From: Cloacibacterium sp.
GTDB taxonomy: Bacteria; Bacteroidota; Bacteroidia; Flavobacteriales; Weeksellaceae
Assembly: GCA_017995195.1 (NCBI GenBank)
Contig: JAGOJI010000001.1
Span: 1-64,000 of the forward strand
Direction of reading: 5' to 3'
Length of the DNA stretch: 64,000 bases
Shown here: positions 1 to 64,000 of the stretch, piece after piece
Layout of the letters: each line of letters begins with the position of its first letter
How positions within the stretch are numbered: position 1 is the stretch's first letter
Made by a program: the position numbers and the translations under genes
Notes under the pieces: generated by a model
What the model was told of the DNA's origin: nothing
The model's input: only the letters and a program-made list of their open reading frames with translations
Databases searched by the model: none

Positions 1-102
1 CGACACGAGAGCTTGCTCGAACTGAACGAAGTTAATCTTAGATTTGTTTATCTTAAATATTTAAAAATCAATTCAATAAATATCTTTGTTTGCCGTTGCG
101 AT
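1..102. repeat. Dispersed inverted-repeat element, copy A (left end cut off by window)
   Basis: Bases 1-40 are identical to bases 9762-9801, and the match continues with one indel through base 54. The shared core holds two tiny hairpins side by side, CGAG-N6-CTCG followed by AACT-N6-AGTT. At 84-102 lies CTTTGTTTGCCGTTGCGAT, the reverse complement of a sequence very close to the left end of copy B at 9619. The core-to-end distance is 83-84 bp in both copies, so this looks like one mobile or MITE-like family. No coding capacity is seen. Confidence 0.6.
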
Positions 103-185
103 TAAATATCTTATCCCGAACTCAGGTATTTTTAATAAAAACTACTATAAAGCCAATACTTGTTAAACCCTAAACCACAACAACT

Positions 186-866
186 CTAAAATTTCTGTAC
201 TTGGTAAATGTTAAGCAAAAACTGTGCGAAAGATTTTTCGAGTTTAATGAAGTCTCCCGATTTCAGGTTCAGTCCGCCCTCTCCGTAGCGGTTGGCACTT
301 ATTTTGGCTCCGCTTATTTCAAAATAGAGATTGGGTTGGTTGTTTTGTTGTTCGATTTGAATACGAGAACCTAAAAAACCGCCTACGGCGATATCTGCAC
401 TCAGTATTTGGTTCAAATTGAGTTGAACGAAACTTCGAGGTTCCAGAAGTATTTTTCGGTCGTTGATTCGCACTTTAATGGCTTTATCGGAAGATGAGAT
501 GAGGTAAACCTGGTTTTCTTCTTTTCCGTACACTTTTTCCGGAGTATAATAGAGAAGCAAAGTGTAAAAATTAGGATTAAAACTGGGTTTTCCTTCTATT
601 GTAGGGTTGAGTTGCAAACGATAGGTGTTGGCTCCCGTAGACTTGGCTTTTTTGTATACCTCGCTGAAGACCGCCACATCATCGATATTGAATCCGTTAA
701 CTTCCAATTTTCCCAAATATTCTGACTTTTGAGCTTGAAGGGAATCAATGGTATACAAAAATTTATCGGTGTTTTCGTGTACCTTTTTTACCTCAACCAA
801 GGAAACTTGAGCAGACATGAATATAGATATCATTGTTGCTAATAAAACTGAAATTTTATTTTTCAT
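186..866 (-). CDS. Secreted protein of unknown function
   Basis: A 226-residue protein that I do not recognise. It starts MKNKISVLLATMISIFMSAQ, a clear Sec signal peptide with a cleavage site after about residue 19 (the SAQ ending is common in Flavobacteriia). The mature part is rich in beta-forming and polar residues and has no membrane helix and no cysteine-based lipobox, so it is probably periplasmic or exported. It lies 66 bases downstream of rfbD on the same strand and could be the last gene of the thioesterase-rfbD unit, though the gap allows its own promoter. No catalytic motif is visible, and I assign no function. Confidence 0.75.
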   Translation of the reverse strand: MKNKISVLLATMISIFMSAQVSLVEVKKVHENTDKFLYTIDSLQAQKSEYLGKLEVNGFNIDDVAVFSEVYKKAKSTGANTYRLQLNPTIEGKPSFNPNFYTLLLYYTPEKVYGKEENQVYLISSSDKAIKVRINDRKILLEPRSFVQLNLNQILSADIAVGGFLGSRIQIEQQNNQPNLYFEISGAKISANRYGEGGLNLKSGDFIKLEKSFAQFLLNIYQVQKF

Positions 867-932
867 CTGTTTGTTTTTTATTGGTCTTTAATTTTTTCCG
901 TTTTTAGGTTATTTCCTTATTACGCAAGAATA

Positions 933-1802
933 TTATCTACCTTTACTATTCAAAATCGCAATACACTCTTCTAAACTATTTTCCCAGTGTTTAAGATCTA
1001 CAGAGTAGGTTTTTTCTATCTTATCCAGACACATGGTGCTTCGCATGGGTCTTTGGGCTGGCGTAGGATATTGGTCGGTAGTTATGGCGTTGAGTTTTAT
1101 ATTGGAACCCGAAAATTCGGCAATTTTTTTTGCAAAATCAAACCATGTGGTCTCCGGATAGTTGGAGAAATGAAAAATACCATAGGTTTTTTCTTCGGTT
1201 TCTATTATTTTCATGACTGTTTCTGCCAAATCGTTGGCGTTGGTGGGTTGCCCGAATTGGTCTGCCACAACGCTGAGTTCGTCTTTGGAGGCAAACAAAC
1301 TTAACATGGTTTTTACAAAGTTTTTGTTGAACTCAGAATACAGCCACGAAGTTCTTATGATAATGGTTTTGGGGTTAAGAGCCAAAGCCAATTCTTCTCC
1401 TTTTCTTTTAGAGGCTCCGTATACGCCCAGTGGATGGGTAAAATCATCTTCGGAGTAGGGTAAGTTGGTGTCTCCATCGAAAACATAATCGGTGGAAATA
1501 TGGATAAGATCAATCCCCGAATTAGCACATGCACGAGCCAAGTGAGCTACACCTTCGGCGTTTACGGCAAAGGCTTTTTCGGACTCTGTTTCTGCTAAAT
1601 CTACCGCAGTATATGCAGAGGCATTGATACAGAAATTCGGTTGATATTCGGCAAAATAAGCGTCGACTTGGGAGGCATTGGTAATATCCAACGTGTCGTA
1701 ATCCGTAAATCTAAAGTCGTATCTGAAAGAGTAAGAAGCGGCGAGTTTCAGAAAGCAGTTTCCCAGTTGTCCGTTGCCACCTATAACAAGAATTTTCTTC
1801 AT
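933..1802 (-). CDS. rfbD: dTDP-4-dehydrorhamnose reductase
   Basis: RmlD/RfbD catalyses the last step of dTDP-L-rhamnose synthesis, the NAD(P)H-dependent reduction of dTDP-4-keto-L-rhamnose, in the cytosol. The 289-residue length is normal for the family. Visible signatures are the Rossmann motif GGNGQLG at residues 8-14, STDYVFDG at 103-110 and the catalytic YxxxK at Tyr128-Lys132, which place it in the extended short-chain dehydrogenase superfamily. Its ATG overlaps the stop of the upstream thioesterase gene by 4 bases (ATGA), so the two are translationally coupled. The other rhamnose genes (rmlA, rmlB, rmlC) are not in the window. The product probably feeds LPS or another surface glycan. 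Confidence 0.92.
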   Translation of the reverse strand: MKKILVIGGNGQLGNCFLKLAASYSFRYDFRFTDYDTLDITNASQVDAYFAEYQPNFCINASAYTAVDLAETESEKAFAVNAEGVAHLARACANSGIDLIHISTDYVFDGDTNLPYSEDDFTHPLGVYGASKRKGEELALALNPKTIIIRTSWLYSEFNKNFVKTMLSLFASKDELSVVADQFGQPTNANDLAETVMKIIETEEKTYGIFHFSNYPETTWFDFAKKIAEFSGSNIKLNAITTDQYPTPAQRPMRSTMCLDKIEKTYSVDLKHWENSLEECIAILNSKGR

Positions 1803-2272
1803 AATTTGTTGATTTTTCTGAGGTAATTAACTCTTGATTGAAAATCTTTGTGTTCAATCTCCATTAAGAATTTTTCGAAAATATTTCGGGCTTCTCCTAA
1901 AGGCATTTCAGACTTTCGGGTCTTTAGGTTAAAATGAATAACAGTGCACCAAAGAACTGCATGAATTTTGTCTGAAGAGGGGTCTTTCATTAAGATTTCT
2001 ACTTTGGCGGTTCGTTCTTGAAGATCTATTAACTTGCTTGATATAACTACTTCTTTATTGAAACGAACTTCTTTTAGATATGCTATTTCATTTTGGATAG
2101 CAATCCATGTACAGCCTGTTTTTTGGGTATATTCTTCGTAGGTATAGCCATAATTTTCTGCAACGTGGTCTTCTCGGGCATTAAGCATATAATCGAGATA
2201 CTTGGAATTGTTGAGATGCCCTATAGGGTCGCAGTCTATAAATCTTATTTTGGCTTTAGATGAAATTTCCAT
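1799..2272 (-). CDS. Acyl-CoA thioesterase, hotdog (4HBT) family
   Basis: A 157-residue single hotdog-fold protein. The segment DCDPIGHLNN at residues 13-22 matches the 4HBT motif in which an Asp near the N-terminus activates water for thioester hydrolysis. The family (YbgC/FadM-like) cleaves short to medium acyl-CoA or acyl-ACP; the substrate here cannot be told from sequence. Its stop overlaps the rfbD start by 4 bases. A strong terminator of the preceding ompH gene lies at 2296-2323, just upstream of the start, so this gene must have its own promoter in a very short spacer or depend on readthrough. The start at 2272 puts the motif at the usual distance from the N-terminus. Confidence 0.82.
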   Translation of the reverse strand: MEISSKAKIRFIDCDPIGHLNNSKYLDYMLNAREDHVAENYGYTYEEYTQKTGCTWIAIQNEIAYLKEVRFNKEVVISSKLIDLQERTAKVEILMKDPSSDKIHAVLWCTVIHFNLKTRKSEMPLGEARNIFEKFLMEIEHKDFQSRVNYLRKINKL

Positions 2273-2295
2273 AAGTTTTGTTGTCTTTTTAAACT

Positions 2296-2323
2296 AAAAA
2301 ACCACCCATTTTCAGAGTGGTTT
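2296..2323 (-). terminator. Intrinsic terminator after the ompH operon
   Basis: Read leftward, the stem AAACCAC / GTGGTTT closes an 11-base loop and is followed at once by a run of T (A run at 2296-2301 on the plus strand). It lies about 20 bases past the stop of the 2343-2843 gene and would end the porG-uppS-bamA-ompH-ompH transcript. Confidence 0.75.
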
Positions 2324-2342
2324 ATACTGTAGGTTTTAAGAA

Positions 2343-2843
2343 TTAAAGACCTAATTCTTTTTTTACTGCAGGAGTTGCGTCCGGTCCGTTTTTGTAGATT
2401 AGTCCCAATGTGTTGGAATCGAATATGAAATCCCATCCGTTGGCTTTAGCTACTTTGTCTACAACATCCATTAATTTTTTCTCAATTGGAGCCATTGCAG
2501 CTTGTTTCTTTTCCTGCAAATCTTTGTCTGCCATTTGAGCCATTTGTTGGATATTTTGTTGCGTTTTTTGCAATTCTTGCTCTTTTTGTTCTCTTGCCTG
2601 AGGTGTCATTTTAGCAGCCCCTTCTTGGTACTTTTTTACCTCGGCTTGGAAAGTTTGTGCTTGTTTTTCCAATTCGGCTTGCTTCGTTTTGCTCAATGCC
2701 TGTAGTTGTTCATCGGCTTTTTTATATTCCGGCATCATGGTGAGCACAGTTGTAACATCCAAAGATGCTACCTTCTGAGCTTTCACGGCTCCGAAAGACA
2801 TAAACATCATTACAACTGCGAATAATACACTTAATCTTTTCAT
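2343..2843 (-). CDS. OmpH/Skp family periplasmic chaperone (short paralogue)
   Basis: A 166-residue Skp-like protein. Skp trimers grip unfolded outer-membrane proteins in the periplasm and hand them to BamA. The sequence has a signal peptide (MKRLSVLFAVVMMFMSFGAVKAQ), a short beta segment beginning KVASLDV, then a long Gln/Lys/Glu-rich helix at about residues 45-125 that should form the coiled-coil tentacle, and a return strand GWDFIFDSNTLGLIYK. It directly follows a longer OmpH paralogue and bamA, the usual Bacteroidota arrangement. The terminator at 2296 closes the operon. Confidence 0.9.
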   Translation of the reverse strand: MKRLSVLFAVVMMFMSFGAVKAQKVASLDVTTVLTMMPEYKKADEQLQALSKTKQAELEKQAQTFQAEVKKYQEGAAKMTPQAREQKEQELQKTQQNIQQMAQMADKDLQEKKQAAMAPIEKKLMDVVDKVAKANGWDFIFDSNTLGLIYKNGPDATPAVKKELGL

Positions 2844-2877
2844 AATTTTAATTTAATTGATTTTTAATTGTTTTATT

Positions 2878-3882
2878 TTATTTAATTGTTGTTGGTTTTG
2901 TAGTGGTACTTGTTTTGGGTTTTATTCCTTTTTCTTTGTTAATCAATTCTTGTACCTTTCTTTGTATTTCTTTCTTTTTTGCGGCTTCTTCCTCTGCTTT
3001 TATTTGTTGAGGTGTTTTGGTTGTCGGTTGTGTTGTTGTTTCTTCTTTTTTAGCAATTTCTTTTTTTGTTGCAGAATTTTCGGTTTTTTGAGGTGTTTGT
3101 GGAGGAGAGATTCCTCTTTCCTTGTCAATCAACTCCTTTAGTCGTTTTTGTTGCTCAATTTTTTTTCTTGTTTCTTCCTCTTTTTTCAATCGAGCTTCTT
3201 CTGCGGCTAATTTTTTCTCTTCTGCTTGTTGTTTTTTCTCCTCTTCAACTTTTTCGGCAGGAGGATTTTCTATTGTTTTAATGACTTTATCGTTCTTTTG
3301 AGCTGCTTTTTCTTCCTTTTCTTTTTGTTTGCGTTCTTTTTCTTTTTTTCTTTCGTTTTCTTTATCTATTTTAAGAAGAACATCTAATACTTTGTCGGTA
3401 TAGTCAAACTTTTTGTCTAAAAATATAACGCTTATATTGTTACTTTTATCAACAACTATGCCCAAACTGTTTTTATCGGAAACGGTTTTAATGGCGTTCC
3501 AAATTTGATCCTGAAAAGGCTTTATCATGTTAGCCCTATACTTATTGATCTGTCCTTCGGTAGAAAATTTGTCGCGGATTTCTTCTTTTATTTTTTTATC
3601 TAAATCGGCAACTTCTTTTTCCCTTTGCTTAAGCTGATCTCCTACCAACAAAATTCTCTCGTTTTCGAGGCGTTCTTTTTTGTTGTCGTATTCAGTTTGC
3701 AAGGCTTGTATATCTTTCTGCCAAGCGTCTATTTGGGTATTGAGCCTTTTTTCGGACTCTATATATTGTGGCATTTTAGCCAAAATATAGTCGGTGTCTA
3801 CCACACCTATCTTCTGAGCCGTAAGCGAAATACCAACGGCTAAGATAAGAAAAAGAGAAAGAAAACTTTTTAATTTTTTCAT
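2878..3882 (-). CDS. OmpH/Skp family protein with long charged C-terminal extension
   Basis: A 334-residue OmpH/Skp-like periplasmic protein, about twice the length of a typical Skp. I start it at the ATG ending at 3882, because there a signal peptide begins (MKKLKSFLSLFLILAVGISL); the ORF runs 15 codons further up but would overlap bamA. After the signal come the Skp beta motif KIGVVDTDYILAKMP, a predicted coiled coil at about residues 45-110 and the return strand near LGIVVDKSNNISVIF. From about residue 170 on it is almost wholly Lys/Glu/Gln. Within this tail a motif of the form ELI-D/N-KE-R/K-GI is present twice. It lies 8 bases after bamA, so both are one transcript. Confidence 0.88.
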   Translation of the reverse strand: MKKLKSFLSLFLILAVGISLTAQKIGVVDTDYILAKMPQYIESEKRLNTQIDAWQKDIQALQTEYDNKKERLENERILLVGDQLKQREKEVADLDKKIKEEIRDKFSTEGQINKYRANMIKPFQDQIWNAIKTVSDKNSLGIVVDKSNNISVIFLDKKFDYTDKVLDVLLKIDKENERKKEKERKQKEKEEKAAQKNDKVIKTIENPPAEKVEEEKKQQAEEKKLAAEEARLKKEEETRKKIEQQKRLKELIDKERGISPPQTPQKTENSATKKEIAKKEETTTQPTTKTPQQIKAEEEAAKKKEIQRKVQELINKEKGIKPKTSTTTKPTTIK

Positions 3883-3890
3883 TGATGTTT

Positions 3891-6419
3891 TTATAATGAC
3901 TGGTTCATTAGGAAGTGGGTGTTCCATCCGGAAGGTTGGCTTCCGCCCAAGGTCTTGTCGAAACCATATGCAAAATCAAAGCCAATTAATCCAAAAGCTC
4001 CCATATATACTCTTATTCCCACTCCGGCAGATCTTTTTAACTGGAATGGATTGTATGAGCCAAAACTATTCCAAGAGTTACCTCCTTCCAAGAAACTCAA
4101 AGCATATATTTTCGCGGTTTGGTTCATGGAAATAGGGTATCTTAATTCTAACGAAAATCTGTTGTATAATGTTGCCCCACCATAAGGAGTAATATCTTTG
4201 GAACCTCCGCCGGAAGTAGATGCATTCTCATATCCTCTCAAAGGAATAAGTTCTCTACCATCAAATCGACCTCCAAATAAGCCGGTACCTCCGACATAAA
4301 ATCTTTCGAAAGGAGGTGCTCCCAATACTTTGTTGTATCCTCCTAAGAAGCCCATTTCTGCAGTACTTCTCAAAACGAGTTTTCCTATAATTTCGTTATA
4401 CGCATCGGCTTTTAGTTTTATTTTGTAATACTCCATCCACTTGTATTTGCTTGCGGTAGAAGCGGTGCTGTAATCTTTGTTGTTGAGCAACGAATAGGGC
4501 GGTGTAAACTTCAAGGTAAGATCAATATTGGATCCGGTTGTAGGGAAAATCGGGTCGAAACCTGCTGAATGCCTGCTCAGTCCTACATTGATGGCAAAGT
4601 TCTGCACATCGCCATAAGAAATACTCTCGTTACCAAACTGGAACGGATAATTCTTGAAATTATAACTTTGGAAAGAAAGTCCGGTGTATAAAGAGAAGTA
4701 GTTATCCGGCCATTCCAAAAGTCGGTTGAGCCCTACGCTTGTAGAGAAAATATTCATTTTCATATCATCGCCATTGACATCTTTGTAATTGGTCGAAGAA
4801 TTATTTAGATTCAAGGATAGAGCAGTAGGCCTCTTACCAAACAACCAAGGCTCAGTAAAAGATAAACCGTAATTCTGGAAGTATACACCTGCCTGTGCTT
4901 GCAATGAGAGAGTTTGCCCATCGCCCTGAGGAACCGGCTTGAAATCCTTGAATTGCAAAAACTTTCTCAGAGAAAAATTATTGAACGTAAGCCCTAAAGT
5001 CCCAATGAAAGAGTTACCACCGTAACCCGCCTGAACCTGTACCTGAGACGAGCCTTTTTCTACCAGTGTCCAGTGTACATCTACTGTATTGTCTTGTGGG
5101 TTTGGTTTTACTTCTTGTCCTATTTGTTGAGGATCAAAAAATTGCATTCCCGCCAAATCGAAATATGTTCTTTTGATGTCTCTTTTGGAGAACAAATTTC
5201 CGGGTCTTGTTCTCAGGGATCTGAGAATAACGTGGTCGTGTGTAGTGACATTTCCGGACCAAGTAACCTTGTTCCAAGTTGCTCTTTCGCCCTCTCTTAT
5301 TCTGATGTCTAGGTCAATAGAATCTCCTTTTACTCCTTTTTCAATAGGGGTAACCTGAGAGAACAGATAACCATTGTTCATGTAAAGAGATTTCAAATCG
5401 CTGTCGTCATCTTTTCCTCCGTCTTCACCTACTTTTTTATTGAAGCCTACCGCATCATAGATATCACCTTTTTTGTAGCCTAAAAGCTTGCTTAAGAAAT
5501 CGGTAGAATATACGGTGTTTCCGGAGAAAGTAATGTCTCCGATATAGTATTTTTTGCCCTCGTTGAGCTTTACATTGATGTTGAATCCTTTCGGGTTTCT
5601 CCATACAGAGTCCGAAACAATTTTTGCGTCTCTAAAGCCCAATGAATTATAGTAACTGATAAGGTTTTTCTTATCGGCATCGTATTTATCTTGGATAAAT
5701 CGAGAAGGTTTAAAAATTCCTACGATGAATCTTTTTTGCTTGGTATCTTTAAAGCCTTTTTTTCTTAATTTTTTATCGGAAATATTATCATTTCCTTCAA
5801 ATTCTATTTTATCAATTTTTATTCTTCTGCCTTTATCTACGGTAATGGTCCAATCGACCAAGTTGGGATCACCGGCATTAATTTTGTCCTGAATAGTAAT
5901 TTTGGCATCTGCAAATCCTTTTTTGATGTATTCCTGCGGAATTTTGTTCTTCAAAGTGGAGATGAGATTGTCGGTAATTTTAGTGCCGGGTTTTAGGTTG
6001 TTGTCTTTAATCAGTTTTTCGTTCTGAGATTTTTTAATTCCCTTTCCGGTAAATTTTATTTCTCCTAATTCTTTTAGATCCTGAAGATAAAATTTTAGTA
6101 CAACTTGTTCACCTTCAATGCTCTCTACATATACTTCTACCTCAGAAAAAGAGTTGGTATCCCATAGTTTTTTTATGGCATTGCTTATTTTTTGTCCGGG
6201 GATTTCTACGGCTTCTCCTTTTACCAAGCCGGTAAATCTCAGGATTTGCCCTGCACTGTATTTTTTAATCCCATCTACTACGATGTCTTTCAATACGTAA
6301 GTTCCTTTTTGGGGTTCGGTACTTTCGGTGTTGTTTTGGGGAGTTGTGGTAGGTATTACCTGTCCAAAAACAAATACCGAAGTCATCAACAAGATGAAGG
6401 GGAATATTCTCAATTTCAT
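3891..6419 (-). CDS. bamA: Outer membrane protein assembly factor BamA (Omp85)
   Basis: BamA is the essential outer-membrane barrel that folds and inserts other barrel proteins. The product is 842 residues when started at the ATG ending at 6419, where a signal peptide (MKLRIFPFILLMTSVFVFGQ) begins; the ORF is open 33 codons further upstream but that part is charged and overlaps the downstream end of uppS. Residues about 40-420 look like five POTRA repeats, followed by a 16-strand-type barrel. The Omp85 lid-lock motif is visible as LRGYEN in the last third. The Ser/Thr/Pro-rich linker after the signal is common in this phylum. It sits between uppS and two ompH genes in an envelope-assembly operon. 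Confidence 0.95.
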   Translation of the reverse strand: MKLRIFPFILLMTSVFVFGQVIPTTTPQNNTESTEPQKGTYVLKDIVVDGIKKYSAGQILRFTGLVKGEAVEIPGQKISNAIKKLWDTNSFSEVEVYVESIEGEQVVLKFYLQDLKELGEIKFTGKGIKKSQNEKLIKDNNLKPGTKITDNLISTLKNKIPQEYIKKGFADAKITIQDKINAGDPNLVDWTITVDKGRRIKIDKIEFEGNDNISDKKLRKKGFKDTKQKRFIVGIFKPSRFIQDKYDADKKNLISYYNSLGFRDAKIVSDSVWRNPKGFNINVKLNEGKKYYIGDITFSGNTVYSTDFLSKLLGYKKGDIYDAVGFNKKVGEDGGKDDDSDLKSLYMNNGYLFSQVTPIEKGVKGDSIDLDIRIREGERATWNKVTWSGNVTTHDHVILRSLRTRPGNLFSKRDIKRTYFDLAGMQFFDPQQIGQEVKPNPQDNTVDVHWTLVEKGSSQVQVQAGYGGNSFIGTLGLTFNNFSLRKFLQFKDFKPVPQGDGQTLSLQAQAGVYFQNYGLSFTEPWLFGKRPTALSLNLNNSSTNYKDVNGDDMKMNIFSTSVGLNRLLEWPDNYFSLYTGLSFQSYNFKNYPFQFGNESISYGDVQNFAINVGLSRHSAGFDPIFPTTGSNIDLTLKFTPPYSLLNNKDYSTASTASKYKWMEYYKIKLKADAYNEIIGKLVLRSTAEMGFLGGYNKVLGAPPFERFYVGGTGLFGGRFDGRELIPLRGYENASTSGGGSKDITPYGGATLYNRFSLELRYPISMNQTAKIYALSFLEGGNSWNSFGSYNPFQLKRSAGVGIRVYMGAFGLIGFDFAYGFDKTLGGSQPSGWNTHFLMNQSL

Positions 6420-6448
6420 TTTTAATGGGATTCTATATATTTTATTAT

Positions 6449-7198
6449 TTAATTCTGATTCAGTTGTTCGCTTGTTTTGCCGAACCTTCTTTCTTTTTTT
6501 TGATAGTTCAAAATACACTCAAAAAAAGTTTCTTTTGAAAAATCGGGCCAAAGGATATCCAAAAATTGCAATTCGGCATACGCCAGTTGCCAAAGCAAGA
6601 AATTACTGATGCGGGTTTCGCCGCTGGTTCTTATCAACAAATCTACGGGTGGAAAATCTTTGGTATACAGGTGGTTTTCAAAGAGTTGTTCGTTGATGTC
6701 TTCTTCACGTATTTCACCTTCTTTTACTTTACCGCTTATTTCTTTCACGGCTTTTAGAATTTCTTTCTGAGAGCCGTAGCTGAGTGCCAAGATGAGGTTT
6801 CCTTTTGTATTATTTTTTGTGAGATCAACCATGTTGAGGAGTTGCTCTCTTACCAAATCCGGCAGTCGTTCAATTTCTCCTATAACGTGCATTCTGAGTC
6901 CTTTAGAGAAAATTTCTTCTGCTTCTTGCAACAGGGTAGATGCTAAAAGCTCCATCAGTGTATCTACTTCATCGGCAGGGCGGTTCCAGTTTTCTGTAGA
7001 GAATGTATATAGGGTAAGATAAGGAATATCGATCTCGTTGCAAGCGTTTATGGCATTTCGTACGGCACCAATGGCATTTCGATGTCCGAAAGTCCTTTCT
7101 TCTCCACGAGATTTTGCCCATCTACCGTTCCCATCCATAATGATGGCAACATGGCGTGGAAGTTTGTCCTTATTGATTTGTTCTTTTACTGATGTCAT
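6449..7198 (-). CDS. uppS: Isoprenyl transferase (undecaprenyl diphosphate synthase)
   Basis: UppS adds eight isopentenyl units in cis to farnesyl diphosphate to make undecaprenyl diphosphate, the carrier lipid for peptidoglycan and LPS O-antigen. The signature MDGNGRWAK with catalytic Asp22 is at residues 21-29, and the C-terminal RTSGETRISNF block with the diphosphate-binding arginines is intact. I start it at the ATG ending at 7198 (249 residues, the family's usual length); an upstream in-frame ATG at 7240 would overlap porG by 35 bases. The order porG-uppS-bamA-ompH-ompH is the same as in Porphyromonas gingivalis, as known from that species. Confidence 0.95.
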   Translation of the reverse strand: MTSVKEQINKDKLPRHVAIIMDGNGRWAKSRGEERTFGHRNAIGAVRNAINACNEIDIPYLTLYTFSTENWNRPADEVDTLMELLASTLLQEAEEIFSKGLRMHVIGEIERLPDLVREQLLNMVDLTKNNTKGNLILALSYGSQKEILKAVKEISGKVKEGEIREEDINEQLFENHLYTKDFPPVDLLIRTSGETRISNFLLWQLAYAELQFLDILWPDFSKETFFECILNYQKKERRFGKTSEQLNQN

Positions 7199-7205
7199 AT
7201 TTTTA

Positions 7206-8105
7206 TTAATCGCAATAGCAAGGCGGTCTTCCAAAGGCATAAGATACTCCTAATGAGATGGTATTTACCCAATCTTTCGAGTTGGTATTTCCCACTTGTC
7301 TCGTTCCTAAATAATTTTGTTCTCTTGAATTGGCAACCGAAATATAAGGCTCCGATTGTAGCAAGGAGTTACCATCGATCCCTAAAATATCTCTGTTGTA
7401 TGTAGATTTAATATCTTTGGAGCTTATAGTGCTGTTGTCTACAGCATCGGAAAAGGTAGGTCTGAACATGACTTCCCCAAATATAATCCAGTTATAATTG
7501 AATTTATATTTAATCCCAATTCCGAAAGGAACGGAAAACGTAAGTTTTTTGGCAGAAGAAACATTTGCAGTACTGGAAAAATCTTCGCTGTCTGTTGGAG
7601 GATTATTGATGATTGTTCCATCGGGCAATCGGTTAAAATCGTGCACAAAGGTCAAATTAAAGGCGTCCATCAACAATGCCGAAAAACCACCAAAAACATA
7701 AGGACTCCACATGGGACTTTTCTGTTCGTTGTTAATCGGTAGAAAATTGTATTCAAAAACAGCAGAAGCTTCGTATAAGGATTTGCTGCCCCAAAGATGT
7801 CGATTTTTTCGGTAAGTTTCTTTGGCGTAATCATCATTGAACTGGATATGATTGTACCCGAGATTGAATCTTATGGATTGATGAGGATTGAAATTGAATC
7901 GATATAAAATACCTCCATAAAAAGGAATTCCTTCATTAGAAATATTAGCTGTTTTCCCGGGAAAAGGGTTGATAAAGGCGGTGCTCCCAATGTCGCCCAC
8001 CAAATTACTTCCTCCTACCTGAACTCCCAATTCATGTCTTTGCCCCCAAGCAAAAGACAAAAAGCCAAGTAAAAAAATTAAACCAAAAATTATTCTTTTT
8101 TTCAT
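7206..8105 (-). CDS. porG: PorG-like outer membrane protein of the type IX secretion system (DUF6089)
   Basis: A 299-residue outer-membrane beta-barrel protein. It opens with a signal peptide (MKKRIIFGLIFLLGFLSFAWG) and then RHELGVQVGGSNLVGDIG, the conserved N-terminal block of the DUF6089 family. In P. gingivalis the member next to uppS and bamA is PorG, an outer-membrane anchor of the T9SS ring, and the identical neighbourhood here is the main reason for the name. The C-terminus ends in an alternating pattern finishing near SYAFGRPPCYCD, with two unusual late cysteines. It is the first gene of the operon; a TATATTTG promoter element lies at 8155-8162. Confidence 0.8.
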   Translation of the reverse strand: MKKRIIFGLIFLLGFLSFAWGQRHELGVQVGGSNLVGDIGSTAFINPFPGKTANISNEGIPFYGGILYRFNFNPHQSIRFNLGYNHIQFNDDYAKETYRKNRHLWGSKSLYEASAVFEYNFLPINNEQKSPMWSPYVFGGFSALLMDAFNLTFVHDFNRLPDGTIINNPPTDSEDFSSTANVSSAKKLTFSVPFGIGIKYKFNYNWIIFGEVMFRPTFSDAVDNSTISSKDIKSTYNRDILGIDGNSLLQSEPYISVANSREQNYLGTRQVGNTNSKDWVNTISLGVSYAFGRPPCYCD

Positions 8106-8114
8106 CTATAATAA

Positions 8115-8140
8115 GGGGCTGTTTTTAATGAAACAGCCTC
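8115..8140 (-). promoter_or_regulatory. 5'-UTR hairpin ahead of porG
   Basis: GGGGCTGTTT (8115-8124) and AAACAGCCTC (8131-8140) form a 10-bp stem with one non-Watson-Crick pair and a 6-base loop. It falls between the proposed promoter (8155-8162) and the porG ATG, so it would be in the operon's leader RNA. It has no T run, so it is not a plain terminator. Role unknown. Confidence 0.45.
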
Positions 8141-8154
8141 TGTGTTGCAATGTG

Positions 8155-8162
8155 CAAATATA
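8155..8162 (-). promoter_or_regulatory. Promoter -7 box for porG-uppS-bamA-ompH operon
   Basis: Reverse complement reads TATATTTG, a match to the Bacteroidota -7 consensus TAnnTTTG. It lies about 50 bases upstream of the porG ATG. No convincing -33 TTTG was found at the right spacing. Confidence 0.5.
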
Positions 8163-8329
8163 AAACATTTTTATATTAAGGATATTCTTAATTTTTAGTT
8201 AAATATTTGAGGACAAGTACTAAATATTATTAAGAAACGAAGCATAGCCTCTTTTATGTGATAAAATAGGTTAATTTAACTGTATTGGTGTAAAGTGGTT
8301 AGATGTAAAATTGTGAGTTGTGAAATACG

Positions 8330-8362
8330 AGCGTTGTTAGAGCTTCAAGCTCTAACAACGCT
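8330..8362. repeat. Perfect 33-bp palindrome
   Basis: AGCGTTGTTAGAGCTT (8330-8345) is followed by a single C and then its exact reverse complement AAGCTCTAACAACGCT (8347-8362). It lies 19 bases beyond the stop of the Smr-domain gene. There is no T run on either side, so although it could stop transcription it is not a standard intrinsic terminator. The remaining 8163-8381 spacer holds only AT-rich sequence. Confidence 0.8.
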
Positions 8363-8381
8363 TCTAACCAACGCTTGTTCT

Positions 8382-8876
8382 TTATAGAATACGGACCTCA
8401 ATAGAGCCTGACTGGTGTTTGAAGAACTCATTTTCTTCAAATTCAATATGAGGATAGCCTCTTAGTACTTCGTACACCAAGTCTTGCAAGACGCCGTCTC
8501 CAATACCATGAATCACAATGAGTTTTTTTATGAAATTCGCTTTGCAGTACTCTAAGGCATCTACCAGTTTTTCTTTTTGAATAAAAAAACGCTCCCAAGA
8601 TTCGTAATTTTTGGGATTGGACACCAATTTATCGAAGTGTAAATCTATCGTTTTGATGTTTTGAGTATGTTTTTTAGACGTGTTTTTTGCCAACATTTCG
8701 GTAGAGGAATCCGAAAAATCATCGTAAATATTATGACTGTAGACCACCAATTTTTCTTTTGCAAACAAGTGACTGAAGCCGTGTTCATCTTCTATCTCTA
8801 CCATAGTTCCTCGAACAGAAATTACAACTCCCTTCAAATCATCATCTAAAACCGAAACCAAATCTCCTTTTTTCAT
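8382..8876 (-). CDS. Smr-domain protein (DUF2027-like)
   Basis: A 164-residue protein with an N-terminal SH3/KOW-like stretch (GDLVSVLDDDLKGVVISV) and a C-terminal Smr domain at about residues 75-164. The Smr hallmarks are seen: DLH at 78-80 and HGIGDG at 123-128, the latter matching the HGxGxG active-site loop. Smr domains nick or cleave nucleic acid, and stand-alone members have been linked to RNA quality control; the actual substrate here is unknown. It resembles the shorter form of the Bacteroidota DUF2027 family. It is read in the same direction as the following phosphoesterase's strand mates but has a 37-base gap from it. Confidence 0.8.
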   Translation of the reverse strand: MKKGDLVSVLDDDLKGVVISVRGTMVEIEDEHGFSHLFAKEKLVVYSHNIYDDFSDSSTEMLAKNTSKKHTQNIKTIDLHFDKLVSNPKNYESWERFFIQKEKLVDALEYCKANFIKKLIVIHGIGDGVLQDLVYEVLRGYPHIEFEENEFFKHQSGSIEVRIL

Positions 8877-8913
8877 TTCTTAGTCTTTAATACATTCAGA
8901 AAGATATGAACTC

Positions 8914-9408
8914 TTAGCGACTGCCGAGTTCTATTACCTCTAAATCCTTTATTTCGCTGCCGTCAATTACAAATCTCATCATGGTTCTCACTTTGTGCCA
9001 CCCACTTTTTCCGCATGCTCCCGGATTAAGGTGCAGCAGCTCCCAATCCTTATCGAACATGGCTTTAAGAATATGTGAGTGCCCCGAAATAAACAATTTT
9101 GGAGGGTTTTCGGCAATTTCTTTCTTTATGCCGGGAGCATATTTCTTGGGGTAACCTCCAATGTGGGTCATCAAAACCTCTACATCTTCACAGCGGAATC
9201 TTAATATTTCAGGAAAAATGCTTCTTATTTCGGTGCCATCAATATTTCCAAAAACACCTTTTAGAGGCTTTATGTTTTCTAATTTTTCTATTACTTCTTT
9301 GTTTCCGAAATCTCCTGCGTGCCATATTTCATCGGCTTGTTTGGCAAATTCCAGAATCCGTTCGTCTATGTAAGAGTGGCTGTCGGAAAGCAACAATATT
9401 TTTTTCAT
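8914..9408 (-). CDS. YfcE/MJ0936-family metallophosphoesterase
   Basis: A 164-residue calcineurin-like phosphoesterase. All metal-binding motifs are present: DSH at residues 9-11, GDFG at 32-35, GNID at 54-57, His82 and GHSH at 109-112. The small cap-less form is that of YfcE, which hydrolyses phosphodiesters with Mn in vitro; the physiological substrate is unknown. I start at MKKILLLSDSH (ATG ending at 9408), because the family begins directly with the first strand; five extra codons are open upstream. It probably shares a transcript with the Smr gene 37 bases downstream. Confidence 0.88.
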   Translation of the reverse strand: MKKILLLSDSHSYIDERILEFAKQADEIWHAGDFGNKEVIEKLENIKPLKGVFGNIDGTEIRSIFPEILRFRCEDVEVLMTHIGGYPKKYAPGIKKEIAENPPKLFISGHSHILKAMFDKDWELLHLNPGACGKSGWHKVRTMMRFVIDGSEIKDLEVIELGSR

Positions 9409-9618
9409 GAGTTTGTTTAACAATCAATAATCAATTTCCTTAAGGAGAACTTTGATGAAATTCTAAACCATTGAGTTAGAACAAATATCAATGTTTTGTA
9501 GAATAAAATTCAACCAAAGGCAAATTTAATTGTTTTTTTTGCGATTTTTGTAATTCATAAAAATAGCAGACCAAACGCATTAAAGTAAATTTGAATAAAA
9601 ATTACACTGTTTTTCTTT

Positions 9619-9863
9619 ATCGCAAGGCAAAACAAAGATTTTTTTAACATTGATTCTTCTTGATAAGACAAACCAAGTCGCATGGCTATTTTAGAAAGGC
9701 AAGGAATTTAGTGTTACATAGATAAATTGATGTCTTTGCCTCCTTATTTTATTAGAATCGGCGACACGAGAGCTTGCTCGAACTGAACGAAGTTAATCTT
9801 AAAATTTGTTTATCTTCAATTAATGATTATCAATATTTTATTTCTCTTTGTTTTAACCTTATG
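9619..9863. repeat. Dispersed inverted-repeat (MITE-like) element, copy B
   Basis: A candidate 245-bp element in the 9409-9906 spacer. The left end ATCGCAAGGCAAAACAAAG (9619-9637) matches in inverted form the right end CTTTGTTTTAACCTTATG (9846-9863) and, better, the right end of copy A at 84-102. The internal block 9762-9816 repeats bases 1-54. There is no ORF inside. Apart from this element, 9424-9618 is AT-rich and I see nothing else in it. Confidence 0.6.
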
Positions 9864-9906
9864 TTTTAAAATTTTTAATGCGTTTGTCCTGTAAAAATAA
9901 TTGTCC

Positions 9907-10644
9907 ATGAGGTATTTTATTGAATTTTGCTACAACGGTTTGCCTTACTTTGGTTATCAGATACAGCCGAATCAAAACTCGGTGCAAGAAGAGCTGGAAA
10001 AAGCTCTCTCTACTATTTTGAGAGAAAAAATAAAAACCACCGGAGCCGGAAGAACCGATACAGGCGTACACGCCAAAAAAATGTTCGCCCATTTCGATAC
10101 CGAGTTCGTGCTTCATGAAAAACTACCCGAAAGGCTCAATTCATTTCTTCCGCCGAGTATTTCGGTAAAAAAAATTTTTAGGGTCGAAGACAATTTGCAT
10201 GCAAGGTTTGATGCTACTTACCGAACCTACGAATATTGCATTTCGCTATACAAAAATCCTTTTACCGAGCATTCGGCTTGGCAATTTCGAAAAAAATATT
10301 TAGATGTAGACGCTATGAATGAAGCCTGCAAAATCCTTTTCGAATACGAAGATTTTACCAGTTTTGCTAAACTGCATACCGATAACAAAACCAACAACTG
10401 CAAAATCTACAAAGCCTACTGGGAACAAAGCGGTAGCGAACTCAAATTTACGATTTCAGCAGACCGTTTCCTAAGAAATATGGTAAGAGCTATCGTAGGA
10501 ACTATGGTGGAGATAGGATCGGGTAAAATACGTGCACAAGATCTACACACTATTATTGCTCAAAAAAACAGAAATAGTGCAGGAACATCTGCTCCTGCAC
10601 ACGGGTTATCTTTGGTAGATGTGGGCTATCCTATAGCGTTCTAA
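9907..10644 (+). CDS. truA: tRNA pseudouridine(38-40) synthase TruA
   Basis: TruA converts uridines 38-40 of the tRNA anticodon stem to pseudouridine. The protein is 245 residues from the ATG at 9907; a TTG two codons earlier is also in frame. The catalytic Asp51 lies in GAGRTDTGVHA (46-56), and the RFLRNMVRAIVGT block near residue 190 is the second family signature. Its TAA stop overlaps the TAG stop of the convergent barrel gene by 4 bases (10641-10644), leaving no room for a terminator between them. Confidence 0.95.
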   Translation: MRYFIEFCYNGLPYFGYQIQPNQNSVQEELEKALSTILREKIKTTGAGRTDTGVHAKKMFAHFDTEFVLHEKLPERLNSFLPPSISVKKIFRVEDNLHARFDATYRTYEYCISLYKNPFTEHSAWQFRKKYLDVDAMNEACKILFEYEDFTSFAKLHTDNKTNNCKIYKAYWEQSGSELKFTISADRFLRNMVRAIVGTMVEIGSGKIRAQDLHTIIAQKNRNSAGTSAPAHGLSLVDVGYPIAF

Positions 10645-11174
10645 AGGCCGTAGACAATCCCAATCTGAGGAATAAAACCACCGCCGAAAACACTGGAGTT
10701 TTTGTTGTAAAGTACATTGTACATGGCACCTATCTGCATATAGGCTCTTTCGCCCAACCGTTGCATATAGCCACCGCCCAGGTAGAGAGCAGTTTCGTTT
10801 GTAGACAAAGAAAGGTTGGTCGTTTTTATTTTTTGATTAACAAAAAACTCCTGAAGCGAACCACTTATGTACATGGATCTTCCCAAATAATAATTGGCAA
10901 AAGGACCAACGCCTACCATAGTGGAAGAGTAATAGGAAGAATTACTCCAATTCAGGTTGGCAGACAGACCTCCTTCCAAATTATCCGCTATTTTGTAGCC
11001 CACTCTGGGAGAGATATAAAGACCGGTACCGCCACCTGAAGATGCCGAAATTCCGGCATATCCTCCGAAAGTCCATTTGGATTGCCCTGCAGTGTTCCCC
11101 GGAACACTTACTCCCAACTGGGCGAAACCAAACACACCAAAAGAAAGGAGAAGAAAAGAGAAAGATTTTTTCAT
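10641..11174 (-). CDS. Small outer membrane beta-barrel protein
   Basis: A 177-residue protein with a signal peptide (MKKSFSFLLLSFGVFGFAQ) followed by alternating hydrophobic/polar strands and many Gly, Ser and Tyr residues, ending in GIVYGL. This fits an 8-stranded OmpX/OmpW-like barrel in the outer membrane. No specific family signature is seen, so the role (adhesion, small-molecule passage or structural) is not assigned. It is a single-gene unit; the stop overlaps that of truA on the other strand. Confidence 0.75.
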   Translation of the reverse strand: MKKSFSFLLLSFGVFGFAQLGVSVPGNTAGQSKWTFGGYAGISASSGGGTGLYISPRVGYKIADNLEGGLSANLNWSNSSYYSSTMVGVGPFANYYLGRSMYISGSLQEFFVNQKIKTTNLSLSTNETALYLGGGYMQRLGERAYMQIGAMYNVLYNKNSSVFGGGFIPQIGIVYGL

Positions 11175-11302
11175 TTTTGTTTTTTTTGATTTGTTTGAGT
11201 GCTAATTCTGTGCCAGAGTAGAAAGGTATTGAGCGTTTTGCGTGAAGCCTTTCACAAATAATTTTGAGCGTTTTTATTTTTCTTTTAGATTGCCATCAAT
11301 AA

Positions 11303-11369
11303 TTCACAAATTTATAACAAATAATTTCACAATCTACGAGTTCACGACTTCACAATATTACAATTTCAC
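11303..11369. repeat. Cluster of five TTCAC motifs upstream of porin gene
   Basis: TTCAC occurs at 11303, 11326, 11341, 11349 and 11365, all on the plus strand, within 67 bases in the 319-bp spacer between the small barrel gene and the first porin. The spacing is irregular. It may be a regulator-binding region or a decayed tandem repeat. The rest of the 11175-11493 spacer holds a promoter at 11445 and otherwise nothing I can name. Confidence 0.35.
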
Positions 11370-11444
11370 GCCATAAAAGTTAAAAAATATTAAAATCATG
11401 ATTAAAATTAGGTTTTTATGTTAATTTTATAAAAATTATTGTAT

Positions 11445-11452
11445 TAAATTTG
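11445..11452 (+). promoter_or_regulatory. Promoter -7 box for porin gene 11494
   Basis: TAAATTTG matches TAnnTTTG and ends 41 bases before the ATG. The -33 region is only T-rich. Confidence 0.55.
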
Positions 11453-11493
11453 CCACATAAAATGAATTAACTTTAAATTAAATAACATTTCTT

Positions 11494-12681
11494 ATGAAAA
11501 AACAGATTTTAGCACTTATGGCAATCTTCGGATTTGCGGGTGCATCGTTCGCTCAGACAAGTGCGACCCTTTACGGATATGTAAGAGGTGAGTTCGCTTT
11601 TGACACACGTCAGGTAGTTGCCGGAAGTGAGGCTAACTATATTGACTGGGTTGCTCCTATTAATAAAGTTGGAGGTAAAGACTTAAATGCAGATCCTAAC
11701 TTCAACGGATGGGGTATTGAATCAAGATTAGGCGTTAAGGTTTCAGGTCCTGAGTTCTTCGGAATGAAATCAAGTGCAGTAATTGAATCTCACTTCTTTG
11801 GAAACAGTGGAGCATCAGATTTTGTAAATTTACTTGCTCTTAGACATGCCTATGTAAAATTGGAAAACGATAATGTTGAAGTTTTGGCGGGTCAGTTTTG
11901 GCACCCAATGTTTGTAACCAACGTGTCTCCTATGACTTATAACTTCAACGCAGGTTCTCCTTTCCAACCATTCAACCGTTCTCCTCAGGTAAGAGTAACA
12001 ACTAAAGGAAACGTAAGATTTACAGGAGCTATCATTACTGAAAGAGATTTCAAATCAGCCCTTGTAGGAAATGGTTCTGCTGCTAGATCAGGGATTCCTG
12101 CATTCCACGCTCAATTACAGTTTGGTGATGACGCTAAATTTGTAGGTGGACTTGGTGCAAACTACAAAACGGTAAGACCTGCTGCAGGTGCAGATAACGT
12201 AGGAGCATTTAACTTCTTAGCTTATGCAAAAGCTAAATTAGGACAAGATATTACTTGGCAAGCTTATGGTAACTATGGTGAAAACCCTACTGAATTATTA
12301 CAAATAGGTGGGCAGGCTAACGTAGTTGCTGATGGCAAAGTAAAAAACAGCAAAGTTTTAGCTGTTTGGACTGAGTTCTACGGTGATATTTCTCCAAGTT
12401 TCGAATGGGGTGTATTTGGTGGATATACTAAAGATATGGGATATGGCAAAGCTGTTACAGGAGCTGTTACTCAACCTTGGTCTCCTGGTTTAGTAGAAAG
12501 TGTTTGGAGAGTTTCTCCAAGAGTAGGTTGGAAATCAGGTAATACTAAGTTAACTACTGAGTTAGATTATACTTCTACTACTTATGGTGGTTATGATGCC
12601 AATGGAGATATGAAGAAATTGGCTACTGACGCTACTGCAGGTAACTTCCGTGTATCTCTTTCTTTAATCCAATCTTTCTAA
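11494..12681 (+). CDS. DcaP-like outer membrane porin
   Basis: A 395-residue outer-membrane barrel protein. The signal peptide MKKQILALMAIFGFAGASFA is followed by short strands full of Gly, Tyr and Phe, and the protein ends in the C-terminal aromatic (LSLIQSF) typical of porins. The pattern GWGIESRLGVKVSGPEFFG near residues 70-90 and GQFWHPMF near 133 resemble DcaP-type trimeric porins, which pass dicarboxylates; that subfamily call is by resemblance only. It has a TAAATTTG promoter and its own strong terminator, so it is a stand-alone, probably abundant protein. Codons are notably richer in GCT, GGT and GTA types than neighbours, as expected for high expression. Confidence 0.75.
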   Translation: MKKQILALMAIFGFAGASFAQTSATLYGYVRGEFAFDTRQVVAGSEANYIDWVAPINKVGGKDLNADPNFNGWGIESRLGVKVSGPEFFGMKSSAVIESHFFGNSGASDFVNLLALRHAYVKLENDNVEVLAGQFWHPMFVTNVSPMTYNFNAGSPFQPFNRSPQVRVTTKGNVRFTGAIITERDFKSALVGNGSAARSGIPAFHAQLQFGDDAKFVGGLGANYKTVRPAAGADNVGAFNFLAYAKAKLGQDITWQAYGNYGENPTELLQIGGQANVVADGKVKNSKVLAVWTEFYGDISPSFEWGVFGGYTKDMGYGKAVTGAVTQPWSPGLVESVWRVSPRVGWKSGNTKLTTELDYTSTTYGGYDANGDMKKLATDATAGNFRVSLSLIQSF

Positions 12682-12711
12682 TGATTTAGTAAATTTAGAT
12701 TAATATTATCA

Positions 12712-12747
12712 ACCCGCCTCGTTGCTTGCAACGAGGCGGTTGTTTTT
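12712..12747 (+). terminator. Intrinsic terminator of first porin gene
   Basis: Stem CCGCCTCGTTGC (12714-12725) / GCAACGAGGCGG (12728-12739), 12 perfect pairs, followed by TTGTTTTTT. Its lower 10 bp (CCGCCTCGTT) are identical to those of the terminator at 14116. Confidence 0.92.
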
Positions 12748-12827
12748 TGACAAGAAAGTAAAACGTGATTTTTATCATTTCGGGTTATGAATTTAACAAA
12801 TTTTTAAGGTTTTTTTTAAAAAAATAA

Positions 12828-12835
12828 TAACTTTG
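12828..12835 (+). promoter_or_regulatory. Promoter -7 box for porin gene 12891
   Basis: TAACTTTG matches TAnnTTTG, 55 bases before the ATG. A T-rich run at about 12801-12817 occupies the -33 side. Confidence 0.55.
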
Positions 12836-12890
12836 CCTCCCGTATAGAGAAAGTCTATATCACGTATCTTTAAATTAAATTATAACGATT

Positions 12891-14090
12891 ATGAATACAA
12901 GAAAACTATTAGCGATTGTTTCCCTTGGTTTGGCAAGTTTAGGATTTGCACAGGAAAAACCGTCAGAGCTTATTAAAGCCGATTTATTGAAAAATGTGGA
13001 CATTAACCTGCTTTTGAGAAGTGCTTTCGAAGCTCCTCACACCAGCACAGAGCCTACATCGGCTACTGCCATGCAAAACGCATTAAGAGTAAACGAAGCC
13101 CGTTTAGAGATAAGAGGAAGAGTGGTAGAAAATTTAGAGTTTAGAGTAAGAACAAGATTGCACAAAGCCAATCCTGAAAGAACTTTAGACAAATCTACCA
13201 ATAATTTAGATTTTGCTTATGCAGCCTATAAGTTTGGTAACAAAAAACAATGGGAGGCTGTAGTAGGAAAGCAAAATAACTACTTAGGAAGCTGGGAATT
13301 CGAAAAAAATCCTACTTTCGAATACCAATATTCTGATGTGGTAGTAGGATACACCAATATCTTTGGTATGGGAGCAAGATTGCACTATACTGTAAACCCT
13401 AATCACATGCTTACCGTACAAGCATACAATACCAATAACGATAACTTTGCTACAGTAACGGGTGCAACAACTCCTTCTAAATTTATGAACGGAAAAGAAG
13501 AAATCATTCGATCCAAAATGCCTATGGGCTTCCAATTGGCTTGGCAAGGAAATTTCTTCGATAAAAAATTCAGAACTTGGTACTCAGTAGGTACTTCTGA
13601 GTTTGCTCAAGACAAAAGAAACTACCAAGTGGCTTTAGGTAATAAGTATATTACAGGTAAGTTTGAAGGTTATTTGGATTTATTATATACTAATTTAGCT
13701 TTCGACCATACTTCTATCTTCGGTTTAAGAGGTGCTTATTCTAAATACTATAATGCTGCTAATGGTACTAGCGGAACGGTATTTGCACAAGATATCAATC
13801 TAAAATCGGCGGTTTTAAGAATGGACTATCAAGTAGCTCCAAAATGGACGGTAACTACCAAAGGTTTCTACGAAACAGCTACTTCTAATAACGACGACAA
13901 ATTGAGAACTTTCAGAACCAATTTAGGTTATATGGTAGGTTTAGAGTTTCATCCGGTTGCTAAGCAAAACTTTAAACTATTCACCTATTTCTACGGAAAC
14001 AATATTAAATACAATAATATTTCAGGAGCAGCTAACGTAAACAACAATGTATTCTCTATCGGAGCATTGTATTTCGTTAATGTTCTTTAA
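12891..14090 (+). CDS. OprO/OprP-type porin
   Basis: A 399-residue outer-membrane protein of the phosphate-selective porin O/P superfamily. After the signal peptide MNTRKLLAIVSLGLASLGFAQ there is the family's recurring block, in which an N-terminal strand (NALRVNEARLEIRGRVVENLEFRVR is the type of sequence) leads into a Phe/Tyr-rich barrel with GKQ.NYLGSWE near residue 125. The C-terminus NVFSIGALYFVNVL lacks the terminal Phe but is strongly barrel-like. Substrate cannot be read from sequence; many family members are not phosphate-specific. It has its own promoter and terminator, like the porin before it, and a similar translation-friendly codon usage. Confidence 0.82.
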   Translation: MNTRKLLAIVSLGLASLGFAQEKPSELIKADLLKNVDINLLLRSAFEAPHTSTEPTSATAMQNALRVNEARLEIRGRVVENLEFRVRTRLHKANPERTLDKSTNNLDFAYAAYKFGNKKQWEAVVGKQNNYLGSWEFEKNPTFEYQYSDVVVGYTNIFGMGARLHYTVNPNHMLTVQAYNTNNDNFATVTGATTPSKFMNGKEEIIRSKMPMGFQLAWQGNFFDKKFRTWYSVGTSEFAQDKRNYQVALGNKYITGKFEGYLDLLYTNLAFDHTSIFGLRGAYSKYYNAANGTSGTVFAQDINLKSAVLRMDYQVAPKWTVTTKGFYETATSNNDDKLRTFRTNLGYMVGLEFHPVAKQNFKLFTYFYGNNIKYNNISGAANVNNNVFSIGALYFVNVL

Positions 14091-14115
14091 TACAGAGAAT
14101 ATTTAAAATAAAATT

Positions 14116-14148
14116 CCGCCTCGTTTTTAGTAGAACGAGGCGGTTTTT
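14116..14148 (+). terminator. Intrinsic terminator of second porin gene
   Basis: Stem CCGCCTCGTT (14116-14125) / AACGAGGCGG (14134-14143) with an 8-base loop and a TTTTT tail. The stem repeats that of the first porin's terminator. Confidence 0.92.
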
Positions 14149-14240
14149 GTAAATTCCCTTTCCGAAGTAAGGAGTGCCTGAAAGGCTGTATAGGGTATGT
14201 GGAGCAGCGAGTCGTAAAGTTGTTGAGAAGTCGAAAAGTA

Positions 14241-14270
14241 TTGAAGATACAACAGATACTCTTAACTTTG
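14241..14270 (+). promoter_or_regulatory. Promoter for the glycosyltransferase (pseudo)gene at 14368
   Basis: TTG at 14241-14243, 19 bases, then TAACTTTG at 14263-14270: a good match to the Bacteroidota -33/-7 arrangement. It lies about 97 bases before the TTG start of the open frame. Confidence 0.55.
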
Positions 14271-14367
14271 TAGCCTTTTTAGCTTTCTAACCACTTAATC
14301 TCTAACTTCCGAATGTTCACGAGAAAAATCAAGATTTCGGTATTACAAGAATTTAAACTTTATTGAC

Positions 14368-15395
14368 TTGAAAAGACCTTTAATTTCTGTTGTTATTCCG
14401 TTTTACAATGTTGAGAACTACGTTGTGAGATGTTTGGATTCCATTCTTCATCAAACCTATCAAAATTTTGAGATTATTTTGATAGATGATGATAGCTCCG
14501 ACCAATCTTTCGAAATTGTTCAATATTATTTGTCAAAATTTCCACAAGTTGAGTCGCATATTATTTCTTTTGAAACCATCGAGGACAAGGTGCCGCAAGA
14601 AATGCAGGAATAAAAAAGGCAAAAGGAGACTATATTTATTTCATAGACAGCGATGATTGGCTTACCAATCGAGATGTTTTTGCATTGTTTGTACAACATC
14701 TATCTGCCCCAATCGATTTTTTGGGAGCAGGCTTACAATTGGTATATGATGGCGGAAAAATATCCGGCTACAACACTACCAAACATCCTTCGCAGATTAC
14801 TGAAATTACGGGAAACCATATTTTAGAAGCTCTTGTTGACAATGTAATACCTGCTGTGGCCGGAAATTTTATGTATTCTTCAGAATTTTTGAGAAAGAAT
14901 AAACTTCTTTTCAAGGAAGGGATAAAACATGAAGATGAGCTCTGGATGTTCCACGTAAGTATTTGCTCAAAAAAATGCTTGCTGTTGCCGCACATTACCT
15001 ACAACTACTACCGCAGCAACCCCAATAGCACTATGAACAACAGGCAGATAAGTAATCTTGAAAATATAGAAAAAATTATAGAAGAAATTTTGGAGACCAA
15101 CGATATCCTACAACTGCACAATAAAATAGGTGAAGAGAAATTTTCTGAGTATCTCGATAGGTTTTACTATATTATTCTAAACGATGAAAACCTGACGAAG
15201 AGCTCCACTGAATGGAAAAATTTTTACAAAAAACTAAAAAAGACTTATATCCAAAGCAAAACGTCCCATGTAATCAAAAAATTCTCTTTGCCATCTTCTT
15301 TAGCCTATATTCTACTCCTCGAAAAGAGTAAAAGACCCTCTAAAATCCGCAACCGATTTTACAGAAAACTACTGAGTAAATTTTCGGTAGTGTAA
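14368..15395 (+). pseudogene. Family 2 glycosyltransferase broken by a single-base frameshift
   Basis: The GT2 fold is read in two frames. Codons from 14368 give ISVVIPFYNVENYV, the nucleotide-binding start of GT-A enzymes, and run to a stop at 14613. From about 14574 the other frame continues the same protein with RGQGAARNAGIKKAKGD, the metal-binding FIDSDDWL (DxD) and the remainder to 15395. Adding one A to the GAAA run at 14572-14575 would join them as ENHRGQGAARN with no other change, giving about 342 residues. So this is either a recent null mutation or a base-call error. The start is also odd: only TTG (14368) or ATT is available, with no in-frame ATG upstream. The role would be surface glycan assembly. 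Confidence 0.82.
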
Positions 15396-15422
15396 AGTGA
15401 AAAGCAAATCGATTAAAAAAAC

Positions 15423-15899
15423 TCAAAATAATCCTTGGTTTTTCTGCCCTTCAAAAAAAGTATCTATGCTTAATTGATCCGAGGAAGCAGCTGCTACAGC
15501 AAGTTGGTCTACAATTTCGTTTTCTGTATGCCCTGCGTGACCTTTTACCCAGTGGAAATAGATTTGGTGTGTTTTATACAGAGGAATAAACCGCCGCCAC
15601 AAATCATCGTTTTTTACATTTTTAAACCCTTTTTTTATCCAGCCATAAATCCATTTTTGGTTCACAGCATCTGCTACATATTTGCTGTCGGTAAAAATAT
15701 GTACATCATTTTCAGCAGATTTTAGTTTCTCTAATGCTACAATAACCGCCAGAAGCTCCATACGGTTGTTGGTGGTAAACCTGAACCCTTCGGCAAATCT
15801 TTTTTCATATTTTTTTTCGGGCACCCGCATGAGGATTCCATAGCCGCCTTTTCCCGGATTACCACTACAGGCACCATCTGTGTAGATTTCAATCTTCAT
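15423..15899 (-). CDS. rnhA: Ribonuclease HI
   Basis: RNase HI degrades the RNA strand of RNA-DNA hybrids. The 158-residue product starts at MKIEIYTDGACSGNPGKGG (ATG ending at 15899); eleven extra codons upstream overlap dnaB and are not needed. The four acidic active-site positions are visible: Asp8 in YTDGA, Glu in NNRMELLA, Asp in FTDSKYV and Asp in NEIVDQLA. It follows dnaB by 4 bases, so the pair form one replication-related transcript. Confidence 0.95.
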   Translation of the reverse strand: MKIEIYTDGACSGNPGKGGYGILMRVPEKKYEKRFAEGFRFTTNNRMELLAVIVALEKLKSAENDVHIFTDSKYVADAVNQKWIYGWIKKGFKNVKNDDLWRRFIPLYKTHQIYFHWVKGHAGHTENEIVDQLAVAAASSDQLSIDTFFEGQKNQGLF

Positions 15900-15903
15900 T
15901 TTT

Positions 15904-17463
15904 TTAAAAAGGCATATCATCGTCATCGTCATTCATGGAAGATGCCGAGAGATTGCTGTTGTCGTTATTAGGAAAAGCTACGGAAGGATCTATGGTTACT
16001 TTTATATTTTCAAAACCGCTGGGCTCGTTGGGCTGGGCAAAATGAGGTGTTTGGTAGCTTCCGAACATATCCAAATCGGTAAACTTGGCTAAGCTGGAGA
16101 AGAAAGAAAGCCTTACATCTGCAATAGAGCCGTTTCTGTGTTTTGCTATAATGAGTTCTGCCTGATTGGCAGAAGGAGTTTCATCTTCCCATTGTTCTAT
16201 TTTGTAATATTCGGGTCTGTAGATAAAAGATACAATATCGGCATCTTGTTCAATAGCTCCGGATTCTCTCAGATCCGAAAGTTGTGGTCTTTTGTTGGTT
16301 CGTGTCTCTACAGTTCTGGATAGCTGAGAGAGAGCAATTACAGGAACATTGAGTTCTTTGGCAATGGCTTTTAAGGATCGGGAGATGGTGGCAATTTCCT
16401 GCTCACGATTTCCTACTCCCTTATTGCCGCTACTTGCGGTCATGAGTTGCAGGTAATCCACCATAATGATTCTTACGCCGTGTTGCATCACTAATCTTCT
16501 GCATTTTGCCCGAAAATCGAATACCGATAAAGCGGGAGTTTCGTCTATATAAAGCGGTGCATTTTCCAACTCCGAAACATTGCTGAATAGCCTTTGCCAT
16601 TCTTCATCGGTCATTTGACCTTTACGCAATTTTTCTGAAGAAATTCCTGTTTCGGAGGCAATCATCCTTGTAATGAGCTGTACAGATGCCATCTCCAAAG
16701 AGAAGAGAGCCATGGGAATTTGGTGTTCTACCGCAATATTTCTTGCCATAGAGAGCAAAAACGCTGTTTTACCCATTGCAGGACGAGCTGCGATAATAAT
16801 AAGGTCGGAACTTTGCCAACCGCCAGTTTCTTTGTCCACGGCTTTGAATCCGGAAGGCACGCCGGAGAGCCCTTCCTTATCACGTAGTGATTTAATTTTG
16901 TCTATGGCTTCTTTAACCAAAGAATTTGCTGTATCAAACCCTTTTTTAATAGTTCCGTTGGTAATTTCGAAGAAGCCTTGTTCGGCTTTGTCGAGCAGTT
17001 CAAAAACGTCGGTTGATTCTTTGTATGAATTGTCGATTACATTGGCAGAAACGTTGATAAGGGATCGCAGAATAAACTTCTCTAAAATAACTCGGACATG
17101 ATATTCGATATGGGCAGAGGAACTTACGCCCATTGTTAAATCAATAATGTAATGGTCGCCTCCCGCAAACCCTAATTTATCGGTTCTTTTAAGTTCCTGA
17201 ATAACTGTCATTAAATCAACCGGATGGTTGTTTTCGTACAATTTCAAGATGGCTCTGAATATTTCCTGATGGCGAGGATCGTAGAAAACTTCCGGCTTTA
17301 GTAAGTCAATGGAGTAGTCTAAGCCTTTTTTATCAATCAAAAATGTTCCGATTACCAATTTTTCGAAATCTATAGCATTAGGTGGCATTTTCCCTTGAGA
17401 AATAGACAGTTCCTTTGCAAAGTTTCCGTGAATTAATGATGATAAAGTTTCTTTCTGAGCCAT
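15904..17463 (-). CDS. dnaB: Replicative DNA helicase DnaB
   Basis: DnaB is the hexameric 5'-3' helicase at the replication fork. The 519-residue protein, started at MAQKETLS (ATG ending at 17463), has the DnaB N-terminal domain at about 30-135, a linker helix, and the RecA-like domain from about 195. Walker A is ARPAMGKT at 226-233, Walker B IIMVDYLQL near 315, and the QLSRTVETR arginine-finger block follows. The acidic tail ending DDDDDMPF is common in this phylum. The proposed -7 box (17468-17475) sits only 4 bases from this ATG, so the message may be leaderless. No intein is present. Confidence 0.96.
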   Translation of the reverse strand: MAQKETLSSLIHGNFAKELSISQGKMPPNAIDFEKLVIGTFLIDKKGLDYSIDLLKPEVFYDPRHQEIFRAILKLYENNHPVDLMTVIQELKRTDKLGFAGGDHYIIDLTMGVSSSAHIEYHVRVILEKFILRSLINVSANVIDNSYKESTDVFELLDKAEQGFFEITNGTIKKGFDTANSLVKEAIDKIKSLRDKEGLSGVPSGFKAVDKETGGWQSSDLIIIAARPAMGKTAFLLSMARNIAVEHQIPMALFSLEMASVQLITRMIASETGISSEKLRKGQMTDEEWQRLFSNVSELENAPLYIDETPALSVFDFRAKCRRLVMQHGVRIIMVDYLQLMTASSGNKGVGNREQEIATISRSLKAIAKELNVPVIALSQLSRTVETRTNKRPQLSDLRESGAIEQDADIVSFIYRPEYYKIEQWEDETPSANQAELIIAKHRNGSIADVRLSFFSSLAKFTDLDMFGSYQTPHFAQPNEPSGFENIKVTIDPSVAFPNNDNSNLSASSMNDDDDDMPF

Positions 17464-17467
17464 AAGG

Positions 17468-17475
17468 CAAATATA
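17468..17475 (-). promoter_or_regulatory. Promoter -7 box for dnaB-rnhA
   Basis: Reverse complement TATATTTG fits TAnnTTTG. The distance to the chosen dnaB ATG is 4 bases, which places the transcription start at or next to the start codon. Confidence 0.5.
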
Positions 17476-17755
17476 AAATTTTAAAAAATGAAAGGAAACA
17501 TAATGTTGACAAATCACATGATTTGTCTTAAAGCAAAGATTATCAAATGGTTATTGCTATATGAATTGTTGGTAATTTTTTTTAGACCAGTTTCTTTTCC
17601 AAGACGGTTAAGAGGCTGTTTAAATTTTATTCAATAGTTTTTTATACAATCCCTCAATTTTCTTAATTTGAATAAACAAAGTTTAATATTAAGTCATTCA
17701 GTTAATTAAGGAAATAGTTAAGAAATCAATCAATTGATTTAGAATTAAATATATT

Positions 17756-17797
17756 AAGCCAAATTGCCTTAATTTGGCTTCGCCGAACCTAAAGGTT
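17756..17797. repeat. Paired hairpins in the dnaB upstream spacer
   Basis: AAGCCAAATT (17756-17765), 5-base loop, AATTTGGCTT (17771-17780) is a perfect 10-bp stem; it is followed by a second small hairpin GAACC-TAAA-GGTTTC. The whole 17476-18042 spacer is very AT-rich and otherwise shows no ORF, tRNA or repeat copy. Confidence 0.55.
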
Positions 17798-18016
17798 TCT
17801 TACTGTTAAAAATATTTTACAAATTTTAAACAGAATCTAAATTACATTAAAATTAATTTTTTAAATTTCCTAAAATTAGGAAGAAGTTAAGAAAATTTAG
17901 TTTAAGAATTGATTAATCAAACGTGTATTGTATTCATTAATAATGACTTATCTTTTTGGTGCTGATGTGTTCTTTCATGAAATTTTCGTGTGTTTGTCCT
18001 GTTTTTCTGAGTTAGA

Positions 18017-18050
18017 TTTGGAGCTAACTGACAAAAAAACACTAAATTTG
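18017..18050 (+). promoter_or_regulatory. Promoter for the TPR membrane protein gene
   Basis: TTTG (18017-18020), 22 bases, TAAATTTG (18043-18050); the ATG follows after 19 bases. Spacing is at the long end of the Bacteroidota range. Confidence 0.5.
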
Positions 18051-18069
18051 CCATCTCAAATTCAAACGA

Positions 18070-18636
18070 ATGAATAAATATATAAAATTTGTAATTGCAG
18101 CTTTGATGATTGCGGCAGGAATAGTATTAATGTTCAACAGGGAAATTGGTTGGGGAATAACATTGGTTGTACTGTCGGCTATCCCCATTCTTCTTTTCTT
18201 TAAAAATGAATATATTTTGTTGGCTTTTTGGAAAATGCGAGATCAAAAGATAGAGCAGGCAGCCAAGTGGCTTGCTAATATCAAAGATTACAAAACACAA
18301 CTTCACCGAAGTCAGTTTGGCTATTACCACTATATACTGGGACTTACACAGGCTCAAGATCAACCCATGAAAGCCGAAGGCTTAATGAAAAAGGCTTTGG
18401 ATTATGGCTTAAGCATGAAACATGACAGAGCTTTGGCAACCATGAATTTGGCTGCAGTAGCCTTATCAAAAGGAAGAAGACAAGAAGCTCAAAAACTGAT
18501 GGATGATGCCAAAAGGTTAGATACCGCCGGTATGCTTACCGAGCATCTTAAGACTATGAAGGATCAGCTGAAAATGCCGAGTATGCAAAAGCACATGCAC
18601 AACCCCAATATGAGACAAAGAGGGAAATTTTCTTAA
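18070..18636 (+). CDS. Membrane-anchored TPR-like protein
   Basis: A 188-residue protein with two hydrophobic segments at about residues 6-22 and 28-48, then a helical region with TPR-like repeats (AEGLMKKALDYGLSMKHDRALATMNLAAVAL and a second unit RRQEAQKLMDDAKRL are of that type), ending in a Met/His/Asn-rich tail. The two helices would anchor it in the inner membrane with the TPR part facing the cytosol, if the positive-inside pattern holds. TPRs bind other proteins; the partner is unknown. Its TAA stop forms a TTAA palindrome that also ends the convergent glycosyltransferase gene. Confidence 0.65.
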   Translation: MNKYIKFVIAALMIAAGIVLMFNREIGWGITLVVLSAIPILLFFKNEYILLAFWKMRDQKIEQAAKWLANIKDYKTQLHRSQFGYYHYILGLTQAQDQPMKAEGLMKKALDYGLSMKHDRALATMNLAAVALSKGRRQEAQKLMDDAKRLDTAGMLTEHLKTMKDQLKMPSMQKHMHNPNMRQRGKFS

Positions 18637-19784
18637 GAGGGAAACTTTTCTTTTAGATACGCAAGAAGATTATCTATTTTTTCTGCATTATTAAAATCAT
18701 TGAGTTTTTCATCAATGATTTTTTTTCTTTTATCATGGTCTGCAAAAGGTTTTTTCATCAGGTCTTTGATTGCTTCTGTTAGAGAAGTTTCATCGGTTGT
18801 TAAGCAACAAAGAGACTGAAGATCCTTATCGTCTACAATATTTTCATTAATAATACAATGCCTGGAACAGTACAAGGAATTAATGAGCTTCAGTTTGGTG
18901 CCCGACTTTTGGAAAGACCAAGAAATACAGATGTGTGCTTCCTCCATGAGCTCTTTTAGCTGCTGAAAACCATCAATGAATTTGAAAGAAATATTGGAGT
19001 AGGGCTTTATAACCTTCTTTATAAAAGATGGGCATGAACCGGAGGAAATTACCAACGAATAGTCAGGAATTTTCTTAAAAACGGAGACTAAAAACGCTAC
19101 ACATTTTCTATTGTCCGAGATGGTTAAATCGCCATGATACAACACAAATTTTCCAAAGCCATTTAGGTTTTTAGACTCTCTATTTCCATGAAAAACGGGG
19201 ATATAATGGGTTTCCGGATTTATTTTTTCGAAAAATTCAGTTTCATTATGAGAAAGTGTTAGAGCAGCATTACACGCCAGAGTCACCTGTTTCTCGTAGT
19301 TAAGGTATTTTTTTGCCTCTGCTTGGTAGATTTTCTTCTTGTAGAATGATTTTTCACTTTTTGAAAGCCCTAAGTAGTAGTTGCTTTCTATATTGTGCAT
19401 TCGTACAATTTTAATTCTGTTTTTTAAACTTTCCTCCAAGATAACCTTGGTCGTTTTCATCGCCTCAAAAAGGATAGGAGCCTTGTTTTTTGTAAGGTTG
19501 TGTAGGAGTTTTTTATCATTTCTTGCTTCTACCGAAAATGGCAACGAACTCATAAAATGAGAGGGTTTGAATTGTGTCTTATAAAAGAAAATATCAGAGG
19601 TTATGCCTTGCAAGGCATTTGTATTTTTAGGAATTTTCTTTACAAAACAGTGCAGATAAATGTGATAGCCGAGTTGGTGCAGTGCCTTTATTTTGAAAAA
19701 AACATCAATAATCCCACCATAATTGGGCGGGTATGGATAATCGAAAGAAACCACGTGAAGTTCTTTGGCTGTACTTTTTTTCAA
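18633..19784 (-). CDS. Glycosyltransferase (GT-B type)
   Basis: A 383-residue cytosolic glycosyltransferase. The N-terminus VVSFDYPYPPNYGGIIDVF is the glycine-rich acceptor loop of GT-B enzymes of the GT1/GT4 group, and the C-terminal half has GKFVLYHGDLTISDNRK, the start of the nucleotide-sugar domain. A clean EX7E motif is not obvious, so the exact CAZy family is uncertain. It is the third gene of the sufE-GT9-GT run, 11 bases after the GT9 gene, and probably works on LPS core or another surface glycan. Confidence 0.75.
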   Translation of the reverse strand: MKKSTAKELHVVSFDYPYPPNYGGIIDVFFKIKALHQLGYHIYLHCFVKKIPKNTNALQGITSDIFFYKTQFKPSHFMSSLPFSVEARNDKKLLHNLTKNKAPILFEAMKTTKVILEESLKNRIKIVRMHNIESNYYLGLSKSEKSFYKKKIYQAEAKKYLNYEKQVTLACNAALTLSHNETEFFEKINPETHYIPVFHGNRESKNLNGFGKFVLYHGDLTISDNRKCVAFLVSVFKKIPDYSLVISSGSCPSFIKKVIKPYSNISFKFIDGFQQLKELMEEAHICISWSFQKSGTKLKLINSLYCSRHCIINENIVDDKDLQSLCCLTTDETSLTEAIKDLMKKPFADHDKRKKIIDEKLNDFNNAEKIDNLLAYLKEKFPS

Positions 19785-19795
19785 TGAAAGCGAGA

Positions 19796-20761
19796 TTAAA
19801 TTTTATCGAGAATATGCTGTATTTTAATTTCTTCCAAGCAAGCCCAATCTCCTCGGTAGCATTTTTTGTCACCAAAAACTGAGCAAGGTCTACAGGTAAG
19901 ATCTTTTATTTGAACGACATCTTTTTCACTTTGTCCGTATCCTAAGAATCCGGCAAAAGGATGTGTAGCTCCCCAAACGGAAATACACCGAGTTCCTACC
20001 AAACTTGCCAGGTGCATATTGGCAGAGTCCATAGAAATCATAACTTCTAAATGAGAGATGTGTTCTATTTCTTCTCGGAGAGAGAGTCTTCCGGCTAAGG
20101 ACTCGGTATTGGGAATTTGCTTTTCCCATGAGGAGAGAATATCGGTTTCATTTTTTCCTCCTCCAAAAAAATAAACTTTATAGGTTTGGGAAAGTATTTT
20201 CACCAGTTCAAAAGATTTTTCCAGCGGAAGCATCTTGCCTTCATGTTGTGCAAAAGGAGCAATGCCAATACCGTTTTTTGGGGAAGAAATAGGTTTTAGT
20301 TGATGAGAAAGTGTAAGAGAAAATCCCATTTTTCTAAAGACATCGGCGTACCGTTCAACGGTTTTTTTGAGTTGAATTTTTTCGAGATTTTTTACATCCG
20401 TAAGTCGCTTTTTTTCCTCTTTTCCTTTTTCAATTTTATATACGCGGTAGCCTTTTCGGGTAAGAATAATGTTGAGTATTTTGGATCTGATGACATCATG
20501 TAAATCGGCAATCATATCCGGTTCAAACTCCTTAATGAGTGATTTCGATAACTTGCTCATGCCCCCAAAACCCTTGTACTGTTCGAAATCTATCCCCTTG
20601 AATGTAAGTCTTGGCAATCCGTGAAACAGGTCTTTGAAGTTGTTTCTGGAAACCATTATAATTTCCACATCGGGATTTTGTTCCAAAAATTCACGAAAAA
20701 CAGGAACAGTCATCGCAACATCACCGAAGGCAGAAAAACGATATGCTAATATTTTTTTCAC
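19796..20761 (-). CDS. Family 9 glycosyltransferase (LPS heptosyltransferase-like)
   Basis: A 321-residue GT-B enzyme of family GT9, which includes heptosyltransferases WaaC/WaaF of the LPS inner core. N-terminal AYRFSAFGDVAMTVPVFREF and C-terminal SMDSANMHLASLVGTRCISVWGATHP, the nucleotide-sugar site, are typical. Four cysteines close to the C-terminus (CRPC..KCYRGDWACL) match the Cys-rich tail seen in many GT9 members. Its start overlaps the sufE stop by 4 bases (ATGA). The sugar could be heptose or another; Bacteroidota cores often differ from enterics. Confidence 0.85.
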   Translation of the reverse strand: MKKILAYRFSAFGDVAMTVPVFREFLEQNPDVEIIMVSRNNFKDLFHGLPRLTFKGIDFEQYKGFGGMSKLSKSLIKEFEPDMIADLHDVIRSKILNIILTRKGYRVYKIEKGKEEKKRLTDVKNLEKIQLKKTVERYADVFRKMGFSLTLSHQLKPISSPKNGIGIAPFAQHEGKMLPLEKSFELVKILSQTYKVYFFGGGKNETDILSSWEKQIPNTESLAGRLSLREEIEHISHLEVMISMDSANMHLASLVGTRCISVWGATHPFAGFLGYGQSEKDVVQIKDLTCRPCSVFGDKKCYRGDWACLEEIKIQHILDKI

Positions 20762-21177
20762 GATTGGAGTTGATAAGCTACAGCGTAGAATTTTATCTGT
20801 TTAGTCATTGCCATTAGCCCATTGGCACGCGAAGGCGACAAGAATTCTTGCAAGCCGATTTCGGAGATAAAGTTAAAATCCGAATCAATGATTTCCTGCG
20901 TAGAATGCCCGCTATAAATTCGAACCAATAGAGAAACGATTCCTTTGGGTAAAATCCCGTCGGAATCTGCATCGAAGAAAAGCTTTCCATCTTTAAATTC
21001 GGCATCGATCCATACTTTGGATTGGCAACCTTTTATGAGGTTTTCCTCTGTTTTTTGTTCCTCGGGCAGACCACGGAGTTCTTTGCCCAAATCAATGAGG
21101 TATTCGTATTTTTCTTCCCAGTCGGCTAAGAAGGCGAACTCATCAACCAGTTCTTTCTGTTTTTCTTTAATCGTCAT
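20758..21177 (-). CDS. sufE: SufE-family sulfur acceptor
   Basis: SufE takes persulfide sulfur from the cysteine desulfurase SufS and passes it to the Fe-S scaffold. The protein is 139 residues from MTIKEKQKELVDEF (ATG ending at 21177), the usual length. The active-site cysteine is in GCQSKVW at about residue 51, followed by DGILPKGIVSLL and ANGLMAMTKQI, both conserved in the family. The rest of the suf operon is not in the window. It is first in a run with two glycosyltransferases, coupled by an ATGA overlap, which is positional rather than functional as far as I can see. Confidence 0.92.
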   Translation of the reverse strand: MTIKEKQKELVDEFAFLADWEEKYEYLIDLGKELRGLPEEQKTEENLIKGCQSKVWIDAEFKDGKLFFDADSDGILPKGIVSLLVRIYSGHSTQEIIDSDFNFISEIGLQEFLSPSRANGLMAMTKQIKFYAVAYQLQS

Positions 21178-21191
21178 ACGCTCCGTTTTTG

Positions 21192-21199
21192 CAAATATA
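21192..21199 (-). promoter_or_regulatory. Promoter -7 box for sufE-GT9-GT operon
   Basis: Reverse complement TATATTTG fits TAnnTTTG and lies 14 bases above the sufE ATG; CGGAG just before the start could act as a weak ribosome site. Confidence 0.5.
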
Positions 21200-21223
21200 A
21201 AAAAATGCAATTATTTACAGGAT

Positions 21224-21442
21224 TCACAGAGATTTTCTGAAAAACAGATAATACACCTGTACCAGGCAAATGACTACATTCGGGATAATGATGGGAAACA
21301 TCCAGTTATTCAGAATTCCATAAGCCACAAAAGCTATACAGCCAATCATATTCACAAAGCGTATTTTTCGAATATCTTTCAGTACAAAACTCAGTACAAC
21401 AAAAAAAGAGGCAACATAGCCGATAGATTCAATCCAATTCAT
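21224..21442 (-). CDS. Small inner membrane protein, YgjV-like
   Basis: A 72-residue protein with three hydrophobic helices, started at MNWIESIGYVASFFVVLSF (ATG ending at 21442). The open frame runs 40 codons further up but that part does not look like protein and starts from a poor context. The pattern, with short charged turns such as KDIRKIRFVN and a Gly-Ile-Leu-Asn-Asn-Trp turn, is that of the small YgjV-type membrane proteins that are often mislabelled in databases. Function unknown. It is divergent from clpC. Confidence 0.68.
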   Translation of the reverse strand: MNWIESIGYVASFFVVLSFVLKDIRKIRFVNMIGCIAFVAYGILNNWMFPIIIPNVVICLVQVYYLFFRKSL

Positions 21443-21574
21443 TCTAATACAGTTGAAATAAAGGGCGAAAGATAAAGACAAAAAATCAATTTCCAAAATA
21501 TCGGGTGTCATAAAGTCACAAAAAAACTTTGGTAAAGATTTTGTAATCCAATACATGACCAATATTAGTAAAAA

Positions 21575-21582
21575 TAGTTTTG
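21575..21582 (+). promoter_or_regulatory. Promoter -7 box for clpC
   Basis: TAGTTTTG matches TAnnTTTG, 47 bases before the clpC ATG. No -33 at good spacing. No CIRCE element or CtsR-type heptad repeat was seen in this spacer. Confidence 0.45.
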
Positions 21583-21628
21583 CTAATTAATTTTTTAGTC
21601 CTAATTTAGTAAGGTATATAATAATTTT

Positions 21629-24148
21629 ATGGAAAATAGATTTTCAGATGGTTTAGATAAAGTTCTTAAACAAAGTAAATCCGAAGCAAAAAGATTGCAA
21701 AGCGAGTTTTTGAATACAGAACATTTTCTATTAGGAATCATCAATACGGATAATTCTGCAAGAGATATTTTGGAAACATTGAAAGCTGATTTAACGCAAA
21801 TTAGACGGAAAATAGAGAATATCAACATCAATAATAATTTGCTTACCAACAAAAGCGAAAACATAGTACCTACCAAAATGGCAGACTATGCCTTGAAAAG
21901 AGCTCACCTGGAAAGCAAGCAGTACCGTTCGGAAGACATCAATACAGTGCATTTGCTGTTGGGTATTCTTTATAAGATAGACGATCCCACCACCAGTATA
22001 TTGGAGGCTTATGATATCGACTACGAGGGCGTGGCAAAAGAATACCAAGCCATGCTAAAAAACAGCGGGCAACTGCCAAAAGCAAGTGCTTATGAAGACG
22101 ATGAAGAGAAAGATGATGCTTTCGGACAAATGCGTAAGCCTACCGGAAATATAGGTGTTGGCAAAAGTAAAACACCTACTTTGGATAACTTCGGAAGAGA
22201 CCTAACCGGTCTGGCAAGAGAAGGGAAACTGGATCCTGTTATCGGTCGTGAAAAAGAAATCGAGCGGGTTTCCCAAATTTTGAGCAGAAGAAAAAAGAAT
22301 AATCCTCTGCTTATTGGGGAGCCGGGCGTAGGAAAATCTGCGATTGCCGAAGGCTTAGCACTTAGAATTTACCAGAAAAAAGTATCTCGTGTTTTGTATA
22401 ATAAGCGTGTGGTAACACTAGATTTGGCAAGCTTGGTAGCAGGCACCAAGTATCGTGGACAGTTCGAAGAGCGAATGAAAGCCATTATGACGGAGTTGGA
22501 AAAAAACAGAGATGTAATCCTGTTTATAGATGAGTTGCACACCATTGTAGGAGCAGGAAGTTCCACGGGATCTTTAGATGCTTCCAACATGTTCAAGCCG
22601 GCTTTGGCAAGAGGCGAGATTCAGTGCATTGGAGCAACCACTTTAGATGAGTACAGACAGTACATAGAAAAAGACGGAGCACTGGAAAGAAGATTCCAAA
22701 AAGTAATGGTAGAACCTACCAGTATTGAGGAAACAATTTTAATTTTAAATCAAATCAAAGACAAATACGAAGAACACCACAACGTTGTATATACCGATGA
22801 GGCTATAAAAGCTTGTGTAAACCTTACTTCAAGGTACATTACCGATCGTTTTTTGCCGGACAAGGCATTAGATGCTTTAGATGAAGCCGGTTCCCGTGTT
22901 TATATTAAAAACATGAAGGTTCCTACAGAAATTATAGCAACCGAAAAAAAGATTGAAGAAATTAAAGATTTGAAACAAAGAGCTGTAAAAGCTCAGGATT
23001 ATTTGGAAGCCAGAAAGCTGAAAGATGAAGAAGAAAGGTTGATAATTGAACTTAATATAGCACAGGAAGCCTGGAACAAAAATGTAAAAGATAAAAAAGA
23101 AGAAGTTACCGAAGAGAATGTTGCAGAAGTAGTGTCTATGATGAGCGGTGTTCCTGTAACAAAAGTGGGCAAAAGCGAACTCGATAAGCTCTCCCAAATG
23201 GATACGCTACTCAACGGAAAGGTAATTGGGCAAGAAGATGCGGTGAAAAAAGTGGTAAAAGCCATACAAAGAAACAGAGCAGGCCTCAAAGACCCTAACC
23301 GACCAATAGGAACCTTTATTTTCCTCGGAACTACAGGGGTCGGGAAAACGGAGCTGGCAAAAGTAATGGCAAAAGAACTTTTCGACTCCGATGATGCTCT
23401 TATTAGAATTGATATGAGCGAATATATGGAGAAGTTTGCCGTGTCCAGATTGGTAGGAGCTCCTCCGGGATATGTAGGTTACGAGGAAGGCGGACAACTC
23501 ACAGAAGCCGTTCGCAGAAAGCCTTATGCGGTAGTTCTTTTGGACGAAATAGAGAAAGCACACCCCGATGTTTTCAATATTTTGTTGCAAATTTTAGATG
23601 AAGGACACGTTACCGACAGCTTAGGCAGAAAGGTGGATTTCAGAAATACCATTATCATCCTTACCTCTAATATAGGAACAAGGGATCTGAAAGATTTTGG
23701 AGATGGAGTAGGTTTCGGAACCAATGCCAAAAAATCAACAACAGATGCCAGAGCCCGAAGCACAATAGAAAGTGCTTTGAAAAAAGCATTTGCTCCCGAA
23801 TTTTTGAACAGAATAGATGATATTATTTTCTTCAATGCTCTTCAAAAAGAAGACATCAGAAAAATTATTGATTTGGAACTGAACAAGCTCTATACTCGTT
23901 TAGAAAAACTAAATTACCAAGTAGAACTTACCGATGATGCCAAAGATTTCATCGCCGAAAAAGGTTGGGATAAAGACTTTGGTGCCAGACCACTAAAGAG
24001 AGCCATTCAAAAATATATTGAGGACTTGTTGGCAGAAATGCTTGTTAATAAACAAATGACGGAGGGCGATAAAATAGTCTTAGAACTCAACGAAACCAAA
24101 GACGGATTGGCAGGAAAATCAAAAGAAGAAGTAGAACGTGTTTCGTAG
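21629..24148 (+). CDS. clpC: ATP-dependent Clp protease ATP-binding subunit ClpC
   Basis: ClpC is a Hsp100 unfoldase that feeds proteins to ClpP. The 839-residue protein has the double Clp_N repeat at residues 1-145 (EHFLLGI and VHLLLGI are its markers), a first AAA+ module with Walker A GEPGVGKSA near 232, a UVR/M-domain coil near EARKLKDEEERL at about 455-465, and a second AAA+ module with GTTGVGKTE near 570 and the C-terminal D2-small domain. The short middle domain distinguishes it from ClpB. It stands alone, divergent from a small membrane protein gene, with a hairpin terminator at 24213. Confidence 0.95.
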   Translation: MENRFSDGLDKVLKQSKSEAKRLQSEFLNTEHFLLGIINTDNSARDILETLKADLTQIRRKIENININNNLLTNKSENIVPTKMADYALKRAHLESKQYRSEDINTVHLLLGILYKIDDPTTSILEAYDIDYEGVAKEYQAMLKNSGQLPKASAYEDDEEKDDAFGQMRKPTGNIGVGKSKTPTLDNFGRDLTGLAREGKLDPVIGREKEIERVSQILSRRKKNNPLLIGEPGVGKSAIAEGLALRIYQKKVSRVLYNKRVVTLDLASLVAGTKYRGQFEERMKAIMTELEKNRDVILFIDELHTIVGAGSSTGSLDASNMFKPALARGEIQCIGATTLDEYRQYIEKDGALERRFQKVMVEPTSIEETILILNQIKDKYEEHHNVVYTDEAIKACVNLTSRYITDRFLPDKALDALDEAGSRVYIKNMKVPTEIIATEKKIEEIKDLKQRAVKAQDYLEARKLKDEEERLIIELNIAQEAWNKNVKDKKEEVTEENVAEVVSMMSGVPVTKVGKSELDKLSQMDTLLNGKVIGQEDAVKKVVKAIQRNRAGLKDPNRPIGTFIFLGTTGVGKTELAKVMAKELFDSDDALIRIDMSEYMEKFAVSRLVGAPPGYVGYEEGGQLTEAVRRKPYAVVLLDEIEKAHPDVFNILLQILDEGHVTDSLGRKVDFRNTIIILTSNIGTRDLKDFGDGVGFGTNAKKSTTDARARSTIESALKKAFAPEFLNRIDDIIFFNALQKEDIRKIIDLELNKLYTRLEKLNYQVELTDDAKDFIAEKGWDKDFGARPLKRAIQKYIEDLLAEMLVNKQMTEGDKIVLELNETKDGLAGKSKEEVERVS

Positions 24149-24212
24149 AAAAGGCTAAGAAAAAGAAATTCTTTGACACTATTTTCGGCCCAGAAAATAA
24201 CAAACCAATACA

Positions 24213-24244
24213 AAAGCCTGTAGTATTTTTCTACGGGCTTTGTA
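24213..24244 (+). terminator. Terminator after clpC
   Basis: AAAGCCTGTAG (24213-24223) pairs with CTACGGGCTTT (24231-24241) through one G-T pair, with a 7-base T-rich loop. Its right arm covers the stop codon of the convergent glycosyltransferase gene. The downstream T tract is short. Confidence 0.55.
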
Positions 24245-25208
24245 ATTCTATAATTTCTTGTATTATTTTTTCTGTATTATCAGGGTAGTCTACTGTTGTC
24301 CGTTTATTACTTTTTACCCAAGATTCAATTTTTCCACCGTCCAGATTTTCAGAAGTAGGAACGCCCATAAGCTCCAGAGCTTTGGCATTGTATTCTTGTT
24401 CGAGCTGTTTTTTTATAGGAATCACAAAGAGTTTTTTGTTTAGAAACAAAGCCTCGGAAGGAAGCTCGAATCCTGCTCCGCACAACACTCCCTTACAGGA
24501 TTCCAATGTTTTAAGAAAACGTTCTTCATCAATAGGGATAAACTCACAATTTTCGTCCCGAAAACCTTCTTGGCTGTATTTAGAAAAAATCTTCCACGGC
24601 ACATTGATGCGTTTGAGTACCAAAGCGAGGTTTTCATTAGAAAAAGCGGGTAGATAAACCAAATAATCTTCTCCTAAAAAAGGTTTGAGTTCTCTTACTT
24701 TTTTTCGGATAACGGGAGTGAAAATTTTGGGGTGGTAAGACTGGAAATGAAAACCATATTTTTCTTTTATAGGAGCGTAGAACCGAATGATGGATTGAGC
24801 TAATCTGCTTATTTTATCCGGTTTAGGCGTTTCTTGAAACCAAAGACTGCTTTGGTGGGAAAGAGAAATAATATTTCCACCTCTGAGTTGGCATGCCCAA
24901 GCAGTAACCGGCTCGAAATCATTAATAATTAAATCGTATTCTTTAACAGGAGCTTCCAGCACGTTTTTGAGGAACTTTACTAATCGGTTTTTGAAAAAAA
25001 TGGCAGAATAAGATAAGGCTCCGCCTTTGTCATAAAACAACGAAAGCCCATCGTAGGAGTAGCGTATAGGAAAACCAAGTTCTATTTGGGCTTGGCTGCC
25101 ACTTGCCAAAATATCTACTGTTCCGTATTTCTTTAGAAAGGGGATAATGTCCTGAGCTCTTGCTAAATGCCCATTTCCGGTACGTTGAACAGCGTATAGT
25201 ATTTTCAT
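24231..25208 (-). CDS. Glycosyltransferase, MurG/GT28-like GT-B fold
   Basis: A 325-residue protein started at MKILYAVQRTGNGHLARAQ (ATG ending at 25208). GNGHLAR near residue 12 is the glycine-rich loop of GT28-type enzymes, and the C-terminal part has LCGAGFELPSEALFLNKKLFVIP, which is the nucleotide-sugar site with the conserved Glu and Pro. The acceptor is unknown. The start overlaps the LpxH-like gene's stop by 4 bases (ATGA), so the two are co-translated, and an LPS or glycolipid job is a fair inference. Confidence 0.78.
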   Translation of the reverse strand: MKILYAVQRTGNGHLARAQDIIPFLKKYGTVDILASGSQAQIELGFPIRYSYDGLSLFYDKGGALSYSAIFFKNRLVKFLKNVLEAPVKEYDLIINDFEPVTAWACQLRGGNIISLSHQSSLWFQETPKPDKISRLAQSIIRFYAPIKEKYGFHFQSYHPKIFTPVIRKKVRELKPFLGEDYLVYLPAFSNENLALVLKRINVPWKIFSKYSQEGFRDENCEFIPIDEERFLKTLESCKGVLCGAGFELPSEALFLNKKLFVIPIKKQLEQEYNAKALELMGVPTSENLDGGKIESWVKSNKRTTVDYPDNTEKIIQEIIELQSP

Positions 25209-26047
25209 GACCAAGTCATGTTCTTTATGGCAATATCCTTGATGAGGTTTTCTACGTTTTGTAAATCAATCTCAGGGTCTTCTTTTTCATCGAAGGAAGG
25301 CTCATCAAAATCTTTGTGATACTCAAAGAGAGCCCATTGCCCGTTGTGGTATTCTAAGGCGGTAAGATTTTCTACCCAATCACCGCTATTCAAATATACG
25401 GTATTTTTGCCGTTTTTTTCTATTTTTCTTATTTGAGGTTGATGGATATGCCCGCAAATCACAAAGTCGTAGCCATTTTCTATGGCTAACTCCGATGCTG
25501 TTTCTTCGAAATCGCCAATAAACTTCACCGCTTTTTTTACGCTGGCTTTTATTTTTTTGGAGAAAGAATATTTTCCTCGTCCCATTTTTTGCAACACCCA
25601 GTTGGAGAGTACGTTGAGGCGAATCAAAAAATCGTACCCCCAACTTCCCAATCTGGCAATCCATTTGCTGTGCTGTACTGAGGCATCGAAAACATCGCCG
25701 TGAAAAATCCACACTTTTTGTCCGTTGAGATGCAGTATTTTTTTATTAACAATTTCAATGTTTCCTAAATGAAAATCGGTAAATTTCCGAAGCATTTCAT
25801 CGTGGTTTCCGGTAATATAGATCACTTGGGTTCCTTTGGAGGCAAAGTCTACTATTTTTTTGATGATTTTTAAATGAAACTTAGGAAAATAGTTTTTCTT
25901 GAATTGCCAAATATCAATAAAATCGCCGTTTAGAATGAGTGTTTCAGGGTGAATGCTTTTGAGGTAACGGTTTAGCTCCTTGGCTTGGCAGCCGTAAGTG
26001 CCCAAATGAACATCGGAAATAACGCAAATCTCTATTTTTCTTGGCAT
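25205..26047 (-). CDS. LpxH-like UDP-2,3-diacylglucosamine diphosphatase
   Basis: A 280-residue calcineurin-like phosphoesterase. Motifs are DVHLGTY near residue 12, NGDFID near 40, GNHDEM near 80, HGDVFD near 115 and GHIHQP near 197, which give the two-metal centre. The order and the cap-like insert between HGD and GHIH match the LpxH/LpxH2 group, which cleaves UDP-2,3-diacyl-GlcN to lipid X in lipid A synthesis. Bacteroidota carry several such paralogues, so I give no gene symbol. The acidic C-terminal tail is extra compared with E. coli LpxH (240 residues). It is coupled to the downstream glycosyltransferase. Confidence 0.8.
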   Translation of the reverse strand: MPRKIEICVISDVHLGTYGCQAKELNRYLKSIHPETLILNGDFIDIWQFKKNYFPKFHLKIIKKIVDFASKGTQVIYITGNHDEMLRKFTDFHLGNIEIVNKKILHLNGQKVWIFHGDVFDASVQHSKWIARLGSWGYDFLIRLNVLSNWVLQKMGRGKYSFSKKIKASVKKAVKFIGDFEETASELAIENGYDFVICGHIHQPQIRKIEKNGKNTVYLNSGDWVENLTALEYHNGQWALFEYHKDFDEPSFDEKEDPEIDLQNVENLIKDIAIKNMTWS

Positions 26048-26140
26048 AACGAGTTATACAAAGATGGATATACTACATTACAAAGGTGTTAAGAGAAGGT
26101 TATCTTTATATTAAACTTACTACAGGATAATTTTTTTAAC

Positions 26141-26282
26141 CACAAAGCCACAAAAGATGGTGTTGTTTTTTAATGTCTATAAATCAAGGATTTAAAGTAA
26201 AATAAGGTTTTGTCTTATGTTTATTTTCTTTTAAGGAATGAACAGAATATTCCAGATCATCAATTTCTTTTGTGGATTTGTG
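26141..26282. repeat. MITE-like element with CACAAAG ends
   Basis: CACAAAGCCACAAAAGA (26141-26157) and TCTTTTGTGGATTTGTG (26266-26282) are inverted repeats matching at 15 of 17 positions and enclose 108 bp of AT-rich non-coding DNA. It fills most of the 26048-26291 spacer, ending 9 bases before the hchA stop codon. Confidence 0.5.
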
Positions 26283-26291
26283 ATTGCTGTT

Positions 26292-27143
26292 TTATTTATC
26301 CAATAGTGCTTCTGTGCTCATTTTTCCAAAATTGTTTGCAGCAAGTGGACTATCACCTGTTACTAACTTTCTATCTATATGACAAGCACCTGTAATGTCA
26401 TCGTTTAAAAATTCAACACCAAGTGCTTTCAATTTTTCGCCATAAAACCACGGCATTTCTCCTGGCACGTAACCTATTGCAGGTGTTTGAGTGTCAATAG
26501 TATCTGGAAATGCCTTCACTTGGTATCCTTTGTAAGGAAAATTATTGGCATCTTCGTGATGAGCACCTGCCAACAATGCAGCGGGACCGTGACAAATAGC
26601 CAACATATACTTATCTTCTTTTTTAACCCATTGTATCAATTTTTTCAAATTATCATTTTGTGGTAACCCAAGCATTGCTCCGTGTCCTCCAGGTAAAAAA
26701 ACGGCTACATAATCTTCCTCAGATTGCATATTATTTTCAACAAATTCTAATAAGCTCTTTGGTTTTTCAAATTGTGATTTGTATTTATCAAGTATACCTT
26801 TTACAGCCTCGTCTTCCGATGGCATTGCCCACATTTCAAGTGCTACCGGTTGCCCTGTTGGTGTAAAAATATGAGATTCAAACCCTGCTGCTTCTAAATG
26901 CAACATAGGGACAAGAGTCTCTACAGGATGATTTCCCGTTGAGAATTTTTTACCATTAGACATCGTCATATAACGTTCTTCCGTGCAAACAACTAAAATT
27001 TTTTTGTTTTTATCTGTATTGCGATTCTCATAAACTGAATAATCGTAATCCGTTTTTGGTGCTACAAACATTGAACGAGAAAATAATGATGGCTCATATC
27101 CTACACCATCAAATACTGGATTTTTACTTAATTCTTGTGACAT
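26292..27143 (-). CDS. hchA: Hsp31-type protein deglycase/chaperone (HchA)
   Basis: HchA is a DJ-1/PfpI superfamily homodimer with glyoxalase III/deglycase and holding-chaperone activity. The length, 283 residues, equals that of E. coli HchA. The catalytic triad residues are visible: Glu75 in HPVETLVPM and Cys184-His185 in LAICHGPAAL, the nucleophile elbow. The long N-terminal region with NPVFDGVGYEPSLFS and the linker-loop region are those of the Hsp31 subgroup rather than short PfpI proteins. A Crp/Fnr regulator gene lies just upstream in the same direction, with a Crp-like palindrome at 27222-27237 between them, so control by that regulator is plausible. Confidence 0.92.
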   Translation of the reverse strand: MSQELSKNPVFDGVGYEPSLFSRSMFVAPKTDYDYSVYENRNTDKNKKILVVCTEERYMTMSNGKKFSTGNHPVETLVPMLHLEAAGFESHIFTPTGQPVALEMWAMPSEDEAVKGILDKYKSQFEKPKSLLEFVENNMQSEEDYVAVFLPGGHGAMLGLPQNDNLKKLIQWVKKEDKYMLAICHGPAALLAGAHHEDANNFPYKGYQVKAFPDTIDTQTPAIGYVPGEMPWFYGEKLKALGVEFLNDDITGACHIDRKLVTGDSPLAANNFGKMSTEALLDK

Positions 27144-27204
27144 AATTTTTATATATTTAAATTTAATGTAAAGTTAAATTTAATAACGTTTTATATATAA
27201 GGAC

Positions 27205-27237
27205 ATACATCACAAAAAAACAGTGATGTATATCACA
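27205..27237. promoter_or_regulatory. Inverted repeat and Crp/Fnr-like operator upstream of hchA
   Basis: Two overlapping symmetries. ATACATCAC (27205-27213) / GTGATGTAT (27223-27231) is a perfect 9-bp inverted repeat with a 9-base loop. AGTGA-TGTATA-TCACA (27222-27237) is one mismatch from the Crp half-site layout TGTGA-N6-TCACA. It overlaps the stop codon of the Crp/Fnr gene and lies about 80 bases above hchA. Confidence 0.5.
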
Positions 27238-27796
27238 GTTGTAAACGACTTAATGTTTCTCTACTTACGCCTAAATAATTAGCGATTTGTTGTTTTGGGA
27301 TTTTTTGTTGAATTTCAGGGTACTGATTACAAAAATTTTCATACCTGATTTTTGCAGATTGAGTCATTAATGAAAGTATTCTCTGTTGAAGTGCAACATA
27401 CCCGAAGTTTGATTTTACTCTAAAAAAGTGTTCCACTTTTGGGTGTTTGTTACAGACTAATTCTAAGTCTGAATGTGTGATTGAGAGTAATTTAGAATCT
27501 GAAATGCATTCAACAGCAAGTGTTGATTTTTCTTTTTTAAAGAAAGCGGCAAAATCTGAAATCCACCAATTCGCACAAGCAAATTGTAAAATATGTTCTT
27601 TGCCAATTTCATCAATAAATATGTTTTTCAATATTCCCTCTTCAACAAAATAAACATTATCTACTAGTTGGTTTTCTTGAATAACAAATTGTTTTTTACG
27701 AAAGTGTTTTGGTTTAAAAAACATTAATATGTCTTCAAACTCTTTATCGTCTATAGTGACAATTTGGTTTATTTGATGTTTAAGGATTTCGGACAT
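27233..27796 (-). CDS. Crp/Fnr family transcriptional regulator
   Basis: A 187-residue regulator with a cyclic-nucleotide-binding-like N-terminal barrel (residues about 20-115) and a short C-terminal winged helix whose recognition helix is KQQIANYLGVSRETLSRLQL. The protein ends right after that helix, as many Bacteroidota members of this family do. No Fnr cysteine cluster is present, and the cAMP-binding arginine/serine pair is not recognisable, so the ligand is unknown. A Crp-like palindrome just past its stop codon suggests that it controls the next gene, hchA. Confidence 0.85.
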   Translation of the reverse strand: MSEILKHQINQIVTIDDKEFEDILMFFKPKHFRKKQFVIQENQLVDNVYFVEEGILKNIFIDEIGKEHILQFACANWWISDFAAFFKKEKSTLAVECISDSKLLSITHSDLELVCNKHPKVEHFFRVKSNFGYVALQQRILSLMTQSAKIRYENFCNQYPEIQQKIPKQQIANYLGVSRETLSRLQL

Positions 27797-27860
27797 ATTT
27801 TTTCTTGTGTTTCGGTAAAATTACAACAATGGAAAGGGACTTGTTGCGAAATCGAAGATT

Positions 27861-27956
27861 CGGCGGAGCTACTTGTGGGCTTTTGTTAACGAAAAATTTG
27901 GCTGTACTTTCTAAAAGTTCAACGCTAACTCTGTGTCTTGTAAAGCCCGTCTGCCG
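27861..27956. repeat. Imperfect 96-bp palindrome between accessory genes
   Basis: CGGC...GGGCTTT (27861-27883) pairs with AAAGCCCGTCTGCCG (27942-27956); the left arm has extra unpaired bases. The inner GGGCTTT/AAAGCCC match is perfect. Both the extrahelical bases and the location directly after a lipoprotein gene recall attC-type folded sites. The rest of the 27797-27961 spacer has nothing else. Confidence 0.45.
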
Positions 27957-27961
27957 TTTCT

Positions 27962-28537
27962 TTATTCAGTAATAGTTATGTGTGGTAATTTTTCTTTAAA
28001 TTTTTGTAAATCTGAATTCTTGAATTCATTTGTATAGATTAATTCTCGATTTTTTGAATCCAAAAACATTGTGCCGAAATATTTGATTTTACCTTTTTCA
28101 ATATTAAATTCAAGATTTTGTTTAACAGGATATCCAATTAGTTCTTGAATATAACCAGAATTAAAAAAGTATGTATATTCATTAAATTTAAAATTTCCCG
28201 GCTTTTCTTTTAAAATAAAGAAAAAGTAAACATACTTATCGTCTTTATTTTTTTCAAAATCTGCAATTGATTGAGGTGCTTTTGCCCCTGTTCCAATTTG
28301 AAAAGCAAATTTTTGCTTATTTTTTTTATCTTGTACTATCAGTTTTTCAATTTCCTCATTTGTATAATAAATGTTGGAGCCTGAAGAATAAGTTCTCTTA
28401 AGTATTCCAATTACTCCAGCAATTGCTCCCTCATTTTCATTTAAAATAAAATTTTCAGAAGTCAGATTTTTGGAAGGCACAGTTGCACACGAGATTAGTG
28501 CCAAAGTAGCAAAAATTGTTAAAATTAAATTTTTCAT
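27962..28537 (-). CDS. Lipoprotein of unknown function
   Basis: A 191-residue protein with a lipoprotein signal peptide, MKNLILTIFATLALISC, the last residue being the lipidated cysteine of the LISC lipobox. The mature protein is rich in Lys, Asn, Phe and Tyr and strongly AT-biased in codons compared with the core genes of the window, suggesting later arrival. I do not recognise a domain. It lies between two imperfect palindromes (27861-27956 and 28570-28720) and may be an exchangeable cassette gene. Confidence 0.7.
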   Translation of the reverse strand: MKNLILTIFATLALISCATVPSKNLTSENFILNENEGAIAGVIGILKRTYSSGSNIYYTNEEIEKLIVQDKKNKQKFAFQIGTGAKAPQSIADFEKNKDDKYVYFFFILKEKPGNFKFNEYTYFFNSGYIQELIGYPVKQNLEFNIEKGKIKYFGTMFLDSKNRELIYTNEFKNSDLQKFKEKLPHITITE

Positions 28538-28569
28538 AACATAAAGCGTAATTTTTTTGAAATGGCCGA

Positions 28570-28720
28570 TAACGGAGATGGGATTTGCGAGGCAAGCGAG
28601 CTACCGCAACCTTCTCCGCTGACTAAATTACAAAAAATAAGAACATATAATTTTTTTGCGGGTATTTTCTGAAAACTTTCTAAGGATTTTTTTCAACCCC
28701 ACATCTTGCAAACTCCGTTA
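28570..28720. repeat. Nested palindromes between lipoprotein and hydrolase genes
   Basis: Inner structure: CGGAGA (28573-28578) pairs with TCTCCG (28613-28618), and TTGCG (28585-28589) with CGCAA (28605-28609), the unequal spacers giving extrahelical bases. Outer structure: TAACGGAG (28570-28577) is inverted at 28713-28720. The inner GCGAGCTAC loop side resembles GGAGCTAC at 27865-27872 in the previous palindrome. Confidence 0.45.
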
Positions 28721-28734
28721 ATAGACAGTGTTTC

Positions 28735-29682
28735 TTATTTCAATTTGTTAATAATTTTTTCCCAATTTTCCTGTAAATATGGCGAATCGTGGTCTCCATC
28801 TTTTACAGTTATTAACAGTTTATTATTAGAAGGACTGTTTTCTAAAATTTTTTCCGACATATAATATGGGAGATTTTCATCTTTTGTTCCGTGAATTAAA
28901 GTTAAATTTCCTTTGTAGTTTTTAATATTTTCCGATGTTTTTCCATCTTTTGCAATATCGGACTTCTCCAATTCACTTGCATTCAAATATGGTCTGAAAA
29001 TGATTGGAGTTTTTCCCTTAAAATAAGCGACCAAATCTTCTAAATTTGAAGCGGGAGCAAGTAAAAACAAGTTTGGTATTTTGTTATCTGTCGCAAGTTT
29101 TGTCGCAAAAACGGTTCCTAAAGAATGTCCTGCCGTAAAATCTACTTTCTGTTTGTTGTTTACAAAAGTGTAAAAATTTTGATTTAATGCGAATTGGTCT
29201 TTAAAAGTCGCATTTCCATCTGAAAATCCATATTGATTATAATTCAAAACATAGATTTTAATGTTGTCTCTTTTTGATAATTCCGATAAGTTATTTACTA
29301 ATTTGAAAATGTTGTAACCATTTCCCATCCAAAATATTCCAATTTTGTCGGCGTGTTTTGGCTCAAAAGTGTAGTATTCAGATTTTGTAGAATTGAGGAA
29401 GTTTCCAAAATTTCTTTTTAGAATTATATTGTTGATTTTTATTGAGTCTTCATTTTTGTCCGACAAGAATTTATTCGCGACAATTTGTAGAGAATCTTTA
29501 TTTAGATAGAAATTCTTGTAATTATGGATATATTCTTTTAGCGTGTCTTTTACAAAAGGAGTTGGCGTAAAAAATGCCTTTTCTTGAACAGCATATTTTT
29601 TACGCATAATAGGAATTGAGATAAGATAAAGAATTACAATTATTGAAAATATAATTCCGACAATTTTTAAAAGTTTTTTCAT
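28735..29682 (-). CDS. Membrane-anchored alpha/beta hydrolase
   Basis: A 315-residue serine hydrolase of the alpha/beta fold. It begins with one transmembrane helix (LKIVGIIFSIIVILYLISI, residues about 5-23). The nucleophile elbow is GHSLGT, the acid is probably the Asp of HGTKDENLP and the base the His of DGDHDSP near the C-terminus, in the right order. The substrate is unknown. Codons are very AT-rich (many Lys and Asn), like the neighbouring lipoprotein and unlike the dcw genes. The 117-base spacer to tnaA holds no clear signal. Confidence 0.75.
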   Translation of the reverse strand: MKKLLKIVGIIFSIIVILYLISIPIMRKKYAVQEKAFFTPTPFVKDTLKEYIHNYKNFYLNKDSLQIVANKFLSDKNEDSIKINNIILKRNFGNFLNSTKSEYYTFEPKHADKIGIFWMGNGYNIFKLVNNLSELSKRDNIKIYVLNYNQYGFSDGNATFKDQFALNQNFYTFVNNKQKVDFTAGHSLGTVFATKLATDNKIPNLFLLAPASNLEDLVAYFKGKTPIIFRPYLNASELEKSDIAKDGKTSENIKNYKGNLTLIHGTKDENLPYYMSEKILENSPSNNKLLITVKDGDHDSPYLQENWEKIINKLK

Positions 29683-29799
29683 CTATATAATTTTGGAAAA
29701 TTAATATTCTATTCTTAATTTGTTACATGATGTTTTTAACATAACAAACAACGAAATTATAATAAAATTCAAACTACTTTTAACTCTATCCATCTGAGC

Positions 29800-31176
29800 T
29801 TAAATTTCCTCCAATTTTACGGTAAAATGTCTTAAAATTTCCGATTCCCATGCTATTTTGTAGCCTTTGGTAATGGTATTTCTTCTCTCGAATACGTTTT
29901 TAAGGGCAACAGCTACATAGTCCATATGGTTGTTGGTATAGGTTCTTCGTGGTATTGCCAAGCGTACCAATTCCAATTTCGGGTAGCGATTTTCTCTGGT
30001 TATAGGGTCTCTATCGGCTAAAATAGTTCCTATTTCTACGGCTCTTATTCCGGCTTCTTTGTATATTTCGAGAGCCAGAGTTTGTGCAGGAAACTCTTCT
30101 CGGGTAACTTTGGGTAAAAACTCAAGAGCGTCTACAAATATGGCGTGTCCTCCTATTGGTTTTTGTATCGGAATTCCCATTTCAATCAGTCGATTCCCCA
30201 AATATTCTACTTGCCCAATACGGGTCTCCAAATAGGCTTGTTCGGTGGCCTCGTGCAATCCTTGTGCTAAGGCTGCCATATCTCTGCCCGCCAATCCTCC
30301 GTAGGTAATAAATCCTTCATAAATAATGGTAAACTGAGATGCTTTTACAAAAACTTCGTGATTGTTGAGGGCTATAAAGCCTCCTATGTTGACCAGTCCG
30401 TCTTTTTTGGAGCTCATTGTCATCCCTTCTCCGTAAGAAAACATTTCTCTACAAATATCTTTGATGCTTCTGTTGTGTTGCCCTGCTTCTCTTTGCTGTA
30501 TAAAATAGGCGTTTTCGGCAAACCTTGCACTATCAAAGTAAAGAGGAATTCCGTATTGATCCGAGAGGTTCTTTACCGCTTTTATATTTTCTAAAGAAAC
30601 GGGCTGTCCTCCGGAAGTATTACAAGTTACGGTAATTAAACAAAAAGGAATTTGTTCTTTTGGATAGGTTTTATATACTTTTTCGAGTTTTTCTAAATCT
30701 ATATTTCCTTTGAATGGGTGTAGATTTTCGATATCAAAGGCTTCATCTATAGTACAGTCGATGGCTTTAGATTTTCGGAATTCAATATGTCCTTTGGTAG
30801 TGTCGAAATGTGAGTTACCGGGTACAACATCTCCTTCTTTCAACAGAGCAGAAAACAAAACGTTTTCGGCGGCTCGCCCTTGGTGGGTGGGTAGAAGATA
30901 CTGGAATCCTGTAATGCCTTTCACTCTTTCGTGCAACAAATCGAAAGAGCGAGAACCGGCGTAGCTTTCGTCGCCTGTCATGAGTTCGCCCCATTGTTTG
31001 TCGGACATAGCTCCGGTGCCACTATCTGTGAGCAAGTCTATAAAAACCTGATTGCTCTTGAGGTTGAAGAGGTTGTAGTGAGCTTGTTTAAGCCATTTAA
31101 TACGTTCTTCTTGGGTAGATTGATGAATTTCTTCTACCATTTTTATTCTGAAAGGTTCTGCAAAAGGAAGATTCAT
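29800..31176 (-). CDS. tnaA: Tryptophanase
   Basis: TnaA is a PLP enzyme that splits L-tryptophan into indole, pyruvate and ammonia. The 458-residue length and several segments (AMSDKQW, YGGLAGRDM) resemble tyrosine phenol-lyase, but the substrate-determining positions are of tryptophanase type: Asp125 in HFDTTKGH where the lyase has Thr, IRAVEIG where it has the Arg-bearing RSMERG, and LRHFTVKL where it has Phe. The PLP lysine is Lys258 in MSSKKDG. It is last in an operon with an AI-2E family transporter (10-base gap) and a membrane protein. No tnaC-like leader or permease gene is seen. Confidence 0.9.
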   Translation of the reverse strand: MNLPFAEPFRIKMVEEIHQSTQEERIKWLKQAHYNLFNLKSNQVFIDLLTDSGTGAMSDKQWGELMTGDESYAGSRSFDLLHERVKGITGFQYLLPTHQGRAAENVLFSALLKEGDVVPGNSHFDTTKGHIEFRKSKAIDCTIDEAFDIENLHPFKGNIDLEKLEKVYKTYPKEQIPFCLITVTCNTSGGQPVSLENIKAVKNLSDQYGIPLYFDSARFAENAYFIQQREAGQHNRSIKDICREMFSYGEGMTMSSKKDGLVNIGGFIALNNHEVFVKASQFTIIYEGFITYGGLAGRDMAALAQGLHEATEQAYLETRIGQVEYLGNRLIEMGIPIQKPIGGHAIFVDALEFLPKVTREEFPAQTLALEIYKEAGIRAVEIGTILADRDPITRENRYPKLELVRLAIPRRTYTNNHMDYVAVALKNVFERRNTITKGYKIAWESEILRHFTVKLEEI

Positions 31177-31186
31177 ATATTTAAAT

Positions 31187-32308
31187 TTAACTATCGGTTG
31201 TTTGAATTGTTTGAGGTTCTTCAGGTGGAGGTGGGGTAGATGTTTCGGTTATTTCTTCTAATTGGGTAAGTATTTTGTCTTTACCACTTTCGGTTTCCGA
31301 AAATTCGTCTCGATAAACCTGAATAAGCAAAAGAGTAATGGAAACCAATATAGGACCGAAAATTAAGCCGATAAACCCAAAAACTTTTAATCCCAGAATG
31401 ATTCCAAAAACAGAATTGAGCGGATGAATATCTTCTAATTTTTTGAGAAATGTAAACCGGAAAAGATTGTCTATCATGCCGGATACTGCCCCGAAAGCTA
31501 TAATGCCAATAGCTCCTGTAGTGTTTCCGCTTGCCAACATCATAAGTGCCACCGGAATATAAACGATAGAGGCTCCTACAATCGGTATTACAGAGGTTAA
31601 ACATGTAAGAGCGAACAGGAAAATAGGGCTGTCGGCTTCAAAAATTAAATATCCTATTAAAAGGGTAAGCCCTTGTCCTAAAGCAATTATAGGTATTCCT
31701 ATGGCATTGGCAATGACCATTTTGGAGAACTTTTCGCCTATTTTATTAAGGTTAGAGTTTTTAAGTGGTACTAAAATCATCAGGGATTTCTCGAATAATC
31801 TTCCATTAATTAGAAGAAAATATAAGATGAAATAAGATGAAGCAATGGCAGTAAGCGTATTTACCGTAGTATTGAGTATGGTAGAAGAATATTGAGTAAT
31901 CCATTCTCCAATTTTTTTGATGTCTACCGATTTCAAAATATCATATCCTGTTTCTGCTTTGATGTACTGATGAATTTTTTCGGCATAATCTGTTATCATT
32001 CCCACATATTCTTGGGAATTACTGATTTTAGATATTAAACTATTTACTAAAAAATAAACGGGAACAATAATGATGAGCAACGAAACAAGCATAATAAATA
32101 ATGCTGCCAGCCAAGATTTCCATTTGTTCCCTTCAACCAGTTTGAAGTAATAGTTCCTACAAATAATATATAAGGTAATGGCTCCCAACAAGGAAGGAAG
32201 GAAATCTCTTAAATTAAATAAAATAAGAAATACCAATGCCAAGATAATCACAAGCATGAAAACTTGCTTAATCTTGTTGTTGCTGATTTGGTTTTCTGAG
32301 TCGGGCAT
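31187..32308 (-). CDS. AI-2E family transporter (YdiK/PerM-type)
   Basis: A 373-residue polytopic inner-membrane protein with about eight helices and the family signature ILGLKVFGFIGLIFGPIL near residues 305-322. Members include AI-2 exporters and Na+/H+ antiporters, so the name does not prove a substrate. It ends in an acidic, Thr/Pro-rich cytosolic tail. Start and upstream stop overlap by one base (TAATG), and tnaA follows 10 bases downstream; export of indole is a tempting but unsupported guess. Confidence 0.82.
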   Translation of the reverse strand: MPDSENQISNNKIKQVFMLVIILALVFLILFNLRDFLPSLLGAITLYIICRNYYFKLVEGNKWKSWLAALFIMLVSLLIIIVPVYFLVNSLISKISNSQEYVGMITDYAEKIHQYIKAETGYDILKSVDIKKIGEWITQYSSTILNTTVNTLTAIASSYFILYFLLINGRLFEKSLMILVPLKNSNLNKIGEKFSKMVIANAIGIPIIALGQGLTLLIGYLIFEADSPIFLFALTCLTSVIPIVGASIVYIPVALMMLASGNTTGAIGIIAFGAVSGMIDNLFRFTFLKKLEDIHPLNSVFGIILGLKVFGFIGLIFGPILVSITLLLIQVYRDEFSETESGKDKILTQLEEITETSTPPPPEEPQTIQTTDS

Positions 32309-33048
32309 TAGTTTTTAATCTTGTAAGGAGTTCCACATACTGCACAATAGGCAGAATACATAACGGCATAAATGAACATTCCGGACAGCATAATCCCAAT
32401 GCCACAAAGAAGTATACCCGATAGGGTGATTAAAACTCCTAAAATAATAGCTGCAAAGAGCGTCCAAAAATGAGGCTTGGATACTTCGAAAGATTTTTTA
32501 ATAGCCTCTACAGCCGATTTGTTTTCGAAGAAAACAATAGGAATCCCCAAAAAGAAAAGAACCGCCAAAGCGACCCCCGGCAAAAAGCACAAAAATAGCC
32601 CAATGGTAATCAAAATACTGGTTAGGATATAGTACAAAATAATATTGCCAGTATTTTGGCGATATCCTATCGTAACGTCGGAAAAAGTGACCTGCTGCCC
32701 TGTGTTGAACTTGTGTATAATATACATAAAGCCCACATTGAGCGGGAAAAGCAACAAACCAACAAACCAAGACAGTAAAACATACATATTGGATCCGGGA
32801 ATTTCATTAAAATTGGCAGGCTTCCCTCGCATGGCATCTTGCATTACTTCCAATAGAATTTCCTCATCAAACCCCGATAGTGGAGCGATGACAGAAGAAA
32901 AAATTTGGGATAATATAAAAGAGCCGGTGAAAATAAGCAATGCGTATAACAATGCGTTTTTATAGTTTTCAAAAGCATGAGAAATAATTTCTCCTACAGC
33001 TACAGGAGGCGTATTTCTTGATTTCTCAATAGGATTAAATTCTGACAT
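32308..33048 (-). CDS. Polytopic membrane protein of unknown function
   Basis: A 246-residue protein with about six hydrophobic segments (around residues 33-55, 88-110, 130-155, 155-175, 195-220, 220-240), and a cytosolic N-terminus beginning MSEFNPIEKSRNTPP. The Ser-Phe-Glu-Val-Ser-Lys-Pro turn before the last helices resembles glycerophosphoryl diester phosphodiesterase-type membrane regions and the DUF975/DUF4013 type of protein, but I cannot fix a family. It heads an operon with an AI-2E transporter and tryptophanase, coupled by a one-base stop/start overlap. Confidence 0.7.
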   Translation of the reverse strand: MSEFNPIEKSRNTPPVAVGEIISHAFENYKNALLYALLIFTGSFILSQIFSSVIAPLSGFDEEILLEVMQDAMRGKPANFNEIPGSNMYVLLSWFVGLLLFPLNVGFMYIIHKFNTGQQVTFSDVTIGYRQNTGNIILYYILTSILITIGLFLCFLPGVALAVLFFLGIPIVFFENKSAVEAIKKSFEVSKPHFWTLFAAIILGVLITLSGILLCGIGIMLSGMFIYAVMYSAYCAVCGTPYKIKN

Positions 33049-33071
33049 GTGATTGGTTTTTTAAGATTTAT

Positions 33072-33079
33072 CAAAACTA
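33072..33079 (-). promoter_or_regulatory. Promoter -7 box for the membrane protein-AI-2E-tnaA operon
   Basis: Reverse complement TAGTTTTG fits TAnnTTTG, 23 bases above the start at 33048. A TTTG (33096-33099 reversed) sits 16 bases upstream, shorter than usual. The rest of the spacer to 33273 is AT-rich, with AACCCTATAAC directly repeated at 33253 and 33270. Confidence 0.45.
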
Positions 33080-33273
33080 CATATTTTTTTTATTCCAAAT
33101 TTATATGATTTATGAAAAAAGTTATAAATCTAAAATTGGGGGGCAATAAAACTTAACTAAAAATTAAACCAAGAAACAGACTGTTTTTTTGAATTGTTTT
33201 TAATCCTAACCAAACCATTTTGTTTAAAAAAGATTGGTACAAAACTTTTTACAACCCTATAACTTCTTTAACC

Positions 33274-33726
33274 CTATAACCGTTTCAGCATTTCTGTGTG
33301 CGGGATATTGTCTTCCAAGTATTTTTTTCCGGTATCTCTAAACCCGAATTTTCCATAGAATTGGATAAGATAATCCTGTGCCGAAATTCTTATGTTTTCT
33401 GTTCGGAACCGAGTAGAGATAACTTCTAATCCTATTGATACAAGAGTTTTTCCCAATCTCAGTGCACGGTGTTCGGGGTGTGTAAGCACTCTACCCATAC
33501 TAGCCTCCTTGTATTTTATTTCTTTATTGAAGACACGACAATACGCTATTATTTTAGAGTGTTTTTCAGCCCAAATATGGAGAGCACGTTCATCGTATCC
33601 ATCAGCATCAAGGTAATCACAAGTTTGTTCAACCACAAAAACCTCCTGTCGGACTTTCAGAATTTCGTAAAGTTCTTTTGTAGTAAGCTCTTCGAAAGAT
33701 TTTACTTTCCAGATAACGTCCTTCAT
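33274..33726 (-). CDS. elaA: ElaA-type GNAT acetyltransferase
   Basis: A 150-residue GNAT protein. The N-terminal block KVRQEVFVVEQTC.YLDADGYDE and the C-terminal AQDYLIQFYGKFGFRDTGKKYLEDNIPHTEM are hallmark ElaA segments; the acetyl-CoA loop is at HRALRLGKTL (about residues 85-94). The acceptor is unknown in the family. It follows engB by 6 bases on the same strand, so both are likely one transcript. Confidence 0.88.
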   Translation of the reverse strand: MKDVIWKVKSFEELTTKELYEILKVRQEVFVVEQTCDYLDADGYDERALHIWAEKHSKIIAYCRVFNKEIKYKEASMGRVLTHPEHRALRLGKTLVSIGLEVISTRFRTENIRISAQDYLIQFYGKFGFRDTGKKYLEDNIPHTEMLKRL

Positions 33727-33732
33727 TTTAAA

Positions 33733-34350
33733 CTAAAACTTAATTTGGTTCTTCGTGAGCAGGTTATTGGTTTCTTCGATGAATGTTAGAATCTCATCGC
33801 TTCCGGTTTTTTTCTCTGCCGAGGTCGTGTACATCTTCGGACATTCTTCCCAAGTTTCGAGGAGTTTTTGTTGGTACTCCTGTCTGTTTTTTATGGCAAT
33901 ATTAGGCTTTACCTTGTCCTCTTTGGTAAATGCAATGGAAAAAGGAACGCCATTTTCACCACACCATTCCATAAATTCGAGATCTATTTTTTGGGGCGTA
34001 TGGCGAATATCAATGAGTACAAAAAGATTTACCAAGTTTTTTCTTTCCAAAATATAATTGGTAATCAGTTTCTCGAAATCTTTTCGTTGTACCTTGGAGA
34101 CTCTGGCGTAGCCATAGCCCGGTAAATCTGTAAGATACCACGTTTCATTGATTAAGAAATGATTAATCAGTTGTGTTTTTCCGGGAGTTTGGGAAGTTTT
34201 TGCCAAATCTTTTCTGTTGAGCATGGCATTGATCAGAGAAGACTTACCTACATTGGATCTCCCAATGAAAGCATACTCCGGCAAAGTGGGTTCAGGACAA
34301 TCTTGCCACCTCTTGCTACTTTTTATAAATTCTGCGGATTTTATTTGCAT
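33733..34350 (-). CDS. engB: Ribosome biogenesis GTPase EngB (YsxC)
   Basis: EngB/YihA is a small TRAFAC GTPase needed for assembly of the large ribosomal subunit and for cell division in some bacteria. At 205 residues it is the usual size. G1 is GRSNVGKS at 30-37, G2 the TPGKT segment, G3 DLPGYG near 76-81 and G4 TKEDK near 140. The gene is followed 6 bases later by elaA. Confidence 0.95.
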
Positions 34351-34493
34351 GATTTTTTGTTGAAGCCTTCAAAAGAAGATTTCTTCGCAAATTACGAAAG
34401 ATTCATTTAGTAGAATTAAAGTTAATGAAGAACCAATAATTCTAACTTTAAAACAAAAATTTCACAATTTTAAAAGATGATAAAATAATGAAT

Positions 34494-35255
34494 CTAAACT
34501 TTTGTTTTCAGCCAGTTATAAAGAATCTCACTAAATTCTTCCGGTTTTTCCATCATTGCGGCATGTCCGCACTCATCTAACCAAAACAAATCTGAGTGAG
34601 GAATCAGTCGGCTCATTTCAATGGCTACATCGGGAGGCGTAACCCCATCTTGTTTGCCCCAAATAAGGCAGGTAGGACACTGAATGTTGGGTAATTCGTT
34701 TTGCATATTGTGTTTTATGGCACTTCGGGCAAGCATTACGGTTTTTATACCCTTCATACGGTCATTTACAATAGAAAATACATCGTCTACCAATTCGTCC
34801 GACGCAACCGAAGGATCGTAGAAAACCTCTTGGGTCTTCTTTCGGATATACTCTTTGTCGCTTTTTCTTGGAAAACTGTCTCCGAAAGATTTCTCGTAAA
34901 GTCCTGAACTTCCGGTCAAAACCAACGAATGTACCAACTCTGGATTGGCAAGAGTAAGGATAAGCCCAATGTGCCCTCCCATGGAGTTTCCCACTATAGT
35001 TGCAGGTTTGCCAACTTGTTGCTTGATAAATTTGGCTACGAATTTTGCAATACTGGTAAGATTGGTATTGAGAATTGGCAAATCGTAAATAGGAAGTTGA
35101 GGGATATATACTTTAAACCCTCTTTCGGCAAAATAACTTGCCATCTGTTCAAAGTTGCTTAGTCCACCCATGAGACCGTGTAACAGTACCATAGGATGTC
35201 CTTCTCCTCTTTCTATAAAAACAAATTTTTTCTCTTTTTTAGTTTTAAAAATCAT
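34494..35255 (-). CDS. Alpha/beta hydrolase
   Basis: A 253-residue serine hydrolase, started at MIFKTKKEKKFVFIERG (ATG ending at 35255). LLHGLMGG is the oxyanion-hole segment, VGNSMGGH the nucleophile elbow (Ser near residue 98), the Asp of IWGKQDGVTP the acid and ECGHAAM the His. This set-up is that of small esterase/C-C hydrolase enzymes, with the substrate unknown. It is divergent from mraZ; a TATTTTTG element on its strand (35278-35285) lies 23 bases upstream. Confidence 0.82.
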   Translation of the reverse strand: MIFKTKKEKKFVFIERGEGHPMVLLHGLMGGLSNFEQMASYFAERGFKVYIPQLPIYDLPILNTNLTSIAKFVAKFIKQQVGKPATIVGNSMGGHIGLILTLANPELVHSLVLTGSSGLYEKSFGDSFPRKSDKEYIRKKTQEVFYDPSVASDELVDDVFSIVNDRMKGIKTVMLARSAIKHNMQNELPNIQCPTCLIWGKQDGVTPPDVAIEMSRLIPHSDLFWLDECGHAAMMEKPEEFSEILYNWLKTKV

Positions 35256-35277
35256 ATTCAGTGCATTCGAAGCCTTG

Positions 35278-35285
35278 CAAAAATA
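35278..35285 (-). promoter_or_regulatory. Promoter -7 box for the hydrolase at 34494-35255
   Basis: Reverse complement TATTTTTG fits TAnnTTTG. No -33 partner at good spacing. Confidence 0.4.
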
Positions 35286-35480
35286 CAAAAATTAACAGCA
35301 AATAAAACGTTAGAGGTGTTATTTTTTAATAATTAATAAAAATTATCACAAAAGTAAAATACAATGGAGCTTATTGATGGAAATTTTAGTAACCACCTTT
35401 GGATAAGTGTTTTTGAATCAGGGGATTATTTTTTGTGTGTAAACTGCTGAATGAAAAGTTATTAACATTAAGTTTAAAAG

Positions 35481-35505
35481 TGGGAAAAAATGGGAAATTT
35501 TAGGA
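35481..35505 (+). promoter_or_regulatory. MraZ operator: three 10-bp-spaced boxes
   Basis: TGGGA at 35481, TGGGA at 35491 and TAGGA at 35501, each separated by exactly 5 A/T bases. MraZ is known to bind direct repeats of TGGGN with 5-base spacers ahead of its own gene in E. coli, so this is very likely the autoregulatory site of the dcw cluster. It lies directly on top of the promoter region. Confidence 0.82.
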
Positions 35506-35514
35506 AAAAATACA

Positions 35515-35522
35515 TATTTTTG
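35515..35522 (+). promoter_or_regulatory. Promoter -7 box for mraZ and the dcw cluster
   Basis: TATTTTTG fits TAnnTTTG and ends only 6 bases before the mraZ ATG at 35529, which implies a leaderless or near-leaderless mRNA. The MraZ boxes cover the -33 side. Confidence 0.55.
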
Positions 35523-35528
35523 TCCCAA

Positions 35529-35999
35529 ATGATAAATTTAACAGGGACATACGAATGTAAAATCGATGACAAAGGCAGGTTAAAAGTGCCTTCTGCATTG
35601 ATGAAACAACTGAGCAGTTTCGGGGAAGAAAGTTTCGTGATCAAAAGCTCTATCCACCGTCCTTGTGTAGAAGTTTATCCGCAAAAAGGTTGGGATAAAC
35701 TCATGGCAAAATTAGACAATCTGGACGTTACCTTCAACCCAAAGCACGGAGATTTTCTTAGAATTTTCCTAAAAGGGGTAAAGGTTGTGGAGATAGATGC
35801 TTCGGAACGATTGCAGATCTCCAAAGATTTGGTGCAGTATGCTCGTTTGTCTAAAGAAGTGGTGGTTACCTGTATGTCTGGGCTTTTTGAAGTTTGGGAC
35901 AAGGCAGAATACGATGAGAAAGTCCGTATTAGCGAAGAAGATTTTGCTAAAATGACGCAAGAAATTATGGCGAATAAAAATAATCAGAATGTATCATAA
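35529..35999 (+). CDS. mraZ: Transcriptional regulator MraZ
   Basis: MraZ is the AbrB-fold regulator that opens the division and cell-wall cluster and represses it in E. coli. The 156-residue protein is started at MINLTGTYECKIDDKGRLKVP (ATG at 35529); an ATG at 35490 is in frame but would begin inside the operator boxes. Two SpoVT/AbrB-like repeats are visible: DDKGRLKVP near residues 13-21 and IDASERLQISKDL near 86-98. It overlaps rsmH by 11 bases. The TGGGN repeats just upstream match its known target. Confidence 0.95.
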   Translation: MINLTGTYECKIDDKGRLKVPSALMKQLSSFGEESFVIKSSIHRPCVEVYPQKGWDKLMAKLDNLDVTFNPKHGDFLRIFLKGVKVVEIDASERLQISKDLVQYARLSKEVVVTCMSGLFEVWDKAEYDEKVRISEEDFAKMTQEIMANKNNQNVS

Positions 36000-36882
36000 T
36001 CCTGTTTTACTAAAACAAAGTGTAGACGCTCTGGTTGTGAATCCAGATGGGGTTTATGTAGATTGTACTTTTGGTGGAGGCGGTCATTCAAGGGAAATAT
36101 TGAGCAGGCTTTCGGAAAAGGGGAAGTTGTATGCTTTCGACCAGGATTTGGACGCTCTTAAAAATACCATTAGCGATCCAAGATTTGTACTGATTAATCA
36201 GAATTTCAGGTTTTTGGAAAACTCGCTCATGATGTATGGGGTGGGAAAAGTAGACGGAATTTTAGCTGATTTGGGCGTGTCTTCTCATCAGTTCGATGAG
36301 GCAGAAAGAGGTTTTTCTATCCGCACGGATGCCCCTTTGGACATGAGAATGAACGTGATGCAGCATTTAGATGCCAAGAAGGTGGTTAATGAATATGAGG
36401 AAGAGCAGTTGGCAGACATTTTTTACTATTACGGAGAAATAAGAGAGGCAAGAAAGTTGGCAAGGGAGATGGTGCATGCAAGAAAAAACAAGGCAATAGT
36501 TACAACGCAAGATTTGAAAAACGTTTTTGGATACATACCGGCTCATAAGAGCAATAAGTTTTTTGCACAGCTGTTTCAGGCAATAAGGATTGAGGTCAAC
36601 CAAGAATTGGAAGTACTGAAGGAGATGTTGCTCCAGTCTTACCGAATACTTAAACAAGAGGGAAGATTGGTGGTTATTTCATATCACTCATTGGAAGACC
36701 GTTTGGTAAAAAGGTTTCTCAAAAACGGAATGTTTGAAGGAGAACCCGAAAGAGATGTGTTTGGAAACTATGCCAAAGCTTTTGATTTGTTGCAGAGCAA
36801 GGCTATTGTTCCCGATGATGGCGAGATAGAAGAAAATTCAAGAGCAAGAAGTGCAAAAATGAGAGTGGGAACGAAAATATAA
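35989..36882 (+). CDS. rsmH: 16S rRNA (cytosine(1402)-N4)-methyltransferase RsmH
   Basis: RsmH (MraW) methylates N4 of C1402 in the ribosomal P site using SAM. The protein is 297 residues. The SAM-binding motif DCTFGGGGHS is near residue 25, followed by FDQDLDAL and the conserved ADLGVSSHQFDEAERGFS block near 100, all typical. It starts inside the end of mraZ (11-base overlap). After its stop begins a small palindromic element (36883-36980) before ftsL. Confidence 0.96.
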   Translation: MYHNPVLLKQSVDALVVNPDGVYVDCTFGGGGHSREILSRLSEKGKLYAFDQDLDALKNTISDPRFVLINQNFRFLENSLMMYGVGKVDGILADLGVSSHQFDEAERGFSIRTDAPLDMRMNVMQHLDAKKVVNEYEEEQLADIFYYYGEIREARKLAREMVHARKNKAIVTTQDLKNVFGYIPAHKSNKFFAQLFQAIRIEVNQELEVLKEMLLQSYRILKQEGRLVVISYHSLEDRLVKRFLKNGMFEGEPERDVFGNYAKAFDLLQSKAIVPDDGEIEENSRARSAKMRVGTKI

Positions 36883-36980
36883 ATGATGATTGATAAATGA
36901 TGAAAAGAATTAGTAATCAATCAGTTATCAACCATTAATTGTCATTTATAAATAAGAACATAATTATCAATCATCAATTA
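36883..36980. repeat. Solo TGATGATTGATAA inverted-repeat element (rsmH-ftsL spacer)
   Basis: TGATGATTGATAA (36884-36896) is perfectly inverted as TTATCAATCATCA (36964-36976), with further TGATAA-like and TTATCA-like words in between. It begins right after the rsmH stop. The words resemble the arms of the 41003-41445 cassette. Confidence 0.6.
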
Positions 36981-36986
36981 TAATTT

Positions 36987-37352
36987 TTGGCAAAACAACA
37001 GGCATACAAGCCTAAGAAAAACTTAACCTTTAAAGATATTGTTAAAGGTAATTTTCTTAATCGAGATGAGTTTAAAATTCATTATCGGTATTTTCTGTTG
37101 ATTTTTGTTTTGATGATGCTTATGATTTACAGCAACCATTTGGTAAATCAAAAAATTGAAGTAGTGAATCAGCTAAAGGATCAGGCAGAAGAATACAAAT
37201 CCCGAAATGCCTATGCACAAAGCAAGTTGATGAAAATAAAATTAGAATCCGAACTCATCAAAGAAGTAGAAAAAGACTCTTTGATGGCTCTGGAAACTCA
37301 CCCCTTAAAATTACTGATAAAACTCGACAGTACCGATGGCAAGAGTAAATGA
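36987..37352 (+). CDS. ftsL: FtsL-like cell division protein
   Basis: A 121-residue bitopic protein: a basic N-terminus (TFKDIVKGNFLNRDEF), one membrane helix at about residues 35-52 (RYFLLIFVLMMLMIYSN is of this kind) and a periplasmic coiled coil at about 56-100. Position between rsmH and ftsI, size and topology fit FtsL, which bridges FtsB/FtsQ and FtsI-FtsW at the septum. The start is TTG at 36987 (no ATG in frame), right behind a repeat element, so it may have lost its ATG. Its 3' end overlaps ftsI by 17 bases. Confidence 0.82.
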   Translation: MAKQQAYKPKKNLTFKDIVKGNFLNRDEFKIHYRYFLLIFVLMMLMIYSNHLVNQKIEVVNQLKDQAEEYKSRNAYAQSKLMKIKLESELIKEVEKDSLMALETHPLKLLIKLDSTDGKSK

Positions 37353-39348
37353 ATACGATAACAAACGTGCTAAAACACTAAGATGGGGCTATCTCTTTGC
37401 CGGGGTAGCATTTGTTGTTTTTGTAGTATTCATTGCGAGAATTGCCATTTTACAAAACTCTAATATCGATAGTATCGAGAAAAATTACATCAACATCAAC
37501 TACAGAGAAGATACGGTAAAAGCAGCTCGAGGTAATTTGTACTCTGCCGATGGCTCTATATTGGCAACTACGGTAATGAAATACAATATTTACATCGACT
37601 TTAAAACCATTAAAGATTCTATTTACCAGAAAAATATTGGAGCACTTACCGACTCGCTCAATCAAATGTTTGGCAAGCCAAGAGCTCAGTATAGAAGTGT
37701 TTTCGACCAGCAGAAGAAAAGAGAAAATCAGTATTATTCTTTGGTAACCGATTTAGATTTTGATCAATTAGACCGAATCCGAAAGTTCCCTATTTTCAGT
37801 ACATACAGCGAAAAAGAAAAAAAATATAAAAAGAACCGTTGTCTCATTATCGAGAAAAATTACAAGCGTATTTTGGCAACTACTCAAATAGGAGCGGGAA
37901 CCATTGGTATGGATGATGAAAGAGGAAAATCCGGATTGGAAGCTGCTTTCAGCAAATACCTTAAAGATAAAAACGGAAAAAGATTGGTACAAAGAATCAA
38001 TGCCACTCAATGGAAACCCATTGATTATTGGAAAATTAAAGATCCGGTAGATGGGCAAGATGTGTACACCACCTTAGATTTAAGAATTCAGGATATTGCC
38101 CATACGGCTTTAGAAAAACAACTGATAGAGTTTGAGGCAGATCATGGCTGTGTTGTGGTAATGGAAACCCAAACAGGCAAAGTTCGGGCAATGGTAAACC
38201 TTAGGCGAACAGAACCCGGAATGTATGTAGATGCCTACAATTATGCCCTTAAAGACGCCATAGAACCAGGTTCTACCTTCAAAACGGTTTCTTTGTTAGC
38301 CGCTATGGATGATGGTTTTATCAATGAAAATACCAAAATAAATGTAGGAGGAATCTCGTGGGAGTATGGAGGACAAAAAATTACAGACAGCCATGCAGGT
38401 GGAACCTACGACTTGAGTGATATTCTCGCCCAGTCCAGCAATATAGGTGCGGCAAAAATTATCACCACGAACTATGGCTCTAAGCCTGAAGTTTTCATCA
38501 ATCACTTGAAAAGATGGAAAATGTTCGAAAAAATGGATATAGAACTACCCGGAATTACCAAACCCTCTATTGTAACGCCACAAGATAAACGCTGGAATAG
38601 AGCTACCTTAGCATCTTTATCTTACGGATACAGTTCTCGGTTCAACTTGTTACAGCTTACCACATTCTATAATGGTATTGCTAATAAAGGCAAAATGGTA
38701 AAACCCCTTTTTATTGATAAAATAATGAAGGATGGTAAAGTAGAATACGAGGCAACACCCGAAACTATCGTAAACAAAATGGCATCTACGGAAGCCATTA
38801 ATCTAATGACAGCTATGCTAACCAAAGCCGTAGAGAAAGGAACTGCAAAAAGTATTTTTACGCCCAACATCAAGTTAGCAGGAAAAACAGGAACAGCCCG
38901 TTTTGAGTACTGGAAACCCGGTCCTGCAAAATATCAGGCTTCTTTTGCAGGATTTTATCCGGCAGATAATCCTAAATATACGTGCATTGTAATGGTGAAT
39001 CAGCCAAACAACGCAAAGGGTTATTACGGAGGAACGGTGGCGGCTCCGGTTTTCAAAGAAATTGCAGGAAAAACTTTCCTCAAAACCCCTTTGAATGTGG
39101 AAAAAGAAATGTTGGTAGACAAAAAGGTAAATCTCAACAAAATGATAAGTCCTAATTTCAAGGTTGCTGTGGTACAAAACCAAATGCCCAACGTAAAAGG
39201 CTTAATTGGTAAAAATGTAATTCCACAATTGGAAAATCAGGGATATAGAGTAGATTATAAAGGTGTTGGAAAAATTAAAGACCAGTTTCCGGCAGAAGGA
39301 ACAATAATGAATAAAAACCAACGAATTTATTTGACGTTGCAGAATTAA
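37336..39348 (+). CDS. ftsI: Septal penicillin-binding protein FtsI/PBP2 with PASTA domain
   Basis: The 670-residue transpeptidase cross-links septal peptidoglycan together with FtsW. It has one N-terminal membrane helix (residues about 17-37), a dimerisation/pedestal region, and a transpeptidase domain with the three active-site motifs: SxxK as Ser313-Thr-Phe-Lys316, SxN as Ser367-Ser-Asn369, and KTGT at 517-520. A C-terminal PASTA domain (MPNVKGLIGKNV onward, about 612-670) is present, which E. coli FtsI lacks but Bacteroidota and Gram-positive homologues have. It overlaps ftsL by 17 bases. Confidence 0.95.
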   Translation: MARVNEYDNKRAKTLRWGYLFAGVAFVVFVVFIARIAILQNSNIDSIEKNYININYREDTVKAARGNLYSADGSILATTVMKYNIYIDFKTIKDSIYQKNIGALTDSLNQMFGKPRAQYRSVFDQQKKRENQYYSLVTDLDFDQLDRIRKFPIFSTYSEKEKKYKKNRCLIIEKNYKRILATTQIGAGTIGMDDERGKSGLEAAFSKYLKDKNGKRLVQRINATQWKPIDYWKIKDPVDGQDVYTTLDLRIQDIAHTALEKQLIEFEADHGCVVVMETQTGKVRAMVNLRRTEPGMYVDAYNYALKDAIEPGSTFKTVSLLAAMDDGFINENTKINVGGISWEYGGQKITDSHAGGTYDLSDILAQSSNIGAAKIITTNYGSKPEVFINHLKRWKMFEKMDIELPGITKPSIVTPQDKRWNRATLASLSYGYSSRFNLLQLTTFYNGIANKGKMVKPLFIDKIMKDGKVEYEATPETIVNKMASTEAINLMTAMLTKAVEKGTAKSIFTPNIKLAGKTGTARFEYWKPGPAKYQASFAGFYPADNPKYTCIVMVNQPNNAKGYYGGTVAAPVFKEIAGKTFLKTPLNVEKEMLVDKKVNLNKMISPNFKVAVVQNQMPNVKGLIGKNVIPQLENQGYRVDYKGVGKIKDQFPAEGTIMNKNQRIYLTLQN

Positions 39349-39536
39349 TCCCCTTTCCCCGAAGAGGGAGATGTGGTTGAGTTGAAATAATGATAAAACT
39401 TAGGTTACAATAAATAATGGAGAATTTTTTTCTCCCATTTGAAGAAAACAAATTTTAAAGTGAATTTAGCGTGTATATGACACGATGTTAAACAGTTAGT
39501 ATTAGAGACTTTCTCCCCTTTGGGGGAAAGGGAGAA
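39349..39536. mobile_element. MITE-like element with CCC-rich palindromic ends, copy 1 (ftsI-murE spacer)
   Basis: The left end TCCCCTTTCCCCGAAGAGGG (39349 on) and the right end TTCTCCCCTTTGGGGGAAAG (39511 on) are inverted relatives, and each is nearly palindromic in itself. The 188-bp element begins directly after the ftsI stop and ends one base before the murE ATG. Its left 50 bases resemble those of copy 2 at 42700 (GGGAGAT, GGT, TTGAAAT, ATAAAA in the same order). No ORF inside. Confidence 0.6.
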
Positions 39537-39537
39537 T

Positions 39538-40998
39538 ATGAATTTACAAGAATTATTAAACAGAATCCACGTGTTAGAAATTTTCGGGAATAAAAATCCG
39601 GAAGTTTCAGAAATCGTTTTCGATAGTCGAAAAGCGGTGGGAAACTCGCTGTATGTCGCTATAAAAGGTGTAGTTTCCGATGGCCACGATTATATCAATT
39701 CTGCCATTGAAAAAGGTGCGAAAGTCATTATTTGTGAAAACTTGCCCAATTCAATAAATTCAGAAATTACTTTTGTTAAAGTTAAAGATTCTTCAAAAAC
39801 GTTGGGTCAGCTTGCTTCCAATTTTTATGGAAACCCTTCCGAAAAGCTAAAATTGGTGGGAGTAACAGGAACCAACGGGAAAACATCGGTCTCTACTTTG
39901 TTGTTTGATTTGTTTAAAAATTTAGGCTATCAGTCGGCACTCATTTCTACCGTAGAATACAGAATAGGAGAGGAAATTATTCCCTCAACACATACAACGC
40001 CGGACGTAGTTCGCCTGAACAAGATGCTCGCAAAAGCGGTAGAAGTAGGTTGCGAATACGCTTTTATGGAAGTTTCTTCACACGGGATTCACCAAAACCG
40101 CACCGAGGGTCTTACCTTCAAAATTGCAGGCTTTACCAACATTACCCACGACCATTTAGATTATCACAAAACTTTTGATGAATATCTTAAAACCAAAAAG
40201 AGATTTTTTGATGAATTAAATTCTGAGGCCATTGTCATTACCAATTTTGATGACAAAAACGGAAAAATAATGCTTCAAAATTGCAAAGCCGTAAAGAAAT
40301 CTTACGCTCTGAAAACTATGGCAGATTTCCATGGAAAGCTGTTGGAGGTAGATTTCAACGGAATGTTGCTGAACTTCAATGGAAAAGAATTTTGGACGAC
40401 TCTAACGGGAAAATTCAATGTATATAACTTGCTTTTGGCATTTGCAATTGCAGTAGAATTAGGAATGAATGAAGATGAGGTTTTACAGGCGATTTCTCAA
40501 CTGAAACGCGTAAACGGCAGGTTTGAAACCTTTAAATCCGATGGCGGAATTTTCTTCGTGGTAGACTATGCCCATACGCCTGATGCTTTGGAGAATGTGC
40601 TGGATTCCATCAACGAAATCCGCACCAAAAATGAAAGACTCATTACCGTTTTCGGTTGTGGTGGTGACAGAGATAAAGAAAAACGCCCGGAAATGGGAAA
40701 AATCGCGACAAGGAAATCTACTTTAGCAATCATCACGTCGGACAATCCACGCACGGAAAATCCGCAGGAAATTATTAAAGATATTGAAGCAGGAGTAGAA
40801 CCGCAAAACTTCAGCAAATACACTTCGATTCCCGATAGAAAGGAAGCGATAAAAATGGCAATCAAATTCGCCGAACCAAAAGATATAGTGCTTGTTGCCG
40901 GAAAAGGCCACGAAAATTACCAAGAAATAAATGGCGAAAAACTCCATTTTGATGATAAAGAAACGATTGTGGAATTGGCAAGAATGATGAGTAAATGA
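39538..40998 (+). CDS. murE: UDP-MurNAc-tripeptide synthetase MurE (meso-DAP type)
   Basis: MurE adds the third amino acid to UDP-MurNAc-L-Ala-D-Glu. The 486-residue protein has the ATP loop GVTGTNGKTS near residue 108 and the conserved STHTTPDVV and HDHLDYH blocks. ITSDNPRTE carries the DNPR motif that marks meso-diaminopimelate specificity, as expected for a Gram-negative wall. I start at the ATG at 39538; a TTG six codons earlier would lie inside the repeat element. The element's end supplies GGGAG a few bases before this ATG. Confidence 0.95.
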   Translation: MNLQELLNRIHVLEIFGNKNPEVSEIVFDSRKAVGNSLYVAIKGVVSDGHDYINSAIEKGAKVIICENLPNSINSEITFVKVKDSSKTLGQLASNFYGNPSEKLKLVGVTGTNGKTSVSTLLFDLFKNLGYQSALISTVEYRIGEEIIPSTHTTPDVVRLNKMLAKAVEVGCEYAFMEVSSHGIHQNRTEGLTFKIAGFTNITHDHLDYHKTFDEYLKTKKRFFDELNSEAIVITNFDDKNGKIMLQNCKAVKKSYALKTMADFHGKLLEVDFNGMLLNFNGKEFWTTLTGKFNVYNLLLAFAIAVELGMNEDEVLQAISQLKRVNGRFETFKSDGGIFFVVDYAHTPDALENVLDSINEIRTKNERLITVFGCGGDRDKEKRPEMGKIATRKSTLAIITSDNPRTENPQEIIKDIEAGVEPQNFSKYTSIPDRKEAIKMAIKFAEPKDIVLVAGKGHENYQEINGEKLHFDDKETIVELARMMSK

Positions 40999-41002
40999 TG
41001 GT

Positions 41003-41445
41003 TGATAAATGATACTTGATAGTTGATGAATGATTTAAACAAATGATAGCTATATGGATTACAATACAATTTTTGCTCAAAGAACAAAAAAGTTATCAAT
41101 AAAAATCATTAATGAACTTTCGGAATTACCTTACTCTGATAAAGTTTCAGTTTTAAGGAAACAAATATTTCGTTCTTCAAGTTCATCGGCATCAAATTAT
41201 AGAGCAATGTGTAGAGCACGTTCAAATAAAGAAAAATATGCCAAAATTTGTATTGTTGTAGAAGAAGCAGATGAAACTCTTTTTTGGCTCGAAGTAATAA
41301 AAGAAGTAAATATTATGAAAAATGAAGAACTTTTGAAAGAAATGACAATAGAAGCAGAAGAAATAGTAAAAGTGACAGCAACTTATAAGAGAAAATTAGG
41401 AGAAGGATTATAATTCAATCATCAACTATCAAGTATCATTTATCA
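41003..41445. mobile_element. S23/IVS-type cassette with perfect 27-bp inverted arms
   Basis: Left arm 41003-41029 and right arm 41419-41445 are perfect 27-base inverted repeats built from TGATAAATGATACTTGATAG followed by TTGATGA. Between them is one complete gene, the four-helix-bundle protein at 41054-41413. The cassette starts 4 bases after the murE stop and ends 25 bases before mraY, so it splits two genes that are adjacent in most relatives. Further TTATCA-type words follow the right arm up to mraY. Confidence 0.7.
41054..41413 (+). CDS. Four-helix-bundle protein, S23 rRNA-intervening-sequence family
   Basis: A 119-residue, almost wholly helical protein. The pattern begins YNTIFAQRTKKLSIKIINEL, then LPYSDKVSVLRKQIFRSSSSSASNYRAMCRA (an arginine- and serine-rich second helix with S/A-SNYRA), and WLEVIKEVNIM on the third, which are hallmarks of the S23/TIGR02436 family. 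These proteins are encoded in intervening sequences of 23S rRNA and as orphan genes, and share their fold with Avd of diversity-generating retroelements; they form pentameric barrels that probably bind nucleic acid. Here it is inside an inverted-repeat cassette in the dcw cluster. Biological role unknown. Confidence 0.82.
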   Translation: MDYNTIFAQRTKKLSIKIINELSELPYSDKVSVLRKQIFRSSSSSASNYRAMCRARSNKEKYAKICIVVEEADETLFWLEVIKEVNIMKNEELLKEMTIEAEEIVKVTATYKRKLGEGL

Positions 41446-41470
41446 CTTATCACTTATCAATCATTAAAAC

Positions 41471-42697
41471 ATGCTATACTACCTATACGAATACCTCACT
41501 TCTCAAGGAATCCATATTCCTGGTTTGAATTTACTAAAATACATTTCATTTCGGGCAGGAATTTCTATTCTTGTATCCTTATGGATTGCTTTGATTTATG
41601 GTAAAAAAATCATTCGTTTTTTACGAAAAAAGCAGATGGGAGAACTGGTAAGAGATTTAGGTTTAGAGGGACAGAAGCAAAAGGAAGGAACACCTACCAT
41701 GGGAGGGCTCATCATTATTCTGGCAACTTTGGTTCCTGTAATTCTGTTTACCAAATTTAATATTTACATTTTATTGCTTTTAATTACCATGCTTTGGATG
41801 GGAGCGATTGGCTTTATAGATGATTATCTCAAAAAAATTAAAAAAAATAAAGACGGGTTGTCCGGAAAATTCAAAATTTTAGGGCAGGTAGGAATTGGGT
41901 TGATTGTAGGAATTACCATGTATTTTCATCCTGATGTAACCATCAAAAGAAAATACGTAGAGCCTAACGCTATCAACAGAAACCATGTTTCCCAAAACTT
42001 TGCTCCCGAAGAAAAATCTACGGTTTCTACTATGCTTTTTCTTAAAAACAACGAGTTCGATTACAGTAAGATGTTGTTTTGGATGGAGAGCGATAAAGCA
42101 CAGGAAATGGCTTGGGTCATCTTTATTCCTATGGTCATCTTTATTGTAACCGCCGTTTCCAACGGAGCCAATATTACCGATGGGATAGATGGACTCGCCG
42201 CCGGCACCAGTGTCATTATACTCCTTACATTGGCTTTGTTTGCCTATCTGTCGGGCAATATCATCTTTGCAGATTACCTGAACATCATGTTCTTGCCCAA
42301 TATGGGCGAGACTACCATTTTCGCTTTGGCGTTGGTGGGAGCTGTTATCGGCTTTTTTTGGTACAATACCTATCCGGCACAAGTATTTATGGGCGATACA
42401 GGAAGTTTGATGTTAGGAGGCGTAATTGCAGTTTTGGCTATTATTTTAAGGAAAGAATTGCTCATTCCGGTATTGTGCGGCATTTTTTTAGTAGAAAATC
42501 TGTCGGTTATGTTGCAAGTGGCTTATTTTAAATATACCAAGAAGAAATACGGAGAGGGAAGAAGAATATTCAAAATGTCGCCTCTGCATCATCATTATCA
42601 AAAAAGTGGTTATCACGAGAGTAAAATCGTAATGCGATTTTTAATTATAGGCGTAATGTTGGCGGTAATTTGTTTAATTACACTGAAAGTTAGGTAA
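41471..42697 (+). CDS. mraY: Phospho-N-acetylmuramoyl-pentapeptide transferase MraY
   Basis: MraY links phospho-MurNAc-pentapeptide to undecaprenyl phosphate to make lipid I at the inner membrane. The 408-residue protein has about ten helices. Signatures: TMGGLIIIL near residue 76, the Mg-binding IDDYLK near 116, the [12 protein letters not shown] block near 236 and HHHYQKSGY near 375. It is longer than E. coli MraY (360) because of an extra loop around residues 160-205 with [10 protein letters not shown], usual in this phylum. It follows the S23 cassette, which may affect its transcription. Confidence 0.95.
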
Positions 42698-42699
42698 AA

Positions 42700-42828
42700 T
42701 CCCCCTTTTCCCCAAAGGGGAGATTGGTGATTGAAATGAAATAAAATTAAAATTTATTTTTAATGAGTAACATCAGGAAAAATATGAACGACTCAACCAG
42801 TTTTCCCTCTTTGGGAGAAAGAGGGATT
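42700..42828. mobile_element. MITE-like element with CCC-rich palindromic ends, copy 2 (mraY-murD junction)
   Basis: Left end TCCCCCTTTTCCCCAAAGGG (42700 on) and right end TTTTCCCTCTTTGGGAGAAA (42801 on) are inverted relatives; the left 50 bases resemble copy 1 at 39349. The element starts 3 bases after the mraY stop and runs into the beginning of murD, whose first 21 or so codons it now encodes. Confidence 0.6.
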
Positions 42829-44154
42829 CGTATAGTAGTTTTAGGAGGTGGCGAAAGTGGTGTAGGAGCTGCATATTTGGCTAAGACGCAAGGTCTGGAG
42901 GTTTTTCTTTCGGACAAGGGAGCTATTAAAGAAAATTATAAAAAACAACTGATAGATTTCGAGATTGAATTTGAGGAAGGAAACCACGATGAAGAAAGGA
43001 TTTTACAAGCAGATTGGGTTATAAAATCTCCGGGAATTCCCAAAAAAGCAGATTTAATCCAAAAAATTCAGGCAAAAGGAATTCGCTTGTCTTCGGAAGT
43101 CGAGTTTGCAGCAGAATTTACCAATGCCAAAATCATAGCCATTACAGGAAGCAACGGGAAAACCACCACCACGTCTTTAATTTATCATATTCTAAAAAAT
43201 GATGATTTGAGTGTAGGCTTAGGTGGAAATATTGGTAAAAGTTTTGCCATGCAGGTGGCAAAAGAAAACCATGAGTATTATGTTCTTGAGGTAAGCAGCT
43301 TTCAGTTAGATGACATTCAGCATTTCAGGCCGTATATTTCTTTGTTGTTGAACTTAAGTCCCGATCATTTGGATCAGTACAACTATAATTACGAAGAATA
43401 CGCTTTGGCAAAGTTCAGAATTGCCGAAAATCAGGAGAACGACAACTATTTCATTTACAATAAAGATGATGAAATGAGTCAAAAACTTCTTCAGGAATTA
43501 GATTTAAGAGTGAAAAAAATTCCCTTCTCCATGAAGGAAAAACTCCATGAAGGAGCCTATACTGTTGATGAAGATTTAATTGTAAAACTCCACGATGAGT
43601 TTTCCATGAAAGTGGAAGAACTCTCTTTGGTGGGCAAGCACAATGTGGCGAATAGTTTGGCGGCAAGTATTGCAGGAAAACTACTCAATATAAGCAATGA
43701 AAGTATCCGAAATTCGCTGATGACTTTTCAGGCGGTTCCACACCGTTTAGAGCAAGTAGCAGAAATAGAAGGAGTAAAATACATCAATGATAGCAAAGCT
43801 ACCAACGTAAATGCTACTTATTACGCTTTGGAAAGTATGAAGACTCCAACCATTTGGATTGTAGGAGGAGTAGATAAAGGAAATGACTATACCGAGGTTG
43901 AGGATTTGGTCAAGAAAAAAGTGAAAGCCATTGTGTGTATGGGGTTGGATAATAGCAAATTGACATCTTTTTTTAAAGATAAAAAAGAATTGGTTTTTGA
44001 TACCTCAAGTATGGAAGAAGCCATTAGAGTATCCAAATCGTTGGCAGAAAATGGAGATACCGTATTGCTTTCGCCATGTTGTGCAAGTTTCGATTTGTTC
44101 AACAATTATGAACACCGAGGAGAGATGTTTAAAAAAGAAGTTCTGAAAAATTAA
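42763..44154 (+). CDS. murD: UDP-N-acetylmuramoylalanine-D-glutamate ligase MurD
   Basis: MurD adds D-glutamate to UDP-MurNAc-L-Ala. The 463-residue protein has the UDP-binding IVVLGGGESG near residues 24-33, the ATP loop AITGSNGKTTT near 127 and the NDSKATN block near 341. Its first 22 residues (containing STSFPSLGERG) come from the right end of the repeat element at 42700-42828; MurD proteins normally begin directly with the IVVLG strand. The native ATG seems to be lost, since ATT precedes CGT at 42826-42831. The start is 42763 or the in-frame ATG at 42784. Confidence 0.93.
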   Translation: MSNIRKNMNDSTSFPSLGERGIRIVVLGGGESGVGAAYLAKTQGLEVFLSDKGAIKENYKKQLIDFEIEFEEGNHDEERILQADWVIKSPGIPKKADLIQKIQAKGIRLSSEVEFAAEFTNAKIIAITGSNGKTTTTSLIYHILKNDDLSVGLGGNIGKSFAMQVAKENHEYYVLEVSSFQLDDIQHFRPYISLLLNLSPDHLDQYNYNYEEYALAKFRIAENQENDNYFIYNKDDEMSQKLLQELDLRVKKIPFSMKEKLHEGAYTVDEDLIVKLHDEFSMKVEELSLVGKHNVANSLAASIAGKLLNISNESIRNSLMTFQAVPHRLEQVAEIEGVKYINDSKATNVNATYYALESMKTPTIWIVGGVDKGNDYTEVEDLVKKKVKAIVCMGLDNSKLTSFFKDKKELVFDTSSMEEAIRVSKSLAENGDTVLLSPCCASFDLFNNYEHRGEMFKKEVLKN

Positions 44155-44166
44155 AAAAACATAAAA

Positions 44167-45393
44167 ATGGATTTACCCGTTCCGCATTTCGAATTACCTT
44201 TTTTCACCAATTTATTGATTTTGTTGGTGTTTTCAAGGTTATTGGGCGAACTTTTCGAAAGGTTCAACCAACCGTCCATGATTGGTGAAATCTTGGCAGG
44301 AATTATTTTAGGTCCATCTTTTTTCAACTTGATTCACAGAGGCGAGGAACTGAGGATTATTTCGGAGTTGGGTGTTTTTCTGTTGGTAATTATTGCCGGT
44401 TTGGAGATTAATTTCGATGATATTCTGAAATCCATGAAAGGAAGAAATCTCGTGATTTCTTTTATGGCATTTTTTCTGCCTCACTTTAGTGGCTTGGCGG
44501 TAGGGTATTTCTTTGGGAGAGATGCTATGGAAACAGTGTTTATAGGGCTTTGTGTAGCAATTACGGCACTTCCCGTGAGTATTAGGATTCTTATGGATTT
44601 AGGTAAAATAAACTCAGATGTTGGGCAGAAAATTATTTCTGTAGCTATTTTTGATGACGTATTGGCATTAACCATTTTGGGTATTTTGCTCAATATGAAA
44701 GATACCGATATGTCCTTGGTTTCAGTAATGAGGGTTTCGGCAGTTTCCATATTTAAACTTTTGGTTTTCTTAGCCATTTTATATTTTAGTTACTCCTTCA
44801 TTAAGAGAATTTCCAACAAAGAAAACTACTTAGAAAGGCAACTCAATCGTCTTTTATTGATTCTAAAAGGAAAAGAATCACTCTATGCCCTGTTTTTTGC
44901 ATTTGTACTGTTGTTTGCAACTATGACGGAGACTTTAGGTTTTCATTTCATTATAGGTTCTTTTTTCGCTGCCATGCTGATTAGCGAAAAATTAGTAGGA
45001 CATAGCCATATGGAATCGTTCCATAATACCACCAACAGTTTGGCAATGGGTTTTTTGGCACCTATCTTTTTTGCAGGAATAGGTCTGGAGTTTCAAATCT
45101 CCTCTATCAACAATTATGGGTTGTTGGTAGCGGTTTTGGTGGTTTCTTATTTATCAAAAATTATAGGAGGTTATTTGGGGGGAACAATTGCAGGTCTGAA
45201 CAAAAAAGTTTCGCTTACATTGGGTATAGGACTCAATGCCAGAGGAATAATGGAATTGGTAATCGCTAATATTGCCTACAAAGCCGGATTGATAGATTCC
45301 GAAATATTCTCCATCTTGGTAATTATGGGAATTGTAACGACACTTTCTACACCTATTATGTTGAAAAAAGCCTTTAAATACAGTGAAAGTTAG
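44167..45393 (+). CDS. Cation:proton antiporter (CPA2/KefB-type)
   Basis: A 408-residue integral membrane protein with about 12 helices and no C-terminal TrkA-N domain. N-terminal FNQPSMIGEILAGIILGPSF and the later ALPVSIRIL...FDDVLALTILGIL are CPA2 hallmarks, the Asp pair in IFDDVLA being the ion site. It would exchange Na+ or K+ for H+ across the inner membrane. Its place is odd: it sits between murD (12-base gap) and ftsW (0-base gap), where relatives have murD-ftsW directly. The tight spacing means co-transcription with the wall genes. Confidence 0.85.
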   Translation: MDLPVPHFELPFFTNLLILLVFSRLLGELFERFNQPSMIGEILAGIILGPSFFNLIHRGEELRIISELGVFLLVIIAGLEINFDDILKSMKGRNLVISFMAFFLPHFSGLAVGYFFGRDAMETVFIGLCVAITALPVSIRILMDLGKINSDVGQKIISVAIFDDVLALTILGILLNMKDTDMSLVSVMRVSAVSIFKLLVFLAILYFSYSFIKRISNKENYLERQLNRLLLILKGKESLYALFFAFVLLFATMTETLGFHFIIGSFFAAMLISEKLVGHSHMESFHNTTNSLAMGFLAPIFFAGIGLEFQISSINNYGLLVAVLVVSYLSKIIGGYLGGTIAGLNKKVSLTLGIGLNARGIMELVIANIAYKAGLIDSEIFSILVIMGIVTTLSTPIMLKKAFKYSES

Positions 45394-46638
45394 ATGATGG
45401 AATACACACAAAACATACAGGAAAATAAATTTGAACTGCTAAAGGGCGATAAAGTCCTTTGGTCGGTGATTTTGTTGATTTCCTTGTTCTCCATTTTCCC
45501 GGTGTACTCCGCAAGTTCTAATTTGGAATATATTGTAAATACAGGAACCACTACCAGTCATATCCTAAAGCACGGTTTTTTTGTCTTTTTAGGGTTGGCA
45601 ATTATGCGAGGCGTGGGTATGATAAAATACGAATACATTGGTAAACTGAGCAGTATTCTTTTGGGTATTATGGTGGTTCTGTTGTTACTTACCATGTTTG
45701 CCGGGCAGAAAATAGACGGGGCAAGTGCTTCGCGGTGGTTAAAAATACCCGGAACTCCTATCTCGTTTCAGCCGTCTACTTTTGCGTACCTAATGCTGGT
45801 TATTTATTTGTGCAGGTTTTTAACAAAAAACGTAAAAAGAGAGCGACTTCCTATTGAGAATATCGTATATGTTTTTGGTCCCGTATTATTGGTCTTTATT
45901 TTAGTGGCAAAAGACAATGGCTCTACAGCACTTATGATTTTAATGGTTGCTATGGTTGTTATGGTTATTGGTCAGTTTGCCAGAAAATATATTATAGGAT
46001 TTATAGGCGTATCGGTTTTATTGGTAGGTGTTTTTCTGTTTTTAGCACTGAAAACAGATCTCATCAAAAGCAACCGTGTACATACTTGGATGAGTCGTAT
46101 CGAAACATTTAGCAATGCAAAGAAAACCGATGAAGTCCAAAGCGAAAGTCTAAAGGCAAAAAATTATCAGGTTACTCAGGCAAAAGCGGCTATTATTCAT
46201 GGTGGGATAACAGGCATAGGGCCGGGAAAAAGTGCATTAAAACAGTCTTTGCCACAGTCGGTTTCAGATTTTATTTTTGCTATTATCGTAGAAGAATACG
46301 GACTTATAGGAGCATTTGTTTTAATCTCGCTGTATCTCATTATGATGATTCGCATTGTAATGATTGCCAGTAAAATGCCTGCATTTTTTGGGAGTTTGCT
46401 CGTGTTGAGTTTGGGAATTATGATTTTCGTACAACTTGCGGTGAATATTGCTGTTGCCGTCAATTTAATTCCGGTTACGGGACAACCATTACCGTTAATA
46501 AGTTATGGAGGAACATCTATGTTAGTAACGTATTTACAGTTGGGAATTATTTTGAACGTAAGTTCCCGAATTCAGGTGTACGACGAGGAAGGAATGGGCA
46601 AGAAACAGAATATTGAGGAGATTAATGATATAGCGTAA
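45394..46638 (+). CDS. ftsW: Septal peptidoglycan glycosyltransferase FtsW (SEDS)
   Basis: FtsW polymerises lipid II at the septum with FtsI. The 414-residue protein has about ten helices. The SEDS signatures are the periplasmic block GIGPGKSALKQSLPQSVSDFIFAIIVEEYG (split here: GIGPGKS at about 271 and DFIFAI.EEYG at about 288) and NLIPVTGQPLPLISYGG near 361. Two ATGs lie side by side directly after the antiporter stop (45394 and 45397); either can be the start. Confidence 0.95.
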   Translation: MMEYTQNIQENKFELLKGDKVLWSVILLISLFSIFPVYSASSNLEYIVNTGTTTSHILKHGFFVFLGLAIMRGVGMIKYEYIGKLSSILLGIMVVLLLLTMFAGQKIDGASASRWLKIPGTPISFQPSTFAYLMLVIYLCRFLTKNVKRERLPIENIVYVFGPVLLVFILVAKDNGSTALMILMVAMVVMVIGQFARKYIIGFIGVSVLLVGVFLFLALKTDLIKSNRVHTWMSRIETFSNAKKTDEVQSESLKAKNYQVTQAKAAIIHGGITGIGPGKSALKQSLPQSVSDFIFAIIVEEYGLIGAFVLISLYLIMMIRIVMIASKMPAFFGSLLVLSLGIMIFVQLAVNIAVAVNLIPVTGQPLPLISYGGTSMLVTYLQLGIILNVSSRIQVYDEEGMGKKQNIEEINDIA

Positions 46639-46735
46639 AGAAAATTTGTTCGAAAATTTCATGATCAATGAACATCGAAAACAAAATGAATTCAGAGAAT
46701 TTTTTTGAATTTATTTAATTAAAAAAAGACAAAAA

Positions 46736-47878
46736 ATGTCAAACAATTTTGAACATATAGCCCAAAATCAGAAACCAAGATCCATTCGTGTTCTCATGAG
46801 TGGCGGTGGAACAGGAGGGCATATTTTCCCTGCAGTTGCCATTGCACAGGAAATCCAAAAGCGATTTCCCGATGCCGAGTTTTTGTTCATCGGTGCCGAA
46901 AACAAAATGGAAATGGAGAAAATTCCACAAGCAGGATTCAAAATTGTAGGCTTAAATATTGCGGGGTTTGATCGGGGTAATTTATTGAAAAATATAGGTT
47001 TACCATTCAAAGTGATTTCAAGTTTATTGAAAGCAAGAAAAATAATTAAGAATTTCAAACCCGATTTTGCCGTAGGAACAGGTGGCTTTGCAAGTGGACC
47101 GGCACTTTTTGTAGCCTCAAGTTTGGGTGTTCCTGTTTTTGTGCAAGAACAAAATTCTTTGCCGGGGAAAACAAATGTTTTTTTATCCAAAAAAGCAAAA
47201 GCAGTGTTTACGGCATATCCGAATATGGATCGTTTTTTTGCAAAAACAAAGACCTTATTTTTAGGAAATCCTATCCGTCAAAACATTATTAATGATTTAA
47301 TTGATGGTGATTTGGCCAAAGAAAAATTAGGGTTAGATAAAAATAAATTAACGATTCTATCCGTGGGTGGTTCACTCGGTTCCCGAACCTTGAACAACGG
47401 TTGGCAAGATCATTTAGAAAATTTAAAAGAAAAAGACTATCAACTCATTTGGCAAACCGGGAAGCTGGATTTTGAGAATTTAAGTAAAGAATCTCAAATC
47501 TCAAATCTCAAATCTCAAATCTCGCTTCGCGAATTTATTTCCGACATGGCACTTGCTTATTCAGCTGCAGATGTTATTGTTTCTCGGGCAGGAGCTATTG
47601 CAATTTCGGAATTAGCCATGGCGAAAAAACCGGTTTTGCTAGTGCCGTTTCCTTTTGCGGCAGAAGACCATCAAACCAAAAATGCCGAAACCTTGGTGCA
47701 AAAAAATGCAGCAAGAATGGTAAAAGATACCGAAATGAAAGACAAATTTTGGAGCACATTGATGGAAATTTGCGAAAATGAAAAATTGAGACAAGAAATG
47801 TCCAAAAATCTCGAATTTTTTGCAAAACCAAAAGCAACAGAGGAGATTGTAGATGAAATAATAAATGAGATAATGTGA
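46736..47878 (+). CDS. murG: Lipid II synthase MurG
   Basis: MurG transfers GlcNAc from UDP-GlcNAc to lipid I at the inner face of the membrane. The 380-residue GT28 protein has the acceptor loop MSGGGTGGHIFPA near residues 21-33, a second Gly-rich loop GTGGFASGPAL near 121, and the UDP-GlcNAc site VSRAGAIAISELAM near 281. An N-terminal 17-residue polar extension precedes the first strand. Oddly, codons for about residues 252-263 are made of a 7-bp tandem repeat (47491-47523), giving the 7-residue peptide period SQISNLK; the following FISDMALAYSAAD is normal. Confidence 0.95.
   Translation: MSNNFEHIAQNQKPRSIRVLMSGGGTGGHIFPAVAIAQEIQKRFPDAEFLFIGAENKMEMEKIPQAGFKIVGLNIAGFDRGNLLKNIGLPFKVISSLLKARKIIKNFKPDFAVGTGGFASGPALFVASSLGVPVFVQEQNSLPGKTNVFLSKKAKAVFTAYPNMDRFFAKTKTLFLGNPIRQNIINDLIDGDLAKEKLGLDKNKLTILSVGGSLGSRTLNNGWQDHLENLKEKDYQLIWQTGKLDFENLSKESQISNLKSQISLREFISDMALAYSAADVIVSRAGAIAISELAMAKKPVLLVPFPFAAEDHQTKNAETLVQKNAARMVKDTEMKDKFWSTLMEICENEKLRQEMSKNLEFFAKPKATEEIVDEIINEIM
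47491..47523 (+). repeat. 7-bp tandem repeat inside murG
   Basis: ATCTCAA is repeated four times in a row, followed by ATCTC of a fifth copy. Because 7 is not a multiple of 3, gain or loss of one unit would frameshift murG. A similar 7-bp array (ATTCAAA type) is at 55871-55905. Confidence 0.85.
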
Positions 47879-47883
47879 AAATG

Positions 47884-47934
47884 AGGTAATTAGATTATAC
47901 AAAATCAGCATATAATCTAATTATCAAATTACCT
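47884..47934. repeat. Palindrome in the murG-murC spacer
   Basis: AATTAGATTATA (47888-47899) and TATAATCTAATT (47911-47922) are a perfect 12-bp inverted repeat, flanked by AGGT (47884) and ACCT (to 47934). It takes up nearly all of the 63-base spacer. No T tract follows on the plus strand. Confidence 0.65.
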
Positions 47935-47941
47935 AATTAAT

Positions 47942-49288
47942 ATGAAAAACTATCAGAACTTCTACTTCATAGGAATCGGTGGCATTGGAATGTCGGCTTT
48001 GGCAAGATATTTCCATTCCCTTGGCAAAAATGTTTTGGGCTACGATAAAACCGAAACCAAACTTACCTCCGCCTTGGTTTCAGAAGGAATTGATGTTATT
48101 TTTGAAGATAAAATTGATGACAGAATTTCGGCTTTAGACCCCGAAAATACGTTGGTTGTTTATACACCGGCAATCAAAAAATTGGAAATTCTCGATTATT
48201 TTAATAATCAAAAATTTGAAGTGCTGAAACGAGCAAAAGTTCTGGGTTTAATCACCGAAAATACAGATTGCATAGCGGTTGCAGGCACACACGGGAAAAC
48301 CACAACCTCAACTTTGGTTGCACATTTGTGCAAAGTTGCCGATTTGCCTTTCTCATGTTTTTTAGGTGGAATTTCCGAAAACTTCAAATCCAATTTTCTT
48401 TTTAATGGTACAAAATATTCGGTTCTGGAAGCTGATGAGTACGACAGAAGTTTCCTTAACCTATCGCCGGATTGGGCAGTAATTACTTCTACCGATGCCG
48501 ATCATTTAGACATTTATGGTGACCGAGATACCATTGAAAAAGGCTTCAAAGAATTTGCCAATTTAGTTCCAAATTCTAAGCAATTGTTTGTGAGAAAAGG
48601 CATTGAAATTGGTAGAGATTCAAAAACATATGCAGTAAACGAAGAAGCGGATTTCTACTCTAATAATTTGCGAATGAAGGGGCACGATATTTTCTTCGAC
48701 TTTAATTACGATGGTAAAAAAGAAGAATTTCAGTGGCAAATTCCGGGAATTCACAACGTGGAAAATGCGACAGCGGCAATTGCACTTTTACACAACTTAG
48801 GTGTTGATTTTGATACGATTAAAAAAGGAATTTCGAGTTTCAAAGGCATCAAACGCCGCTACACCAAACATATTTTTGAAAACGGAAAAGTATATATTGA
48901 CGATTATGCACATCACCCAACCGAACTGAATGCCGTAATTGGTTCGATTCGTGCCTTTAATCCGGATAAAAAACTGTTAGTGGTTTTTCAACCGCATTTG
49001 TTCAGTCGAACTCGGGATTTTGCAGATGGGTTTGCTGAGAGTATTTCTCAGGCAGATGAATTGATGTTGTTAGATATTTATCCGGCACGCGAATTACAGG
49101 AAAATTTTGAGGGGATTACCTCGGATTGGTTATTAGAAAAAGTGACTTTAACTCAAAAAGAGGTTTGCAGTTTAGGAGAAGCCTTCAATAAAATAAAAGA
49201 AAAAGAATTTGATGTTTTACTTACCGTTGGTGCAGGAAACATCGATACTTTGTATGACCCAATTATGGAGTGGTTGGGGAATTTGTAG
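47942..49288 (+). CDS. murC: UDP-N-acetylmuramate-L-alanine ligase MurC
   Basis: MurC adds L-alanine to UDP-MurNAc, the first step of the stem peptide. The 448-residue protein has the N-terminal GIGGIGMSALARYF loop at about residues 11-24, the ATP loop AVAGTHGKTTT near 115 and EADEYDRSF near 160. DDYAHHPTEL near 320 is the other strong MurC marker. It follows a palindromic spacer after murG and is followed by a small ATCGCAA-ended element before ftsQ. Confidence 0.95.
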   Translation: MKNYQNFYFIGIGGIGMSALARYFHSLGKNVLGYDKTETKLTSALVSEGIDVIFEDKIDDRISALDPENTLVVYTPAIKKLEILDYFNNQKFEVLKRAKVLGLITENTDCIAVAGTHGKTTTSTLVAHLCKVADLPFSCFLGGISENFKSNFLFNGTKYSVLEADEYDRSFLNLSPDWAVITSTDADHLDIYGDRDTIEKGFKEFANLVPNSKQLFVRKGIEIGRDSKTYAVNEEADFYSNNLRMKGHDIFFDFNYDGKKEEFQWQIPGIHNVENATAAIALLHNLGVDFDTIKKGISSFKGIKRRYTKHIFENGKVYIDDYAHHPTELNAVIGSIRAFNPDKKLLVVFQPHLFSRTRDFADGFAESISQADELMLLDIYPARELQENFEGITSDWLLEKVTLTQKEVCSLGEAFNKIKEKEFDVLLTVGAGNIDTLYDPIMEWLGNL

Positions 49289-49298
49289 TTTATAATTA

Positions 49299-49360
49299 AT
49301 CGCAAAGAAGACAAAACTTTTTTTGAACACGCATCATGTTGTCAAATTAATCCTTGCGAT
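49299..49360. repeat. Short element with ATCGCAA ends (murC-ftsQ spacer)
   Basis: ATCGCAAAG (49299-49307) and CCTTGCGAT (49352-49360) are inverted at 7 of 9 positions, the second being the exact inverse of the ATCGCAAGG end at 9619. The 62-bp stretch lies 10 bases after the murC stop. Confidence 0.45.
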
Positions 49361-49397
49361 AGAATATAAAAATTAGTAAAAGTTTTAGTTGAAATAA

Positions 49398-50324
49398 ATG
49401 AAAAACAAATACAGAATATTAAAAATCATCTTCACGGTAGGAACCCTTGTTTTCCTGCTCAATTTTTCGTTGAAAAGATTCAACGAAAAAGAAGTTGATT
49501 CTGTTTCTGTAAAGCTCAACGATAGCAAAACGCCGGTTTATTTTATTGATGAAAAAGACGTAAAAGAAATCGTAAAAAAATACAATCCTACCCGAAAAAT
49601 TGGCGACATCAATATTCCCGAATTAGAAAAAAAACTCAATCAACTTCCGGCAATTGATAGTGCAAATGTATACTTAAATCTCAATGGAAAACTCAATTTA
49701 GACATCAAACAGAGAGTGCCCGTTTTTAGATTAAACAACGGAAGAAAAGACTTCTACGTAGACGAAAAAGGCATAGAATTTCCTATTTCCAAAAATTATT
49801 CGCACCCGTGTATGTTGGTTTCTGGCGATGTGAAGAGGAAAGAATATCCGAAACTAATAGAACTGGTACAGAGTATTGATCAAGATGAATTTAGTCGAAA
49901 TTTTTTCGTGGGAATCAGCAAAGAAGGGCAGAATTTCAATCTTTTAACCAACGAAGGAAATTATAAAGTAGAAATTGGAGATTTAGATAATATAGAGTTC
50001 AAGGTAAAGGGGTTTAAAACATTTGTAGAAAAATATTTGGTATTCCAAGACCCAATGAAATATGCTAAAATTTCAGTAAAATATAATAACCAGATTGTTA
50101 CCACCCTGAACAAAGGCTTCAAAGGAGCGGATAGTTTAAACACTTATATAAGAACCGAAAACACCCCTAAAACTGTACCTGTAGCCGTATCTAAGCCAAC
50201 AGTACAAAAACAGGAAGTGGTAAAATCTGCACCACCGAAGGAAAAAAAGAAAGAGTCAATTCAATCAAAAGAAACAAAAAAAGCTACAAAACCTGAGAAA
50301 AAGGACAATAAAAACAAAAAATAA
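49398..50324 (+). CDS. ftsQ: Cell division protein FtsQ
   Basis: A 308-residue bitopic protein: short basic N-terminus, one membrane helix at about residues 8-24 (IIFTVGTLVFLLNFS), then a POTRA-like domain at about 30-105 (VYFIDEKDVKEIV...INIPELEKKLNQLPAIDSANVYLNLNGKL in pattern) and a beta domain. Position just ahead of ftsA-ftsZ supports FtsQ, the divisome scaffold. The C-terminal 60 residues are an unusual Lys/Pro/Glu-rich tail that should be disordered. Confidence 0.87.
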   Translation: MKNKYRILKIIFTVGTLVFLLNFSLKRFNEKEVDSVSVKLNDSKTPVYFIDEKDVKEIVKKYNPTRKIGDINIPELEKKLNQLPAIDSANVYLNLNGKLNLDIKQRVPVFRLNNGRKDFYVDEKGIEFPISKNYSHPCMLVSGDVKRKEYPKLIELVQSIDQDEFSRNFFVGISKEGQNFNLLTNEGNYKVEIGDLDNIEFKVKGFKTFVEKYLVFQDPMKYAKISVKYNNQIVTTLNKGFKGADSLNTYIRTENTPKTVPVAVSKPTVQKQEVVKSAPPKEKKKESIQSKETKKATKPEKKDNKNKK

Positions 50325-50388
50325 TATTATATTAACACATCAAATACACTCTTTATTAAAATAAGAGTGAAGACAAAAAGCATAAAAA

Positions 50389-51753
50389 ATGGAAACGCAC
50401 GAATATTCAGTAGGGCTCGATATTGGAACTACCAAAATTGTAGCTATTGTCGGTAGAAGAAACACACACGGAAAAATAGAGGTTCTCGGAGTAGGCAAAG
50501 CAAAAAGTTTGGGTGTTCACAAAGGTATTGTGAACAACATTTCACAAACCATAAGCTCCATAAAAGCCGCTATTTCAGAAGCCGAAAAATCGGCAGGAGT
50601 TCCCATCAAAAAAGTAACCGTGGGAATTGCCGGCAAACACATTCGCAGTTTGCAACACTCAGATTATATCATGCGTGAAAATCCCGACGTGTATATTACC
50701 GAAGACGATATTGAACGCCTAAAAGATCAAGTGAAAAAACTGGTTATGCTTCCCGGTGAAGAGATTATCCATGTTTTACCACAGGAATACAAAGTAGATT
50801 CTGAAGGCGAAATTCAGGAGCCTGTTGGTATGCACGGCAAACGTTTAGAGGCTAATTTTCATGTGGTAGTAGGGCAAATGAGTTCCATTAAAAACATAGC
50901 TCGTTGTGTTCGTGAAGCAGGCTTGGAAATGGAAGCACTTACCTTGGAGCCATTAGCCTCATCAGAAGCGGTATTGACCACGGAAGAAAAAGAAGCCGGA
51001 GTTGCCATTGTAGACATTGGTGGCGGAACTACGGATATTGCAATTTTTAAAGACAATATTATTCGCCATACTTGCGTAATTCCTTATGGCGGAGGCATTA
51101 TTACAGATGACATCAAAGAAGGTTGCTCTATTATCGAAAAACACGCCGAACAATTAAAAGTAAAATTCGGTTCTGCCGTTCCCGATTTGGAGAAAGATTC
51201 TACCTTCGTTACCATTCCCGGATTACACGGGCGTCCCGATAAAGAAATTTCTCTGAAATCTTTGGCAAGCATCATCAATGCACGCGTAGAAGAAATTTTG
51301 GAAATGGTAAACACCGAGTTAAAAGCCTATGGAGCTTACGAACAAAAAAGAAAACTCATTGCAGGAATTGTTTTAACGGGTGGAGGATCCAACTTGAGAC
51401 ACCTTCGTCAGCTAGCCAACTATACCACCGGTTTTGATGCAAGAATTGGTTTTGCCAATGAATACATTGCCAACGATAAGAACCAATATCTCAAAAGTCC
51501 GGAATTTGCTACTTCTATAGGCTTACTCATGGAAAGTTTAAAAATTAATGACCGAAAACTTCCTGAAACAACTCACGAAGAAGTAAAAATAGAAACACCT
51601 TCTCAAAATGTAGCTGTAGCCTCTTCTTCTGAAGAAACCAAAATAGAGCTTCCAAAGGAAGAGAAAAAGGCAACGAATACGGGTAACTTCAAACCAACCT
51701 TCGGGCAGTCCATTTTAGAAAAGGTTAAAAAATTCTTTGAAGAAGTAGAATAA
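50389..51753 (+). CDS. ftsA: Cell division protein FtsA
   Basis: FtsA is the actin-like protein that ties FtsZ to the membrane. The 454-residue protein has the phosphate-1 motif VGLDIGTTKIVAIVG at residues 8-22, the phosphate-2 motif VDIGGGTTDIAIF near 207 and the adenosine motif GIVLTGGGSNL near 327. After an acidic, variable linker it ends in an amphipathic helix (FGQSILEKVKKFFEEVE), the membrane-targeting sequence. A small palindromic element (51766-51810) separates it from ftsZ. Confidence 0.96.
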   Translation: METHEYSVGLDIGTTKIVAIVGRRNTHGKIEVLGVGKAKSLGVHKGIVNNISQTISSIKAAISEAEKSAGVPIKKVTVGIAGKHIRSLQHSDYIMRENPDVYITEDDIERLKDQVKKLVMLPGEEIIHVLPQEYKVDSEGEIQEPVGMHGKRLEANFHVVVGQMSSIKNIARCVREAGLEMEALTLEPLASSEAVLTTEEKEAGVAIVDIGGGTTDIAIFKDNIIRHTCVIPYGGGIITDDIKEGCSIIEKHAEQLKVKFGSAVPDLEKDSTFVTIPGLHGRPDKEISLKSLASIINARVEEILEMVNTELKAYGAYEQKRKLIAGIVLTGGGSNLRHLRQLANYTTGFDARIGFANEYIANDKNQYLKSPEFATSIGLLMESLKINDRKLPETTHEEVKIETPSQNVAVASSSEETKIELPKEEKKATNTGNFKPTFGQSILEKVKKFFEEVE

Positions 51754-51765
51754 TAAAAAAATAAA

Positions 51766-51810
51766 TGATAAGTGATGAATGATAAACGATACAATCAATC
51801 ATCAATTATA
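51766..51810. repeat. Solo TGATAAGTGATGA-type hairpin (ftsA-ftsZ spacer)
   Basis: TGATAAGTGATGAATGAT (51766-51783) and ATCAATCATCAATTATA (51794-51810) are imperfect inverted repeats made from the same words (TGATAA, TGATGA, ATTGAT) as the elements at 36883 and 41003. Confidence 0.5.
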
Positions 51811-51829
51811 GATTAATAAAAAAATATTT

Positions 51830-53695
51830 ATGGAAAATACAGTTAACACCGGATTTTCATTTGATTTACCTAAAGGAAATTCATCAATCATTAAAGTAAT
51901 TGGTGTAGGTGGCGGCGGAAACAATGCCCTGAAGCATATGTACGAAAAAGGCATCAAAGGCGTAGATTTCATCATCTGTAACACCGATTCGCAGACGTTA
52001 GACAACAACCCAATCTCCAACAAAGTACAACTCGGGGTTACCATTACCGAAGGTTTGGGAGCAGGAGCCGACCCACAGGTAGGAGAAAAAGCGGCTATGG
52101 AAAGCATAGATGAAATTAAATCTATCTTAGGAAGCCAAACCAAAATGGTGTTCATTACCGCAGGAATGGGCGGCGGTACCGGAACGGGAGCAGCACCGGT
52201 TATTGCCAAAGTAGCTAAAGATATGGGAATTTTAACGGTAGGTATCGTTACCGTGCCTTTTAGTTTTGAAGGAAAAAGAAGATTGGATCAGGCAGAAAGC
52301 GGCTTAGAAAAATTAAGAGACAATGTGGATTCTTTAATTGTGATTAATAACGATAAACTCCGTCAGCAGTTTGGAAATCTTGGTTTCAAAGCAGGGTTTT
52401 CTAAAGCAGACGAAGTTTTGGCAAATGCCGCTAAGGGAATGGCAGAGGTAATTACAGGATACTTCGATGTGAACATCGACTTTCGTGATGCCAAATCTGT
52501 GTTGCAAAATAGTGGAACAGCCCTCATGTCGGAAGGTATTGCCTCCGGCGAAAACAAAGCAGAAGAAGCCGTAAAAAAGGCTTTGGACTCTCCACTACTC
52601 AACGACAATAAAATTACAGGAGCCAAAAACGTTTTGTTGTTGATAAGAAGTGGAGTAGAAGAAGCTACAATGGACGAAATAGGACTCATCAACGATCATA
52701 TCCAAAAAGAAGCAGGAAACACCGCAGATATTATTTTTGGTGTAGGCTCCGATGAGGAATTGGGAGATGCCATCAGCGTATTGGTTATTGCTACAGGCTT
52801 TTCTTTAGATGACCAAAAATATTCCGGACCAACCGAAACCATTCGGTATAGTTTAGATGAAAAACCGGAGGTAAAGAAAGAAAAAACACCTCAAACCTTT
52901 TCTTTTTCGTCAGAAGAGAATGCTGAAAAACCAAGTTTCACTCCGGAAAAGCAAGAAAAAAGTCTTTTCCGATTAGAAGATGATGAAGATTTTCCTACGC
53001 CCGATTTTACTTCGAATACTTTGAGCCAAGGCGTTCAAACACAAAATGTTTTGGAAGAAACTGTAGCAGAAATCAAATTTTTTGATGGAGAAGAAAGCAA
53101 TAATATTCAAAGTAATACAATAATAGAGGAAGAACAAGAAGAACCAGTCGTATATCGTGAACCGGATCTTTTCTCTTATGATGAAGAAATTCTGGAAGCA
53201 CAATCTTTTTCTTTTGAAGTTGAAGAACCTTTGGAAACCGAAAAAACGCTCTTTTTTACGGAAGAAAAACCGGTTGATTTTAGCTTTGTAACCAAAGAAG
53301 AAATTGTAACAGAACAACATAAGCAGCCAGAACCTGTCGTAGAAATACAAGCTCCCAAAGCTGAAACGAATCTTGTAGTTGAGGAAGAAAAAGAAGAAGC
53401 AATTACCGAAATTCATTTTGAAATAGAGCAACAAGAAGAATTTACGATTGTAGAAAAGAAGAAAGAAGAAGACCCTAAAATTCAAGAGAGAAGAAATAAA
53501 TTGAAAGAATTCAATTCTCGTTATCAAGTTGCCGAAGACCACAATGAGTTTGAAACGATTCCAGCATTTAGAAGAAAAAATATGAATATCGAAATGAATG
53601 TTCCTTCGGAACAAAAAATCACGGGCTTTTTCTCTGAACAAAACGGAAGAATGCAACTGAGAGAAAATAAATTCCTAAATAAGGATGTAGATTAG
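51830..53695 (+). CDS. ftsZ: Cell division protein FtsZ with long acidic tail
   Basis: FtsZ is the tubulin-like GTPase that forms the division ring. The globular GTPase core is residues about 15-330, with GVGGGGNNAL, the tubulin signature GMGGGTGTGAAPV near 105 and the T7-loop region NVDINFRDAKSVL-type block near 205 (here NIDFRDAKS). The whole protein is 621 residues because of a roughly 270-residue Glu-rich linker from about 345, ending in a conserved patch LKEFNSRYQVAEDHNEFETIPAFRRKN in pattern, the likely FtsA-binding tail. Long linkers are usual in this phylum. Confidence 0.96.
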   Translation: MENTVNTGFSFDLPKGNSSIIKVIGVGGGGNNALKHMYEKGIKGVDFIICNTDSQTLDNNPISNKVQLGVTITEGLGAGADPQVGEKAAMESIDEIKSILGSQTKMVFITAGMGGGTGTGAAPVIAKVAKDMGILTVGIVTVPFSFEGKRRLDQAESGLEKLRDNVDSLIVINNDKLRQQFGNLGFKAGFSKADEVLANAAKGMAEVITGYFDVNIDFRDAKSVLQNSGTALMSEGIASGENKAEEAVKKALDSPLLNDNKITGAKNVLLLIRSGVEEATMDEIGLINDHIQKEAGNTADIIFGVGSDEELGDAISVLVIATGFSLDDQKYSGPTETIRYSLDEKPEVKKEKTPQTFSFSSEENAEKPSFTPEKQEKSLFRLEDDEDFPTPDFTSNTLSQGVQTQNVLEETVAEIKFFDGEESNNIQSNTIIEEEQEEPVVYREPDLFSYDEEILEAQSFSFEVEEPLETEKTLFFTEEKPVDFSFVTKEEIVTEQHKQPEPVVEIQAPKAETNLVVEEEKEEAITEIHFEIEQQEEFTIVEKKKEEDPKIQERRNKLKEFNSRYQVAEDHNEFETIPAFRRKNMNIEMNVPSEQKITGFFSEQNGRMQLRENKFLNKDVD

Positions 53696-53739
53696 AATTA
53701 AAACTATTTGTAATTCAATTACCTATCAAATTCAAAAAA

Positions 53740-54186
53740 ATGAGTTTAGAAAATATCATCAGTGAAGCCATGAAAACCGCAATGAAGGAAAAAGACAGAG
53801 TGGCTTTGGATTCGTTGCGAGCCATTAAAGCTCAAATACTTTTAGTAAAAACCGAAAGCAAAGGAGCCGAAGTTTCTCCGGAGCAGGAAATTGCCATTTT
53901 GCAAAGAATGATTAAACAGCGGAAAGATTCTTTCCAACAATTCTCAGATCAAAATAGGAGTGATTTGGCAGAAGTAGAAGAAGCTCAGATTAAAGTAATT
54001 GAAAGATTCTTACCAACACAGCTTAGTGCCGAAGAGTTAGAGGTTAAGAAAATTATTGCCGAAACGCATGCCGAAAGCCTAAAAGATTTGGGTAAAGTTA
54101 TGGGAATGGCTTCAAAATCTCTTGCCGGAAAATCTGATGGAAAAAGCATTTCGGAGATGGTAAAAAAACTATTGTCAGAGAACTAA
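53740..54186 (+). CDS. GatB/YqeY domain protein
   Basis: A 148-residue stand-alone GatB/YqeY protein: mostly helical with LEVKKIIAETHAESLKDLGKVMGMASKSLAGKSDGKSISEMVKKLL as the tRNA-binding-like C-terminal module (split by residues about 95-140). The YqeY family resembles the tail of the amidotransferase subunit GatB but its own role is unclear. It is the usual last gene after ftsZ in Flavobacteriia. A bidirectional terminator follows. Confidence 0.88.
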   Translation: MSLENIISEAMKTAMKEKDRVALDSLRAIKAQILLVKTESKGAEVSPEQEIAILQRMIKQRKDSFQQFSDQNRSDLAEVEEAQIKVIERFLPTQLSAEELEVKKIIAETHAESLKDLGKVMGMASKSLAGKSDGKSISEMVKKLLSEN

Positions 54187-54207
54187 ATGTCTATTATATT
54201 GTAACAG

Positions 54208-54240
54208 AAAAGGCTTTGGAACTTTCCAAAGCCTTTTCTA
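54208..54240. terminator. Bidirectional terminator between dcw cluster and comM
   Basis: AAAAGGCTTTGGAA (54208-54221) and TTCCAAAGCCTTTT (54224-54237) form a perfect 14-bp stem (tip not paired in practice), with T runs in the outer arms on both strands. It separates the convergent yqeY-like and comM genes. Confidence 0.88.
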
Positions 54241-54260
54241 TTCCGGGTAATTGTTCACCT

Positions 54261-55793
54261 CTAAGCATTCCAAAAGTCCCGATCTAGACTTCGATATTGT
54301 ATGGCTTCGGAGATGTGCTCTGCGTAGATGTTTTCAGAACCTTCCAGATCAGCAATCGTTCGTGAAACCTTCAAAATTCTGTCATAAGCACGAGCGGAGA
54401 GGTTGAGTTTTTCCATTGCATTTTTGATCAGGTTTTTGCTGGTACCGTCTAATTCGCAGAATTTTTCAATTTCCTTGGGCCCCATTTGAGCATTATAATT
54501 AATCTCCAAATTTTTATACCGTTCGTTTTGTATTTCTCGAGCTTTTAGGACACGTTCCCGAATATCCAAGCTGCCTTCTCCTTTTCTTCGGTCGGAGAGT
54601 TGTTCAAATTCTACTTTTTGAACCTCTATGTGAATATCGATTCTGTCCAGCAAAGGCCCCGAAAGTTTGTTCATATACCGTTGCATTTCCATGGCAGAAG
54701 AGGTGTTGTTGGGGTCATCGGGGAAATAACCACTCGGCGAAGGGTTCATGCTGGCAACCAACATAAAACTTGCAGGATAATTTACTGTAAACCGAGCTCG
54801 GGAAATGGTTACCTCGCGATCTTCCAAGGGCTGTCTCATTACTTCCAAAACTGTTCTTTTGAATTCCGGCATTTCATCTAAAAACAGAACACCATTGTGT
54901 GCCAACGAGATTTCACCCGGTTGTGGATAACTTCCACCGCCAACCAAGGCGACATCGGAGATGGTATGGTGAGGCGAACGGAAGGGGCGAACAGTCATCA
55001 AAGAAGTGTGAGCTCCCATTTTTCCTGCTACAGAGTGTATTTTGGTAGTTTCCAGAGCTTCTTTAATGTTCAGAGGAGGTAAAATACTTGGGATTCTCTT
55101 TGCAAGCATGGTTTTTCCGCTTCCGGGAGGACCGATGAGAATAATGTTGTGTCCGCCTGCAGCAGCTACTTCCATAGCTCTCTTGGCGGTTTCTTGTCCT
55201 TTTACTTCAGAAAAATCAAACGGGAAATCATTGATTTTATCATGAAATTCTTTTCGGGTATCTATTTCTGTTTTTTCTAAGGGGATTCCTTCGTTAAAGA
55301 AATCAATAACCTGTTTGATATTTTCAATGCCGTAGACTTCAAGATTATTTACAATAGCTGCTTCTCGGGTATTTTGCTTGGGTAGAATAATGCCTTTGAA
55401 CCCTTCTTCTCTTGCCTTGATGGCAATAGGTAAAACACCTTTTATTGGCTGCAATCCGCCATCTAAAGACAATTCTCCCATAATGATATAATCCCCGATG
55501 TTTTCTGCGACAATAGCATCAGAAGCGGCTAAAATGCCAATAGCTATGCTCAGGTCGTATGCCGAACCTTCCTTTCGCAAATCGGCAGGAGCCATATTGA
55601 TGGTGATTTTTTTACCGGGTAGTTTATATCCTACATTTTTCAGTGCTGCCGAGATTCGGTGGCTGCTCTCTTTAATGGCATTGTCCGGTAAACCTACCAA
55701 ATGATATCCTATTCCCTGATCTACATTTACCTCAATGGTAATGGTTTGTGCAGAAACTCCGTGGATGGCACTTCCAAAAACTTTAACCAGCAT
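54261..55793 (-). CDS. comM: YifB/ComM family Mg chelatase-like AAA ATPase
   Basis: ComM is a hexameric helicase that promotes branch migration during natural transformation; YifB is its wider family. The 510-residue protein has the N-terminal ChlI/Lon-C-like domain (residues about 1-165), the AAA module with Walker A GPPGSGKTMLAK near 219 and the Mg-chelatase C-terminal domain (RAYDRILKVSRTIADL near 470). Active-site motifs are intact. It is a single gene, convergent with the dcw cluster. Confidence 0.92.
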   Translation of the reverse strand: MLVKVFGSAIHGVSAQTITIEVNVDQGIGYHLVGLPDNAIKESSHRISAALKNVGYKLPGKKITINMAPADLRKEGSAYDLSIAIGILAASDAIVAENIGDYIIMGELSLDGGLQPIKGVLPIAIKAREEGFKGIILPKQNTREAAIVNNLEVYGIENIKQVIDFFNEGIPLEKTEIDTRKEFHDKINDFPFDFSEVKGQETAKRAMEVAAAGGHNIILIGPPGSGKTMLAKRIPSILPPLNIKEALETTKIHSVAGKMGAHTSLMTVRPFRSPHHTISDVALVGGGSYPQPGEISLAHNGVLFLDEMPEFKRTVLEVMRQPLEDREVTISRARFTVNYPASFMLVASMNPSPSGYFPDDPNNTSSAMEMQRYMNKLSGPLLDRIDIHIEVQKVEFEQLSDRRKGEGSLDIRERVLKAREIQNERYKNLEINYNAQMGPKEIEKFCELDGTSKNLIKNAMEKLNLSARAYDRILKVSRTIADLEGSENIYAEHISEAIQYRSLDRDFWNA

Positions 55794-55870
55794 TTTTTTG
55801 AATTTAAAGTAAAAATAAACAAAATACCTTATTCAAAAAATCTAAATTTGAAAGCCACAACATTTTTACA

Positions 55871-55905
55871 ATTCGAGATTCAAAATTCAAAATTCAAGAT
55901 TCAAA
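55871..55905 (+). repeat. 7-bp tandem repeat, ATTCAAA type
   Basis: Five units in a row: ATTCGAG, ATTCAAA, ATTCAAA, ATTCAAG, ATTCAAA. It lies in the 208-base spacer between comM and the Ig-like lipoprotein gene. Same unit length as the array in murG. Confidence 0.75.
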
Positions 55906-56001
55906 ACGCACAATGCACAACCCTCGTCATTATTTTTACTCTTACCCTCTTGTAAAAAGTATAAAAAACATACCTTTGTTTTATTGAAACTTAAAAGTTA
56001 A

Positions 56002-57621
56002 ATGAAAAAGCTATTTTTCTTATTCATCATCAGTATATTTCTTGCTTCTTGTGCCCGTGTAGGCTCTCCGAATGGAGGGAAAAAAGACACATTGGCTCCG
56101 AGATTTTTGAGTTCTAATATTGATACGTCAAGAGTCAAAGTTCCTACTAAACTGAAAGAACTTCGCCTCAACTTCGATGAATACGTCAACCTGAAAGACA
56201 TCAATAAACACCTTATCATCTCGCCACCCATTAAGAAAATAAAAAAAATAATCCCTTCCAATTTAGCGAACAAATATGTACTGATTCAGTGGGAAGATGA
56301 TTTACAGGAAAACACAACCTACAATTTTAATTTCGGAAATGCTATTGTGGATAACAATGAGGGAAATGCATTGCCTTATTATAATTTTGTGTTCTCTACA
56401 GGTGATCGGTTAGATGATTTGTACATCAGCGGAACGATAACCGATGCTCTTTTGCCCAAAAACAAATCGGCTACAGGAGATAAGGCAAAAAGTATTGTTG
56501 TGGGGCTTTACAAAGAAGAACAAAACGACTTCAAACAAAAGCCTTATTATATTACTAAAGTAGACGATGATGGCTATTTTGAGCTCAACTATTTATCTGA
56601 AGGAAAGTATACCCTAATTGCTTTTGAAGACGAAAACCAAAACTCTGTGTATGACACGGGCAAAGAGAAAGTTTCTTTTTTAAAGAACAAAATAGATTTG
56701 GACAAAAGTATTTCGGGCTTAAAACTAAAACTGTATCCTTCTAAAAAAGTGCTAAAATACAAAGAAATGAAGGCTATCGTTGGTGGGATTTTGATGCAGT
56801 TTGAAGGAAATCCAAGCAAGGTAGAAGTACGGTCTCTTAACGAGGAACTGAAAGACTATAAGGTAACCCATCACACACAGTCGGATAGCGTACGTATTTG
56901 GTTTGATGCCCAAAGGAGCAATATCGGGACATCAGCAGGAAGTTCTCTGAAATTCAGCTACGATGCAGACAGTAAGAAAGATACGGTTTCTATTTTCTAC
57001 AAAGCTAACCCCAAAGATGAGTTGTCTTTGGTAAATAATAAAGGGAATTTGCTTGTGCCGGGACAAGATTTCAGTATTTTCTCTAATCTGCCTGTACAGG
57101 ATATTCAAACAGAAAAATGGGTGTTAAAAAGCGACAGTATTTCACAAGCATTTACGGCTAAAATTTCTGAAAAAAATGCTCAAAAAATTGTAATTCAGTC
57201 CGATTTCAAAGCAGGAAAAAAATACTCACTAAGCATTCCTAAAGAGAGTGTTGCTTCCTTTTACCAGAGCAATACAAAGCCTTATCGATTCGATTTTGAA
57301 GCTGATAAGACTGAAAATTATGGTGCTTTAACTTTGAAAATCAAAAGCAAGCCCAATGCCAAGTTTTGGATTCAGTTGTTAGATGATAAAAATGAAGTTC
57401 AATACTCAAAATACACCGATTTAGCCGAAATAAAATGGACTAACCTAAAACCTGCGACTTATTTTGCCAGAATTTTGGTAGATAACAACGGAAACGGTAT
57501 CTGGGACGAAGCCGATTTTGCTACACAAACCCATGCGGAAGATGCTTTTCTGTTTCCTAAAGAAATTGTTATCAGGCAGCTTTGGGAAATGGTAGAAGAC
57601 TGGGATTTGGAAGAAAAATAA
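56002..57621 (+). CDS. Ig-like (Big_5) domain lipoprotein
   Basis: A 539-residue lipoprotein: signal peptide MKKLFFLFIISIFLASC with the lipidated Cys17. Residues about 30-130 form a bacterial Ig-like (Big_5) domain (ELRLNFDEYVNLKDINKHLIISPP, split in pattern) which is followed by beta-rich regions including a SpaA/prealbumin-like unit near 180-235 (GYFELNYLSEGKYTLIAFEDENQN in pattern). A second such unit ends the protein (KPATYFARILVDNNGNGIWD). Highly conserved in Bacteroidota as an outer-membrane-linked protein of unknown function. Confidence 0.8.
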   Translation: MKKLFFLFIISIFLASCARVGSPNGGKKDTLAPRFLSSNIDTSRVKVPTKLKELRLNFDEYVNLKDINKHLIISPPIKKIKKIIPSNLANKYVLIQWEDDLQENTTYNFNFGNAIVDNNEGNALPYYNFVFSTGDRLDDLYISGTITDALLPKNKSATGDKAKSIVVGLYKEEQNDFKQKPYYITKVDDDGYFELNYLSEGKYTLIAFEDENQNSVYDTGKEKVSFLKNKIDLDKSISGLKLKLYPSKKVLKYKEMKAIVGGILMQFEGNPSKVEVRSLNEELKDYKVTHHTQSDSVRIWFDAQRSNIGTSAGSSLKFSYDADSKKDTVSIFYKANPKDELSLVNNKGNLLVPGQDFSIFSNLPVQDIQTEKWVLKSDSISQAFTAKISEKNAQKIVIQSDFKAGKKYSLSIPKESVASFYQSNTKPYRFDFEADKTENYGALTLKIKSKPNAKFWIQLLDDKNEVQYSKYTDLAEIKWTNLKPATYFARILVDNNGNGIWDEADFATQTHAEDAFLFPKEIVIRQLWEMVEDWDLEEK

Positions 57622-57682
57622 AGTAGAAAATTTATTTAAACTAAATTTGAGACCAAATAAAACGATAAACTCATTAAAAATT

Positions 57683-58138
57683 ATGAAAAAGATACTTTTA
57701 TTGATTTTAATTGTATTGGTTGCTATTCAGTTCGTACCTGTCAATCGAACCAATACTCCTATAGACAAAAATCAGAATTTTGTAGATATTCACAAACCTC
57801 CTCAAGAGGTAGAAACGATTATAAAAAATGCTTGTTACGACTGCCATTCCAATGAAACCAAATATCCTGCTTATGCGTATGTTGCTCCTATTTCTTGGTC
57901 GGTAAAACATCATATCAACGAGGGTAGAGGAAACCTCAACTTTTCTACATGGGCAAAATACAATGCCGACCAAAAAGAACATATATTGGAAGAATGCATA
58001 GAAACTGTACGAGAAAGAAAAATGCCTATGAAAGCCTATGTAAACTTTCATGAAGAAGCAAAACTAACTGAGGTACAGCGAAATGTATTAATAGGTTACT
58101 TCAATCAACTTCGCCAAAATATAAATAGAGAAAATTAG
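57683..58138 (+). CDS. Haem-binding domain protein
   Basis: A 151-residue exported or membrane-anchored protein, started at MKKILLLILIVLVAIQF (ATG at 57683; the ORF is open 12 codons above from TTG). It has a CxxCH haem c site, Cys51-Tyr-Asp-Cys54-His55, followed by SNETKYP and a distal methionine-rich segment (RERKMPMKAY), which is the haem_bd (DUF) type of small c-type cytochrome. It needs cytochrome c maturation, so it works in the periplasm. It follows the Ig-like lipoprotein gene on the same strand. Confidence 0.85.
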   Translation: MKKILLLILIVLVAIQFVPVNRTNTPIDKNQNFVDIHKPPQEVETIIKNACYDCHSNETKYPAYAYVAPISWSVKHHINEGRGNLNFSTWAKYNADQKEHILEECIETVRERKMPMKAYVNFHEEAKLTEVQRNVLIGYFNQLRQNINREN

Positions 58139-58249
58139 AATTAGAAGGCTAAAAAATTATGAGGTTAGGATTATCTATGTGAGACCTCACAACTTTCCTT
58201 GTTAAGGTTAAAAAATAAAATCATAAATTTACCAGAGATAGAAATATAG

Positions 58250-59878
58250 ATGGATATAGAATTCAACAAAAGAGAAGACGCTAACAGATTGAAACTTTCT
58301 GAACTCAACCAACTCAGCAACGAGACCAAAAAAGGAGGAGGAGAAAAAAGATTACAGAAACAAAGAGAAGAGGGAAAACTCACCGCACGCGAGCGAATCA
58401 GTTATTTGATAGATGACAATAGAGATTTTATAGAAATAGGTCTTTTGGCGGGGCATGAGATGTACAAAGAACACGGAGGCTGTCCGGCTGCGGGGGTAGT
58501 TGCTGTAATGGGCTATGTACAAGGGAAACAATGTCTTGTGGTTGCCAATGATGCTACGGTAAAAGCCGGAGCGTGGTTTCCTATTACCGGAAAGAAAAAT
58601 TTACGGATTCAGGAGATTGCTATGGAAAACCGACTTCCAATTATCTATTTGGTAGACTCTGCCGGAGTATATTTACCTATGCAAGACGAAATATTTCCAG
58701 ATAAAGAGCACTTCGGAAGAATTTTTAGAAACAATGCTAAAATGAGTGCCATGGGTATTGTACAAATTGCAGCAGTAATGGGCAGTTGTGTAGCAGGAGG
58801 TGCGTATTTGCCTATCATGAGCGATGAAGCAATGATTGTAGACAAAACAGGCTCTATTTTTTTAGCAGGAAGCTATTTGGTAAAAGCAGCAATTGGTGAA
58901 AATATCGATAATGAGACATTGGGAGGAGCTACCACACATTGCGAAATATCAGGCGTTACAGATTATAAAGCAAAAGACGACAAAGATGCTCTTGACAGGA
59001 TAAAAAATATCATGAAATCTATAGGAGATTATGATAAGGCAGGTTTTGATAGAACCGAAAGTTTCCCGCCAAAGGAGAATGCCGAGGATATTTTTGGAAT
59101 TATACCTGCTACAAGATCAGAGCAATACGATACTTTTGACATCATTAAAAGACTGGTAGACCATAGCGAATACGAAGAATACAAAGCAGACTATGGAAAA
59201 TCCATCATTTGTGCTACGGCAAGGATTGATGGTTGGTCGGTAGGAATTGTAGCCAACCAACGAAAAATGGTAAAAAGCGGCAAAGGCGAAATGCAATTTG
59301 GAGGTGTAATTTATTCGGATAGTGCCGATAAAGCAACCAGATTTATTGCTAATTGTAACCAACGGAAAATACCTTTGGTATTTTTGCAAGATGTGACAGG
59401 CTTTATGGTAGGTTCCAAATCGGAGCACGGAGGAATTATAAAAGATGGAGCAAAAATGGTAAATGCTGTTGCCAACTCTGTGGTACCAAAATTTACCGTT
59501 ATTACCGGAAATTCCTTCGGGGCGGGAAATTATGCTATGTGTGGAAAAGCGTACGACCCAAGGCTGATTGTTTCGTGGCCATGGGCAGAATTGGCTGTAA
59601 TGGGTGGAGCACAAGCGGCAAAGGTTTTGACACAAATTCAGGAATCTACTTTGAAAAAACAAGGGAAAGAGGTAACTGAAGAAGTAAGACAACAACTTCT
59701 CGATAAAACTACCCAAGAGTATCAAAAACAAACCCAAGCCACTTATGCCGCAGCAAGACTTTGGATAGATGCCATTATTAACCCATTAGACACCAGAAAA
59801 TGGATAAGTATGGGGATAGAAGCCGCAAATCATGCCCCCATTACAGAAAAATTTAATTTAGGAGTTATTCAAGTATAA
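58250..59878 (+). CDS. Acyl-CoA carboxylase beta (carboxyltransferase) subunit
   Basis: A 542-residue carboxyltransferase of the PccB/MccB/AccD type. The biotin-independent half transfers CO2 from carboxybiotin to an acyl-CoA. Two crotonase-fold halves are seen: N-terminal ARERISYLIDD, then VDSAGVYLPMQDEIFPDKEHFGRIF near 135-160 (shortened here), and the C-terminal GNSFGAGNYAMCGKAYDPR near 425. The DSAGVYLPMQ motif is closer to methylcrotonyl- or geranyl-CoA carboxylases than to PccB, so substrate is uncertain. The biotin subunit gene is not in the window. Confidence 0.88.
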   Translation: MDIEFNKREDANRLKLSELNQLSNETKKGGGEKRLQKQREEGKLTARERISYLIDDNRDFIEIGLLAGHEMYKEHGGCPAAGVVAVMGYVQGKQCLVVANDATVKAGAWFPITGKKNLRIQEIAMENRLPIIYLVDSAGVYLPMQDEIFPDKEHFGRIFRNNAKMSAMGIVQIAAVMGSCVAGGAYLPIMSDEAMIVDKTGSIFLAGSYLVKAAIGENIDNETLGGATTHCEISGVTDYKAKDDKDALDRIKNIMKSIGDYDKAGFDRTESFPPKENAEDIFGIIPATRSEQYDTFDIIKRLVDHSEYEEYKADYGKSIICATARIDGWSVGIVANQRKMVKSGKGEMQFGGVIYSDSADKATRFIANCNQRKIPLVFLQDVTGFMVGSKSEHGGIIKDGAKMVNAVANSVVPKFTVITGNSFGAGNYAMCGKAYDPRLIVSWPWAELAVMGGAQAAKVLTQIQESTLKKQGKEVTEEVRQQLLDKTTQEYQKQTQATYAAARLWIDAIINPLDTRKWISMGIEAANHAPITEKFNLGVIQV

Positions 59879-59899
59879 ACCAATAAAAAAATATAAAAG

Positions 59900-60526
59900 A
59901 TGAAAAAATTAAGTGCTGTATTCTTACTGTTTATTGCAGTTTGGAACTATGGGCAATGTAATATCAACGGAAAATCTACCATCAATATTAAAGATACGGA
60001 AACCTATTCCATAGAAACAAATATTGCACAGTGTAGAGAGTGTCATTTGTGGGTAACTGTTGGCGGAAATGCCAAAATAGAAGGAGATAACAGGCTCCAT
60101 ACAGTAAAACTCAAACCTAATTCAGGAGGAAGAACTGTCTTGTCGCTCGCTTATCTAAGTCCCGGAGGATTGGTGCAATGTAGTAAGAATATTGATATTA
60201 TTGATGCTTCCGGAAGCTCTTCGTACAATTCGCCGACACCAACTATCAGTAGTAATTGTGATGTAGACTTCAGAAATTATAAAGAGGTAAAGGTAAGCCC
60301 CAATATTGTAAGTTTTTTCCCAAACGTAGGAGCTGATACAGAGTTTAACTATACATGGACTGCAAATTACAGAAATGGAGATTGGAAAACCTCTAACGAA
60401 AAAGTTCCTCAGTTTCCTTTCTCTGAGGAGAATCCTATACTCAATGTGAAAATAAAAGTGATTTCTAAAACCTGCTACAAAGAATTTAGTAAAACTTACG
60501 AATCTAATTTCTGGAAATTTTTCTAA
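59900..60526 (+). CDS. Secreted protein of unknown function
   Basis: A 208-residue protein with a signal peptide (MKKLSAVFLLFIAVWNYG). The mature part has seven cysteines, including CRECHLW near residue 37 (CxxCH pattern, perhaps a disulphide or haem site by chance), a Ser/Pro-rich linker near 108-120, and strands typical of an Ig-like fold (VNGNAKIEGDNRLHTVKLKPNSGGRTVLSLAY in pattern). I do not recognise a named family. It is 21 bases after the carboxylase gene and is closed by a terminator at 60548. Confidence 0.68.
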   Translation: MKKLSAVFLLFIAVWNYGQCNINGKSTINIKDTETYSIETNIAQCRECHLWVTVGGNAKIEGDNRLHTVKLKPNSGGRTVLSLAYLSPGGLVQCSKNIDIIDASGSSSYNSPTPTISSNCDVDFRNYKEVKVSPNIVSFFPNVGADTEFNYTWTANYRNGDWKTSNEKVPQFPFSEENPILNVKIKVISKTCYKEFSKTYESNFWKFF

Positions 60527-60547
60527 GAATAAAAAGAAGTATTTAAA

Positions 60548-60595
60548 AAACCCTAAGCCCTTTTTTAAGAAGGCTTAGGGTTTATTTAGTTTTTG
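60548..60595. terminator. Bidirectional terminator after the 59900 gene
   Basis: AAACCCTAAGCC (60548-60559) and GGCTTAGGGTTT (60572-60583) form a perfect 12-bp stem with a 12-base T-rich loop; TTT-ATTTAGTTTTT follows. It lies between convergent genes and could serve both. Confidence 0.75.
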
Positions 60596-60614
60596 AAAAG
60601 TATTAACAGTTTTT

Positions 60615-61043
60615 CTATTTTCTACTCATTTCAATAACTTTTCCGCCTTGGGTAAGCTCGATTTTATCTCCTGAGGATTTAGCAGAAATACCGTCTTTTT
60701 CGTAGATAGCTCCTTTTGCCCAAGCCTCTTTTTGTGGTAATTCTATCTTAACGCCTTCCCGTTCAATTAAAATGGTGTTTTTCTTATTGTCAGTAGTCGT
60801 AGTAAAGGTCACCTGAACATCTTTGTTATCGGTAGATTTATACGTGTAAGAATGCTTCTGGGTGCCTAAGTTGCCATCTTTTACTTCAGTTTTTGTTACC
60901 TTAGTACTATCAACAGTTGTTCCGGTAGAGTCTTTAACTACTTCTACTTTGGTTTCGGTAGTTTCCTCTACTTTTTTTTCTTCTTTCTTACAAGCAGTAA
61001 GTGTTAAGGTAGCTGCTCCTGCCATTAAAATTAATTTTTTCAT
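60615..61043 (-). CDS. Small lipoprotein of unknown function
   Basis: A 142-residue lipoprotein: MKKLILMAGAATLTLTAC with a LTAC lipobox, then a Lys/Glu-rich spacer KKEEKKVEETTETKVEV and a Thr/Val-rich stretch, followed by a compact beta region (HSYTYKSTDNKDVQVTF...IELTQGGKVIEM in pattern). The last 80 residues resemble a MliC/C-type lysozyme-inhibitor-like membrane-bound fold in strand pattern, but the cysteines expected there are missing, so I do not name it. Single gene with a short leader. Confidence 0.7.
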   Translation of the reverse strand: MKKLILMAGAATLTLTACKKEEKKVEETTETKVEVVKDSTGTTVDSTKVTKTEVKDGNLGTQKHSYTYKSTDNKDVQVTFTTTTDNKKNTILIEREGVKIELPQKEAWAKGAIYEKDGISAKSSGDKIELTQGGKVIEMSRK

Positions 61044-61160
61044 ATGTAATATTTATTGTTTTTTTTTGATATAGCTGCTTCAATACTGCAATATCCTTGC
61101 CATATTTTAACCAAAAATCATATAAAAATAGAATAAGACTCTACGCTATTCAATTTTTAA

Positions 61161-62357
61161 CTACTGAACGTACAGTTTTTGCAAAACAGTAAATACCGGA
61201 AAATGATCGCTGTAGCCTTTGGTATAGCGGTCTCCGTCCCAAGAGCGAAAAGGGTAGCCTTTGTAGCTTCCTTCTTTATTAATTAGGTACGGAGGAGCGT
61301 ATACTTCGGTTTTATACACTGAATACTCTTGTGTGGCAGTATCCGAAATCAAGTTTTTAGAATAAATAATTTGGTCGAAAAGATTGGGAGCATCTTGGTA
61401 TGCCAAAGAGGCAACTCCATTTTTGTACATTTTGTACATAGGGTTAAAGTAAGGATTCTCGTTGTTGAGTTCTTTGATGTCGCCAACAGCTTTCAGATGG
61501 TTTCTAAAACTTGGGCTTACGGGGTCGTCATTGAAATCTCCCATCGCAATAAGTTTCGTAGACGGGTTTTTTGCAGCAACACTATCCATTTGTTGTTTGA
61601 GCAAGGCTGCGGCAGCATTTCTTTTGGGAAGCGACACGGCTTCGCCGCCTCTTCGCGATGGCCAGTGATTTACAAAAAATGCCATTCGTTCTCCGTCCAA
61701 AATCCCTGAAACTACCAAAATATCTCTTGTATACTCTCTTTTGCCGTCTTCATTAAAAACAACCAGTTCCTTTTTTTCGGAATGGGTTACCGTGAATCTT
61801 TTTTTTTGGTAAATCAGAGCTACATCTATCCCTCGAGGGTCATAAGAATTATAGTGTACTACACCAAAATCAAATTTTTCTAAAGGAGGTTGTTTTACCA
61901 AATCCTCCACAACTTGTCTGTTCTCTACCTCTGCCAGACCAACTACTACGGGGGCAGATTTGGTATATTTACTCCCCAATTCCGAAATTACCTTGGATGC
62001 ATTGAGAAGTTTTTGTTGGTAGATGTTGTGTGTGTAATTCTTACTGCTTTTGGGAGTAAACTCTTCTGATGCGGCTTGGTATCGAACTACCTTTTTCCCA
62101 ATCAAAAAATCATCACTCCATTTTCCTTTATAGGCATCATCAAAATCCAAATATTTTAAAGAATCCAAGGGAATACTGCGGTGGAAATTGCGGTGGGATT
62201 TTGGTAAAGTACCATCAATATAGTCAGCAGATCTTATGGTATCCCAAAGATTTTCTACATTATAGAACCCAATGGCAGCCACTCTTTTGAGTTGAGCTGT
62301 TTGAGCTGAAAATGAATAAAATATCACAATTGTTAAAAAACTTATGATTTTTCTCAT
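61161..62357 (-). CDS. Secreted endonuclease/exonuclease/phosphatase family protein
   Basis: A 398-residue exported enzyme, started at MRKIISFLTIVIFYSFSAQ (ATG ending at 62357), which is a signal peptide. The EEP fold is marked by IGFYNVENLWDT near residue 33, VVGLAEVENRQVVEDL near 130, the Mg site MGDFNDDP near 270 and the C-terminal SDHFPVF. Enzymes of this fold cut DNA, RNA or phosphoesters; the Bacteroidota exported members are mostly uncharacterised. The Glu (AEVEN), Asp-Asn and His residues needed for activity are intact. Divergent from the TonB-dependent receptor. Confidence 0.85.
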   Translation of the reverse strand: MRKIISFLTIVIFYSFSAQTAQLKRVAAIGFYNVENLWDTIRSADYIDGTLPKSHRNFHRSIPLDSLKYLDFDDAYKGKWSDDFLIGKKVVRYQAASEEFTPKSSKNYTHNIYQQKLLNASKVISELGSKYTKSAPVVVGLAEVENRQVVEDLVKQPPLEKFDFGVVHYNSYDPRGIDVALIYQKKRFTVTHSEKKELVVFNEDGKREYTRDILVVSGILDGERMAFFVNHWPSRRGGEAVSLPKRNAAAALLKQQMDSVAAKNPSTKLIAMGDFNDDPVSPSFRNHLKAVGDIKELNNENPYFNPMYKMYKNGVASLAYQDAPNLFDQIIYSKNLISDTATQEYSVYKTEVYAPPYLINKEGSYKGYPFRSWDGDRYTKGYSDHFPVFTVLQKLYVQ

Positions 62358-62441
62358 GTTTACGAAATTAGATACAACAAAAGTAGGGTATTTTAACAAA
62401 ACTTAACCGGTTTACCTGTTAAATAAGTCTTAAGGTTCTTA

Positions 62442-62480
62442 AAATTAGCTAACTTTGTATATTGATATAAATTAGCTAAC
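62442..62480 (+). promoter_or_regulatory. Promoter and doubled AAATTAGCTAAC site upstream of the TonB receptor gene
   Basis: The 12-base word AAATTAGCTAAC occurs at 62442-62453 and again at 62469-62480 (27 bases apart), each containing the palindrome TTAGCTAA. The first copy runs into TAACTTTG (62450-62457), a TAnnTTTG -7 match 36 bases before the ATG. The layout suggests an operator pair flanking the promoter. Confidence 0.5.
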
Positions 62481-62493
62481 AAAAAAGAGAATT

Positions 62494-64000
62494 ATGATTA
62501 AAAAATGGGCTTTAATCGCATTGTTTGCTTTGTTTTCTGTTTCTTATGCTCAGACCACGGTGTTTGCGTATGTAAAAGACGACAAGGGAAATGCAATAGA
62601 AAGGGCTGAGGTAGATTTGAAAGGATCGGAAAATGATGTAATTGCCGATAAAATAGGATACTTTCAGTTTGTGGGTCTTAAGCCGGGACGCTACCAAATT
62701 ATCGTTTACAAAGGTAATTATGAAACAAAAGTTTTGGAATTTGAAGTAACAGGAGAAAAAAGAAAAGATTTGGGTATCATTACGCTCAATTCTTCTTTCG
62801 GAAACGAAGATCAGGGACTTACACTTTTGGATAACAATAATGGTGACGACGAAAATAGTGGCCAATCTACTGTAGGCTTGTTACAGTCTTCGCAAGATGT
62901 TTTTAATAGAATAGCCGGTTACGATTTGGGCTTCTATTGGTTTCGACCGAGAGGGAACGATGGAAGACAGAGCGACATTATGTTCAACGGGGTTTCTATG
63001 GCAAAATCGGATAATGGAAGTGTAGACTTCAGCAATTGGGGAGGTTTAAACGAAATTACTCGTTATCCTGAGATTGCTCCCAATCACACACCTTCCGAAT
63101 ATGCTTTTGGAGGAATTAATTCCGTAATTTATAAAAATACCAAAGCCAGCGAATATAGGAAAGGAAGCCAACTTACATACTCGCTTACCAATAGAAACTA
63201 TAGCCACCGCTTGTCTTACCGATATACTTCCGGAATGAATAAAAATGGTTGGGCATTTACTGGGATGATGGCAAGAAGATGGGCACAGGAAGGAATACAA
63301 GAAGGTACTTTCTACGATGCCTATGCAGCTTACTTGGGAGTTGAGAAGAAAATAAATGATGCTCATACCATTACACTCAATGTTATAGGAGCTCCTTACA
63401 GCAGATCTACAGCGAGTCCAAGTACACAGGAGGTGTACGACTACAGAGGGATTCATTATAATTCGTACTGGGGTTGGCAAGATGGTGAAAAACGCAGCGA
63501 AAGAGTAAGAAAAGGCTTTCAACCGCTGATACAGCTCACCGATTATTGGAAAATAAATAAGAAAACCAGTTTGTGGACTACCGTGTCCTATCAGTTTGGG
63601 AAAGATAAAGGCTCTCGTCTGGATTGGCAAAATGTTCCCAATCCATCACCTACTTATTACAGAAATTTACCCAGCTATTTTACCACAAAAGAAGCTCAAG
63701 AAGCATCTCTTCAGGATTGGTTAAGTGGCAATCCGGAGATTACACAGATTAATTGGGAGGCTTTGTATAAGAAAAATATAAACCAATTAGCCGGTACCTA
63801 TTATGGTAATACAGGAAAAAAAGCCTTGTACTATTTGGTAGATGATGTGAATGACGATAAAATTTGGAATGTAGGCACTCATTTGGCTCATCAACTCAAC
63901 GATAAAACTCGTTTTATACTAAATGTTTCCTATCAAAACTATAGATCCGACCAGTATAGAGAGGTTAAAGACTTGTTGGGAGCAGATTTTGCTTTGAATA
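62494..64000 (+). CDS. TonB-dependent receptor, 3' part outside the window
   Basis: An open frame of at least 502 residues running off the right edge. Start MIKKWALIALFALFSVSYAQ is a signal peptide. Residues about 21-100 form a carboxypeptidase-like regulatory (CarbopepD_reg) domain (VKDDKGNAIERAEVDL, LKPGRYQIIVYKG), then a plug whose RPRGNDGRQSDIMFNGV segment (about 150-166) matches the plug signature, and the barrel begins. No SusD gene is in view to its left, so substrate cannot be inferred. The N-terminal extension is usual for Bacteroidota receptors. Confidence 0.88.
   Translation, partial: MIKKWALIALFALFSVSYAQTTVFAYVKDDKGNAIERAEVDLKGSENDVIADKIGYFQFVGLKPGRYQIIVYKGNYETKVLEFEVTGEKRKDLGIITLNSSFGNEDQGLTLLDNNNGDDENSGQSTVGLLQSSQDVFNRIAGYDLGFYWFRPRGNDGRQSDIMFNGVSMAKSDNGSVDFSNWGGLNEITRYPEIAPNHTPSEYAFGGINSVIYKNTKASEYRKGSQLTYSLTNRNYSHRLSYRYTSGMNKNGWAFTGMMARRWAQEGIQEGTFYDAYAAYLGVEKKINDAHTITLNVIGAPYSRSTASPSTQEVYDYRGIHYNSYWGWQDGEKRSERVRKGFQPLIQLTDYWKINKKTSLWTTVSYQFGKDKGSRLDWQNVPNPSPTYYRNLPSYFTTKEAQEASLQDWLSGNPEITQINWEALYKKNINQLAGTYYGNTGKKALYYLVDDVNDDKIWNVGTHLAHQLNDKTRFILNVSYQNYRSDQYREVKDLLGADFALN

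Follow-up and report, generated by a model that had tools for sequence, protein, structure and literature searches.

The window, as we call the whole 64,000-nt stretch of Cloacibacterium sp. DNA analyzed here, carries part of the dcw cluster, in which the gap between murE and mraY is filled by a cassette of one small gene and two inverted arms. The features of this interval are as follows, in window coordinates.

39520–40998, + strand: murE, the upstream host gene (ORF; served as the tblastn query on relatives)
40983–41037, + strand: upstream arm of TTGATAA-type heptamers, G-containing strand, overlapping the end of murE (perfect core 41003–41029)
40999–41470, + strand: whole murE–mraY interval, made up of the arms and the S23 ORF (from the inverted repeats and from the empty gaps of relatives)
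41054–41413, + strand: S23-family ORF, 119 aa, predicted four-helix bundle (from the ORF list, profiles, AlphaFold2 model and Foldseek)
41411–41465, + strand: downstream arm of TTATCAA-type heptamers (perfect core 41419–41445)
41471–42697, + strand: mraY, the downstream host gene

A preliminary description of this locus reported perfect 27-base inverted repeats enclosing exactly one small gene between murE and mraY, and each of these points is borne out. Positions 41003–41029 (tgataaatgatacttgatagttgatga) and 41419–41445 are exact reverse complements over 27 nt, and the S23 gene is the sole ORF in the 472-nt gap. A repeat finder extends the arms to 55 nt each (84% complementary), so the perfect 27 nt form the core of a longer, imperfect arm pair, whose left end reaches into the final murE codons. 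Both arms are composed of 7-bp units, TTGATAA upstream and TTATCAA downstream; this repeat structure, absent from the preliminary description, proved key to interpretation. RNA fold prediction pairs the arms around the ORF (MFE −107.9 kcal/mol, z = −5.0), in agreement with the earlier proposal of a strong hairpin if the arms are transcribed. Pfam and NCBIfam matches within the cassette are to S23 only, with no transposase in the unit and no Y1 (HUH) transposase in particular. The neighbors are dcw genes, and a local repeat search reveals no template/variable repeats, nor is there a reverse transcriptase, beside the cassette. A search of the same genome returns no second copy of this S23 gene or of the entire cassette, and seven further S23 matches elsewhere, some broken or partial. 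Two of the genome's S23 genes are decayed (G000:C109:18930–19154, L014, and G000:C97:3430–3519, L016); one has stops and the other is a fragment, and heptamer-like flanks persist around L014.

By profile comparison, the 119-aa ORF is a clear member of the S23 / 23S_rRNA_IVP family, as had been described (TIGR02436, 71.7 bits with a cut-off of 24; PF05635, 41.3 bits with a cut-off of 33.8). An AlphaFold2 monomer model (pLDDT 94.6) contains four helices, and Foldseek aligns it to 2rld (TM 0.81), Xcc0516/2gsc (TM 0.77), Avd (4dwl, TM 0.74) and Avd of the diversity-generating retroelement ribonucleoprotein (TM 0.73). The ORF is thereby predicted to adopt the four-helix-bundle fold of 2rld and 2gsc, and the fold common to S23 and Avd, which the preliminary description had invoked, is recovered in the model. 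Crystal structures of S23 ("four helix bundle") proteins date back to 2006, and we know of no function assigned to them. Copies of the cassette S23 type are under purifying selection (dN/dS about 0.1), and at least one S23 gene is present in 153 of 198 Bacteroidota genomes, with up to 16 copies. The Xanthomonas S23 homologue is a homopentamer (PMC4990558), and Avd and S23 are related in Pfam (PMC10053308).

Elsewhere in the genome, S23 genes are flanked by different 7-bp words (TTGGTAT, TTAGAAG and others), which are also inverted around the gene, and we therefore assembled a wider set of S23 loci, comprising 93 usable loci from the source genome and its family. Arms were scored by comparing each upstream flank with the reverse complement of the downstream flank, with flanks of mismatched loci as the null. 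The median arm score is 16.5, versus 8.0 for mismatched loci, and 73% of the family loci lie above the 95th percentile of mismatched pairs; direct-orientation similarity of the flanks is at background (median 8.5). The arms of the murE–mraY cassette are far above chance, with the top score among the 93 loci (31.5, versus a 99.9th percentile of 22 for mismatched loci and a 99th percentile of 14.7 for 280 control genes). Self-identity of the flanks peaks at lag 7 (0.372), with smaller peaks at 14 and 21, whereas other lags give about 0.28–0.32 and control flanks give 0.32 at lag 7, where the peak is absent. The median arm is 29 nt long; the upstream arm ends about 20 nt 5′ of the S23 start codon, and the downstream arm begins about 10 nt 3′ of the stop. 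The upstream arm contains more G than C at 58 loci and less at 3. Both neighbors run in the direction of S23 at 85 of 92 family loci (92%), compared with 157 of 280 control triples (p = 1e-11), which places the S23 unit in sense orientation and apparently inside operons. About a quarter of S23 loci lack clear arms, and pair-by-pair co-evolution of the arms among same-site relatives is weak (p = 0.004 at one site and 0.32 at another). Rfam finds no rRNA at 20 other S23 loci.

Bacterial heptamer repeats are widespread and were formerly ascribed to polymerase slippage, according to work cited in PMC4679880, and the arrangement could in principle be a coincidence between slippage-prone intergenic repeats and a gene family whose members tolerate such locations. 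Small control genes argue against this: among 84 genes of 80–170 aa, taken from 20 arbitrarily chosen 20-kb segments of relatives, 2.4% have a score of at least 12.5, versus 74% of S23 genes (p = 1e-25), and none reaches 16, versus 55% of S23 genes. Across all 280 control genes, two have strong arms. Moreover, the heptamer word is the same within an S23 locus and different between loci, and its polarity is fixed. Given the control-gene contrast, the within-locus match and the polarity, we set coincidence aside as highly improbable. Of the two control genes with strong arms, the one inspected, a hydroxyacid-dehydrogenase-like gene (L324, 11810–13020), has on either side an inverted repeat of another Bacteroidota kind, the AATCTGCGAG type.

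The same architecture is found well outside this family. A mixed S23 alignment, run against one genome per species for 84,980 species, returned 80 loci; this set consists of genes with the motif S[IV]P[SAT]N[IL]AEG only and includes Cyanobacteria, Acidobacteria, several Proteobacteria, Planctomycetes, Clostridia, Bacteroidota, Chloroflexi, Patescibacteria, Omnitrophica, an archaeon and others. Seventy-nine loci from more than 15 phyla have usable flanks; 61 of these loci score above the 95th percentile of mismatched pairs and 40 above the 99th. The arm unit is nearly always 7 nt, and the G-rich polarity of the upstream arm holds at a ratio of 54:4. Plasmid S23 genes of Nostoc, Geminocystis and Gemmatirosa also have clear heptamer arms, and those of Nostoc edaphicum consist of repeated TAGGGAG opposite CTCCCTA. 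Units of other lengths occur at three loci (L252, L300 and L309), with 8 nt in Mesorhizobium and Brucella and 9 nt in Muribaculaceae. Some S23 genes, among them those in Nostoc (L235) and Calothrix (L237), are antisense to their neighbors; the former (1483–1851 on the Nostoc edaphicum plasmid pNe_5) has GTAGGGA arms and lies between two ribonucleotide reductase subunit genes.

The heptamer word follows the S23 subfamily, also at unrelated loci. GTTAGAA accompanies the subfamily MKxHRLxxLxIW, AAGAGCC/CCAAGAA the subfamily MHNFEKLxFWQKS, AAAGAAT the subfamily MKHNFKNLNIWK, AGTTATA the subfamily of SFEFAVxIVNFYK type and TTGATAA the S23 type of the murE–mraY cassette. For pairs without homologous neighbors, mean word similarity is about 0.46–0.50 below 55% protein identity, 0.67 at 55–70% and 0.88 above 70%; none of 5000 label shuffles (uncorrected for relatedness) matches the close-pair means. 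Word and protein distances correlate modestly in a plain Mantel test (r = 0.11, p = 0.02), the signal sitting in pairs above about 55% identity. This link suggests that an S23 protein recognizes its own word. At a third locus (L168, L172 and L173), the cassette S23 type is found with a shifted word, GTAATAA/GTAATGA, which could show word and protein changing together.

TTGATAA arrays also occur without a gene. They are scattered through the source genome, and two of them lie in the dcw cluster of the window:

36880–36984, + strand: paired TTGATAA heptamer arms without an ORF, between rsmH and ftsL
51760–51815, + strand: paired TTGATAA heptamer arms without an ORF, immediately 5′ of ftsZ, probably in the ftsA–ftsZ gap

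Of the remaining TTGATAA arrays inspected in the genome, most are of the C-strand and lie from a few to about 40 nt 5′ of start codons. Within one large genus, genomes with the cassette S23 type have a median of 35 TTGATAA arrays, versus 19 in genomes without it (p = 4e-5), and most genera without this type are almost free of such arrays, a few genomes from other genera being exceptions. The position of downstream arms and single arrays directly 5′ of start codons would fit translational regulation, in which leader arrays serve as S23 sites that tune both the S23 gene and downstream genes, the arms being inverted since the S23 gene and the next gene would each need a site. A post-transcriptional binder was likewise proposed by MacGregor for TAACTGA arrays before starts (PMC4679880). 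However, the arms are inverted, with direct-orientation similarity at background, and their presence at an essential operon varies wildly among close relatives, unlike conserved regulation. We consider this explanation improbable, if less so than coincidence.

To follow the cassette through time, murE–mraY junctions of relatives were located by murE tblastn, and 60 of them were placed on an mraY tree. Relatives of the cassette S23 protein (E ≤ 1e-20) are present in 94 of 299 family genomes. They occupy the murE–mraY junction in six genera, an oligopeptidase-like junction (locus B), a third junction (locus C, where the word is now GTAATAA) and a site beside a sensor-kinase/regulator pair, and those at other loci mostly keep the same arm word. 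The 60 junctions comprise 16 with the cassette (one half-deleted), 5 with a different S23 gene and a TTTAAAGA-type word, 7 with an arms-only TTGATAA hairpin, 6 with another insert and 26 scored as empty, of which three (L225, L226 and L229) resemble arms-only hairpins of the TTTAAAGA-type word. In many relatives, the empty gap measures 1–90 nt. At least 21 state changes are required on the mraY tree; the same gene and arms in all relatives, which the preliminary description had named as evidence against a mobile unit, are thus not what the junctions reveal. Cassette loss is common, often down to the arms only, and homologous recombination between strains may be the source of some junction changes. 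At one junction (L215), flanks that are 95–96% identical enclose an unrelated small gene where the cassette would be. This gene, for a membrane-anchored protein of about 110 aa ('...ILDCExTYxxxxPKxGYLxxSESNAKV...'), is a recurrent occupant of the gap (L031, L049 and L215), and at L049 TTATCAA heptamers follow it, with none on its other side.

These junctions bear on the stronger part of the preliminary description, which took the locus for a complete mobile unit. The gene and arms do form a unit, as seen from the empty, arms-only and differently filled junctions and from relatives at three or more other loci. The further reading, that a self-contained transposon bounded by 27-bp terminal repeats inserted here recently, draws on the perfect arms and on the lack of the cassette in many relatives, but other observations speak against it. 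The site is filled in six genera, with proteins that are 65–81% identical and have their own arms, and the cassette is old and recurrent. The S23 tree groups copies by site (4 changes versus a shuffled mean of 15.8), from which it follows that movement between sites is rare. Aligning the junctions yields the anticipated empty sites and no target duplication: in the close pair G008 (empty, 6-nt gap) and G076 (full), the arms reach the murE stop codon at one end and the mraY start codon at the other, and no target duplication is visible between flanks that are only about 80–90% identical. With no transposase in the unit either, recent transposition is set aside as very unlikely, on a par with coincidence.

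A REP/RAYT-like DNA mobile system is a more serious alternative, in which S23 oligomers bind the heptamer arms as terminal repeats in DNA while host enzymes mobilize the cassette and give rise to arms-only forms and single arrays. It would accommodate the same subfamily and word at several loci, the word–subfamily link at unrelated loci, the greater number of TTGATAA arrays alongside this S23 type and the antisense copies, for which a role in operon mRNA is less obvious. Against it, S23 lacks a catalytic domain, target duplication is missing at the G008/G076 junction, the grouping of copies by site makes movement rare, and the strong sense-in-operon bias points to constraint at the RNA level. 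We regard such a system as unlikely overall, though the strongest of the competing explanations.

We favor, at roughly 55%, a model in which the cassette is an intercistronic, mRNA-borne analogue of the 23S rRNA intervening sequence (IVS) and a member of a widespread bacterial element. In this model, the S23 ORF is in sense with its two co-directional neighbors and occupies the loop closed by inverted arrays of a 7-nt word. The operon transcript would pair the arms into a stem of about 25–55 bp, sealing off the ORF from murE and mraY. RNase III would be likely to cut this stem, which may otherwise simply be tolerated; the flanking cistrons would remain translatable, and this would explain tolerance within an essential operon. 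An S23 protein probably binds the word of its own arms, in RNA or DNA form. Arms and gene come and go jointly, the ORF is frequently lost while the arms stay behind as a hairpin, and single arrays of the word are also found before genes. The data directly support the arms, their 7-nt period and polarity, the sense position, the fold, purifying selection, the turnover and the link between word and subfamily; stem transcription, RNase III cutting, S23–word binding and the route of movement are the steps we infer. The analogy rests on the sense position, the predicted stem and the forms with and without an ORF, as 23S rRNA IVSs lacking an ORF exist as well. An RNA stem alone does not explain the 7-nt unit size and the single arrays. 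A wider proposal stands in our estimate a little short of even odds: S23 proteins would be sequence-specific 7-nt-word binders, S23 with inverted heptamer arms would make up a single family of minimal intercistronic elements found throughout bacteria, and many unexplained heptamer repeats would derive from it as arms-only or single-array forms.

The shared loci tie together the S23 family and heptamer repeats, both of which lack an explanation. S23 subfamilies come with their own words, making protein–word binding directly testable, and the cassette shows how such a unit can live within an essential operon. Our literature search, in which subscription journals were thinly covered, found no publication joining S23 with heptamer repeats, and the two heptamer papers considered here (PMC4679880 and PMC4692102) do not mention S23 genes. 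The first suggests that a repeat-binding protein of TAACTGA arrays may be the mobile part (PMC4679880). The second describes GGGAATC / GGGGATT arrays in Xanthomonas and Nostoc, with at least 70 convergent pairs and the same strand polarity as the S23 arms (PMC4692102). Like the arms, published heptamer repeats are tandem 7-nt units in intergenic positions, with inverted pairs in Xanthomonas and with the C-strand before starts and the G-strand after stops; the published words are genome-wide, whereas S23 arm words are specific to locus and subfamily.

Among other known systems, an insertion sequence or MITE shares with the cassette its terminal inverted repeats, which here are heptamer arrays, while the cassette has neither a target-site duplication nor a transposase. 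REP/RAYT elements similarly bracket a protein gene with short extragenic repeats that are also found alone; unlike them, the cassette has no Y1 transposase, its repeats are heptamer arrays and no target duplication is seen. Avd of diversity-generating retroelements has the same predicted fold, and the cassette is without the reverse transcriptase and template/variable repeats of those systems. The closest parallel is the 23S rRNA IVS of Coxiella and Leptospira, in which complementary ends enclose an S23 ORF and form a stem that RNase III cuts (PMC4990558). Like this IVS, the cassette holds an S23 ORF in the loop of complementary arms, has forms with and without the ORF, is sporadically present and re-uses a site. 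Unlike it, the cassette is located between protein-coding genes rather than in a 23S rRNA helix, its arms are 7-nt arrays of fixed polarity, and cutting by RNase III is here a presumed step. The combination of S23 with heptamer arms is real, general and not an isolated transposon. It has the look of an rRNA IVS relocated to the space between protein genes and built on a heptamer word, and the rRNA IVS itself may be one special form of an intercistronic element with a much wider range.
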